Shown: positions 1 through 43,911 of the stretch, in pieces
How positions within the stretch are numbered: position 1 is the stretch's first letter
Layout: each line of letters opens with the position of its first letter
Origin: an uncultured Fimbriimonas sp.
Lineage (GTDB): Bacteria > Armatimonadota > Fimbriimonadia > Fimbriimonadales > Fimbriimonadaceae
DNA length: 43,911 bases
Assembly (NCBI GenBank): GCA_945952345.1
Contig: CAMFIS010000011.1
Span: 1-43,911 of the forward strand
Reading direction: 5' to 3'
Position numbers and translations under genes: made by a program
The notes under the pieces: model-generated
The model's database searches: none
Seen by the model: only the letters and a program-made list of their open reading frames with translations
Told to the model about the DNA's origin: nothing

Positions 1-2
1 GC

Positions 3-1748
3 CACGGACTAAAAAAGATCAATGCGTCCTTCTCGTTGGACCGGCCCGAAAACGCAGAAACCGGCATCGAAGATGGATGCCTCCGGCTCAGCGGTCAACT
101 CACGAGTGGCAAAGCGGGAATCGAGGGCGTGCGCTTCAAAGCGAAATGCAAGGTCATCAGCCGGGGTGGAACTCAGTTCGTCGGATCATCGATTCAGGTA
201 AAGGATGCCGACGAAGTGCTGGTCTTGGTCGCCGCTGGAACGGACATGTTCGGCCACGCGAACCTCGACAAAGTGTCGCAACAACTGAACGACGCAGAGA
301 AGCATAGCTATGCGGAGCTGGAAAACCGCCACGTTAAGGATTATCAAAAGTTCTTCCGACGTGTCGAATTGAACTTACCGCTGGGCAAGAATGTGAAACT
401 TCCCACCGTCGAACGCCTCGCAGAACTCGCCAAAGACGGCACTCCAGATCCCACGTTGTGCGCACTATATTTCAACTTCGGCCGCTATCTGCTCATCAGC
501 AGTTCGCGGCCCGACAGCCCGCTTCCTGCCAACCTTCAAGGAATCTGGGCAGAAGAAATCCAAACGCCTTGGAATGCCGACTTCCACCTCAACATCAATG
601 TGCAAATGAACTACTGGCCGGCCGAAGTGTGCAACCTTTCGGACTGCGCCAAGCCGCTGCTCGACTTCGTTCCGAAGTTGATGGCGAACGGGAGCAAGAC
701 GGCGAAGGCGTATTACAATGCTCGCGGATGGGTGGCGCACACGATCACCAACCCGTGGCATTTCACCTCGCCCGGGGAGGGTGCAGGCTGGGGTTCGACG
801 GTCACCTGCGGTGCTTGGTTGACCGAGCACCAGTGGGACCACTTCGCCTTCACCAAGGATAAGAGCTACCTCAAGTCGGCGTACCCGGCTCTCAAGGAAG
901 CTTCGCTCTTCTTCAGCGATATGCTCATCGCGGAACCGAAGCATGGCTGGCTGGTAACCGCGCCGTCAAACTCACCTGAAAACACTTACATTCACCCCAC
1001 CGACGGCGGATTGAATACTTGCATGGGACCGACGATGGATCAGGAAATCGTTCGTGAGCTGTTCGAGAATACGATCCAAGCCGCTGAAGTCCTGGGAGTC
1101 GATGCCGACTATCGCAAAGAACTGCAAGCAAAGCTGAAGAAACTGGCGCCAATGCAGATCGCACCCGATGGCCGTCTCCAGGAATGGCTGGAGCCGTATA
1201 AGGAAGCCGAGCCGCATCACCGCCACGTCTCGCATCTCTATGCTCTGTATCCCTCGAACCAGATTACGGTCGACGGTACGCCCGAGCTTGCGACAGCGGC
1301 TCGAAAATCGCTCGAAGGTCGCGGCGATGACGGCACGGGATGGAGCCTGGCTTGGAAGGTGAACTTCTGGGCCCGGCTCCACGATGGCAACCACGCGATG
1401 AAGATTCTGCATCGCCTTCTTCGGCCAACAGGGGTCGAGGGTTACAACTACTCCAACGGCGGCGGAACCTATTCGAACCTGTTCGACGCCCATCCACCGT
1501 TCCAAATCGACGGAAACTTCGGCGCGACGGCGGGCATCGCCGAGATGTTAGTTCAGAGTACAGACAAGGAGATCACCTTGCTGCCAGCCCTACCCGACGA
1601 ATGGGCATCCAGTGGTTCGGTAAAGGGTCTCAAGGCGAGAGGCAACCGTACCGTCGACATCGCTTGGAAGGATGGGCGGGTGACGAAGTACAAGGTCTCG
1701 GGTCCGAAGGCGGTGGTGAAATTCGGCAAGGGGCGAGGGCTGGCGTGA
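3..1748 (+). CDS. GH95 family alpha-L-fucosidase (5' truncated by window edge)
   Basis: The reading frame is open to the first base of the window, so the gene starts upstream; 581 residues are visible. A TTG at nt 36 is in frame but nothing marks it as the start. The fragment carries GH95 hallmarks: the NIN motif before QMNYW (Asn197, Asn199, counted from nt 3), a SPEN motif with Glu326 at the position of the family's general acid, a HxSHLY motif, and IDGNFG with Asp503 at the position of the general base. Family members are inverting alpha-1,2-L-fucosidases or related alpha-galactosidases, usually 750-850 aa, so about 200 N-terminal residues are probably missing. The product would release terminal fucose (or L-galactose) from plant or host glycans, probably extracytoplasmically; the signal peptide would lie outside the window. 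The family call is firm, the exact substrate is inference. Confidence 0.9.
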
Positions 1749-1901
1749 GGGCTACCCCCTCCCGTTCACTCGTTCCTCGCTTACCTGCCTCTTAAAAGCT
1801 TGCCTTCAAGGCAACCTTTGACAAGGACGCTCCCCACGGGCGCAGCGTTGGCTAATCCGTTTCTGTCAACGTGAAGACTTTGCACGAAGGCACTAACCAC
1901 G

Positions 1902-1950
1902 CTCCTCCCCCCGGGGAGGTGACGCGAGGGCTTTGCCGCGGCGGAGGGGG
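1902..1950. repeat. GC-rich palindromic intergenic element
   Basis: CCTCCCC (1904-1910) and GGGGAGG (1913-1919) form a tight hairpin. A second G-rich run at 1941-1950 can pair with the same C-rich arm, so two structures compete. It lies in the 218-bp gap between the fucosidase and the convergent speE. It could act as a bidirectional terminator or be a dispersed intergenic repeat. Nothing else is recognisable in this gap. Confidence 0.4.
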
Positions 1951-1966
1951 TAGCAGTGCCGACAGC

Positions 1967-2788
1967 CTACCGACGAAACGACAGCTCCGAGAACGCCAAT
2001 CGATAGTTCAAATCGTTCAAATATCCGAAGCCCTCAGGAATCGTCCGCGATGTTGCTAACGAATTGTCGTTGCTGCCCCAGACAAAGCCGCTGTACCCAC
2101 CAAACGACGGCACCAAGCCAAAGTAAAAGCCGTTCCGAGCGAACACCTTCTCGAACAATGCTAACACCTCTTCGCACGAGTACGGACAGAAGACATGGTT
2201 GTCGGCTTGGGTCACGACCACGCCGCCTGGAGACAGTAGCCTAGACAAGTCGGTATAGAACTCCGATGTCCAAAGCATCTCGCTGATCTCGCCCTCTTCT
2301 TCCTCGTAGGTATCGGTCGAATCCACCACGATCAAATCGTAAGTACCGGTCGCCTGTTTCACAAAAGGAAAGGCATCCGTGATGTGCAGATGAACACGAG
2401 GGTCGTCGAAGGCTCCGTCACTTAGATTCGGCATCCACTGTCGGCATGCATCGACCACACCTTGGTCGATCTCGACCATATCCACATGCTGAAGCGAATC
2501 GTGTTGGCATAACTCGCGAATGACTCCGCCATCGCCGCCGCCGATCACCAGCGCGCGTTCGAGCTTTGGCAAGTTCAATGCCGGAATCTGCACCAGGCAT
2601 TCGTGGTAAGCCACTTCGTCGAAATCGGTGAGCTGAATATGCCCATCCAGAAGCAGAGCCTTGCCGAAGACCTCGGTTTCAAGAATCGTCACGTTCTGAA
2701 ACTGGGTTTGAACGTTGCAGAGTTCGCGAAGAACGGAAAAGGAAAGTTGAAGCTTGTCCGAGCGGATCGGAATGGTGAACGATGCCAA
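1967..2788 (-). CDS. speE: Spermidine synthase
   Basis: This 273-residue protein is the aminopropyltransferase that transfers the propylamine group of decarboxylated S-adenosylmethionine to putrescine, acting in the cytoplasm. The sequence shows the N-terminal beta domain, a YHE motif (61-63), the Rossmann glycine motif GGGDGG (83-88), the acidic ribose-binding strand end VEID (about 105-108) and VVDSTD (154-159), where the catalytic Asp of the family lies. Length matches the family. The start is TTG at 2788. A -10-like TAAACT box (2795-2800) ends six bases upstream, which would give a leaderless transcript. No speD or speB is next to it. Related enzymes can make spermine or thermospermine, so substrate length is not certain. 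Confidence 0.9.
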   Translation of the reverse strand: MASFTIPIRSDKLQLSFSVLRELCNVQTQFQNVTILETEVFGKALLLDGHIQLTDFDEVAYHECLVQIPALNLPKLERALVIGGGDGGVIRELCQHDSLQHVDMVEIDQGVVDACRQWMPNLSDGAFDDPRVHLHITDAFPFVKQATGTYDLIVVDSTDTYEEEEGEISEMLWTSEFYTDLSRLLSPGGVVVTQADNHVFCPYSCEEVLALFEKVFARNGFYFGLVPSFGGYSGFVWGSNDNSLATSRTIPEGFGYLNDLNYRLAFSELSFRR

Positions 2789-2794
2789 GGAAAG

Positions 2795-2800
2795 AGTTTA
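2795..2800 (-). promoter_or_regulatory. Putative -10 box (TAAACT) of speE
   Basis: It sits six bases upstream of the TTG start. No convincing -35 hexamer is seen 17 bases further upstream. Support comes mainly from the same spacing recurring at other genes in this window. Confidence 0.3.
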
Positions 2801-2804
2801 CTTC

Positions 2805-3479
2805 CTAGGCTGCTCTGTCTTCTTTCCGAAGGTGCAAGATGGCCAGGTTACGCAGCTTCGTGCTGAACACCACGTGAATGATTCCCAGCAAAACCGGAAT
2901 CATGGCCGGGCTGTACGTCGCCCACTGAACGCTCTTGTAGGCGACCGGGATACTCGCCAAGAACACGATCGGAATCGTGCCGATGCGCCACACGAAAAAG
3001 CTCTCGACGACCTTCGAAGTCTCTTCATTCATCAGTTCAGTTCGGCAGCATCGAAGCCATATCGCCAACATGCTCAGACCGGCCACCGCGTTGTTCGTCG
3101 CGTACATCAGCCATGCGCTCGGAAGGTTAGGGTTTCCGCTATGAATCGAAGTCGTCAATGGCAAGATCGACACGAAGAACAAGAACAGCATGTTCTGCCA
3201 CAGCAGCGTGCCATTGAACCGAGCCACATGTCGAAACACGCGTTGGTGCAACAGCCAAAAACTGGCGATGATGAAGAAGCTCAGCGTGTAGCCCAGCAAT
3301 GCTGGACCCTGCGACTTGAGATTGAACCACAAGACACCATCGCTCTCCGCCCCGATGAACTTGGCTATGTCGAGACGGAAAATGAGGAACGTCAAAACGA
3401 TCGCGAAGACGCCGTCGCTCAGCGACCGCATTCGCGATAAATCTTGCCCCTCGTCACGCAACTCCTGCTGAAGCGCCAT
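2805..3479 (-). CDS. TMEM175/DUF1211 family membrane protein (putative potassium channel)
   Basis: This 224-residue protein is rich in hydrophobic segments, about six in all. Near the N-terminus it has the family signature of an Arg followed by an SDG triplet (R16...LSDG, residues 16-23), then VFAIVLT, which is the pore-lining first helix of TMEM175 proteins. The usual Phe before SDG is Leu here. Bacterial TMEM175 homologues are tetrameric, weakly selective potassium channels of the inner membrane. The gene ends 17 bp from the speE start on the same strand but probably has its own promoter: a TATTCT box lies at 3489-3494, and a GAGGGGA Shine-Dalgarno-like run lies just before the ATG. Family assignment is good; channel activity is inferred. 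Confidence 0.75.
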   Translation of the reverse strand: MALQQELRDEGQDLSRMRSLSDGVFAIVLTFLIFRLDIAKFIGAESDGVLWFNLKSQGPALLGYTLSFFIIASFWLLHQRVFRHVARFNGTLLWQNMLFLFFVSILPLTTSIHSGNPNLPSAWLMYATNNAVAGLSMLAIWLRCCRTELMNEETSKVVESFFVWRIGTIPIVFLASIPVAYKSVQWATYSPAMIPVLLGIIHVVFSTKLRNLAILHLRKEDRAA

Positions 3480-3618
3480 GTTCCCCTCAGAATATGTGGT
3501 CGGGTGAAAAATTCTAATTGCTCACGGTGGGCAGAATGAGGTTAGATAAATCAGGATTTAATACTGATGTTAGGTTTGCTGGCTGGTAGGATTACCCGTC
3601 CCTAACTTAGAATCCGGG

Positions 3619-4401
3619 TTGGACAGGGCCAAACACAAACGCGTGAATCAAAAAATCTATTGGGTGGGAATCGCATCCATCGCCATCGTGGCGATGGCAT
3701 TTGGCTTCTGGCTGCCCTATGTGGAAAACCCGAACCCCATCAACGCGCCCCTGGTCGAGCAGCAACGATCTCGTGCCTCTGGCTTTACCATGAAGGGTGA
3801 GGCCAAGTACCTCAAAGATGCTAAGTCGGGCAAACTTTCCATCTACGCCCGCATGTTCGCAACCGGTCCCATGCATGACGACGAAGTCATTCGGATGGAG
3901 GGTGTGCTCAGCCTCATCACTCCGGATGGCCATGTTCAGGCCATCGCTCCATCTGCCTCAACTTTCAGCGACAACTTGGTCGCAACCATGAATGTGACCA
4001 CCGCGCCGAAAGGTTCGAAGGTCAAAATCTCCGGAACCGTCTGGGTCTACAAGCGGCGCGAGGTAAAGACCGAGCGAGAACTGACCAAGGATCGGGAAAG
4101 TCGGCTTTACATCAACACGGGAACCGTCACGTTCCGCACGGTCCCGAACTCAAAGCCAGCAAAAGTTGAAGTTGAATGCCTGGATCTCGGCTCGGTCCAC
4201 CAACACGGTTTGGAATTGCTTGGTGCCGACAAGAAGACGGTCTCGAATCGATTCATGCTGACTCCGGGCAAGCAACTCATCGATCGAGAGAATGTACCAT
4301 TCATTGGCCGCCAACTGGGAATGGAACCGTACCTGGTTAGACAACTTATTCCGAAAAGAAATGAGCCCGTCGAGCTTGTGATTCCCGTCGCCGACCTCTA
4401 A
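3619..4401 (+). CDS. Membrane-anchored protein of unknown function
   Basis: This 260-residue protein has one N-terminal membrane segment (about residues 14-35) followed by a soluble, probably extracytoplasmic region. That region contains beta-rich stretches and a lysine-rich segment around residues 150-160. No known domain is recognised. The TTG start at 3619 is suggested by a TAGAAT box five bases upstream (3608-3613); an in-frame GTG eight codons later is an alternative. The next gene starts 31 bp downstream. The reading frame has normal codon use and no strong competitor, so it is probably real. Confidence 0.65.
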   Translation: MDRAKHKRVNQKIYWVGIASIAIVAMAFGFWLPYVENPNPINAPLVEQQRSRASGFTMKGEAKYLKDAKSGKLSIYARMFATGPMHDDEVIRMEGVLSLITPDGHVQAIAPSASTFSDNLVATMNVTTAPKGSKVKISGTVWVYKRREVKTERELTKDRESRLYINTGTVTFRTVPNSKPAKVEVECLDLGSVHQHGLELLGADKKTVSNRFMLTPGKQLIDRENVPFIGRQLGMEPYLVRQLIPKRNEPVELVIPVADL

Positions 4402-4420
4402 TTTGTTGCCGAATCCTTGG

Positions 4421-4426
4421 TAACAT
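4421..4426 (+). promoter_or_regulatory. Putative -10 box (TAACAT) of the BNR-repeat gene
   Basis: The box ends six bases before the GTG start at 4433, again the spacing expected for a leaderless transcript. No clear -35 element is visible. Confidence 0.3.
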
Positions 4427-4432
4427 CGCATC

Positions 4433-7372
4433 GTGTCTCCACGCATTTCTAGCGTCCTTGCTCTTGTTTTGCTGGCTGGTTCCAGCATTGGTCAAAGCCC
4501 CGAATTAACCGCTGGCGTCAAGTGGCGCTTTGTCGGTCCGTATCGCGGCGGAAGATCCCTCGCAGTCGTGGGTTCGGTTCAGCACCCCAAGGAGTACTTC
4601 ATGGGTGCGACTGGCGGTGGTGTTTGGAAGACCCTCGATGCGGGGAAGACTTGGGAGCCGGTTTCGGATGGATTTCTTGGCTCGTCGTCCGTTGGCGCAT
4701 TGGCGATGGACCCCAACAACCCGGATGTGATCTACGCGGGGACCGGCGAGCGAGATATTCGCGGAGATATTTCGCATGGCGATGGACTCTACAAGAGCAC
4801 AGACGGCGGACGCACCTGGAAGAACGTCGGCCTGAAAGAGACGCAGACCATTTCGCGTGTGGTGGTCGATCCCAAGAATCCAGAGAATGTTTTCGTCGCC
4901 GCGCTCGGCCACGTGTACGGCCCCAACCGCGACCGAGGGATTTATAAGAGTTCCGACGGAGGAAAGACTTGGCGTCAGGTCTTCTTCTCGACAGAGCGAA
5001 CCGGAGCCGTCGATTTGGTCATCGATCCCAACCACCCGAACGCGTTGCTTGCCAGCATGTGGGATGCATGGCGAACCCCATACAGCCTCAACTCGGGCGG
5101 CCCGAACTGCGGCATCTTCAAAAGCGAGGACGGCGGCGAGACGTGGAAGGACATCAGCCGTAATCCAGGCATGCCGAAGGACGTTCTCGGCAAGATCGGC
5201 CTCTCCATTTCTCCCGTCGATTCGAATCGATATTGGGCCATTGTGGAAGCGCACGACGGGGGTCTGTTCTGTTCCGATGACGCCGGGGCAACTTGGCGCA
5301 AAGTGAACGAGGATCGTAACTGGCGGCAACGCGCTTGGTACTACACCCACGTTTACGCCGACCCAAAGGACAAGGAAACCGTTCACGTTCTCAACGTCGG
5401 TTGGGGCCGAAGCAAAAATGGCGGCAAGACCTTCGCCGGATTCGGACCGCCTCATGGCGACAACCACGACTTGTGGATCGCTCCCGACAATCCCAAGCGA
5501 TTCATCGAAGCCAACGACGGCGGTGCGACGGTCACCGAAGATGACGGGAATACTTTCAGCCCGCTCGAGATGCCGACCGCACAGATTTATCACGTCACAA
5601 CCGACAACGCCTATCCGTACAACATCCTCGGCGCGCAGCAAGACAACAGCTCGTTGAGGATTGCCAGCCGGACTTTTGGAAGTGGAATCACCAAGAACGA
5701 CTGGAGTGGAACCGCGGGTGGCGAGAGCGGATATGTCGTGGCGAAGCCCGACAATCCCGACATCGTTTTCGGTGGCAACTATAGCGGCAGCATCTCCTGG
5801 TACAACCACAAAACCAAGGTTTCCCGAGCCATCGATCCTTGGCCGGATAATCCGATGGGCCACGGCGCCGAAGACCTTGAAGAGCGTTTCCAATGGACCT
5901 TCCCCATCGTCTTCTCGCCCCACGACGCGAACCTGCTGTACACCTGCTCGCAATACGTGATGACAAGCAACGATATGGGCCAGAGCTGGCGCAAGATTAG
6001 CCCCGATTTGACTCGAAACGATAAGTCGACCCTCGGCTCGTCGGGTGGACCTATCACCAAGGACAACACGAGCGTGGAGTATTACGGCACGGTGTTCACG
6101 GTGGCCGAGTCACCCAAGAAGAAAGGAGTAATTTGGGCAGGGTCGGACGATGGACTCATCCACGTGACCACCGACGGCGGTCGAAAGTGGACCGATGTCA
6201 CCCCCAAAGACATGCCCAAGTGGGGCAAGGTCAGCATGATCGATGCCTCGCCATTCGACGCGGGCACAGCGTATGCGGCCATCGATAATCACACCAACGA
6301 CGACTACGCTCCATACGCCTACAAGACGACTGATTACGGCCAAACGTGGACCAAGATCACGACCGGGATTCCACGCGACACCTTCTTCCGAGTCGTCCGC
6401 GAGGACCATGTTCAGCCCGGATTGCTTTACGCAGGAACGGAAACGGGTGTCTTTGTCAGTTTCGATAACGGCGGCCGCTGGCAGCCTCTCCAAGGCAACC
6501 TGCCCCTGTGCCCGGTCCACGACATCGCTTGGAAGGATCAAGACCTCGTGATCGCAACCCATGGCCGGGGCTTCTGGGTCCTGGACGATTTGTCGTACCT
6601 TGAGCAGTACGCCAAGGCACGTTCGAGCGAAACCAAGCTTTTTGTTCCTCGCGAGGCGTTGCCCATCCGGTACGGCGTGCGTCGGGAAGCTAACGAAGGA
6701 ACCAATCCCCAGGGCGGTCTGGTGGTGAACTTCTATTTAGCGAACGACGTGAAGGATCTCAAGTTCGAAGTCACCGATGCCAGCGGGAAGCTGGTGCAAA
6801 CCTTTGATCCGATGAATGCCCACCAGGCTGGACTGCATCGAGCCTCTACTTATCTGAACTACAATTCGTGGTCGACCCGGACTGGCATGATTCTTTGGGC
6901 TGGATTCCCGTCGCCGATCGTAGCTCCTCCCGGAAACTACAAGCTGACGATGACGGCCGGTGGAGTGAAGCAAACCACGACATTCCGCTGGGGCAAGGAC
7001 CCTCGCACGACGGCAACCGATGCCGACCTGCAAGAGAAGTTCCGATTCCAGCAGGAGATTTCGGCCAAGATCAACCAAGCTCACGACGCGCTCGACCGCA
7101 TCAAGAAAGCGAAATCCGACCGAGGTGACAAGGCCGATCCAGCATGGTTGAAGGCAGTTACCGAAATCGAAGAAGCCATCTACCAGACGAAAAATCGCAG
7201 CGGTCAGGATCCATTGAACTATCCGATCCGCCTGAACGATAAGCTGGCTGGCGTGTACTCGAACGTCTCGGGTGGTGATTTCCGCCCGACGAAGCAATCG
7301 TACGATGTGTACCGAGGACTCGCGGCTCAACTGGATGCGTTGCTGAAGAAACTGGAACCGCTGCTGAAATAG
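4433..7372 (+). CDS. Secreted BNR/Asp-box repeat protein (VPS10/sortilin-like propeller)
   Basis: This 979-residue protein begins with a signal peptide (residues 1-20, ending in a GQS cleavage region). It contains many Asp-box repeats of the form S-x-D-x-G-x-T-W, for example STDGGRTW, SSDGGKTW, SEDGGETW and SDDAGATW, which build one or two beta-propellers of the sialidase/VPS10 type. A C-terminal part (about 770-979) is different: a beta domain followed by a helical, lysine-rich tail. Proteins of this layout are common in soil bacteria and are often misnamed glycosyl hydrolases; no sialidase catalytic Arg triad or Tyr/Glu pair can be assigned, so I do not claim enzymatic activity. A periplasmic or surface scaffold or binding role is likely. 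The start is GTG at 4433. Confidence 0.85.
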   Translation: MSPRISSVLALVLLAGSSIGQSPELTAGVKWRFVGPYRGGRSLAVVGSVQHPKEYFMGATGGGVWKTLDAGKTWEPVSDGFLGSSSVGALAMDPNNPDVIYAGTGERDIRGDISHGDGLYKSTDGGRTWKNVGLKETQTISRVVVDPKNPENVFVAALGHVYGPNRDRGIYKSSDGGKTWRQVFFSTERTGAVDLVIDPNHPNALLASMWDAWRTPYSLNSGGPNCGIFKSEDGGETWKDISRNPGMPKDVLGKIGLSISPVDSNRYWAIVEAHDGGLFCSDDAGATWRKVNEDRNWRQRAWYYTHVYADPKDKETVHVLNVGWGRSKNGGKTFAGFGPPHGDNHDLWIAPDNPKRFIEANDGGATVTEDDGNTFSPLEMPTAQIYHVTTDNAYPYNILGAQQDNSSLRIASRTFGSGITKNDWSGTAGGESGYVVAKPDNPDIVFGGNYSGSISWYNHKTKVSRAIDPWPDNPMGHGAEDLEERFQWTFPIVFSPHDANLLYTCSQYVMTSNDMGQSWRKISPDLTRNDKSTLGSSGGPITKDNTSVEYYGTVFTVAESPKKKGVIWAGSDDGLIHVTTDGGRKWTDVTPKDMPKWGKVSMIDASPFDAGTAYAAIDNHTNDDYAPYAYKTTDYGQTWTKITTGIPRDTFFRVVREDHVQPGLLYAGTETGVFVSFDNGGRWQPLQGNLPLCPVHDIAWKDQDLVIATHGRGFWVLDDLSYLEQYAKARSSETKLFVPREALPIRYGVRREANEGTNPQGGLVVNFYLANDVKDLKFEVTDASGKLVQTFDPMNAHQAGLHRASTYLNYNSWSTRTGMILWAGFPSPIVAPPGNYKLTMTAGGVKQTTTFRWGKDPRTTATDADLQEKFRFQQEISAKINQAHDALDRIKKAKSDRGDKADPAWLKAVTEIEEAIYQTKNRSGQDPLNYPIRLNDKLAGVYSNVSGGDFRPTKQSYDVYRGLAAQLDALLKKLEPLLK

Positions 7373-7450
7373 AGGCGGTCCCAAACTTTTGAGACCTTTC
7401 GAGGCGATCGGCGGGACCACAGGCTGATCTCAATGGTGATGGCTTAGTCC

Positions 7451-7456
7451 TAAGAT
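7451..7456 (+). promoter_or_regulatory. Putative -10 box (TAAGAT) before the 71-aa membrane protein
   Basis: The box ends six bases upstream of the ATG at 7463. The intervening GAAGGT could also serve as a Shine-Dalgarno sequence, so the site is ambiguous. Confidence 0.25.
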
Positions 7457-7462
7457 GAAGGT

Positions 7463-7678
7463 ATGAGAAGTCTCAGTCTTGGTCGAATCGGCGGACTCAT
7501 TGCCTGCCTAATCCTGTTTGCCGCATCGATCGGATACATTGGGTTCAATATCCATTCCCTTGATACCAATGGCGATGGTATCGGCGAGGGGCTCGGAATT
7601 CTGATGGGCCTTATTGGCATGGGAATCTCCGGATTGGCGGGCATCCTCCTGATTTCCTTGGCGAAGGAACCGAGATAG
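7463..7678 (+). CDS. Small two-helix membrane protein with a calcium-loop-like linker
   Basis: This 71-residue protein has two predicted membrane helices (about residues 8-29 and 42-64). The connecting loop reads DTNGDGIGEG, which resembles the acidic half of an EF-hand or dockerin calcium loop (D-x-N-x-D-G). The following residues do not complete a canonical 12-residue loop. No family is recognised. The stop lies 9 bp before the convergent end of the recombinase gene. It is small but starts with ATG, has GAAGGT just upstream, and its hydrophobic pattern is not random. Confidence 0.55.
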   Translation: MRSLSLGRIGGLIACLILFAASIGYIGFNIHSLDTNGDGIGEGLGILMGLIGMGISGLAGILLISLAKEPR

Positions 7679-7687
7679 ATCGAGTGA

Positions 7688-8557
7688 CTAGTGGTCTTTG
7701 CCTTTCGGATGTGCCTTCTGGACCGTTTCGTGCAGGCGTTCGATGCTGACGTGAGTGTAAATTTGGGTCGTCGCCAGGCTCGTATGCCCCAAGAGCTGCT
7801 GGACGGTTTTGAGGTCCGCCCCGCCATCCAGCAGGTGGGTCGCGAAAGTATGGCGTAGTGTATGCGGTGAAGTGTCGGGCGGAAGACCAACCGCCAACGC
7901 CCAACGCTTGACGATCTTCTGCACCGTGCGGGTGGTGAGTCGCCCGCCCTTGTCGTTGGTAAACAGCGCATCGTTGGCAACTGGTGTCTGCCGTTCGCCT
8001 TCGATGTAATCTTGCAGGGCCCGAGCCGCGGCTCCGCCGAAGAATGTCACCCGTTCCTTATCCCCCTTTCCAACCACCCGTAATGACTGTTCATTGAAGT
8101 TGAGATCGGGCAGATCAAGCCCAACCGTCTCGGCGGCGCGTAGCCCGGCTGAGTAGATCAGTTCCAGGATCGCACGATCTCGCTTGGGGGTGCGGCCGAC
8201 ATCTTGCTGATCCAGAAGGTTAGCCGCTTGGGGTTGGTTCAGGCTCTTGGGAAGGTTGCGTCGGCGGAATGGAGCCTCGAGTGGCTCGGTCGGGTCGCGG
8301 TCGATGACCTTGGTTGAGCGGAGGTATTTCGAGAATGTGCGGAGCGTTGAGAGTTTGCGAGCCCTAGTTCGCGGTGTCGATCCGTACTTGCGCAAATATC
8401 GGCGCAAGGTGTCGGTTTCGAAGATGAAGTGCCCGCCTGTCAGCTCGGCAAGCTGACTCAGGTCCGCGCCGTAGGCGCGCATCGTCGCCTCGGACTTTCT
8501 CGCCCTTAGATGGTCGAGAAAGCGCTGGATGTGTTGGTCCATATCCTGCTCGGCCAT
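7688..8557 (-). CDS. Xer-type tyrosine recombinase
   Basis: This 289-residue protein has the length of XerC/XerD. An N-terminal SAM-like core-binding domain (about 5-95) is followed by the catalytic domain. All catalytic residues can be placed: Arg140 (SAGLR), Lys164 (GKGDKER), His232 and Arg235 (HTLRH), His258 (LLGH) and the nucleophile Tyr267 (IYTH). Family members resolve chromosome dimers at dif sites or act as integrases. Size and lack of phage neighbours favour a XerC/XerD housekeeping role, but which of the two cannot be decided. It lies downstream of fabF on the same strand, separated by a complex palindromic element (8572-8680) directly in front of its ATG. Confidence 0.92.
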   Translation of the reverse strand: MAEQDMDQHIQRFLDHLRARKSEATMRAYGADLSQLAELTGGHFIFETDTLRRYLRKYGSTPRTRARKLSTLRTFSKYLRSTKVIDRDPTEPLEAPFRRRNLPKSLNQPQAANLLDQQDVGRTPKRDRAILELIYSAGLRAAETVGLDLPDLNFNEQSLRVVGKGDKERVTFFGGAAARALQDYIEGERQTPVANDALFTNDKGGRLTTRTVQKIVKRWALAVGLPPDTSPHTLRHTFATHLLDGGADLKTVQQLLGHTSLATTQIYTHVSIERLHETVQKAHPKGKDH

Positions 8558-8571
8558 ACGGATTTCTAACC

Positions 8572-8680
8572 TTTAGAGTGCGAACACCTGTGTTCGCTTT
8601 ATCCTGCGAAGCCTGCTTCGCTGAATTACAGCAAGACAGGTCTTGCAGGCGAAAGCGCGAACAGGTTCGCGCACTCTAAA
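8572..8680. repeat. Composite palindromic element with four CCTG/CAGG-centred hairpins
   Basis: Outer arms TTTAGAGTGCG (8572-8582) and CGCACTCTAAA (8670-8680) are perfect inverted repeats. Inside are four near-perfect hairpins: 8580-8597, 8606-8621, 8631-8646 and 8655-8672. Each has a stem of 6-8 bp and a centre containing CCTG or its complement CAGG. Further internal pairs are CGCTTT/AAAGCG, CCTGC/GCAGG and GCTG/CAGC, so the whole 109 bp folds as a nested, cloverleaf-like palindrome. It fills the gap between fabF and the recombinase gene. It may be a REP/MITE-like element, a terminator-attenuator, or a recombination site. Confidence 0.8.
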
Positions 8681-8684
8681 ATTG

Positions 8685-9953
8685 TTATTCACCTTTCGTC
8701 ATGATCAGCGAGACATTGTGTCCGCCGAAGCCGAAGGAGTTGTTGAGAACATACGTGAGTTCCCGCTTCTGAGCCGTGTGCGCCACGTGGTTGAGGTCGC
8801 ACGCTGGATCCGGATTGTCCAAGTTGATCGTCGGCGGCATGATGCCGTCGCGCATCGCGAGGATACAGATCAGCGATTCGATTGCACCCGCCGCGCCAAG
8901 ACAATGTCCATGCATCGACTTCGTCGAACTCATCGCCAGCTTGTAGGCATGGTCGCCGAAGACCCGCTTCACGGCTGAAACTTCCATCGGATCGCCAACT
9001 GGAGTTGAGGTCCCGTGGGCGTTGATGTAATCGATTTGTTCCGGCGCAAGCTTTGCTTTGCGCAGCGCCATGTTCATTGACTTAGCCGCTCCTCGACCTT
9101 CCGGATGCGGCGAAGTGATGTGATAAGCGTCCGCCGACATTCCGTAGCCGATGAGTTCGGCGTAGATCTTCGCACCGCGCGCAATCGCATGGTTGCGATC
9201 TTCTAGCAACAGAACCGCGCAGCCTTCGCCCATCACGAATCCATCGCGATCAACATCGAAGGGTCGCGAAGCCTTCTCGGGCTCGTCGTTACGGTTCGTC
9301 ATGGCTCGGCAGGCGCAGAATCCAGCGATGCCGATGTCGTTGACGGCGGCTTCGGAGCCTCCGGCAAGCATGGCAACCGCGTCACCGCGCTTGATGATCT
9401 CCATCGAATCGCCAATGGCGTTGGCGCCCGTCGAACAAGCGGAAACAACCGTATGATTGGGACCGCGAAGATCGTTGATGATCGACACGATGCCGCTCGC
9501 CATATCGGCGATCATGTACGGAACGAAAAACGGAGAGACGCGGTCGGGCTTGCCATTATGGATGAAGGCCGTGTTGTCGTACATCACGTTGAGGCCGCCA
9601 ACTCCGGTCCCAATCAGGACTCCGCACTCATTCTTCAAATCTTCCGATAGTTCGATTTGAGAATCGTCGAGAGCCTGGCGAGACGCCGCGATTGCAAAAT
9701 GCAGGAAGCGGTCCATGCGGCGGGCATCTTTCTTATCGAAACCTTCGCAGAACCAGTCTTCCACGTTGAAGTCGGGCACTTCAGCCGCAACTTGGGTCGT
9801 GTAAGGGGTGGGATCAACGTTCGTAACTCGACGAACACCCGATTCGCCAGCGAGAATCCGCGGCCAAAAGACGTCGACGCCGGTGCCGAGCGGAGTTACC
9901 GCCCCGACTCCGGTCACCACGACGCGCCCGGACGGTTCGGGCGGGAAGCTCAT
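8685..9953 (-). CDS. fabF: 3-oxoacyl-[acyl-carrier-protein] synthase II
   Basis: This 422-residue protein is the condensing enzyme that elongates acyl-ACP with malonyl-ACP in type II fatty-acid synthesis, in the cytoplasm. The thiolase fold shows the nucleophile Cys173 (SACSTG), His313 (NAHGTST) and His350 (GHCLGAAG), the Cys-His-His triad of KAS I/II enzymes. Lys345 in STKS also matches. The length is typical. Its ATG overlaps the acpP stop by one base (TAATG on the minus strand), so the two are translationally coupled. FabF and FabB types are hard to separate by motif; the acpP-fabF order favours FabF. Confidence 0.95.
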   Translation of the reverse strand: MSFPPEPSGRVVVTGVGAVTPLGTGVDVFWPRILAGESGVRRVTNVDPTPYTTQVAAEVPDFNVEDWFCEGFDKKDARRMDRFLHFAIAASRQALDDSQIELSEDLKNECGVLIGTGVGGLNVMYDNTAFIHNGKPDRVSPFFVPYMIADMASGIVSIINDLRGPNHTVVSACSTGANAIGDSMEIIKRGDAVAMLAGGSEAAVNDIGIAGFCACRAMTNRNDEPEKASRPFDVDRDGFVMGEGCAVLLLEDRNHAIARGAKIYAELIGYGMSADAYHITSPHPEGRGAAKSMNMALRKAKLAPEQIDYINAHGTSTPVGDPMEVSAVKRVFGDHAYKLAMSSTKSMHGHCLGAAGAIESLICILAMRDGIMPPTINLDNPDPACDLNHVAHTAQKRELTYVLNNSFGFGGHNVSLIMTKGE

Positions 9954-10192
9954 TAGCCCTTCTTCTTCGAGATGTAGTCTACGGCGTTGCCGACAGTCTT
10001 GATTTCGCCGACTTCTTCATCGGGAATATCGATCTCGAATTCGTCTTCGAAGGCCATAACCAGTTCGACGACATCCAGGGAGTCTGCTCCGAGATCGTCG
10101 GTGAAGCTAGCTTCCATCGTGACTTCTTCGGGCTTCACGCCGAGTTCTTCGACGGTGACCTTTTTTACGCGCTCAAAAATGTCGTTAGACAT
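9953..10192 (-). CDS. acpP: Acyl carrier protein
   Basis: This 79-residue acidic protein carries the growing acyl chain in fatty-acid synthesis. The phosphopantetheine attachment site is Ser38 in LGADSLD, followed by the typical [12 protein letters not shown] helix. The ATG at 10192 is preferred over an in-frame start six codons upstream because [11 protein letters not shown] is the usual ACP beginning. A TATCTT box lies eight bases before this ATG. It is first in an acpP-fabF operon, which may extend through the palindromic element into the recombinase gene. Confidence 0.96.
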
Positions 10193-10338
10193 AGGGTTAT
10201 AAGATACCATTCTTCGCGTCGAACCCGGAAGAAAAGACAGGTTAAAGGGGAAGGTTTTGTGCCTTTAATTTGGAATCAATACTTTAAAATGGGAGGGCAG
10301 GAGCTGTTTCAACGCCCCCACGTTAGCGGGTGACGCTG

Positions 10339-10463
10339 CCTCAATAGCGGCGAAGATGACTTCTCGTGGGTAGCGGGCAATTGAGCTTTTGAGGCTATTG
10401 CCTGGGCCCTCAAAAGCTCCTTTCGGTCCTTTCGAATGTGATACTCCGTCGTCGCTATTGAGG
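10339..10463. repeat. Nested inverted repeat upstream of acpP
   Basis: The outer arms CCTCAATAGCG (10339-10349) and CGCTATTGAGG (10453-10463) are perfect inverted repeats about 100 bp apart. An inner hairpin pairs GAGCTTTTGAGG (10383-10394) with CCTCAAAAGCTC (10408-10419). A competing pairing of GGCAAT (10376-10381) with ATTGCC (10397-10402) would exclude the inner stem. The element occupies most of the 297-bp gap between the oxidoreductase stop and the acpP start, both on the minus strand. It could be a terminator without a U-tract, a structured leader of acpP, or a small mobile repeat. No gene is seen in the rest of the gap. Confidence 0.6.
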
Positions 10464-10489
10464 GAGCCTAAATGGGAAGGGACATGCGA

Positions 10490-12127
10490 CTACAATGCCC
10501 GCAGCTTTGGCCAGCGGAGTTCGACGCCCTGGCTGATCAGAAGCGATTGGAGTTCATCGGTTTGGTTCGTAATCGACTGAACCGGGCTGCGTGAAGTCAA
10601 GCACAGGGATGCCATCGCGGCAGCGGCTTCGCCGATGTTCCACTCCACCGGATGCAAGCGGTAGCAACCATTCGTAATGTGTGTTGTCCCGATGTTCTTG
10701 CAAGCTGGAATCAGGTTCTTCATGCGAACGGGAACCAGAGAGCGAGCCGGGATTTCGAATGGCAACGTCGAAGTGTCGATGGTGTTCTTGCCATTGGTGC
10801 TCGGGTGGAGGTCGATTCGGTACGAGCCGATTCCGACGGAATCTTCGTAGCTGACGGCTCGGTCGGAATCGAGATTGGTGTATGCCGCGACTTCCTGCTC
10901 GGTAACCGTGTGTTGGGCAACGATTCGGCGAGATTCGCGGATGTACGGGTACTTGGCGAAGCCATCCGATGTCCCGGTGAGATCGGGTCGAAGGCGCAGA
11001 TTGGGATAAGCGCCGGGACGGTCGTCATGACGGGGAGCCTCGCGCTGAAGCCAATAAAGAAGCGATAGGGAAAGCTGGCGAGAATCGTTAAGGCGAGCAG
11101 CGGAAACTGGCCCGATCGCACCGGGAATGTCGAATCCTGAAGGCACCGAATCGCCCGAGGGTAATGGGTCAACGTCGATGATATTCGCCTCGAAGTAGTC
11201 GTTCTGCGGCCAATTCACAATCGTCGCCGGGGCGTAATCCTTCGAATTTTCGAATCGACTCGGCTCCACGATTTGACGATAAGGAAAGAGTGCGTACCAA
11301 TCTCCCGGCTTGCGACCATAAAGCGGAAGCTCCTTCTCGACGCCGGTGTGGGCATGGAGGACTTTGAAGCCGAGCAGGGGGCCGGGCCAAAAATCGGGCT
11401 TCCACGTACGCCACTTTTCATATTGCTCTGGCTTTTCGATCAGACCAGACTCGTCATCTCCCGAACCCAAAGCGAAGCACCAGGTGAGACCCTGAACATT
11501 GTCCGGCTCCGCGGGGCCATCGATGGCGTTGGGTTCGTGCGTAACCGCTTTCGACTCTGCACCGGAAACATATTCTGTTCCGGTCATGGCGAGAAGGTCG
11601 CCCAGTTCGGTCGCGTCGAGGACGAAATCGAATTCAATGCTCTCGAACGAACCGGTTTCGAGATTGACGAATCGAACGGCTTCGACCCGATCGTCGTTGA
11701 CTAATGCGGAATGGGGTTTGAGTCGATAGCGAATCTGAAGAGGGCCGCATTGAACATACGGTCGAAGCATTTGGTCTAATACCTCAACGCCGACCTTGGG
11801 CTCGTGGCACAGACGACTCACCCAGCCCAAGCCGGGATTAAGGAAGAGGTCTTTCTTCGCCGCCGCCGAGAGCCGTCGGTGTTCGCGATAGTACTTTCGG
11901 ACCAGGTTTCGATATGTCCGATAGCGAAAAGTGCAGCCGAATTGTTCGATCCACGGATGTTCGTCGGGTGGAACGATTTGCGATGTCAGTTGTCCGCCCA
12001 GCCAATCTGTTTCTTCGGTGAGGATCACCCGGTGGCCCAGGTCGCAGGCCATCATCGCGGCGGCTGCGCCACCGGTCCCGCCTCCCACAATCAAGATTTC
12101 ACACTTCGCGCCCGGCATCGGAAACAT
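10490..12127 (-). CDS. FAD-dependent oxidoreductase (FAD_oxidored type)
   Basis: This 545-residue protein begins with a dinucleotide-binding fold: the glycine motif GGGTGGAAAA around residues 15-24, and a Glu-Glu at the end of the second strand (LTEETDWLGGQ) that binds ribose of FAD. A second FAD contact is seen near the C-terminus (LIPACKNIGTTH). No signal peptide is apparent; the first residues lead straight into the Rossmann fold. Members of this family are largely uncharacterised and often encoded near polysaccharide-degradation genes. The reaction is unknown. A GAGGGG Shine-Dalgarno-like run precedes the ATG. Its promoter region is shared with the divergent small secreted protein. Confidence 0.82.
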   Translation of the reverse strand: MFPMPGAKCEILIVGGGTGGAAAAMMACDLGHRVILTEETDWLGGQLTSQIVPPDEHPWIEQFGCTFRYRTYRNLVRKYYREHRRLSAAAKKDLFLNPGLGWVSRLCHEPKVGVEVLDQMLRPYVQCGPLQIRYRLKPHSALVNDDRVEAVRFVNLETGSFESIEFDFVLDATELGDLLAMTGTEYVSGAESKAVTHEPNAIDGPAEPDNVQGLTWCFALGSGDDESGLIEKPEQYEKWRTWKPDFWPGPLLGFKVLHAHTGVEKELPLYGRKPGDWYALFPYRQIVEPSRFENSKDYAPATIVNWPQNDYFEANIIDVDPLPSGDSVPSGFDIPGAIGPVSAARLNDSRQLSLSLLYWLQREAPRHDDRPGAYPNLRLRPDLTGTSDGFAKYPYIRESRRIVAQHTVTEQEVAAYTNLDSDRAVSYEDSVGIGSYRIDLHPSTNGKNTIDTSTLPFEIPARSLVPVRMKNLIPACKNIGTTHITNGCYRLHPVEWNIGEAAAAMASLCLTSRSPVQSITNQTDELQSLLISQGVELRWPKLRAL

Positions 12128-12146
12128 GATACTTTTCCCCTCGTCC

Positions 12147-12152
12147 TATAAT
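12147..12152 (+). promoter_or_regulatory. TATAAT -10 box, possibly bidirectional
   Basis: A consensus TATAAT lies 13 bases before the ATG at 12166 and overlaps an upstream in-frame ATG (12151), which argues that 12166 is the real start. The reverse strand reads CATTATA at the same place and could serve the divergent oxidoreductase gene, giving a symmetric -10 region. Confidence 0.5.
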
Positions 12153-12165
12153 GGATTGGGTTGAG

Positions 12166-12609
12166 ATGAAAAAAGCGCTCATCGTTCTGGTTGGATTGGC
12201 AGTGGGTACTGTTGGGTTCGCCCAAGACGGTCAAAGCTGGACCGATCGTGCCATCGCAACCAGCATTACAGTTGCCAAGAACCTATGGGGCAAGCTTGAA
12301 AAGGAAGGGCGACCGCTGGCCGAGAGGCTCCTGAAGTCTGCGCCGGACTACTACAAGTCCTCGCAAAAGACTTTGGCGGACATGGTGGCGAAGGTGAACA
12401 AAGCCGATCTTCCTAAAACGTTTCGTGAGAAACAGGAGTTTGCCTTGCAGGTTTGGAAGTTGCGTGGAGCGATCGACGTGGTCTCGCTGAGCGATCCAAA
12501 CGTGGTGAAAAGCCTCATCAATTTGCGTCCCGAAGACGTATCGAAGATGCAAAAGGATTTACGAGATTCCGAGGCGAAGCTTAAAAAGGCCAATTTCCCC
12601 GGAATCTAG
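12166..12609 (+). CDS. Small secreted protein of unknown function
   Basis: This 147-residue protein has a clear signal peptide ([14 protein letters not shown] then VGFAQ, cleaved after about residue 19). The mature part is helical, lysine-rich and soluble, with no recognised domain. The start at 12166 is preferred over the in-frame ATG five codons upstream, because that codon overlaps the TATAAT box and the signal peptide begins naturally at MKKA. It lies just before the rpmH cluster on the same strand but appears to be transcribed separately, since rpmH has its own -10-like TATACT at 12613-12618. Confidence 0.7.
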
Positions 12610-12653
12610 GGGTATACTTCCAACCCACTGCCAATAGTGAAGGCTGCCATAAA

Positions 12654-12788
12654 ATGAAGCGCACATACCAGCCAAATAACCGCCACCGGAGCAAGACGCA
12701 CGGTTTCCGAATTCGAATGAAGTCCACCGACGGTCAAAACGTCCTGAAGCGACGACGACTAAAGGGTCGTCACAAGATCAGCGCATAA
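12654..12788 (+). CDS. rpmH: 50S ribosomal protein L34
   Basis: This 44-residue basic protein reads [18 protein letters not shown] at its start and ends in a run of Arg and Lys plus HKISA, the unmistakable L34 pattern. It is a structural component of the large ribosomal subunit. A TATACT -10-like box lies at 12613-12618, giving a leader of about 30 nt. The stop codon TAA (12786-12788) overlaps the presumed ATA start of rnpA. In many bacteria rpmH opens this same cluster next to dnaA and oriC; here dnaA is not adjacent. Confidence 0.97.
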
Positions 12789-13111
12789 AAGGTCCTTCCA
12801 AGCGCCGGTTCGACGAGATTTACCAACAGGGTCGCCGTTTTAGAGGCGACTTTTTAACGCTCATCGTTGCACCGGGAAGCGGTCTCGTAGGGATCGCGAC
12901 AAGTAAAAAGCTTGGAGCCAAACCGCAAAGGAACCGGCAGAAAAGGCGCATAACATCGATGTTGCAAGCCATCATCATCCCGTCCAACTTTGACTGCATT
13001 TTCGTGGTTGGGATGAAGTATCGGCTGGCAAACGTTGCGACGCTGCAACAAGAATTAACGCACTTAACTGAAGAGGCACTTCATTGGGTCGGAGGATCGG
13101 CATCTTCTTAA
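12785..13111 (+). CDS. rnpA: Ribonuclease P protein component, with a non-canonical start
   Basis: The frame from 12785 to the TAA at 13109-13111 encodes 108 residues typical of Rnp[19 protein letters not shown] near the N-terminus, [11 protein letters not shown] in the middle and the RNase P signature RNRQKRR around residues 52-58, then a helical C-terminal part. RnpA binds the catalytic RNA of RNase P and helps process tRNA 5' ends. The frame is open back to 12680, but between 12680 and the conserved core there is no ATG, GTG or TTG. The only well-placed candidate is ATA at 12785-12787, overlapping the rpmH stop as ATAA. An extension overlapping rpmH, as in Thermus, or a sequencing error are alternatives. 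The 3' end overlaps yidD by 28 bp. Confidence 0.88.
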
Positions 13112-13293
13112 TACGGAGCTACCAACGAGGGTTTGCTTGGATGCCACCTACCTGTCGGTACACGCCGAGTTGCTCGCAGTACACGTTGGAAGCTATCGAG
13201 AAATACGGTCTGTTCAAAGGGTCGTGGATGGGCTTCAAGCGAATCTGCCGATGCGGACCCTGGCACCCCGGCGGACACGATCCCGTCCCATAA
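13084..13293 (+). CDS. yidD: Membrane protein insertion efficiency factor
   Basis: This 69-residue protein has the diagnostic YidD core: CRYTPSCSQYTLEAIEKYG followed by KRICRCGPWHPGGHDPV. YidD is a small membrane-associated protein that helps YidC and Sec insert inner-membrane proteins. The start is TTG at 13084, inside the end of rnpA; the amphipathic N-terminus ([14 protein letters not shown]) fits the family, so the overlap is credible. The gene is followed after 20 bp by yidC, as in most bacteria. Confidence 0.95.
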   Translation: MGRRIGIFLIRSYQRGFAWMPPTCRYTPSCSQYTLEAIEKYGLFKGSWMGFKRICRCGPWHPGGHDPVP

Positions 13294-13313
13294 AGCAATC
13301 GATTTAACACAGC

Positions 13314-14690
13314 ATGGCAAAGAAACCCGCCCCGAAGCAAAACATGGCCTTCATCTGGATTCTCTGGATGATTTCGGTCGTTTGGCTTTTCAACACCTTT
13401 AACAACAACAAGCCCGCCGAGGGTGGCCCCAAGACCGCCGCCGATTTCTACGCGAAGCTGAAGCAAGACAACGTTGAGACGAAAGACGTCTCCGCCGCCG
13501 CCGACCTCCGCCAGTACGAGTCGCAGCTCGACCAAGAAGTTAAGGCAAAGAAGCTAACCGAAGCTGACGCGCAGGTCAAGAAATTCGAGGGCGCAGTCCT
13601 AACGGCCAACACGCAACTGCGCGCGGGATTGATGCGAAACGAGACCAGCCGAATTCGGTTGTCCTACCAAACGCTGTGGTCGTTTCAGAAGAAATTTGTC
13701 GATACTCCAGATTGGAAGGAAAAGCAATTCGCCTGCGCTCCCGACAGTCGATTCCCGGATGTGCCGTCAGTCATTTCTGGCCAACAGCTTTTTGTTAAGA
13801 TCAGCGACACACTCAGCGCTCGCAACAAGCACGAGTTGATCTGGGGGTTCTTGCCCGGTGGATACAATTTCATCGACTCTTTGATTGGGCTGACTGGACG
13901 AATTCCCGGCCTCAGCTATTGGCTTGGTGCATTCCTTTTGGCGCTTGTTGTCCGACTCATCATCTTCCCGTTCTCGCAAAAGACAATCATGCACTCGCGG
14001 CAGATGTCTCAGTTGAGTCCGCTGGTGGCGAAGATCAAGGAAGAGTATAAAGACGACCCGCAACAGCTTCAGATGAAGACGATGGCCTTGTACAAGGAGT
14101 ACGGCCTGAACCCGATGGCGGGTTGTGCGCCAGCCTTTGTGCAGATGCCTCTCTTCTTAACGGTTTATCAATGCATGCTGCTGTACCAGTTCGAATTCCA
14201 GCACGGAACCTTCCTCTGGATTAACAAGGACTTCAGCAAAGCAACCCATGGATTCATTGCACCGAACCTGGGCTCGCAGGATGCCATCCTGATCTTTATC
14301 TATGGCATCACCATGATCTGCTCGCAGATGCTCACTCCGGTTTCCGACCCGAGTCAAAAGAAGCAGATGCGGCTGATGGGAATCGGTATCTCGGTTCTCT
14401 TTACGTTTTTCATGTTCACCGGAGCGTTTCCGGTCGTGAGCGGATTCGTTCTTTATTGGACGTTCACCAACATCCTGGCGACGGCGCAGTCGCTACGGGC
14501 TTACCGCTTACCGCTCGCACCGTTACAGAAAGTGAACACGAAGGATGGAGGCGTTTACCCGCAGGACCCTAGTCAGCTCTTCCCGTGGATGAAATCCGCG
14601 CCGAAGAGCGATTCAGCCTCCAATGGCAAGTCAAACATTACGACGTCAACGAAGACAGGCAAGCCAAAACAACACAAACCGAAGAAATAA
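13314..14690 (+). CDS. yidC: YidC/Oxa1 family membrane protein insertase
   Basis: This 458-residue insertase places proteins into the inner membrane, alone or with SecYEG. An N-terminal helix (about 11-27) is followed by a short periplasmic part (about 35-190) that is much smaller than the E. coli P1 domain. The conserved 60KD_IMP core from about residue 200 contains an Arg in the first core helix (LVVRLIIFPFS), the cytoplasmic helical hairpin (KTIMHSRQMSQLSP) and the GCAPAFVQMPLF motif. The C-terminal tail is lysine-rich, as in insertases that bind ribosomes. It lies between yidD and jag in one cluster. Confidence 0.96.
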   Translation: MAKKPAPKQNMAFIWILWMISVVWLFNTFNNNKPAEGGPKTAADFYAKLKQDNVETKDVSAAADLRQYESQLDQEVKAKKLTEADAQVKKFEGAVLTANTQLRAGLMRNETSRIRLSYQTLWSFQKKFVDTPDWKEKQFACAPDSRFPDVPSVISGQQLFVKISDTLSARNKHELIWGFLPGGYNFIDSLIGLTGRIPGLSYWLGAFLLALVVRLIIFPFSQKTIMHSRQMSQLSPLVAKIKEEYKDDPQQLQMKTMALYKEYGLNPMAGCAPAFVQMPLFLTVYQCMLLYQFEFQHGTFLWINKDFSKATHGFIAPNLGSQDAILIFIYGITMICSQMLTPVSDPSQKKQMRLMGIGISVLFTFFMFTGAFPVVSGFVLYWTFTNILATAQSLRAYRLPLAPLQKVNTKDGGVYPQDPSQLFPWMKSAPKSDSASNGKSNITTSTKTGKPKQHKPKK

Positions 14691-14701
14691 GGTTCAAGAA
14701 C

Positions 14702-15622
14702 ATGCAAACGATTGAATTAACCGTAAAAAACCTGGACGAGGCGGCGGCCACCGCTGCCGAGCAGCTTGGCGTGTCTCCCGATCAAGTGAAGATCACCGTG
14801 CTCGACGAGTCCAAAAAGCTTTTTGGAAAGGTGAGCTACAAGGTCAAAGCTGAAGTAAAGGGTGGCGGCAAGGCGGCAAAGGCTGCACCAGCTGCAGCTC
14901 CTGCACAGGCTGCTGCTCCGACCAAAGCCGCGGTCTCTGCTCCTGCCGAAGCTGCTCCGAAGAAGCTTGGCAAGAAGAAGGCCGAAGACGCTGCTGCACC
15001 TGCCGAAGCTCCGGCCGCTGCCGAAGCAGCCCCGGCTCCGGCTGCCCCCAAAGCACGAGGAGGCAAGCCCGCCGTCAAAGCCAAGGCTGAGAAGCCGGCC
15101 GAAGCTGCCGCTCCGGCAACCGAAGAAGCCAGTGGCGAAGAGGATGCAGGTCCGGAAGTGACTGCGACTCCCGAAGACGCAACCAAGCTTGGCGCCATTC
15201 TCAAGACGCTGGCCAAGAAGTCCGGTCTGGATGCCGAAATCACCGTCGGCGAACTGCAAGGCAAGTACATCAACCTTGCGATCGGCGGCCGCGAAGCTGG
15301 CTTCCTGGTCGGTAAGAATGGCGAAGTCCTGAACTCGCTGCAGTACCTGATCAACTTGGTTGCCAAGCAGCAGTTAGCTAACGGCGTCCGCGTGACGCTC
15401 GACGGCAACGACTACCGCAAGAAGCGAGCCGAGGCTCTCACATCCTTGGCCACGAAGATCGCCGACAAGGTGAAGGAGCGAGGCGAGGAAGCCGTTCTCG
15501 AGGCGCTACCAGCGTTCGAGCGACGCGTGATCCACAAAGCGCTTCAAGAAATCGAAGGTGTCACGACGTACAGCGAAGGCGAAGAGCCGGACCGACGCGT
15601 CGTCATTGCGCCGATCGACTGA
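14702..15622 (+). CDS. khpB: Jag/KhpB-type RNA-binding protein (Jag-N, KH, R3H)
   Basis: This 306-residue protein has a Jag N-terminal domain (about 1-55), a long Ala/Pro/Lys-rich linker (about 60-160), a KH domain with the GREAGFLVGKNGEVL loop (about 195-215) and a C-terminal R3H domain (ALPAFERRVIHKAL, about 260-300). KhpB (Jag, EloR) proteins bind RNA and help control cell elongation and division. The ATG at 14702 is chosen over an in-frame start inside yidC because it gives the standard MQTIELTVKNLDEA beginning; the yidC stop and an AAGG run lie just upstream. The low-complexity linker is unusually long and biased in codon use. Neighbouring yidC is the conserved partner. Confidence 0.93.
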   Translation: MQTIELTVKNLDEAAATAAEQLGVSPDQVKITVLDESKKLFGKVSYKVKAEVKGGGKAAKAAPAAAPAQAAAPTKAAVSAPAEAAPKKLGKKKAEDAAAPAEAPAAAEAAPAPAAPKARGGKPAVKAKAEKPAEAAAPATEEASGEEDAGPEVTATPEDATKLGAILKTLAKKSGLDAEITVGELQGKYINLAIGGREAGFLVGKNGEVLNSLQYLINLVAKQQLANGVRVTLDGNDYRKKRAEALTSLATKIADKVKERGEEAVLEALPAFERRVIHKALQEIEGVTTYSEGEEPDRRVVIAPID

Positions 15623-15650
15623 TCGATCAGAGAACAGTAAACGGAGAACA

Positions 15651-15707
15651 GAGCTCAGCCGATAACGCTGGGCTCAATTTGTTCAGGGCTCTGAGGTCTG
15701 AGCCCTG
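15651..15707 (+). terminator. Two successive hairpins after khpB
   Basis: GAGCTCAGC/GCTGGGCTC (15651-15676, one mismatch) and the perfect 8-bp stem CAGGGCTC (15684-15691)/GAGCCCTG (15700-15707) follow the stop. The U-tract is weak (AATTTGTT after the first stem). They probably end the rpmH-jag transcript before the TATACT box of the next gene. Confidence 0.5.
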
Positions 15708-15728
15708 AGCTCTGATAACTTGCCCTTG

Positions 15729-15734
15729 TATACT
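15729..15734 (+). promoter_or_regulatory. Putative -10 box (TATACT) of the LD-carboxypeptidase gene
   Basis: The box ends nine bases before the ATG at 15744, predicting a leader of only two or three bases. No good -35 is seen at the matching distance. Confidence 0.4.
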
Positions 15735-15743
15735 TCTTAACCA

Positions 15744-16661
15744 ATGGGCAAACCTGCTGCGCTCAAGCCGGGCGATACGATTGGCTTGATTTCTCCCGCC
15801 TTCTACGTGACTCCAGAGCAGATCGAGACCGGCATTGGCCTTCTCGAAAAATGGGGCTTCAAGGTCAAGCTCTACCCACATACGTACGCAAAGCTCGGCG
15901 ATTACCAATACCCAGACACGTCGCGAGCCGCCGATGTCATGGCCGCGTTTCAGGACCCTGAAACCCAAGCCGTGATGTGCGCTCGAGGTGGCTATGGATG
16001 CAGCCGTCTCATGCCGTACCTCGACTTCGATGCCATGGCTACGACGCAAAAAATGCTGATCGGGTTCAGCGACATCACCGTCCTTCATGCGTCCTTGCTC
16101 AAAAGGGGGGTGCCTTGTCTCTACGCCCCTATGCCGTACACCTTCGGTCGGGACCGAGAAGAGTGGGTTTACGAGTCATTCCGCAACGCAGTATCGGGCG
16201 GGAATCCGATACCATCTGGGGCCCCGGGCGGAGAAACCATCACGCCGGGCAAGGCAGGGGGCGTCGTTGTTGGTGGCTGCCTCGTCCTTATGTGTGACCT
16301 GATCGGAACGCCAGAGGAAATCGATATGACGGGCAAGATTGTCGTAATCGAAGACGTGGACGAGTCGCCTCACCGCGTCGATGGATTGCTAACACATCTT
16401 TTGAATTCAGGAAGTTTGGCGAAAGCAGCCGGAATCGTGGTAGGCGAGATGACAGGGACTGAGGCGAAGATGGATCCGGATGTGGGTTCGCGACCGTGGA
16501 AAGACATCGTTCACGAACGGCTCTCCCACGTGAAAATCCCTTCGATCGTCGACTTCCCATTTGGCCATTGCCGCCAGATGTTGAGTCTTCCGCTCGGAAT
16601 TCGCGCTGAGATGGATGCTTCGAACGGTACCCTTACCTATATCGAGTCGTTATGCAAGTAA
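15744..16661 (+). CDS. ldcA: LD-carboxypeptidase (peptidase family S66)
   Basis: This 305-residue protein is of LdcA/MccF type. The nucleophile is Ser109 in IGFSD, with Glu203 in VIEDVDE and His275 in FGHC completing the Ser-Glu-His triad of family S66. Ahead of the Ser is the typical ARGGYGCSRLMPYLDF segment. LdcA removes the terminal D-Ala from murein tetrapeptides during peptidoglycan recycling in the cytoplasm; MccF relatives instead cleave microcin-type conjugates. Length and lack of a signal peptide fit LdcA. The gene overlaps the next one by 10 bp, so the two are co-translated. Confidence 0.9.
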   Translation: MGKPAALKPGDTIGLISPAFYVTPEQIETGIGLLEKWGFKVKLYPHTYAKLGDYQYPDTSRAADVMAAFQDPETQAVMCARGGYGCSRLMPYLDFDAMATTQKMLIGFSDITVLHASLLKRGVPCLYAPMPYTFGRDREEWVYESFRNAVSGGNPIPSGAPGGETITPGKAGGVVVGGCLVLMCDLIGTPEEIDMTGKIVVIEDVDESPHRVDGLLTHLLNSGSLAKAAGIVVGEMTGTEAKMDPDVGSRPWKDIVHERLSHVKIPSIVDFPFGHCRQMLSLPLGIRAEMDASNGTLTYIESLCK

Positions 16662-18019
16662 AGTTACTAGGGATTGTTGGACTTTGTTTCGCGGCAAGCG
16701 CTGCGACGGCGAACCAGGTTTGGGAAAAACCTGTCGCGCCAGGGCTGGTGTATCGAGAGGAAATCACGCAGGACCCTCCGAGAATCATCCACAGCCTTCG
16801 GTTGATCGCAAGCAACCCGGTCACCACGATTGTCCCTGAACTGGCGGGCAAGACGGTATATGATGCGAAGGGCGACGGTCGAGCCACGGTCTCCCAGATG
16901 GTGAAGGACACCAATGCGCTCGCCGCAATCAATGGCGACTTCTTCCCATTCACGGGCGATCCCCTCGGATTGATGGTCCGCGAAGGACAACTCGTAAGCC
17001 TTCCGAACCCAAAGCGAATCGCATTCGGATGGGGGCCCAATAATTCTGTTTTCAGCTTCGCGAAGTTTTCTGGCTCGGTGGATTTGGAAAGTGGCAAGTC
17101 AATCGAGATCAGCGGATTGGACGAAGAATGCCAAGACAACAAGGTCACGCTCAACGGCCCCGAAGCCGGCATCAACAAATCCAAGGCTCCTTGCATGACC
17201 GCGATTCTCAAGGTGGACGGCGGACGACTCATCCCGAGTACTCAGGTTAGTGCGACCGTGGTTGCTCTCACCAGCGATGGCGCGAATATGCCACTCAAGG
17301 CTGGGCAGTACACGTTGGTGGGCCAAGGCAACAAGATGAACACGATCTCGGGTCTCAAGGCTGGTGAGCGCGTGACGATCAAGCTGACGACGAACGGATT
17401 CGATTGGGAAAAGATCGAGAACGCCATCAGCGGTGGCCCCCAACTTCTGCGAGGCGGCGACATCGCTGTCGATGCGGACAACGAGGGACTGGGTAAGGAC
17501 TTTACGGATACCCGCCACCCCAGAACGGCGATCGGCAAGACGGCGGACGGCGACCTGATCTTTGTCGCGATCGACGGACGACAGAAAATGAGCGTGGGTG
17601 CGACCTTGGAAGAGACCGCACAGATCATGAAAGGACTCGGATGCCGTGACGCAATGAACTTGGACGGTGGCGGCTCGACCTGCATGAACATCTTCGGGGT
17701 CAATATGAGTCGGCCAAGCGACAAAACGGGCGAGCGCCCCGTTGCGAACGGCATCGCGTTCTACGGTCCGCGTCTGCTCACCGCCGATCAAGGTTTGCGC
17801 ATCGTGGTTCCTGCTTCGCTGGCGGTGAATGGAACCGGCATGGCGAAGGTCGTGGATAAGAAAGGCAAGGAGGTCCCGAACATCGAAGTGTTCTGGTCGA
17901 TGTCCGGCGCGGCCTGGGTCGACCAGGGCGGAATGATGTCCGGGTTGGAAGCCGGCACAACCACCATCGAGGCGTTTGTTCGAGGCACACTGATCTCGAC
18001 CAAAGTGGTTATCAAGTAA
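16652..18019 (+). CDS. Secreted phosphodiester glycosidase family protein (NAGPA domain)
   Basis: This 455-residue protein has a signal peptide (residues 1-20, ending ATANQ). A domain of the NAGPA/DUF2233 type follows: AAINGDFF near residue 90, a central beta region, then RTAIGKTADGDLIFVAIDG and the hallmark MNLDGGGSTCM (about 333-343). In animals the domain removes GlcNAc from mannose-6-phosphate; bacterial members act on phosphodiester-linked sugars in wall polymers or secreted glycans. After about residue 370 an Ig-like (Big-type) domain ends the protein. The 10-bp overlap with ldcA suggests a shared role in envelope turnover, which is an inference. Confidence 0.85.
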   Translation: MQVKLLGIVGLCFAASAATANQVWEKPVAPGLVYREEITQDPPRIIHSLRLIASNPVTTIVPELAGKTVYDAKGDGRATVSQMVKDTNALAAINGDFFPFTGDPLGLMVREGQLVSLPNPKRIAFGWGPNNSVFSFAKFSGSVDLESGKSIEISGLDEECQDNKVTLNGPEAGINKSKAPCMTAILKVDGGRLIPSTQVSATVVALTSDGANMPLKAGQYTLVGQGNKMNTISGLKAGERVTIKLTTNGFDWEKIENAISGGPQLLRGGDIAVDADNEGLGKDFTDTRHPRTAIGKTADGDLIFVAIDGRQKMSVGATLEETAQIMKGLGCRDAMNLDGGGSTCMNIFGVNMSRPSDKTGERPVANGIAFYGPRLLTADQGLRIVVPASLAVNGTGMAKVVDKKGKEVPNIEVFWSMSGAAWVDQGGMMSGLEAGTTTIEAFVRGTLISTKVVIK

Positions 18020-18044
18020 GGCTGAATCGCGTAGAAGAAAGTAG

Positions 18045-19142
18045 ATGTATCAAGAGCCACTCCCAAAGGAATACATCGACCTCCCTCAGGAAGAGATCGA
18101 CCGCCGAATCGAGGCCGCGAAGGCCAAACTTGGAAAGCGGTTGGTGATTCTTGGACACCACTATCAGCGCGATGAGATCATCCGGCATGCCGACTTTCGC
18201 GGAGACAGTTACAAATTGGCGAAGAACGCGGCTGCGGTTCCGGACGCCGAATTCATCGTTTTCTGTGGCGTGCATTTCATGGCCGAAAGCGCGGATATTC
18301 TAACGCCTGCATCCCAAAAAGTGATCCTGCCCAATCTCGCGGCTGGATGCAGCATGGCCGATATGGCGAACCTCTTCCAGGTTCGAAACGCTTGGAAGCA
18401 GATCCACGAAATCATTGGCGACTCACAAAGGGTCGTGCCGGTGACCTACATCAATTCTGCCGCGAACCTTAAGGCGTTCGTCGGCGAGCACGGCGGAACG
18501 GTCTGCACCAGTACAAACGCGCCGACAGCGGTGGCTTGGGCGTTGGAGCAGGGTGATAAGGTCTTCTTTTTCCCCGACCAGCATTTGGGCCGCAATACCG
18601 GCGTCAAGCTTGGCTACGATCCCAATTCACAAATGATTCTTTGGGATCCCTTCAAGCCGTTGGGAGGAAATACTCCGGAAACAATCCAATCGGCGAAGTT
18701 CATTCTTTGGAAGGGACACTGCTCGGTGCACAAGCGCTTCACCGTCGAGCAGATCGAGAAGGCAAGACGAGAACACCCAGCCGTGAAGGTCTTGGTTCAC
18801 CCGGAATGCGAACTGGAAGTGATCAAAGCCGCCGACTTGAACGGTTCGACCGAGTTCATTCTCACGAAGATTACGGAATCGGAGCCGGGCTCCATCTGGG
18901 CCGTCGGCACGGAAATCAACCTTGTGTCACGACTCGCCAAAGAGCAGCCAGACAAGACCATTTTCTGCCTCGATCCCGAGATTTGTCCTTGCAGCACGAT
19001 GTACCGCATCCATCCCAGCTTCTTGCTATGGACTTTGGAGAACCTAGTCGAGGGCACCGTGGTGAACCACATCGTCGTCCCGGACAAAATCCGAGACGAT
19101 GCACTGGTCGCGCTTCAAAGAATGTTGACCGTCTGCGCCTGA
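18045..19142 (+). CDS. nadA: Quinolinate synthase A
   Basis: This 365-residue protein condenses iminoaspartate with dihydroxyacetone phosphate to quinolinate in NAD biosynthesis. It binds a 4Fe-4S cluster through three cysteines: Cys102 (GCSMADM), Cys255 (HPEC) and Cys314 in EICPCSTM. The N-terminal ILGHHYQ motif and the CTSTNAP segment are also typical. A second Cys two residues after Cys314 is present. nadB and nadC are not next to it. The 3' end overlaps the convergent lon gene by 28 bp, so neither gene has room for its own terminator. Confidence 0.96.
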   Translation: MYQEPLPKEYIDLPQEEIDRRIEAAKAKLGKRLVILGHHYQRDEIIRHADFRGDSYKLAKNAAAVPDAEFIVFCGVHFMAESADILTPASQKVILPNLAAGCSMADMANLFQVRNAWKQIHEIIGDSQRVVPVTYINSAANLKAFVGEHGGTVCTSTNAPTAVAWALEQGDKVFFFPDQHLGRNTGVKLGYDPNSQMILWDPFKPLGGNTPETIQSAKFILWKGHCSVHKRFTVEQIEKARREHPAVKVLVHPECELEVIKAADLNGSTEFILTKITESEPGSIWAVGTEINLVSRLAKEQPDKTIFCLDPEICPCSTMYRIHPSFLLWTLENLVEGTVVNHIVVPDKIRDDALVALQRMLTVCA

Positions 19143-21457
19143 ACGATCACGTGCTTTAGGCCCTCGCTCAATGTTGCGACCGGGATAACGTCGACGCCCT
19201 CGAAGACTTCCGAGGTGAGTTGCTCTAGTTCCTTCGCTTGGCAAGCTGGGATGAGCACGGTCTCGTAACCGTACCGCTTGGCCGCCAGAAGCTTTTCTCT
19301 CAGGCCACCGATTGCGAGTGTTTGTCCACGAAGGTTAAGCTCGCCGGTCATCGCTACCTTTGGCCGGATCGCCCGGCCCGAAAATGCCGAGAAGAGGGCA
19401 ATTGCCACGGTGAGGCCCGCGCTAGGACCGTCTTTGGGAATGGCGGCTTGCGGCAAGTGAACGTGAACGTCGAAGCGCGAATCGAGCCCCTTGGAGTCAA
19501 GCAATGATCGCACGCAGGTCAGCGCCGTCTGAACGGATTCCTGCATCACCGGCCCAACTGAACCCGTGAGGGTGAGTTTTGGTTCCACACCCAGCGGCTT
19601 GGTGAGGCTTACTTCAACTTGCATGTGGTCGCCACCGTAGCCACAAACGACCAGGCCATTCACAATGCCAACCTCTTCGACTTCCGCAAGTTCAGTGGTG
19701 GGCAATTGAGGTAGGCCAAGGAACTCGACCAGAGTGTCTCTAGTGATGCTCTCGGGCAGTTTCTGCCCGGTCGCCACCTTCTTGGCTAGCTTGCGGCCCA
19801 AGCGAGAAACTTCACGGCGTAGGGATCGAACACCAGACTCTCGGGAGTAGTCCCGAACCAAAGCGAGTACCGCCGAGGAATCGAGAGGCGGGAAAGTCTC
19901 TTGCAGACCACTGAGATGGCCAACCTCGGGAATGATGTACTGCTCGGCGATGGACCGCTTCTCGTCTTCGGTATAGCCCGAGAACTCAATGATTTCCATG
20001 CGATCGAGCAGAGCGGAAGGAATGCTATCCAGCACGTTGGCGGTGACGACGAAGAGCGCTTTACTCAGGTCGACGGGAATTTCCAGATAATGGTCGACGA
20101 ATTGGTGGTTTTGGGAAGGATCGAGAAGTTCTAACAGCGCACTCGTCGGGTCTCCTCCCATGCCTTGGCACAGCTTGTCGACTTCGTCGAGAACAATCAC
20201 TGGATTCATCTGACCAGATTCGATGATTGCCTGGACGATTCTGCCGGGTCGAGCGCCGACGTAGGTGCGACGGTGCCCACGAATCTCAGCTTCGTCACGG
20301 ACGCCGCCGAGAGCAATATGTCCGCAGTTTCGACGCATGACCGTGGCGATCGACCGAGCAAAGCTGGTCTTACCCACGCCGGGAGGGCCGACGAAGCACA
20401 GGACGCTGCCCTTTGCCGAACCGCGAAGCTTTTGTACCGCGAGGAATTCGATGATGCGCTCTTTGACGGAGTGAAGTCCGTAGTGAGCTTTGTCCAGGTT
20501 TTCTTCGGCCGCCGAGATATCGATCGTCTCGTCAGCCGCGACCGCCCATGGAATGCGGACCAGTGTCTGCAAGTAGTTGCGGGTGACGTGGGTGTCGGGA
20601 TTGCCTTCGCTTGCTTGTTCAAGTTTGCGAAGCTCCACGAGGGCGAGAGAGCGAGCGGGCTCGGGAACTGTATTGGAAATGATGTCGCGATAGTTTTCGC
20701 ATTCTTCCGAATACGGGCCCTTCATTCCCAATTCTTGCTGGATAGCGCGCAATTGTTCCTTGAGGAAGAACTGCCGCTGAACGGTGGAGAGATCGCTCTC
20801 CACTCGATTTCGGATATCTTCCTGAGCATCGAGGAGGTTTTCTTCGCGTCGGCAGATCTGAAGTACCAGCTCCATGAGGGCCCCAGAATTTGAAGTTTGC
20901 AGGACCGCCTGCTTCTGGTCCATTTGGCACGGCAGAAAGTGGGTCGCCAAGAACGCGCAGCTGAGACTCGACGGAGTCGATTGGACACTTTCGATACTCT
21001 CGCTGGGAATCTGCTCGTTTCGACTAGCGATGCGAGTGAACGCCTGTTGAATGAGCCGACGGTAGGCTTCAAGTTTCGAATCCTCCGCAGGCAAGATTTC
21101 CCGATACTTGGCCTGCTTCGGTCCCTGGTTCGATGTCATCTCGACCAGCTGACAGCGATGAAGCCCCTTCAGCACAAGACGCGTGCTGCCATCGGGCATG
21201 GGGAACGAGTGGATGATTTCGGCCAGCGTGCCAACTGGGAAGAGATCGTCCATGGTGGGATCCTCAATCGCGGTGTTCTTCTGCGTCACTGCGAGGAGAA
21301 GACGATCGCTGCCAACGGACTCTTGGATCGCCGCCTCGGAGGCCGCCCGAAAAATCTGGAGCGTCAAAATTGCGCCGGGCAACATAACCTGGTCGCGGAT
21401 CGGTAACAGCCAAGCGCTGCCAGCCAAGCCTTTTAATGCATTGCTCTTAGGAGCCAT
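19115..21457 (-). CDS. lon: ATP-dependent protease La
   Basis: This 780-residue protein is the hexameric cytoplasmic AAA+ protease that degrades misfolded and regulatory proteins. It has the N-terminal LON substrate domain (about 15-200), a coiled helical region with FFLKEQLRAIQ (230-240), Walker A GPPGVGKT (357-364), Walker B IVLDEVDK (421-428), an arginine-rich sensor region, and the peptidase domain with the catalytic dyad Ser679 (PKDGPSAG) and Lys722 (REKLLAAK). Length matches LonA. A TAGGTT box lies 12 bases upstream of the ATG, inside a motif shared with the neighbouring regulator gene. The 3' end overlaps nadA. Confidence 0.97.
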   Translation of the reverse strand: MAPKSNALKGLAGSAWLLPIRDQVMLPGAILTLQIFRAASEAAIQESVGSDRLLLAVTQKNTAIEDPTMDDLFPVGTLAEIIHSFPMPDGSTRLVLKGLHRCQLVEMTSNQGPKQAKYREILPAEDSKLEAYRRLIQQAFTRIASRNEQIPSESIESVQSTPSSLSCAFLATHFLPCQMDQKQAVLQTSNSGALMELVLQICRREENLLDAQEDIRNRVESDLSTVQRQFFLKEQLRAIQQELGMKGPYSEECENYRDIISNTVPEPARSLALVELRKLEQASEGNPDTHVTRNYLQTLVRIPWAVAADETIDISAAEENLDKAHYGLHSVKERIIEFLAVQKLRGSAKGSVLCFVGPPGVGKTSFARSIATVMRRNCGHIALGGVRDEAEIRGHRRTYVGARPGRIVQAIIESGQMNPVIVLDEVDKLCQGMGGDPTSALLELLDPSQNHQFVDHYLEIPVDLSKALFVVTANVLDSIPSALLDRMEIIEFSGYTEDEKRSIAEQYIIPEVGHLSGLQETFPPLDSSAVLALVRDYSRESGVRSLRREVSRLGRKLAKKVATGQKLPESITRDTLVEFLGLPQLPTTELAEVEEVGIVNGLVVCGYGGDHMQVEVSLTKPLGVEPKLTLTGSVGPVMQESVQTALTCVRSLLDSKGLDSRFDVHVHLPQAAIPKDGPSAGLTVAIALFSAFSGRAIRPKVAMTGELNLRGQTLAIGGLREKLLAAKRYGYETVLIPACQAKELEQLTSEVFEGVDVIPVATLSEGLKHVIVQAQTVNIL

Positions 21458-21465
21458 AGGAACAC

Positions 21466-21479
21466 TTACAACCTACCAC
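21466..21479 (-). promoter_or_regulatory. Shared upstream motif, copy in front of lon
   Basis: On the minus strand this reads GTGGTAGGTTGTAA, 8 bases from the lon ATG. It matches 13 of 14 bases of a motif in the promoter of the adjacent regulator gene (22133-22146). It may be an operator or a common promoter element. Confidence 0.4.
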
Positions 21480-21524
21480 CGAATGTGAGGTTTGAGAAGA
21501 TGCACAGCCCCGATCCCGGTTGGA

Positions 21525-22091
21525 TTACGAGGTGATTTCTCGCTTGATTGCCAGCTTCTCGAGCTTCGTATTGCGAACCAGCTCACGGATCTCGTCGACG
21601 CCAATCTCAGAGCCAAAAACTTGGTTGTAGGCGATGTCGATAAGATCAAAGATTTCCAAGAGGGCAAACAGGCGGGTCCGAAGAGCTTTCACATCCTCGT
21701 GCGGATCCGACTCCGGAAGTTTGCCCATCACTTCACGGATGGCGTCGGCCGTAGGATCGATCTCCCGCCGTTTTCGCTCGCGAACCACCCGAAGAAACAT
21801 TTGGTACGGATCGGTTTCCGAAATGTAGGTGTCTTTGCGATCGCCCGGCTGGCGAAACCGGCGTACGATTCCCCAATCCATCAGCTCCCGAAGGTTCATC
21901 GAGGCATTCCCGCGCGATATTTGGAGCCGATCCATGATTTCGTTTACTTCGAGCGCTTGTCCGGTAATGAAGAGGAGGGCGTGAATTTGAGCCATGGTTC
22001 GGTTAATTCCCCAAGAACTGCTCATGCGACCCCACTCGAGAATAAAGAGGTCCTGAGCCCGAAGCAGATTTGCGTTTTCTTCTTTACCCAT
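21525..22091 (-). CDS. GbsR/MarR-family winged-helix transcriptional regulator
   Basis: This 188-residue protein has a winged HTH region at about residues 25-95: MAQIHALLFITGQALEVNEI, then the recognition segment LQISRGNASMNLRELMDWG, then the wing RRFRQPGDRKDTY. This is the GbsR subfamily pattern; GbsR-type proteins repress osmoprotectant or other stress genes. A helical C-terminal region probably dimerises or binds ligand. The ligand is unknown. The start is ATG at 22091, with a TATAAT box on the minus strand at 22132-22137. The gene lies 67 bp upstream of lon on the same strand and shares a motif with it, so regulation of lon or of itself is possible. Confidence 0.82.
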   Translation of the reverse strand: MGKEENANLLRAQDLFILEWGRMSSSWGINRTMAQIHALLFITGQALEVNEIMDRLQISRGNASMNLRELMDWGIVRRFRQPGDRKDTYISETDPYQMFLRVVRERKRREIDPTADAIREVMGKLPESDPHEDVKALRTRLFALLEIFDLIDIAYNQVFGSEIGVDEIRELVRNTKLEKLAIKREITS

Positions 22092-22132
22092 GTTTCAAAA
22101 ATCCCGAACTTTCAATAATCCTGGAATTGTCA

Positions 22133-22146
22133 TTATAACCTACCAC
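22133..22146 (-). promoter_or_regulatory. Shared upstream motif with TATAAT, copy in front of the GbsR-type gene
   Basis: On the minus strand this reads GTGGTAGGTTATAA and overlaps the -10 box TATAAT (22132-22137). The 10-base core GTGGTAGGTT also occurs upstream of lon. It lies in the divergent gap between the regulator and the PilZ-like gene, so it could affect both. Confidence 0.4.
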
Positions 22147-22210
22147 AATCCCCTGCCTCAGGCACAATTACTAGGTGGTTTGAACCCAGTAATCGGGAAG
22201 AGATAAAACG

Positions 22211-22825
22211 ATGTCTCGTGTGTCCGGAGCGGTGAAAATACATGACCGCAATGAATTGTTGCTAGCGGGGGTTAATGGCCGTCGCTGCAGGCTTCAAGGA
22301 CTGAACGATGCAAAGTTGTATACCGGTTGGATAGCCACCAATCGGAGTGGATTGCTTTCTATTGTCTCATCTTCGGCTAAGAATCCCAACCCGGGAGATT
22401 TTCTATATGTCGAGGTGGACATTCAAGGCGCTACGGTCACCTTTGTTGCTTATGTAAGCGTGATTCAGTCCAAGGGCTATGAATTGAAAATTACGTCGGA
22501 TGTCGACGAACGACCTTCGAAGGCTGAACCTCGAATGCTGGTGGGCTCCTCAAGTGGGCGTGTCCAGATAGGTGGTGTTTCGTATTCGATCACGGTTACG
22601 GATATATCTGAAAACGGGTTTGGATTCTTATGTCTAGAAGAGTTTCCGACCGGCGGCTGCAAGGCGATGATCGATACGGCGAACGGAGTTGTGACAATTG
22701 CCGGCGATATTCGCTACTGTAGGAAGGACTTATCACCCGATAACAAACGTGGCGGCGTGAAAATTCTTCAAATGGATCGAGTAAGTCGTGCTCGTTGGGC
22801 CAAATTGATGGAATCAAATAGCTAA
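22211..22825 (+). CDS. PilZ-like domain protein, copy 1
   Basis: This 204-residue cytoplasmic protein has two beta-rich halves. The second half (about 105-200) resembles a PilZ domain: TDISENGFGFL matches the DxSxxG motif and GDIRYCR lies near the end of the barrel. The RxxxR motif that normally precedes it and grips c-di-GMP is not evident, so ligand binding is doubtful. The first half (about 10-90) looks like a YcgR-N-type or degenerate barrel (RCRLQGLNDAKLYTGW). It is clearly paralogous to the next gene. PilZ proteins usually control motility, adhesion or exopolysaccharide. The start is ATG at 22211 with GGGAAGAG upstream. Confidence 0.65.
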   Translation: MSRVSGAVKIHDRNELLLAGVNGRRCRLQGLNDAKLYTGWIATNRSGLLSIVSSSAKNPNPGDFLYVEVDIQGATVTFVAYVSVIQSKGYELKITSDVDERPSKAEPRMLVGSSSGRVQIGGVSYSITVTDISENGFGFLCLEEFPTGGCKAMIDTANGVVTIAGDIRYCRKDLSPDNKRGGVKILQMDRVSRARWAKLMESNS

Positions 22826-22837
22826 GGCGTAAAGATT

Positions 22838-23440
22838 ATGGGATACAAACTCGATGTGAACGACCGGCGGGAAAGCTTCGTCAACGTTCGCGTACGCCTC
22901 CAGCGTCTCTCCGATGCGAAGTTCTATTCAGGTTGGGTGAGGACAGTCTCCGATTTCGAGATCGTCATCGACTTCGCGGGCCAGGAAACCTTCGAACCCG
23001 CCACTAAGTTCTTCGTGACGATTAATGGTGTCTCGACCGCGGCCGCAGTTCAGGCCACCTTAGATAGTCAGTCGCCTGGCTTCATCACGCTTCGCTACGA
23101 CGGTAGCATGCGCTACCTAAACCCAACCGAGTCTGCTCGACGGCAGGTCACCGGGTTGACGGGCGTCATTCGACTCGACGAAACGGAGATCGAAATGCAA
23201 ATCACCGACGTGTCGTCCAAGGGGTTTGGCGCCGTCATCGACGGCGCTATGCCGCGAGGCACGATTGTCGATGTCGAAGTCGATACCCAGTTCGGCAATG
23301 TCACCGGCAAGGCCGAGGTTCGGTACTGCAGGCAGGATGCCAAGGACTCTCTTAAGCACCGAATGGGCATGCTGTTTACGCAACTTGGCCGCATCGAGAC
23401 TGCCCGCTGGGGTCGATTGACGGAAGAGAGCGTCGTCTAA
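22838..23440 (+). CDS. PilZ-like domain protein, copy 2
   Basis: This 200-residue protein is a paralogue of the preceding one: both share VRLQRLSDAKFYSGW-type N-terminal halves and end with a RYCR, then RxxRWGRL pattern. The DxSxxG motif is TDVSSKGFG. Arginines at about 103-104 (SARRQV) could stand in for part of the RxxxR motif, so this copy is more likely to bind c-di-GMP than the first. The 12-bp gap, with an AAGGCG run before the ATG, indicates one operon. Duplication followed by divergence suggests heteromeric or alternative partners. Confidence 0.65.
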   Translation: MGYKLDVNDRRESFVNVRVRLQRLSDAKFYSGWVRTVSDFEIVIDFAGQETFEPATKFFVTINGVSTAAAVQATLDSQSPGFITLRYDGSMRYLNPTESARRQVTGLTGVIRLDETEIEMQITDVSSKGFGAVIDGAMPRGTIVDVEVDTQFGNVTGKAEVRYCRQDAKDSLKHRMGMLFTQLGRIETARWGRLTEESVV

Positions 23441-23566
23441 TAAGCGACAAGTTTCAAGTAGCAAGCGAAAAGCAGATATGCTGAGCACCTCCAGAAACTG
23501 CGAGGGCGAATTCAGATATCTTCTTCCGCTGGCTTTGCCGCTTCTTCAGCTTCCTGATGCTCGAGC

Positions 23567-23827
23567 CTATTTGCCATTCCGCTCGTCCGAGACTCGCTTC
23601 GCTTCTCGGGCGTTCTTTTCGATATAGCTCTTCCAGTTGGCTGGCACATCGGTGTCCACGAAGATTGCGGTGACCGGGCATTCGGCTTCGCAAAGGCCAC
23701 AGTCGATGCACTCATCCGGATGGATGACCAACTGATCGTCGATTTCGTAAATGCAGTCCACCGGGCAAACGGTCATGCAGGATTTATCTTTGACTCCGAT
23801 ACAAGGCTCAGCAATAACGTAGGGCAA
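23567..23827 (-). CDS. fdxA: 7Fe (3Fe-4S/4Fe-4S) ferredoxin
   Basis: This 86-residue electron carrier has two cluster motifs: C-x7-C-x3-C-P with a following Cys (CIGVKDKSCMTVCPVDC), and C-x2-C-x2-C-x3-CP (CIDCGLCEAECP). The absence of a Cys at the third position of the first motif is typical of 7Fe ferredoxins of the Azotobacter FdI/FdxA type. TTG at 23827 is chosen as the start because it gives the standard (M)PYVIAEPC beginning and has GGAG eight bases upstream. A longer frame reaches 23914 but its extra 29 residues match nothing. It lies alone, so the redox partner is unknown. Confidence 0.92.
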   Translation of the reverse strand: MPYVIAEPCIGVKDKSCMTVCPVDCIYEIDDQLVIHPDECIDCGLCEAECPVTAIFVDTDVPANWKSYIEKNAREAKRVSDERNGK

Positions 23828-23980
23828 GTGATTGACTCCATAGACATTGTGACTGGTTTGAGCAAGAGAGAGAAAGGCTGCGACCCGGTTTTTGCGTGGC
23901 AACAGTCTCATCATGAGGTTCTTTTTGCGTGGAATTCCTAAGAATTAGATCAAAACTATCCTAGTATTTCTAACAGGGAT

Positions 23981-25096
23981 ATGAAATTGACTCGAATTCA
24001 ATCGGTCTTGGCATTGGCGATCTTCGGACTCTCGGCAACTGCATCGGCCGACGTGACGTTCGGTGGAGCTCGCGCGGCAGGCATGGGTGGAGCAGGCCTT
24101 GCACTGCCGATCGACGTAGGGAACAACTACCGAATGAACCCGGCCTTCCTAGGATGTGGATCCAAGCGGCCCGTGTTCTCATGGCCCAGTATTGGCTATA
24201 AGCTCGATGGCATCAGTTACAGCGGTGTTAACGACGTGATCGGATCGATCGACAAGGGTGGCTTAGATGCTAACAGCATCCTGACTCTGGCGCGAAGGTA
24301 CGCCAACAGTGACAAGGCCGTTGCCTTTAACGGCAATGCTGGATTCCGATTTGGTGGGTTAGCTATCGGCGCGACGGGCGAAGCCGGTGTGAATTCGGTT
24401 CCCAATGCGGCGCTTCAGACTTGGGCGCAAAACGGGGGCGACGTCAACAACGTTCCCGCGAATGGCCGGCTCGATGCTTACGGTTTTGGCTATCAGCAGT
24501 TCGAAGTTGGATATGGAAACAGTGTACGCTCGAACTCAGGAAAGGTCACGGTCGGCATGAACATGCGCGAGATCAAGGCTTACTATGCCCACAAGTTTGC
24601 CGACGGCACCACGATCCAGAGCAACAACGGAAATGGCGTCCAGAACGGATCGGGCATCACCGGCGACTTCGTCTCAAAGACGGGCACGGGTATGGACCTG
24701 GGTGTGCTCTACAACTTCCCGGGCAACAACGATTTGTATCTTGGCACCGTTATCCAGAACTTCGTCGAACCGAATATCGCATTCAACTACGAAGCTCCCG
24801 GAGGTGGAAACCCGATCGTTCCAGGTGGGTTCGATCCGTTCAAGCGAACCTTTAACGTCGGCATGGGCTACGTCAAGAACAACCTCTTGCTTGCTGCCGA
24901 TTGGGTCGACCTAGGCAACCATGCCGGTGGGCAGCAGTTCCGCGCCGGTGCAGAAGTCGGACTCACCAAGACGATCTTCATCCGGGCCGGATACAACACG
25001 GCGACGAACACGACCTACGGTGTGAGCATCAACGGTCTTAACATTCAGTTGGGTGGCCGAGTTCCACTTAGCATCACCTCGGTCATTCGATTCTAA
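23981..25096 (+). CDS. Outer-membrane beta-barrel protein (TraF_2/FadL-like)
   Basis: This 371-residue protein has a signal peptide (residues 1-22, ending TASA). Next comes the segment GGARAAGMGGAGLALPID, typical of outer-membrane proteins of the TraF_2, PorV and FadL group, where it is followed by an N-P-A motif (here MNPAF). Alternating hydrophobic strands fill the rest, and the last residue is Phe in SVIRF, the usual signal for BAM-assisted insertion. It implies a diderm envelope. The cargo is unknown. A perfect terminator follows. Confidence 0.75.
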   Translation: MKLTRIQSVLALAIFGLSATASADVTFGGARAAGMGGAGLALPIDVGNNYRMNPAFLGCGSKRPVFSWPSIGYKLDGISYSGVNDVIGSIDKGGLDANSILTLARRYANSDKAVAFNGNAGFRFGGLAIGATGEAGVNSVPNAALQTWAQNGGDVNNVPANGRLDAYGFGYQQFEVGYGNSVRSNSGKVTVGMNMREIKAYYAHKFADGTTIQSNNGNGVQNGSGITGDFVSKTGTGMDLGVLYNFPGNNDLYLGTVIQNFVEPNIAFNYEAPGGGNPIVPGGFDPFKRTFNVGMGYVKNNLLLAADWVDLGNHAGGQQFRAGAEVGLTKTIFIRAGYNTATNTTYGVSINGLNIQLGGRVPLSITSVIRF

Positions 25097-25117
25097 ATCG
25101 AGATTGCCGTTAGAAGA

Positions 25118-25149
25118 TGAGACCAGGTTGAAAATCTGGTCTCATTTTT
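25118..25149 (+). terminator. Rho-independent terminator after the outer-membrane protein gene
   Basis: A perfect 9-bp stem TGAGACCAG (25118-25126)/CTGGTCTCA (25136-25144) with a 9-base loop is followed directly by TTTTT. Confidence 0.9.
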
Positions 25150-25162
25150 GTTTCCCGCGACG

Positions 25163-25168
25163 TAGAAT
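25163..25168 (+). promoter_or_regulatory. Putative -10 box (TAGAAT) of the A-type Fe-S carrier gene
   Basis: The box lies 12 bases before the ATG at 25181, directly after the terminator of the previous gene, so a promoter is needed here. The predicted leader is about six bases. Confidence 0.4.
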
Positions 25169-25180
25169 AGACAGATAACA

Positions 25181-25570
25181 ATGATTACGCTTACCGAACG
25201 TGCTGCTACTGAACTGAAGGATCTGATGACGAGTCAGAACAAAGGTCATGCGGCCCTGAGAGTTTGGGTTGCCGGTGGAGGCTGTTCTGGCCTTTCCTAC
25301 GGCATGGCCCTCGATGAGAACGATCCCGAGGCCGATGACAAGATTTTCGAGACCGACGGCGTCAAACTCATTATCGACTCCCTGAGCCTTGGCTACATGG
25401 AAGGCAGTTCGGTGGACTACGTAGACGACGTATTGGGTGGAGGATTCAAGATCGAGAATCCGAACGCGACATCGACTTGCGGATGCGGCTCCTCATTTAA
25501 AACCGAGGGTGGCGGCGGTTGCGGCAGTGGTGGCTGTGGAAGCGGCGGCGGATGTTGCAGCTCGAACTAA
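25181..25570 (+). CDS. erpA: A-type iron-sulfur cluster carrier (ErpA/IscA family) with Cys-rich tail
   Basis: This 129-residue protein has the HesB/IscA fold with the three cluster-binding cysteines Cys35 (GGGCSGLSYG), Cys100 and Cys102 (TCGCGSSF). Such proteins receive Fe-S clusters and hand them to apoproteins in the cytoplasm. The normal protein would end at about residue 108. Here a Gly/Ser/Cys tail of about 20 residues follows, with four more cysteines (114, 119, 125, 126). Candidate clients nearby are NadA and the ferredoxin. Whether it is ErpA, IscA or SufA cannot be decided, since no isc or suf operon is adjacent. Confidence 0.88.
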   Translation: MITLTERAATELKDLMTSQNKGHAALRVWVAGGGCSGLSYGMALDENDPEADDKIFETDGVKLIIDSLSLGYMEGSSVDYVDDVLGGGFKIENPNATSTCGCGSSFKTEGGGGCGSGGCGSGGGCCSSN

Positions 25571-25590
25571 TTCGTCAATAAGTAGGTTTG

Positions 25591-25616
25591 AAGGCGTCCC
25601 AACTGGGGCGCCTTTT
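25591..25616 (+). terminator. Rho-independent terminator after the Fe-S carrier gene
   Basis: The stem AAGGCGTCCC (25591-25600)/GGGGCGCCTT (25605-25614), with one T-G pair and an AACT loop, is followed by a short T-run. Confidence 0.85.
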
Positions 25617-25619
25617 CAT

Positions 25620-25648
25620 TTGTCATATCTGCGACCATGGTTCATAAT
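25620..25648 (+). promoter_or_regulatory. Promoter of fabI (TTGTCA-N17-CATAAT)
   Basis: -35 TTGTCA (25620-25625), 17-bp spacer, -10 CATAAT (25643-25648). The ATG at 25655 begins seven bases after the -10, so the transcript is predicted to start at or within one base of the start codon. An earlier in-frame ATG (25637) lies inside the spacer and cannot be used from this promoter. Confidence 0.7.
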
Positions 25649-25654
25649 GGTCAC

Positions 25655-26419
25655 ATGCTTCTTCAGGGCAAAAAAGGACTCGTTCTCAACGTCACCAACA
25701 AGAATTCCATTGGTTGGGCGATCGCCGATGCGGCAAACAAAAACGGCGCGATCGTTGGCGTCGGAGCTCAAAATGAGCGGCTGCAAGAAGGTGTGGACAA
25801 ACTCCTGGACGGCCGAACTGGATTTGAAACGGTTCAGATCGATTTTGGATTCGAAGATCAGTACGAGACGATGCGCAAAGACGTCGAGAAGAAGTTGGGC
25901 AAGCTGGACTTCCTCGTCCACTCGGTTGGCTATGCGCCTAAGGAAGCTCTGACCGGCCGGTTTATCGACACAACCCTCGAAGACTTCAATACGGCAATGA
26001 ACGCCAGCGTATTCTCAATGATCCGCACTTGCAAGGAACTCGAGCCGCTGATGAACGACGACAGCAGCATCATTACGCTGAGCTACATCGGTTCGACGCG
26101 TGTCATGAACAACTATAAAGTGATGGGCCTTTGTAAAGCGGCGCTCGAGTCTTCGGTTCGCTACCTTGCTTACGAATTGGGCGATCGGGGTATTCGCGTC
26201 AACACAGTATCTCCGGGGCCGATCAACACGATTTCCGGCCGAGGCGTTTCGGGTCTCGGCAACTTCATCAAGAGCGTGCACGAAGTCGCTCCGCTCAAGC
26301 GCGAATACGGTCAGGAAGAGGCCGCTGGCGCCGCGATGTATCTTCTCAGCGACCTTGGCAAAGGCGTGACGGGGCAGATTATCTTTGTGGACAGCGGTTA
26401 TAACGTGATGGCGGTCTGA
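25655..26419 (+). CDS. fabI: Enoyl-[acyl-carrier-protein] reductase (NADH)
   Basis: This 254-residue short-chain dehydrogenase homologue performs the last reduction of each fatty-acid elongation cycle. It has the modified glycine motif and N-x-x-S-I-G-W (KNSIGWAIA), HSVGYAPKEAL, and the catalytic Tyr-x6-Lys in NYKVMGLCK. It also has the RVNTVSPGPI segment and a C-terminal GYNVMAV end. The ATG at 25655 is preferred over 25637 because it gives the standard MLLQGKKGLV beginning and fits the promoter. It lies away from acpP-fabF in the same window. Triclosan-type inhibitors target this family. Confidence 0.95.
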   Translation: MLLQGKKGLVLNVTNKNSIGWAIADAANKNGAIVGVGAQNERLQEGVDKLLDGRTGFETVQIDFGFEDQYETMRKDVEKKLGKLDFLVHSVGYAPKEALTGRFIDTTLEDFNTAMNASVFSMIRTCKELEPLMNDDSSIITLSYIGSTRVMNNYKVMGLCKAALESSVRYLAYELGDRGIRVNTVSPGPINTISGRGVSGLGNFIKSVHEVAPLKREYGQEEAAGAAMYLLSDLGKGVTGQIIFVDSGYNVMAV

Positions 26420-26423
26420 GGAA

Positions 26424-26465
26424 GTTGTGAGTTGTGAGTTGTGAGTTGTGAGTCGGGAGTTGTGA
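26424..26465. repeat. Heptanucleotide tandem repeat (GTTGTGA)
   Basis: Four perfect copies (26424-26451), one degenerate GTCGGGA and one further perfect copy lie between the convergent fabI and permease genes. No function is apparent. Confidence 0.85.
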
Positions 26466-26501
26466 GCCGGCCAGTTACGTTTGCTTTGGGCTCAACGATA
26501 A

Positions 26502-28235
26502 CTATCTTCCCCCAAACCCCGATAGCGTCACGCCTTCGATAAAGTACTTCTGAGCGAAGAAGAAGACAGCGACAACCGGCACAACCGTCATCGACGTGAA
26601 CGCCATCAGGAGTCCCGGTTCGTTGTCGCCATCGCGGTCGCCCTTGAACAGCTGAAGCGCGTAGCTGATCGGCATATGCTCGGGTGAGTTGATGTAGATC
26701 AGCGGGCCCATGAAGTTGTTCCACGCTCCGAGGAAGGTTCCCACTGCGATGACGGCTAGCGCCGGTTTGATCTGCGGCAGCATGATATTCCAGAAAGTCT
26801 TGAGATACGAGCAGCCATCGATCTTCGCCGCATCCTCGAGCTCCATCGGGATCTGGGAGAAGAACTGCCGCAAGAGGAAGATGTTAAATGCCGAGCCAAA
26901 GAAGGCGGGAACCCAAAGCGGATACAGTGTATCGACCCAACCGAGCGATCGGTAGATGAGGAATTGCGGGAGCATGGTAACCGCACCCGGAAGCATCATC
27001 GTGGCAAGGAGGATGTTGAACATCTTGTCCTTACCCGGGAATTTCAATCGCGAGAAACTGTAGGCGACGATGCTGCAGCTTAGGATCGTGCCGATCACGC
27101 CCATGATGACAAGGATCAGCGTGTTCTTGAGGTAGACCAACCCGTTCGCGGTTTCGATCGGAAGGTACTGAATCGCTTCGGTGTAGTTCTGGGTTCTTAG
27201 GCCGATGTGGCGGACTGGATCGGTCTTCTCCCCCAGCAAGGTCACTTCTTTGCCTTTCTTGTCCTCTGGCTCCATGATCTGCAGGATCTTGCGGCCATCC
27301 TCCAAGCTCTCTTTCTCAAAGCCTTTGATCTGTTCACCGTCGACGACAGCGGTATAGACCTTTGCGTCAATGGGCACCTCGCGGAGTTGATCGCGAGTCG
27401 TGTAGAAAGTGATTCCTCGAACCGAAAGCGGACGGAAGATGTCCATTTTCATCTTGCCGTTCTCCATTCCAACCGAAATGGCTTCGACTTGGCGTCCGTT
27501 GAAGTCGCCAACATAGTGCTTCTTCGTCGGGTCAGGGTTCACATACGGGACGGTTTCTGTAACTCGGGGAACCCATATGATGCCCGACTTGGCCGACATG
27601 TCGCGATCCTCTTTGAAACTGGTGATCAGAAGGAAGACGAACGGAAGTCCGAACACGACCGAACCGATGATGAGTGCGATCTGGGTGGCGACAGTCTTCG
27701 TTACCCCTCGTCCACGAACCGAGTTGTAACCCCAAGCGATGGAGATCATGGAAAGCACGAACAGTGCTGCGACGAAACCAATGACGGACATGGAAAGCGG
27801 AATGCCGCCTTGAAGAATGTCGATCTTGTTGTCTGGATCTTGCTTGTACAGCCAGCCCATCCCAAAGGCGCAGACCAACGCGATTGCCGCTGCCTGGAAA
27901 TCCTTCATTCTCTCGGCGCTTTGAATTGACGACATCGACCGACATAAGCGCCAAATCGCGAATGCGACGAGCGCTACTCCAATCCAGGCCGACCAAGGCA
28001 TCACGTACCAAAAGATGGGAAGCTTGATGCCTTCCTTCGAAAAAGGTGTGGTCCAGACGACTCCGATAAAGAACAGCACGACCGTACCAATCCCTTTGGA
28101 AGCCACGGAAGCAGGTGTGATCGAGCTAACGCGTTTGCCAAAGAGGAGGATCGCATCGCGAACAAACAGGAAAAGGAATACCAGCGCAGCCCAAGTCGCC
28201 ACCGATCCAATCGAGAAGAGAATGGCTTTGCTCAC
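26502..28235 (-). CDS. Carbohydrate ABC transporter permease, MalG type, enlarged
   Basis: This 577-residue permease is twice the usual MalG length of about 280. About four extra hydrophobic segments fill residues 1-170. The first core helix (VFGLPFVFLLITSFKED) is then followed by an inserted hydrophilic region of about 150 residues before the conserved core resumes at NYTEAIQYL. The cytoplasmic EAA loop is DAAKIDGCSYLKTFWNIMLP. The GTG start at 28235 is chosen because its GTGA overlaps the upstream TGA stop and GGAGGT lies six bases before it. It pairs with the preceding fused permease; the ATPase is not in the window. Confidence 0.88.
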   Translation of the reverse strand: MSKAILFSIGSVATWAALVFLFLFVRDAILLFGKRVSSITPASVASKGIGTVVLFFIGVVWTTPFSKEGIKLPIFWYVMPWSAWIGVALVAFAIWRLCRSMSSIQSAERMKDFQAAAIALVCAFGMGWLYKQDPDNKIDILQGGIPLSMSVIGFVAALFVLSMISIAWGYNSVRGRGVTKTVATQIALIIGSVVFGLPFVFLLITSFKEDRDMSAKSGIIWVPRVTETVPYVNPDPTKKHYVGDFNGRQVEAISVGMENGKMKMDIFRPLSVRGITFYTTRDQLREVPIDAKVYTAVVDGEQIKGFEKESLEDGRKILQIMEPEDKKGKEVTLLGEKTDPVRHIGLRTQNYTEAIQYLPIETANGLVYLKNTLILVIMGVIGTILSCSIVAYSFSRLKFPGKDKMFNILLATMMLPGAVTMLPQFLIYRSLGWVDTLYPLWVPAFFGSAFNIFLLRQFFSQIPMELEDAAKIDGCSYLKTFWNIMLPQIKPALAVIAVGTFLGAWNNFMGPLIYINSPEHMPISYALQLFKGDRDGDNEPGLLMAFTSMTVVPVVAVFFFAQKYFIEGVTLSGFGGR

Positions 28236-30676
28236 GCGTCCACCTCCGTGTGCACCCAACGATCTTTGAGCTTCCACTGGATATACGTCACCACCATAAC
28301 GAGGACGAATATCAGCCAAGCCAGAGCGGATGCGTAACCCATCTTGAAGTACGCGAAGCCATTATTGAAGAGGTGGAAGGCTGGGGTGAGGAGGCTGTCA
28401 TCCGGGCCGATGGGGCCATCGAGTGACGGTCGCATAACGTACACACGATCGAACTCTTGCATCGCGCCAATGAATCCGGTTATGAGGTTAAAGAAAATGA
28501 TTGGACTGAGCTGGGGGAATGTGATCGACCAGAATTGTCGATTTCCATTTGCGCCGTCGATCGATGCTGCCTCGTATAGTGACGTTGGAACGCCCTTGAG
28601 TCCGGCAAGCCAGAGCACCATGCCTCCCCCTGCGCCCCAAACGCCTTGGATAATGAGGGCGGGCTTACTCCACTCTGCAGACTGGAGCCATCCGGGCGGC
28701 TGCACGCCGAGCCACTTCGTAATGGTATCGACCCAGTAAGAGTTGATCAATCCCTTGCCAGGATCCGCAGTCAGAACCCAGGTCCAGAGCACGGCGCTCG
28801 CAATGACAGGAACGATCGAGGGCATATAGAAGAACGTGCGATAGAAGCGAATTCCCTTCGATGCCGTGTTGAGCAGCAGAGCGATGGCCAGGCCGGTGGA
28901 GAGTCCGAGGGGTACGCCGACACCGGTCAGATAAGCCACGTTCGACAGCGCCCTGCTCACCGCCTTCCAATCCGCTCCAAACATGTCCTGGTAGTTCTTG
29001 AGGCCAACCCATCGAGCTTCGTTCAGCACGTCCCACTGCGTAAAGCTGAAGAACAAGGAGGCGATCATCGGTCCAATCGTGAGCAGGAGAAAGCCAAACA
29101 CCCAGGGCGAAACGAAAAGGTATGCCCACTTGGCCTCGTGCCGTTCGATTCGGCCAATTTTCGCCGTGGCGAACTGCCATATAAAGTAGCCGACAAAACC
29201 TAGGAGCGCGAGGACGCCGAGGAAGGCGGGCGCCCGAAGGTCGATGACGGGATAGTGACTCTTGTTATAGAAGGCATCGAGGTCGCGCTGGACCGTTGTC
29301 TGAGCATCTTTCAGTGCTTGCTCGGAGGAGGCTTTCTTGTAGCAAGCGGCCTCCATGGCCTTCACGTGCTCGGACCAAAGAATCTGGCCGGCAAAGGTGG
29401 CGGGTCGGATGCGGCCAAAGCGTGCCATCGACGTATGCATCTCGATGGCCTCGGCGTAGTTCGGATTGGCTGGCTTAAAGAGCTTGACCGATGTTTCGTT
29501 GGCTTCGATGTTCGCAATTTGGCGCGGAAGGAAGAGTCGGCCCCGCATTCGCTCCCAAGCGGCCTGGGCTCGGTTTTCGATCAGACGGCCTTCAAAGGAT
29601 GTCATGAACTTGATGAGCTTCCAACCGTCCTCGGGATTCTTGGCACCCTTGGGAATGGCGAGCGAGAAACCACCCATCCAGGTCACGAAAGTGTCCTTCT
29701 CGTTGGCAAACCTACCTCGGTGATTGTATCGGTCATCCGGAACGGGCGCAGGTGAACCCTGGAGTTCGAGATCCGGCGCGTAGCGTGACAGGGCATTGAG
29801 TACCCAGTCGCCGTCGATCTTCATTACGACTTGGCCGACGATGAAGCAGTCGTTCTCTTTGCCTTGGAATCCGGTTTCGAAGCTCTTGGCCTTCTCGTAG
29901 CCGCCGACGATGTCGTATCCCTTCACGATATAGTCGAGGGCTTCGCGAGCCTCGGGTGTGTTCATCGTACAAGTGCGGCCGTCTGCGCTCAAGAAGTTTG
30001 CGTTGTTCTGAAACGCGTACATGTACAGCCACGAGTTGCCAAAGTTGGGCATGAATCCCGCCCGAACGAGTCGGCCCTGACTATCGAACTTGGTGAGGAC
30101 TTTGCTGTACGCCAGCAACTCGGACCATGTTCTCGGGGCTCTTTCGGGATCGAGACCAGCCGCCCGTAACTTGTCGCCCTCTTCGCGGAAGATCTTTTTG
30201 TTCCAATAGAGGATGCGGTTGTCCGAAGAGGTCGGGATTGCGTAGACCTTGCCTTCGTAGGACGCCTCACGCCACGGCGCGGGATAGTATTGTTGCGGCG
30301 TTGGGCAGAGTGGGTCGTGGTCTTTGTCTCGAGCAATGAGGTCGTCGAGGGGTCGGAATGCGCCCCGCGACGCCCAGTCGGAAATTGTGAATCGGTCTTG
30401 GTTGATGACGTCGGGAGCGACGTTTCCCACGATCGAGGTCATGAGCTTTTGCGGATCCATTCGACCGGCGCCCATGCTGAGCAGCTTGACCTTGACGTCT
30501 GGATTGCGCCGTTCGAATTCTCGGATGACCGCGTCTTGACCTTTGGTTTCTGGACCGAGGGCAAGTCCCCAAAGAACGACTTCTCGTTTCGCCTTTGGTG
30601 CGCCGGGATCGGTCTGAGCAAATGCCAGCGCCGTAAGCAAGCAGGCAAGTAAGCAGAGGAATCGTTTTTTGCTCAT
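28232..30676 (-). CDS. Fused sugar-binding protein and MalF-type ABC permease
   Basis: This 814-residue protein joins two normally separate parts. Residues 1-20 are a signal peptide or first membrane helix (ending LAFAQ). Residues about 30-470 are a family 1 extracellular solute-binding protein (VVLWGLALGPE, DVINQDRFTISDWASRGAFRPLDDL, FSLAIPKGAKNPEDGWKLIKF). A helix (about 488-508) leads to a MalF-type permease (about 525-814) with the EAA loop EAASIDGANGNRQFWSITFP. No mature-protein cleavage or lipobox is needed if the binding protein stays tethered. The frame is continuous with no sign of a lost stop. The substrate is probably an oligosaccharide; the ATPase must be supplied from elsewhere. 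The 4-bp overlap couples it to the second permease. Confidence 0.9.
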   Translation of the reverse strand: MSKKRFLCLLACLLTALAFAQTDPGAPKAKREVVLWGLALGPETKGQDAVIREFERRNPDVKVKLLSMGAGRMDPQKLMTSIVGNVAPDVINQDRFTISDWASRGAFRPLDDLIARDKDHDPLCPTPQQYYPAPWREASYEGKVYAIPTSSDNRILYWNKKIFREEGDKLRAAGLDPERAPRTWSELLAYSKVLTKFDSQGRLVRAGFMPNFGNSWLYMYAFQNNANFLSADGRTCTMNTPEAREALDYIVKGYDIVGGYEKAKSFETGFQGKENDCFIVGQVVMKIDGDWVLNALSRYAPDLELQGSPAPVPDDRYNHRGRFANEKDTFVTWMGGFSLAIPKGAKNPEDGWKLIKFMTSFEGRLIENRAQAAWERMRGRLFLPRQIANIEANETSVKLFKPANPNYAEAIEMHTSMARFGRIRPATFAGQILWSEHVKAMEAACYKKASSEQALKDAQTTVQRDLDAFYNKSHYPVIDLRAPAFLGVLALLGFVGYFIWQFATAKIGRIERHEAKWAYLFVSPWVFGFLLLTIGPMIASLFFSFTQWDVLNEARWVGLKNYQDMFGADWKAVSRALSNVAYLTGVGVPLGLSTGLAIALLLNTASKGIRFYRTFFYMPSIVPVIASAVLWTWVLTADPGKGLINSYWVDTITKWLGVQPPGWLQSAEWSKPALIIQGVWGAGGGMVLWLAGLKGVPTSLYEAASIDGANGNRQFWSITFPQLSPIIFFNLITGFIGAMQEFDRVYVMRPSLDGPIGPDDSLLTPAFHLFNNGFAYFKMGYASALAWLIFVLVMVVTYIQWKLKDRWVHTEVDA

Positions 30677-30790
30677 CGTCGAACCTAGACCCGTATTAAA
30701 GCTGATCTTACACCGAGAATACGAATTCTCAGTTGAAATCTTGGAGAATTTCCTTGACGAAAGTTGGGCAAGGGTACCCTTTTTGCTTCG

Positions 30791-32113
30791 GTGTCAAGTT
30801 CTCCCTCTTCCGATTCCAATTCTCCGCGAGAAGACGGCGCAAAGGCGCCGAGCCTCGTTCCTCTTATTCTAACGGTCTTTATCGACCTACTTGGGTTTGC
30901 GATGTTCATTCCCGACCTCCAGCTAAGAGGCGAGAGCTTGGTGCTGCAACTCTTCGGAACATCCAAGTCGGCGGTACTGGCTGGTTCGCCAATGGCGATG
31001 AAAGTTGGGCTCATGGTGGGACTCGGTCAGTCGGTCTATTCGATCGCACAGTTGCTAACGGGAACCTGGATGGGGCGAATGAGCGATCAGAAGGGCCGAC
31101 GCCCCATTCTTCTCGTCAGTAGCGCTCTATCCGTTCTCGCCTACATCATGTACGCAAATGTGCACACGATCTTTCTCCTGTATTTGTCGCGAGCCCTCTC
31201 GGGTGTCGCGGCGGCGAACCTTGGCGTGGCCTATGCGTACGTGGCCGATGTCACCAAGCCCGAAGAGAGATCGGCGAAGATCGGGTTGCTCGGCGCTGCA
31301 TTTGGAATGGGATTCGTGATAGGACCCGCCCTCGGTGCAGGATTGCTCATGATCAGTCACGATAGTCCGGCGCCTCTGGGTTACTTTGCGTCTGCTCTCT
31401 GTCTGGTCAATTTCATCCTAATCTACCGGATGGTAGGCGAGTCAAATACGACACGACTCGATACCAAGAAGGAGTCCTTCGCGACCCAGCTTGTAAATTC
31501 GCTGAGGGTAAAAGAACTCGGAGTGTTGATGCTGATGTTCTTCATGATGAACCTCGCATTTACCAATCTCGAGGCCACCTTCTTCCGTCTTCTCTCGGCT
31601 CCAAACTGGATATTCCATGTCGCTGAGGATCATGCCAAGCAGGTTGGAGCGGTCATATTAACCGTCGTCGGAATCACGATGGCGATCACGCAAGGTGGCT
31701 TGGTGAGGATCATCGTGCCCAAGCTTGGCGAACTCCGGACGGTAAGAATCTTTTACACCTTGTTCTTGCCCGTCTTCCTCGCCGTTCCGTACTACCCATC
31801 CTATTGGCCCGGCTTACTTGGAACCGTAGCTCTTGGCTTCACGAACGGCCTATCGGGTCCGAGTATGAGTTCGCTGGTTTCCCAGCGAGCGCCAAGAGAA
31901 ATTCAAGGAAGTGTGATGGGACTCACGCAGTCACTCGGGTCGTTGGCTCGTGTCGTCGGTCCACTATTCGCTAATTTCCTCTTTCAGCTTCGTCCGTCGT
32001 ACCCATATTTGTATGGCACATGCCTTGCCTGTATCCCCGCGCTGCTTTCTTGGGTTATCCTTAAACCGGCATCGTCGGATGGACAGTCTGGACCGCTAAT
32101 TGCCGCTCATTAA
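30791..32113 (+). CDS. Major facilitator superfamily transporter
   Basis: This transporter of about 440 residues has twelve hydrophobic segments. The MFS signature after helix 2 is GRMSDQKGRRPILL, as in TetA-like drug-proton antiporters, and a glycine-rich motif C-like helix follows (GMGFVIGPALGAGLL). The GTG start at 30791 is proposed instead of the longer in-frame TTG at 30764, because TTGACG (30754-30759) and TACCCT (30775-30780) form a possible promoter ending ten bases before it. The TTG remains possible. The substrate is unknown; sugar or drug efflux are both plausible beside an ABC importer. Confidence 0.82.
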   Translation: MSSSPSSDSNSPREDGAKAPSLVPLILTVFIDLLGFAMFIPDLQLRGESLVLQLFGTSKSAVLAGSPMAMKVGLMVGLGQSVYSIAQLLTGTWMGRMSDQKGRRPILLVSSALSVLAYIMYANVHTIFLLYLSRALSGVAAANLGVAYAYVADVTKPEERSAKIGLLGAAFGMGFVIGPALGAGLLMISHDSPAPLGYFASALCLVNFILIYRMVGESNTTRLDTKKESFATQLVNSLRVKELGVLMLMFFMMNLAFTNLEATFFRLLSAPNWIFHVAEDHAKQVGAVILTVVGITMAITQGGLVRIIVPKLGELRTVRIFYTLFLPVFLAVPYYPSYWPGLLGTVALGFTNGLSGPSMSSLVSQRAPREIQGSVMGLTQSLGSLARVVGPLFANFLFQLRPSYPYLYGTCLACIPALLSWVILKPASSDGQSGPLIAAH

Positions 32114-32124
32114 TCGCGAGAACC

Positions 32125-32463
32125 ATGCCCGAAGAAGCCATCGAATCCAATTCACCAGCACCGGCTAATTCGCATGCAAAGCGAGATTGGCTCGGCTCGC
32201 TCGTTGGGCTTGGAATTTTCCTGCTGGGCATCGGGATCTTGTTCACCGTCTTTAGCCAGGCGCTCAGCCTGTTCGGAACTCCGCCCAAGGTGGAGATGCA
32301 GGTTCAACCGGGTAAGCCGATCGAGATATCCAGCGCCTTCAATGGCATGATGGGCGTGGTGGTGAAGGTTGTCCTCCTCATCCTCATGACGTGGGTTGGC
32401 TCGGTTATCGCAAACCGAGGCATTTACCTTTACAGCCAGAGCAAGATGGGCCGAAAGTCCTGA
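32125..32463 (+). CDS. Small membrane protein of unknown function
   Basis: This 112-residue protein has a charged N-terminus, then two membrane helices (about residues 23-45 and 76-97) joined by a loop of about 30 residues, and a basic tail. No family is recognised. The ATG lies 11 bp after the MFS stop, so it is probably co-transcribed with the transporter. Confidence 0.6.
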   Translation: MPEEAIESNSPAPANSHAKRDWLGSLVGLGIFLLGIGILFTVFSQALSLFGTPPKVEMQVQPGKPIEISSAFNGMMGVVVKVVLLILMTWVGSVIANRGIYLYSQSKMGRKS

Positions 32464-32526
32464 CTGGTAAATATGCCGGATATGGAGCCAAAAGGTAAAG
32501 AAATCTGTCAGGTTTTCAACAAAGGA

Positions 32527-32555
32527 TTGTCAGCGTTCCAGATTCGCGCTATCAT
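32527..32555 (+). promoter_or_regulatory. Promoter of the PEP-CTERM gene (TTGTCA-N17-TATCAT)
   Basis: -35 TTGTCA (32527-32532), 17-bp spacer, -10 TATCAT (32550-32555). The predicted leader is about 40 nt with GAGGT (32586-32590) ten bases before the ATG. Confidence 0.65.
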
Positions 32556-32600
32556 GATTGAATCAGACCCCTTGGGGCTGATACTGAGGTTATTATCAAG

Positions 32601-33299
32601 ATGAATTTGGGCAATGTTACACGCGGTGCAGCTCTCGCTGTTTTCGCGGTTAGTGCGCTTACTGCGAATGCTCAGTCCGTGTCCATGTGGTGGAACAAAC
32701 AGGGGGATGCTGCGGCTACGCAGCCGGCTACGGTCGATGTCCTTGCTGGTTCGACGGTCACGCTGAGCTTCTACATGTCGACTTCGAATTTCACGGGTGG
32801 AATTACGCAAGTCTATTCGATGGTTGGATTCGACACGACGACGTCCATGGGCAATTCTGCTTCCCCTGCGGGTAGCGGCATCACACTCAACGGCTCCGTC
32901 GCTTGGGATACCACGAGTCTTCCAGGTGGATCGAACCTGGGCGACACGCTCGGCGGTGGATACGGTACTTCCGGTACGCGACCATACGGCGTTTGGGCTT
33001 CGTACGTTCGAAACACTGGAAACTTTGGGTTCACGAACTCCAGCAACCTTCACATTTTCGATGTCACGTTGAACGTGAGCAATACGCTTACGGCAGGTAC
33101 CTTGCGACCGGTTACGATCTTCTCGGCTCCGTCGCTGCCTGGCTTCTACGACACAGAAGTGTGGGATACAAACAATTTAGCTGCAGCTCCGCAAACCTAC
33201 GTTGCCAACCTCCGAGTTGTCAATCCGGTTCCGGAACCCGCATCCCTCGCCGCTTTGGGTATTGGCGCCGCAGCTCTGCTTCGACGCCGCAAGAAGTAA
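32601..33299 (+). CDS. PEP-CTERM sorting domain protein
   Basis: This 232-residue secreted protein has a signal peptide (residues 1-24, ending TANAQ), a beta-rich middle region of unknown fold (cohesin-like length, with many Ser/Thr/Gly) and a C-terminal PEP-CTERM tag: VPEPASLAALGIG, a hydrophobic stretch, then RRRKK. The tag is cut by an exosortase in the inner membrane, normally during exopolysaccharide-linked export. No exosortase lies in the window. A strong terminator follows, so the gene is monocistronic. Confidence 0.88.
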   Translation: MNLGNVTRGAALAVFAVSALTANAQSVSMWWNKQGDAAATQPATVDVLAGSTVTLSFYMSTSNFTGGITQVYSMVGFDTTTSMGNSASPAGSGITLNGSVAWDTTSLPGGSNLGDTLGGGYGTSGTRPYGVWASYVRNTGNFGFTNSSNLHIFDVTLNVSNTLTAGTLRPVTIFSAPSLPGFYDTEVWDTNNLAAAPQTYVANLRVVNPVPEPASLAALGIGAAALLRRRKK

Positions 33300-33312
33300 G
33301 CCTCAGTGAAAG

Positions 33313-33349
33313 GGACTGCGGGCATAGAGCATGCTTGCAGTCCTTTTTT
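33313..33349 (+). terminator. Rho-independent terminator after the PEP-CTERM gene
   Basis: GGACTGC (33313-33319)/GCAGTCC (33337-33343), with inner pairs GCAT/ATGC, is followed by six Ts. Confidence 0.9.
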
Positions 33350-33416
33350 GTAGGTCATTCCTTGCATTTCTTTCAGGGTGAAGTTGTTTATTGGGGATCT
33401 GGCAACATCCTGCCAA

Positions 33417-33432
33417 CTCGATGGTCATCGAG
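33417..33432 (+). promoter_or_regulatory. Palindrome just upstream of the first sedolisin start
   Basis: A perfect inverted repeat CTCGATG/CATCGAG with a GT spacer ends 11 bases before the ATG at 33444 and covers the GAGAG ribosome-binding region. It could be an operator or an mRNA hairpin that limits translation. Confidence 0.4.
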
Positions 33433-33443
33433 AGACGATTCAT

Positions 33444-35192
33444 ATGAAGTGTTTCAAAACTATTAATTCAAAGGCGAGCTTTTCCGTAACAGGTCTTCTC
33501 GCATTTGTTTCGCTGTCTACGGTCGCACAAGCGAACCCGCAGCAATCGGCAAAGGCGCCGCTTCCTGGCAGCATCAATCCGGTCGTTGCGAAAAGCATGC
33601 CGGCCTTTATGCCTCCGGCTCTGGTCAGTCCTATGGATTCGATTGAAGTCGCAATCAGCCTCAAGCCAAAGGATATGGCTGGCCTTCAAGCCATGGCTGA
33701 CGCGGTGAGCAATCCGAATTCACCCCTCTACCGCCAATACCTCAGCCCCGAAGAAATTGGCCAACGCTACGGTGCAGAGCAACGCGACGTCGATGCGGTC
33801 AAGGCATTCTTCATCACCGGCGGTATGAAGGTCACGCACGTTGGAAAAACGAATCTAACGATTGCGGCCACTGGTACTCAAGCTCAGATCGAAGCCCTGT
33901 TCGGCACCAAGATCAACTACCTGCAAACCACAGACGAGGAAGGCACCATTCGCTATCGAGCGAACGTGACCGCCCTCAACGTCCCAAGCAACTTGGTCAA
34001 CAAGATTCAGAGCATCGACGGCGTGGAGAATTACACGCGGCCGAAGCGTCGAGGCACCACGCTGAATCCGACGCAAACTCGAACGCTCTACAATGTAGCT
34101 CCGGCATATGCCACAGGCTACCAGGGGCAGGGTCGAGGCGTTGGAATCTCGAACTGGGATGGCTTCAAGCTGACGAACGCTCCGCTGTTCATCAATGCGT
34201 ACGGTCTTCCGGTTCCGGGAGGCGGCGCCGGCAGCAACATCACCGTCGTGAAAGTCGGAACTGGCAGTCAGAACAATACGGCTCAAGGTGAAGGCGATCT
34301 CGACTTCCAGATGGTTCTCGGCTTGACTCCCTTGGCGAACATCTACATCTTCGATGGTACGGGTGGAAATCTGGTCACGGTTCTTTCCACCGAAGTCTCG
34401 GACAACCGAGCCGACATCATCTCGGAGAGTTATGGCTGGAACGTAACGAGTGCTACGGCAACCTCGGCTCATACTCAGCACGTTGCGATGACCACCGCTG
34501 GTATCACCTACATGGCGGCGTCAGGCGACTCAGGAACTTCTTTCGGAGCGTTCGACTATCCAGACTATGACCCCGAGGTTCTCCTCGTGGGTGGCACGGT
34601 TGCAACGACGAATGGCGGTGGCACCCGAACCGGCGAGCAGACCTGGGGTCTGGTTGGCGGATGGGGAGCCGGCGGAGGCTGGTGCACTTCGGCTAACTCA
34701 ACGGGCACCACGTTCAACGTCATGCCGTCCTGGATGGTTGGAACGGGTGTTCCATTGTCTTCCACTGTCAACCGACGGTTGGTTCCTGATGTTTCACTCC
34801 ACGCTTCCGGCGCGGATGGCGCAACGCTGGGCGCTTACTTCATTTACTACAACGGCGCGTTGAATGCCTTCTTGGGTACCAGCGCTGCTTCTCCGACATT
34901 TGCCGCCGGTCTAGCACAGGTCGAGCAGAGACTTTACGCCACGGGTGGCCGCGGTGCGAACACAAACAAGGGTCGTCTCGGACGAATCCAGGATCGTGTA
35001 TACGCCCAAAACGGTCGATCGGACGTTTGGTTCGACATTACCACGGGAACCAGTATCGGAAACTTGCCATCGTCGGGAGGCGGCGCGTTGAACAACACGG
35101 CCGCGAATCCGACCGCGAAATGGGACTTTGCCACGGGTTGGGGTGCAATCGACTTCAACGCGTTCTATAAGACCTTCTTCGAGGGCCGATAA
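33444..35192 (+). CDS. S53 family serine-carboxyl protease (sedolisin/kumamolisin-like), copy 1
   Basis: This 582-residue secreted protease has a signal peptide (residues 1-30) and a pro-kumamolisin activation domain (about 60-200, with LKPKDMAGL and YLSPEEIGQRYG). The catalytic domain has Glu283 and Asp287 (GEGDLDF), the oxyanion Asp362 (ASGDSG) and the nucleophile Ser480 (GTSAASP), the full Ser-Glu-Asp set of S53. The C-terminal segment with VWFDITTG and GWDFATGWG-type residues resembles the calcium site. The family works at acid pH and self-activates. ATG 33444 is preferred to an in-frame start at 33378, which would place 22 extra residues before the signal peptide. It is followed after 9 bp by the next gene. 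Confidence 0.93.
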   Translation: MKCFKTINSKASFSVTGLLAFVSLSTVAQANPQQSAKAPLPGSINPVVAKSMPAFMPPALVSPMDSIEVAISLKPKDMAGLQAMADAVSNPNSPLYRQYLSPEEIGQRYGAEQRDVDAVKAFFITGGMKVTHVGKTNLTIAATGTQAQIEALFGTKINYLQTTDEEGTIRYRANVTALNVPSNLVNKIQSIDGVENYTRPKRRGTTLNPTQTRTLYNVAPAYATGYQGQGRGVGISNWDGFKLTNAPLFINAYGLPVPGGGAGSNITVVKVGTGSQNNTAQGEGDLDFQMVLGLTPLANIYIFDGTGGNLVTVLSTEVSDNRADIISESYGWNVTSATATSAHTQHVAMTTAGITYMAASGDSGTSFGAFDYPDYDPEVLLVGGTVATTNGGGTRTGEQTWGLVGGWGAGGGWCTSANSTGTTFNVMPSWMVGTGVPLSSTVNRRLVPDVSLHASGADGATLGAYFIYYNGALNAFLGTSAASPTFAAGLAQVEQRLYATGGRGANTNKGRLGRIQDRVYAQNGRSDVWFDITTGTSIGNLPSSGGGALNNTAANPTAKWDFATGWGAIDFNAFYKTFFEGR

Positions 35193-35201
35193 GGAGATCG
35201 A

Positions 35202-36317
35202 GTGAGGAAAATGAACATGAAGAAAATCTTTGCAATCGGTGCGTTCCTCCTGAGCGCACTCTCGTTCGGCCAGGCATTTACGGAAGGCTTCAACGACATG
35301 ACCGATGCGGCTGGCACGTCGACCACGACAGCGCTGGAATCGCGCGGTTGGTCGTTGGTCAACAATAGCTCGGCACTGGGTAACACAGGCTGGTTCGGCA
35401 ACGGTACGGTCTTCGCATCGCACACCGGCGCTGGATATGCTGGAGCGAACTACGAAAACGTCTCGGGCTCGGGCACGATCAGCAACTGGCTGATTTCGCC
35501 AATGGTAACGCTGAGCAATGGCGACACCTTCTCGTATTGGACTCGAACCTCAACCGGCGTTCACCCGGATCGCCTGGAAGTGCGACTCAGCACCAACGGT
35601 ACCAGCACGAACGTTGGATCGACGGCGACGTCGGTTGGTGACTTCACCACCGTCATCGATACGGTTAATCCGAATCTCTTGACGGGCTCAGCCAACTACC
35701 CGACGACCTGGACCCAGCACACGATTACCGTGTCGGGACTCAGCGGAACCTTTACCGGCCGCTTTGCTTTCCGATACGCGGTAACTTCGGCAGGAAATGG
35801 TCAGCCAAACGGGGAGTACATCGGGGTCGACGACGTGGCCTACACGCCGACGACGACGAAGACGATCAGCGGTGCACTGACGTTGAACAGCTACGTTGGC
35901 TCGGTTACGAATCTTCAGTTTGTGTACGAACTGCGAGACTCGTCGACCAACGCCCTGATCGAAACGCATACAATCACCGGCCTTGGTTCGGGCAATACAT
36001 TCTCGTTCACCACGACTCAGGCTGCGGGCAGCTATAAGCTTCGCATCAAGGGTGTTAACCGATTCATGGCAACAAGCCTGCCAGTTACGGTTACGGGTTC
36101 GGGCGCTTCTGGCCTGGCTTACACGTTGAGAAACGGTGACTGTAGCGGCGACAACCTGGTCGGCACGGCGGACTTTAACATCCTCCGCGCGGCATGGGGC
36201 GCTACCAGTTCGTCCGGCAACTGGAATGAAGCGGCTGATCTCAATGGCGATGGCGTCATTGGCACAGCGGACTTCAACATTATGCGCGCCAACTGGGGCA
36301 CCGTCGGAGACAACTAA
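35202..36317 (+). CDS. Secreted protein with choice-of-anchor J-type domain and C-terminal dockerin-like module
   Basis: This 371-residue protein has a signal peptide (about 1-24). A jelly-roll-like domain of the cleaved-adhesin or choice-of-anchor J type follows (about 25-210; GFNDMTD, SNWLISPMVTL, YIGVDDVAYTP). The C-terminal module of about 155 residues has an Ig-like beta domain (about 217-305) and two dockerin-type calcium loops (GDCSGDNLVGTADFN and ADLNGDGVIGTADFN), ending NWGTVGDN. AAGGAG overlaps the sedolisin stop and lies five bases before GTG 35202; in-frame ATGs at 35211 and 35217 are alternatives. It is probably co-transcribed with the sedolisin. The ligand of the first domain is unknown. 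Confidence 0.85.
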   Translation: MRKMNMKKIFAIGAFLLSALSFGQAFTEGFNDMTDAAGTSTTTALESRGWSLVNNSSALGNTGWFGNGTVFASHTGAGYAGANYENVSGSGTISNWLISPMVTLSNGDTFSYWTRTSTGVHPDRLEVRLSTNGTSTNVGSTATSVGDFTTVIDTVNPNLLTGSANYPTTWTQHTITVSGLSGTFTGRFAFRYAVTSAGNGQPNGEYIGVDDVAYTPTTTKTISGALTLNSYVGSVTNLQFVYELRDSSTNALIETHTITGLGSGNTFSFTTTQAAGSYKLRIKGVNRFMATSLPVTVTGSGASGLAYTLRNGDCSGDNLVGTADFNILRAAWGATSSSGNWNEAADLNGDGVIGTADFNIMRANWGTVGDN

Positions 36318-36328
36318 GTCTCCAAACT

Positions 36329-36362
36329 TGGTTCCATCTCCTCAATGAAGGGGATGGAACCA
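36329..36362 (+). terminator. Hairpin after the anchor-J protein gene
   Basis: TGGTTCCATC (36329-36338)/GATGGAACCA (36353-36362) form a perfect 10-bp stem, followed by only a short T-run (GGTTTTG). Confidence 0.7.
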
Positions 36363-36387
36363 TGAGGTTTTGTACATTAGAGGGAAT

Positions 36388-38772
36388 ATGAAATTAACTG
36401 CAATCGTGACCGGCCTTATTGTGCTCGCCGGAGCAATATCTCAAGCCCAGACACCGGGCAAAACGTTCATTAGCAAGGCTAAGCCAATTGTCGAGACGAC
36501 CGCACAGATCATGGCGCGTGATCGTTCGCAGGGTCCAAAGCGACCAGTTCAAAAAATTAAGGACTACGAGACCGAGCATGAAGTGGATCGGGAGCATCTG
36601 CATCAGAATCCTAAGTCGCTGCCAACTCCGTCTTGGCCGCCACAAATGAACGATCGACCAATTAAGATTGGTGACCAAGGCAAGGGCGGTGGGACTGGCC
36701 CCCTCTTCAGTGTCCCGGTAGATTTTGGCGGTGGTACCGTCGCCGAGGGGCAGGCAGTTCCGCCGGATTCAGATGGTGATGTCAGCCTTAGTTCGGTCAT
36801 CGTCGCCGCGAACGGAATCATTAAGTCCTTCGATCGCACGGGTAATTTAGGTGTGATCAACACCTCGACGAATAACTTCTTCGCATCCGTTCGAGGCTCT
36901 GGTACAAGCGATCCCCGGGTTGTCTTCGATCGAATTACTAAGCGCTGGTTTATCGAGATCATCGACGTGACGAGCACGAACAATCGCGTCTGCCTGGCAG
37001 TTAGCAATCAAGAAGCGATCAATGCTTCGACGACGTGGACATTCTTCCAGTTCGCGCAAAACATTGCCGGTGGAGCGTCCGGATTTGCCGACTATGCGAC
37101 GTTGGGTGTTGACGCAAACGGTGTTTACATCGGTACCAACCGGTTCGCAAGCTCGTTTGCGAACTGCGACGTGTTCGCAATTAACAAGGCACAGCTTTTT
37201 GCAGGAACGCTGAATGTGACCGCGTTCCGCAACATGATCGACACGACCACGTTCACCGGGATGTTCACCCCATGGCCGGCCACCAATGACGATCCCGCCG
37301 CCAATGTTGCGCTGATTGTTGGTGTCGACGCCAATGCCTTCGGGTTGTTGAGCTATCGTCGAGTGACGTTCTCGGGTGGAGTATTTACGATATCTGCGAA
37401 CTCGACGTTGACGGTGCCGACAACCGCGTCGCCTTTGGCAATGCCAATTTCGACATCTGCAACGACGACGGGTTCAGTCGACGCCCTCGATGATCGACTG
37501 TTCTACGCTCGAGTCTGTAGAAACCGCTTAACGGGTGAAGTGAATGTTCACACCGCTCATGGCATTCGAATGACCTCAGCGGGTGCTGGCTCCGCCTCCG
37601 GCGATCGAAGCGGTGCAAGATGGTACAACCTCGGAAACGTCTTCTCCGGAAGTCTTTCGCTCACCCAGTCGGGAACGGTGGTCGATTCTGCTGGATCAGG
37701 ATTCAAGTACTGCACGATCCCGTCTACGGCGATGAATGGCCAGGGTAACCAGTTCATTGGTTTCTCCATCGGCAATACTTCGCAGTCACCTTCGGTTGGT
37801 GGCGCGTATCGAGTTTCTGGCGATCCTCTCGTCACGGCGCCCACCACGATTGACGCCGGAGCGAACTACTATAATCTTCAGAGCGGTACTCCGAATGGTA
37901 AGCGATGGGGCGACTATTCGTTCACGATGGTCGATCCTCGCGACATGATGAGCATCTGGTCGTTCCAGGAATACTGCAACGCCAACAACTCGTGGCAGGT
38001 TCGCTGCGTCAAGATCCAAGGTCCCGGACCGACGATCACGTCATTCTCGCCATCCTCGGCGACGCAGGGTCAGACTCTGAACGTTACGATCACGGGAACT
38101 GGCATCTTCGATCCGGATTCCACGTATCCCGACCACCTCGCGGTGAACTTCGGATCCAACGTGACGATCAATACGCTCACGTGGAACAGCGCAACCCAGG
38201 CCACGGCGAACATCACCGTTGGAAACAGCGCGGCGACGGGAGCTCGAACGGTTACCCTGACCAACCCGGACGGCCAGTCCACAACGGGTTCGTTCACCAT
38301 CAACACGGCAAATAAGACGGTTAGCGGTACGTTGGCCTTGTCTGGGTATACGGGTTCAGTCTCGAACTTGCAGTTCATCTACGAGATTCGAGATGCTTCG
38401 ACGAACGCTCTGATCGAAACTCAAACGATCACCGGTCTTGGTTCGGGCAATACGTTCTCATTCAACACAACCCAAGCGGCTGGCAGCTACAAGCTCCGGA
38501 TCAAGGGTGTGAACCGGTTCCTGGCCAAGTCTCAGGCTCTGACGCTTTCAGGTTCGGGAGCTTCAGGTCTCAGCTACTCGCTGGGTAACGGCGACTGCAA
38601 TGGCGATAACCTTGTTGGCACGGCGGACTTCAATATCCTGCGTGCAGCATGGGGCGCTACCAGTTCGTCCAGCAACTGGAATGAAGCCGCCGACATGAAC
38701 GGCGACGGCGTCATCGGTACGGCAGACTTCAACATCCTCCGTGGCAACTGGGGTACCGTCGGAGACAACTAA
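36388..38772 (+). CDS. Large secreted protein with IPT/TIG and dockerin-like C-terminal module, copy 1
   Basis: This 794-residue protein has a signal peptide (about 1-20). A long N-terminal region (about 20-545) contains VPPDSDGDVSL, DPRVVFDRITKRWF and RWGDYSFTMVDPRDMMSIW, a pattern seen in many secreted bacterial proteins of unknown role; no catalytic site can be assigned. An IPT/TIG domain follows (about 548-640; ITSFSPSSATQGQTL). The last 155 residues are an Ig-like domain and two dockerin-type loops, ending NWGTVGDN. ATG 36388 is chosen over an upstream TTG because GAGGG lies just before it. The next gene is a paralogue with an identical C-terminal module. Confidence 0.85.
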   Translation: MKLTAIVTGLIVLAGAISQAQTPGKTFISKAKPIVETTAQIMARDRSQGPKRPVQKIKDYETEHEVDREHLHQNPKSLPTPSWPPQMNDRPIKIGDQGKGGGTGPLFSVPVDFGGGTVAEGQAVPPDSDGDVSLSSVIVAANGIIKSFDRTGNLGVINTSTNNFFASVRGSGTSDPRVVFDRITKRWFIEIIDVTSTNNRVCLAVSNQEAINASTTWTFFQFAQNIAGGASGFADYATLGVDANGVYIGTNRFASSFANCDVFAINKAQLFAGTLNVTAFRNMIDTTTFTGMFTPWPATNDDPAANVALIVGVDANAFGLLSYRRVTFSGGVFTISANSTLTVPTTASPLAMPISTSATTTGSVDALDDRLFYARVCRNRLTGEVNVHTAHGIRMTSAGAGSASGDRSGARWYNLGNVFSGSLSLTQSGTVVDSAGSGFKYCTIPSTAMNGQGNQFIGFSIGNTSQSPSVGGAYRVSGDPLVTAPTTIDAGANYYNLQSGTPNGKRWGDYSFTMVDPRDMMSIWSFQEYCNANNSWQVRCVKIQGPGPTITSFSPSSATQGQTLNVTITGTGIFDPDSTYPDHLAVNFGSNVTINTLTWNSATQATANITVGNSAATGARTVTLTNPDGQSTTGSFTINTANKTVSGTLALSGYTGSVSNLQFIYEIRDASTNALIETQTITGLGSGNTFSFNTTQAAGSYKLRIKGVNRFLAKSQALTLSGSGASGLSYSLGNGDCNGDNLVGTADFNILRAAWGATSSSSNWNEAADMNGDGVIGTADFNILRGNWGTVGDN
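38306..38772 (+). repeat. 467-bp perfect direct repeat, copy 1 (C-terminal module)
   Basis: Bases 38306-38772 equal 40764-41230 at every position I compared, row by row. The identity ends exactly at the TAA stop, and starts at the beginning of the Ig-like/dockerin-like module. A diverged third copy of the module covers about 35850-36317. Confidence 0.95.
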
Positions 38773-38796
38773 CTTACCGAGCATTTGGTAATCGAC

Positions 38797-38830
38797 AAAT
38801 GGCTCAGGGAAAACTCTGAGCCATTTTCTT
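38797..38830 (+). terminator. Rho-independent terminator after large secreted protein 1
   Basis: A perfect 11-bp stem AAATGGCTCAG (38797-38807)/CTGAGCCATTT (38816-38826) with an 8-base loop ends in a T-run (TTTTCTT). Confidence 0.88.
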
Positions 38831-38854
38831 AAGTGTATTGATAGGAACAGAAAG

Positions 38855-41230
38855 ATGATGAGATTCGGAACACTGGCAATGTTAGGGTTGGCGCTTGCCG
38901 TCATCGCGCCGGCGCAAACGGTAGGCAAGTCCTACCGGCTCAAGATCAAGCCTGTGATCGAGACGACCGCTCAGATCATGCAGAGGACACGCCTCCATGG
39001 ACCGAAGCTCCCGATCCGCGTGGCGAAAAGGTACGAAGTCGAGCACGAAATCGACCGTGATCATTTGCCGCAAAATCCGCAGTCGCTGGCATCGCCGACC
39101 TGGCCCCCGCACATCAGCGATCGTCCCATTACGATTGGCGATGGCGACAAGACCATCGGTGGTCCTTACTTTGGCGTTGCGGTCAACTTTGGCGGCCCGG
39201 TTTCGGCCGAGAGTCCCTACGTCCCGCCCGATACGAACGGCGACGTTGGATTGACTACAGTCATTGCGCAGGCAAACGGCCGAATTCGATCGTACGATCG
39301 ACTCGGTAACGCGGGTGCGCTCAACACCGACGCGGATTCATTCTTCGCTTCCGTCCGAGCCTCGATCGTCGTTGACCCACGCGTTGTCTTCGACCGGATA
39401 TCTAAGCGATGGTTTGTGGAAGGCATCGACGAAGCGAGTCCGAACAACAACATTTGTCTTGCGGTCAGCGATGGTGAAGCCATCACCGGTTCAACCGTTT
39501 GGAAGTTTTATGCGATTCCTCAGAATGTGGGCGGGGGAGCCAATGGTTTTGCCGACTACGCGACCATGGGTGTGGACGCAAGCGGTGTGTACTTTGGAAC
39601 CAACCGTTTCGCCAGTTCCTTTGCGAACTGCGACGTGATTTGCTTGGACAAGACGCTGCTGCTGAACAGCAACACAGTTTTGGCTACACCATTCCGCAAC
39701 ATGATCTCGAGCGGAACCGGGATGTTCACGCCTTGGCCCGCAACGAACGACGATCCGGCCGCGAATGTCGCGTTGGTTATCGGCGTGGATGCCGGTGCAT
39801 TTGGCAAACTAGACTACCGTCGCATTACTTATACTGCCGGCGTTTTCTCGATTTCGGCCAACGCTTCGATCACAGTTCCGACGACGTCGAACCCAATGGC
39901 AATGCCGATTTCGACCTCGTCGACGGCTACCGGTTCCATTGATGGCCTCGATGATCGGCTGTTCTACGCGAGAATTTCTCGGAATCGACTGACCGGGCAA
40001 GTCAACGTTCACACTGCCCAGGGTATTCGCATGAACTCCTCCGGCACAGGTTCGAGTTCGGGTGACCGAGATGGCGCGCGATGGTACAACATTACGAGCC
40101 CATTCTCGGGAACAGCGACGCTGACCAACGCCGGAACTGTGGTCGATCCCGCGAGCACAGGCTTCTTGCACTGCACCATTCCATCGGTAGCGATGAACGG
40201 ACAGGGCCATGAATTCATCGGATTTACGATTGGCAATACGGCTCAGTCGCCGAGCATTGGTGGCTCCTACCGACTCTCCACCGACGGGCTGGTCACGGCC
40301 CCAACGATCATCACGCCGGGGGCGAATTACTACAATGCCCAAGATGGAACCAACCCCAAGCGATGGGGCGACTACTCGTTTACGATGGTCGATCCTCGCG
40401 ACATGATGAGCATTTGGTCGTTCCAGGAGTACTGCAACGCCAACAACTCGTGGCAGGTGCGTGGCATCAAGGTCTTGGCCCCGGCGCCAACCGTGACCTC
40501 GTTCTCGCCAAGCTCAGCGACGCAGGGGCAGACCCTAAATGTGACCGTGACCGGTACGGGGATCTTCGATCCGGATTCCACGTATCCCGACCACTTGTCG
40601 TTCAACTTTGGCGCGAACGTCACAGTGAATTCAGTGACCTGGAACAATGCAACCCAGGCGACTGTGAATATCTCGGTAGGCGCTTCGGCGGCCACTGGTT
40701 CGCGAACGGTAACGTTGACGAATCCGGATGGGCAAACGGCCACTGCGCCATTTAGCATTCTTCCGGCAAATAAGACGGTTAGCGGTACGTTGGCCTTGTC
40801 TGGGTATACGGGTTCAGTCTCGAACTTGCAGTTCATCTACGAGATTCGAGATGCTTCGACGAACGCTCTGATCGAAACTCAAACGATCACCGGTCTTGGT
40901 TCGGGCAATACGTTCTCATTCAACACAACCCAAGCGGCTGGCAGCTACAAGCTCCGGATCAAGGGTGTGAACCGGTTCCTGGCCAAGTCTCAGGCTCTGA
41001 CGCTTTCAGGTTCGGGAGCTTCAGGTCTCAGCTACTCGCTGGGTAACGGCGACTGCAATGGCGATAACCTTGTTGGCACGGCGGACTTCAATATCCTGCG
41101 TGCAGCATGGGGCGCTACCAGTTCGTCCAGCAACTGGAATGAAGCCGCCGACATGAACGGCGACGGCGTCATCGGTACGGCAGACTTCAACATCCTCCGT
41201 GGCAACTGGGGTACCGTCGGAGACAACTAA
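38855..41230 (+). CDS. Large secreted protein with IPT/TIG and dockerin-like C-terminal module, copy 2
   Basis: This 791-residue paralogue of the preceding protein has a signal peptide (about 1-21), the same PPDTNGDVGL, DPRVVFDRISKRWF and RWGDYSFTMVDPRD segments, an IPT/TIG domain (about 545-636) and the C-terminal module (637-791). The two proteins differ clearly over their first 635 residues, but the module is identical even at DNA level. ATG 38855 has AGGAACAG upstream. A lone gene between terminators, it needs its own promoter, which I could not define. Function is unknown; surface display or binding is likely. Confidence 0.85.
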   Translation: MMRFGTLAMLGLALAVIAPAQTVGKSYRLKIKPVIETTAQIMQRTRLHGPKLPIRVAKRYEVEHEIDRDHLPQNPQSLASPTWPPHISDRPITIGDGDKTIGGPYFGVAVNFGGPVSAESPYVPPDTNGDVGLTTVIAQANGRIRSYDRLGNAGALNTDADSFFASVRASIVVDPRVVFDRISKRWFVEGIDEASPNNNICLAVSDGEAITGSTVWKFYAIPQNVGGGANGFADYATMGVDASGVYFGTNRFASSFANCDVICLDKTLLLNSNTVLATPFRNMISSGTGMFTPWPATNDDPAANVALVIGVDAGAFGKLDYRRITYTAGVFSISANASITVPTTSNPMAMPISTSSTATGSIDGLDDRLFYARISRNRLTGQVNVHTAQGIRMNSSGTGSSSGDRDGARWYNITSPFSGTATLTNAGTVVDPASTGFLHCTIPSVAMNGQGHEFIGFTIGNTAQSPSIGGSYRLSTDGLVTAPTIITPGANYYNAQDGTNPKRWGDYSFTMVDPRDMMSIWSFQEYCNANNSWQVRGIKVLAPAPTVTSFSPSSATQGQTLNVTVTGTGIFDPDSTYPDHLSFNFGANVTVNSVTWNNATQATVNISVGASAATGSRTVTLTNPDGQTATAPFSILPANKTVSGTLALSGYTGSVSNLQFIYEIRDASTNALIETQTITGLGSGNTFSFNTTQAAGSYKLRIKGVNRFLAKSQALTLSGSGASGLSYSLGNGDCNGDNLVGTADFNILRAAWGATSSSSNWNEAADMNGDGVIGTADFNILRGNWGTVGDN
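40764..41230 (+). repeat. 467-bp perfect direct repeat, copy 2 (C-terminal module)
   Basis: Second copy of the repeat at 38306-38772, offset by 2458 bp. Sequences flanking both ends differ at once. Confidence 0.95.
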
Positions 41231-41250
41231 AGTCTCTTCAAACCAAGGCG

Positions 41251-41285
41251 ATGGGCTCGGGAGAATATCTCGAGCCCATTTGCTT
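41251..41285 (+). terminator. Rho-independent terminator after large secreted protein 2
   Basis: A 9-bp stem ATGGGCTCG (41251-41259)/CGAGCCCAT (41271-41279) is followed by TTTGCTTTTG. It opens the 369-bp gap before the second sedolisin, which otherwise holds a palindrome, a promoter and a leader of about 97 nt, but no gene. Confidence 0.85.
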
Positions 41286-41392
41286 TTGCCCTTGTCGCCA
41301 TAAATGATAAAACACGGCAGATATTGAACTGTACGTTTATCAATCATGGTGCTGGGTCTTTTCGCTTCCGTACTGACCCTACGGAATTCTAT

Positions 41393-41408
41393 TAGGACCT
41401 TGGTCCTA
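41393..41408. promoter_or_regulatory. Palindrome upstream of the second sedolisin promoter
   Basis: TAGGACC/GGTCCTA with a TT spacer is a perfect inverted repeat, 60 bp upstream of the -35 box. It may be an activator or repressor site. Confidence 0.4.
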
Positions 41409-41467
41409 TTCGATTTGGGTTCAAATAGGTGTAATAACTTGGATTCTCGGCGTTCCGAAATGGCTTC

Positions 41468-41496
41468 TTGTCAGTCGTCTCAACCTGCGATATAAT
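41468..41496 (+). promoter_or_regulatory. Promoter of the second sedolisin gene (TTGTCA-N17-TATAAT)
   Basis: -35 TTGTCA (41468-41473), 17-bp spacer, consensus -10 TATAAT (41491-41496). It resembles the PEP-CTERM promoter, including TTGTCAG. The predicted leader is about 97 nt, with AAGGAAA before the ATG; this leader is long compared with others in the window. Confidence 0.75.
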
Positions 41497-41599
41497 TCCT
41501 CAACCCATATTCGTGGCTGATCTCGAAAGAAATTATCAATCGTAAGGTTCGCCCGAGGGTGATGGAAGGCAATGGCGCTTTCCACGAAAGGAAATTCTA

Positions 41600-43306
41600 A
41601 TGAAGAAGAACCTCATGAATGCTCGCATGAAGGCATCGTTCACCTTACTTGCCCCTTTGGCTCTTTCGGTTGCGGCTCAGGCTCAATCCGTTGCGAAACT
41701 TGTGCCCCTTCCCGACTCGGTCCGACCTGAAGTTTGGCAAAGCATGCCACTCTTCTCTAGCCCGCTCGCGACGAGTGGCAAGATCGACGTTTCGATCACC
41801 TTGAAGCCTCGCGATCTGGATGGCTTGGAAGCGTTTGCCGATGCCGTCAGCAATCCCAAGTCCAGTCAGTACGGGCACTACATTTCTCCCCAGGAAGTTG
41901 GCATTCGATTCGGCGCATCGCCGACCGACGTCGCTGCCGCTAAGGACTTTCTGACAAAGGGTGGTCTCACGATCACCCATGTCGGCAAAAACAATCTAAC
42001 CATTGCGGCGTCGGGAACCCAAGCTCAGGTCGAAGCTCTCTTCCAGACCAAGATCCAAAATTTTCAAACCGTCGATGGCGCAGGAACGACGACGTTCCGA
42101 TCGAACACTTCGATGCTAAGCGTCCCGTCTGGACTCGTGAATAAGATTCAGAGTATCGATGGCGTCGAAACCTACACTCGGCCCCAGGCTCATGGCACTT
42201 CGCTGAAGCCAAGCATGACGCGAACCCTTTACGGTCTGGCAACGATGTTCAACGCCGGTACTACTGGCGCAGGTCGCACCGTCGCGATCTCTAGCTGGGA
42301 CGGATTTAAGCTCAGCAATGGCAATCTCTTTATTTCGCAATACGGTTTGCCCGTCCCTGCGGGTGGAGCAATGTCGAACGTCAACGTCGTTCATGTCGGC
42401 ACCGGAACTCAGAACGGAACCGCGAACGGCGAGGGCGATCTCGACTTCCAAATGATCTTGGCGGTGGCTCCCCTTTCCAATATCGTGATCTACGATGGAA
42501 CCGGCGGCAACTTGACGACTGTGCTCTCGACCGAAGCTTCCGCCAATACGGCCGATGTCATTACTGAAAGCTACGGCTGGAATGTGACGGCGGCGACGGC
42601 AGCCAGCGCACATACGCAGCACCTGTCGATGACGGCCCAAGGAATGACCTATATGGCCGCCAGCGGCGACTCGGGCACGACGCTTGGTCCATACGACTAT
42701 CCGGACTATGATCCTGAAGTCTTGAGCGTGGGCGGGACGATCGCGACAACCGATGCGAACGGAAACCGAACAAGCGAAACCTCATGGGGCGCTTCGGGTG
42801 GAAACGGCGGCGGCGGTGGCTGGTGCACTTCGACTGCGGCAAACGGATCGAGTTTCAACGTTCACCCAAGCTGGCAAGTTGGTACTGGTGTTCCCGCTTC
42901 TTCCACCGTGAATAAGCGGTTGGTACCGGACGTCGCACTGCATGCCTCGGGCGCGAACGGCTTCAACAGCCCGTATGCCTACTATGCTTACTACAATTCG
43001 GGCCTGACTCAGTTCAGCGGCACGAGCGCGGCTTCGCCAACGTTTGCCGCGGGTCTCATCCTTTGCGAGCAAAAACTGTTCGCGGCTCGAGGCACGGCTC
43101 GGCTTGGACGAATTCAGGATCGAATCTACTCCCAGAATGGACGATCGGACGTTTGGTTCGACGTCACGACCGGAACGAGTATTGGTCGATTGCCGACGTC
43201 CGGCGGCGGCTCGCTCAACCGAACTCAGGCCACACCAAAGGCCGGCTGGGACTTCGCAACTGGCTGGGGCTCGGTTAACTTCAACGCGTTCTACGGAACT
43301 CTATAG
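41600..43306 (+). CDS. S53 family serine-carboxyl protease (sedolisin/kumamolisin-like), copy 2
   Basis: This 568-residue paralogue of the protease at 33444-35192 has a signal peptide (about 1-29, ending AQAQ), a pro-kumamolisin domain (about 40-190; LKPRDLDGL and YISPQEVGIRFG) and a catalytic domain with Glu278 and Asp282 (GEGDLDF), Asp357 (ASGDSG) and Ser476 (GTSAASP). The same order of segments at the C-terminus (VWFDVTTG, GWDFATGWG) supports an intact enzyme. ATG 41600 has AAGGAAA upstream. It has its own strong promoter and is followed by a hairpin. The two proteases frame the three dockerin-tagged genes. Confidence 0.93.
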   Translation: MKKNLMNARMKASFTLLAPLALSVAAQAQSVAKLVPLPDSVRPEVWQSMPLFSSPLATSGKIDVSITLKPRDLDGLEAFADAVSNPKSSQYGHYISPQEVGIRFGASPTDVAAAKDFLTKGGLTITHVGKNNLTIAASGTQAQVEALFQTKIQNFQTVDGAGTTTFRSNTSMLSVPSGLVNKIQSIDGVETYTRPQAHGTSLKPSMTRTLYGLATMFNAGTTGAGRTVAISSWDGFKLSNGNLFISQYGLPVPAGGAMSNVNVVHVGTGTQNGTANGEGDLDFQMILAVAPLSNIVIYDGTGGNLTTVLSTEASANTADVITESYGWNVTAATAASAHTQHLSMTAQGMTYMAASGDSGTTLGPYDYPDYDPEVLSVGGTIATTDANGNRTSETSWGASGGNGGGGGWCTSTAANGSSFNVHPSWQVGTGVPASSTVNKRLVPDVALHASGANGFNSPYAYYAYYNSGLTQFSGTSAASPTFAAGLILCEQKLFAARGTARLGRIQDRIYSQNGRSDVWFDVTTGTSIGRLPTSGGGSLNRTQATPKAGWDFATGWGSVNFNAFYGTL

Positions 43307-43315
43307 GTCAAATAT

Positions 43316-43347
43316 CGCAGACCCGGCCAGTTTCGGCTGGGTCTGCG
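43316..43347 (+). terminator. Hairpin after the second sedolisin gene
   Basis: CGCAGACCC (43316-43324)/GGGTCTGCG (43339-43347) with an inner GCC/GGC pair form a strong stem. There is no T-run, so termination may need a factor or be weak. Confidence 0.6.
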
Positions 43348-43394
43348 AATGTCCGGCACCGATTGTGCGTCATAATCAGGAAGAGAAACGACGA

Positions 43395-43703
43395 ATGTTC
43401 GCTTCCTTGCCATTTATCCTCCTGCTGATACTTCAGGGCTTTGCACGACAAGACGGTGCAGAGTTATTTGTCGGCAGTCGAGATTTGGCTTCCGTGCCCG
43501 TCCAGGCACGACATCTCAAATCGTTCGATGAACTCTTTTCCTTATCGTTCTCGATTCAAGAAAAGCAGGGAGTTCGAGTTCAGATTCGAGAATCGGAAGC
43601 GGGATCCAACCCCGAATCAACCTCGATAAACAATCCAGTGGGTCGAAGGGTTGAGAAGGGATACCTCGAAATTCAACGTTCCCGCGATGGGCCAACGGCT
43701 TAA
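43395..43703 (+). CDS. Small secreted or membrane-anchored protein of unknown function
   Basis: This 102-residue protein begins with a hydrophobic segment (MFASLPFILLLILQG) that looks like a signal peptide. A polar region rich in Arg and Glu follows, with no recognised domain. The ATG has AGGAAGAGA upstream. The frame is open much further back (to 43044), but that part overlaps the sedolisin and is an artefact. Confidence 0.5.
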   Translation: MFASLPFILLLILQGFARQDGAELFVGSRDLASVPVQARHLKSFDELFSLSFSIQEKQGVRVQIRESEAGSNPESTSINNPVGRRVEKGYLEIQRSRDGPTA

Positions 43704-43763
43704 GTCCCTATTTCGAAGCCGTCATTTTGCGCGCCGTTGTGCGTGCCTTGCCCCTATCCAATC

Positions 43764-43911
43764 ATGATTCAACTTTTAAGAAAGCTTTTTGACACGTCCA
43801 AGCGCGACGTGGAACTCGTCCAACCCCTCGTCGACCGCATCAATGCTCTCGAACCTGAGATCGAAGCCCTTTCAGAAGACGCCCTCAAGGATCGATGCCA
43901 TTCTCTGAGGC
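43764..43911 (+). CDS. secA: Preprotein translocase subunit SecA (3' end beyond window)
   Basis: Only 49 codons are visible. They read MIQLLRKLFDTSKRDVELVQ and continue with VDRINALEPEIEALSEDALKD-type residues, the N-terminal helix of SecA before the first nucleotide-binding domain (consensus INALEP, LSDEEL). SecA is the ATPase motor that drives secreted proteins through SecYEG, which fits the neighbouring secretome genes, though this may be coincidence. No clear Shine-Dalgarno precedes the ATG. Confidence 0.85.
   Translation, partial: MIQLLRKLFDTSKRDVELVQPLVDRINALEPEIEALSEDALKDRCHSLR

Follow-up and report, generated by a model that had tools for sequence, protein, structure and literature searches.

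Two adjacent genes of an uncultured Fimbriimonas species raise the question of how proteins that have diverged over most of their length can end in exactly the same stretch of DNA. Both lie on the forward strand of a 43.9-kb contig, analysed here over its whole length of 43,911 bp (the window), which belongs to a 3.96-Mb MAG of 304 contigs. Gene B (36388–38772) comprises a signal-peptide-like N-terminus, a beta-propeller-like part, a TIG domain, an X-module and a dockerin, as judged from the open reading frame, Pfam and NCBIfam matches and the fold of its paralogue. Gene C (38855–41230, an open reading frame with an AF2 model) is a tandem paralogue of B. Direct comparison confirmed the first-pass annotation, according to which the last 467 bp of the two genes are identical up to the stop codon: positions 38306–38772 of gene B equal positions 40764–41230 of gene C, the longest identical run between them, at an offset of 2458. 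The tract starts at the second base of the codon preceding GCA-AAT-AAG (protein ...ANKTVSG...) and ends with the last base of the TAA stop codon in both genes. The annotated divergence upstream and in the 3' flanks was found as well. Outside the tract B and C share 65.7% DNA and 67.5% protein identity (636 aligned codons), and the flanks diverge from the very next base (CTTACCG versus AGTCTCT). A terminator-like hairpin follows gene B (38797–38826, forward strand, inverted repeat of 11 nt with 100% identity) and another, of different sequence, follows gene C (41250–41280, forward strand); both lie outside the tract.

The shared end was characterized by profile searches and structure prediction. 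Dockerin_1 was found by Pfam above the cut-off at the ends of genes A, B and C, gene A being the one that precedes B. In B and C, the dockerin with its two calcium-loop repeats covers positions 38590–38739 and 41048–41197, respectively, on the forward strand (PF00404 above the cut-off, 36.2 bits each); the repeats show conserved Asp columns, and the AF2 model places helices at residues 105-114 and 138-146. The module of gene C was modelled with a mean pLDDT of 96.3 and a pTM of 0.87. The ten best Foldseek matches of this model in the PDB were all chains of X-module and dockerin (XDoc) or scaffoldins containing XDoc, with TM-scores of 0.67-0.75. Further support is provided by a profile of 19 related modules, whose first PDB matches were cellulosomal scaffoldin chains over nearly the full length; 4wi0 and 4u3s matched it over positions 5-149. 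Model and matches describe an Ig-like X-module that packs against a C-terminal dockerin, in which helices follow the two duplicated calcium-binding loops. Since the tract begins two residues ahead of the first strand of the X-module, it coincides with this unit, and the identical DNA is predicted to encode a complete X-module and dockerin dyad. Fold, domain order, C-terminal position and the two calcium-loop repeats are those of type II XDoc in cellulosomal scaffoldins (2b59, 4wi0, 4u3s, 5k39; PMC5141474). Unlike these, the dyads described here have only ~20% sequence identity to scaffoldin XDoc, occur in a family without a detected cohesin and are carried by propeller, choice-of-anchor and, at other loci, subtilase proteins instead of scaffoldins. 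For the remainder of gene C the model was less confident (mean pLDDT 71) and showed a beta-propeller, which resembled sialidase folds in Foldseek searches and is followed by a TIG domain (Pfam). The signal-peptide-like starts, judged by eye only, suggest that these XDoc proteins are secreted.

A third, diverged module had been annotated in the preceding gene and is indeed present. Gene A (35202–36317, forward strand) encodes a choice-of-anchor J domain (NF038128, E 1.4e-35), an X-module and a dockerin. Its dyad (35856–36314) is 82% identical to those of B and C at the protein level and 79% at the DNA level over the last 410 bp, and its N-terminal domain is unrelated to the N-termini of B and C. 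The A-B-C cluster is flanked by two paralogous genes for sedolisin-like proteases with a pro-kumamolisin activation domain, one before gene A (33378–35192, PF09286, E 5.7e-27) and one after gene C (41600–43306, PF09286, E 6.2e-29), both on the forward strand. In a congener (G005), a sedolisin-like gene is likewise located 3' of a dockerin end (L054, 624-2345).

The distribution of silent differences is decisive for the origin of the tract. Among codons that specify the same residue in B and C, 230 of 410 differ upstream, but 0 of 150 differ in the module, a contrast which requires copying of DNA. When codon columns were shuffled, the longest identical run did not exceed 44 nt in 300 trials. 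The absence of any difference over 467 bp puts divergence at no more than ~0.6% (upper 95% limit). Two tandem paralogues with the same domain order could also be explained by a recent duplication of the whole gene, after which the N-terminal part diverged quickly while purifying selection held the C-terminus. However, purifying selection would not preserve synonymous codon choice at 150 of 150 positions beside a region where 56% differ, the identity rises abruptly at a single codon, and in their N-terminal parts B and C resemble each other no more closely than either resembles a congener. Plain duplication with selection is therefore refuted by the silent sites and retains practically no probability. 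Domain-bounded gene conversion between B and C is real and well supported, and the process is known from other systems.

The locus was compared with those of other genomes, one per species; the named congeners of the window's genome are Armatimonadetes MAGs. The same locus, with an MFS transporter, a PEP-CTERM protein, XDoc genes and SecA, is present in congeners. One of them (G006) has two XDoc paralogues there, whose N-terminal DNA is 62% identical with 63% of silent codons different, compared to 78% identity and 43% different silent codons in the module. Between genomes, the modules share only 63% DNA identity. In module trees the G006 pair was joined with a support of 100 and B was joined with C, so that modules group by genome, and grouping by gene was strongly rejected (AU p < 1e-29). 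Thus, a tract of high identity that includes silent sites and has sharp edges against diverged flanks is also one in which paralogues are closer to each other than to their orthologues, as in concerted evolution. In N-terminal trees gene C was joined with copy 2 of G006 (support 89-96). Grouping by genome was only marginally rejected for this part (AU p 0.043-0.073), and it is for this reason likely but not certain that the duplication of B and C is older than the species split. The conflict between module and N-terminal trees indicates that the two lineages homogenized their modules independently. A second patch of few silent differences between B and C (6/26, at about 37915-38012) was considered as a further conversion tract and discarded, since G005 is equally close to both genes there (4/24 and 4/23) and conservation is indistinguishable from conversion in this region.

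Similar pairs were found in other genera of the family. On a 975-kb contig of G072, two adjacent genes have a DNA identity of ~55% across most of ~375 codons, which rises to ~90% from the start of the X-module to the stop codon; their 3' flanks differ. This genome was analysed further by comparing 62 dockerins (1890 pairs). Both of the pairs that ranked highest in similarity consisted of adjacent genes on the same strand, and only four pairs lie within 2 kb, which gives a chance of ~3e-6 under random placement. Tandem duplication alone could lead to such closeness, but in both pairs the preceding parts are far more diverged than the dockerins. G036 has a run of three genes with 85-92% identity in their final 60 codons, falling to 45-51% immediately upstream. 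These genes (L098, G036:C144, 2414-6312) have near-identical dockerins and unrelated upstream parts, the tract extending over the dockerin but not over the X-module. Conversion of XDoc genes between neighbours thus recurs in at least three genera of the window's family. It is not universal: other adjacent G072 pairs are 70% and 44% alike, and tandem copies in G074-G076 keep their own types, as judged by eye. A genome-wide homogenization was rejected for G072, where mean similarity is no higher for near pairs than for distant ones, so that the effect concerns particular adjacent pairs only. In other genera (L086, L089, L091 and L092) XDoc is replaced at the end of the same propeller protein by another C-terminal domain. 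The tandem pair in the closed genome of G052 has no dockerin; its alternative C-terminal domain (L086) is common to at least three neighbouring genes.

The exact identity over 467 bp rests on an assembly that was probably made from short reads. The first bases of contig C150 in the same MAG match what we take to be a Nextera transposase adapter, which makes short reads likely. This contamination (L062, 1-51) is read into a subtilase open reading frame. Possibly, two similar modules were collapsed by the assembler into one consensus that was used twice, and the fragmentation into 304 contigs and the adapter would fit such an artefact, as would the contigs of two congeners, G005 and G006, which end inside the same module. 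Such breaks are as expected of a repeat, which is circumstantial evidence. In G005 (end of L053, start of L054) ~144 bp of the module are missing at the break, so the bin may have lost a second XDoc gene from this locus. On the other hand, the gene order around both copies in the window agrees with that of congeners up to SecA. Collapse also needs near-identical copies, so that the contrast to flanks of 66% identity would stay, and the same pattern, without full identity, is seen in G006 and on the 975-kb contig of G072. We therefore consider an artefact unlikely; a collapse of near-identical copies, possible for the last per cent of identity, would affect the dating of the event but not the kind of event it is.

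In the first-pass annotation the tract was attributed to very recent gene conversion or module transfer, with edges at the domain border and the stop codon, and the module was said to behave as a mobile tag. Conversion with these edges was borne out; mobility was not. By a DNA search of the whole assembly, just five dockerin ends were found, namely the modules of genes A, B and C and two remote ends on other contigs, and no further copy is identical. A cassette that moves as a unit to new passenger genes would explain why the same dyad stands behind a choice-of-anchor J domain, propellers and subtilases, which indicates that the dyad has been shuffled over long times. However, both X-module and whole-module trees place the two dispersed copies (subtilase genes on contigs C150 and C26) with the respective orthologues from G005 and G006 and not with the tandem cluster. 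No inverted repeats were found at the edges of the tract, and the homogenized pairs are adjacent genes. In this assembly, neither identical copies at unlinked loci nor mobility signals at the tract edges were detected. Based on the grouping of dispersed copies by orthologue and the missing edge signals, we reject the mobile cassette, which appears very improbable.

The best explanation is gene conversion between the tandem paralogues B and C, recurrent among neighbouring XDoc genes and with shared docking as the likely reason; we assign a probability of roughly 0.8 to this reading. B and C would be old tandem paralogues, whose propeller-like and TIG parts drifted to ~66% identity. Very recently, the XDoc dyad of one gene would have been overwritten by that of the other in an intrachromosomal conversion, presumably by homologous recombination of the RecA type. 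Towards the right, the tract would have run to the end of the shared homology; an edge at the stop codon needs no special mechanism, because the homology of B and C ends there. Towards the left it would have reached the start of the X-module, where it was probably held because B and C are less similar farther upstream and because selection acts on their distinct N-terminal domains. The same process would recur between neighbouring XDoc genes in the family, probably because neighbouring secreted proteins dock via the dyad to the same surface partner. With a common partner, alike dyads would keep the shared docking specificity while the passengers diverge.

Such a role of conversion is suggested by analogy to the mammalian tandem paralogues TLR1 and TLR6. 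In these receptors, conversion is restricted to a domain: the N-termini follow orthologues, and the C-terminal region is closer between paralogues of one species. The lineages underwent conversion independently and with almost the same edges, which was explained by shared binding partners (PMC2077338). Tandem arrangement, a homogenized C-terminal region and recurrent, near-equal edges are common to both cases. The Fimbriimonas genes differ in that they encode bacterial surface proteins, the tract extends from a domain start to the stop codon and the partner is hypothetical. Among bacteria, gene conversion was described for PE_PGRS and PPE genes of the Mycobacterium tuberculosis complex, including the adjacent pe_pgrs17 and pe_pgrs18 (PMC12046097). 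That conversion is also intrachromosomal, recurrent, between close paralogues and easily missed with short reads. Its tracts are repetitive or antigenic, whereas here a folded docking dyad is converted in genes that are otherwise only 66% alike. In the literature searched, no paper with a relevant link between dockerins and gene conversion was found, and none connecting Fimbriimonas with dockerins.

Dockerins normally bind cohesins. Of 85 genomes in the window's family, 40 contain dockerins, with up to 87 per genome (G072) in a deeper search. Cohesins (PF00963) were found in 0 of these 85, while across the phylum the same search was positive for 33 of 291 genomes. Accordingly, no cohesin-bearing scaffoldin, as expected for a cellulosome, was detected in the 85 family genomes. 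A candidate partner is encoded close by. The gene of a PEP-CTERM surface protein (32601–33299, forward strand, PF07589) is located upstream of the XDoc genes, separated by one sedolisin gene in the window and directly before them in most congeners. Full-length homologues in the family are found beside an XDoc gene in 12 of 13 cases, from three genera, with G068 as the exception. The passengers next to them vary, being propellers in seven genomes and subtilases in G007, G066 and G074-G076. Besides the window, loci of this kind include L105, L109, L215, L099 and L106. This adjacency across varied passengers makes the PEP-CTERM protein a candidate anchor. The idea that it is a divergent cohesin was rejected at the sequence level, as the hhalign probability was 24% with 7 rows and fell to 5% with 13 rows, and searches of Pfam and the PDB gave no match other than PEP-CTERM. 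Because the cohesin comparisons failed, it is the genomic association that points to the protein as a candidate, yet unproven, docking receptor for XDoc. A broader scheme would be a docking system independent of cohesins: the PEP-CTERM protein and its relatives would form a new surface-anchored receptor, with hardly any or no sequence similarity to cohesins, for XDoc-tagged proteases and propeller proteins, and conversion would keep the dyads of neighbouring genes matched to it. We consider this scheme possible, but less likely than not. A cohesin-dockerin peptidase complex, the 'Planctosome', was proposed for freshwater Planctomycetes (PMC6461901). As in that proposal, non-cellulosomal dockerins occur here on or beside secreted proteases; the proposed complex has cohesins, whereas none were detected in the window's family.

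Domain-restricted conversion thus has precedents in animal receptors and in mycobacterial surface genes; here it comprises a complete docking dyad. Of wider interest is that the converted tract corresponds to an XDoc dyad although no cohesin is detectable in the family. The recurrence of conversion points to a functional constraint, which may be a shared specificity and can be tested. A family rich in dockerins and without a detectable cohesin raises the question of what these dockerins bind, and the conserved PEP-CTERM neighbour makes this question testable.
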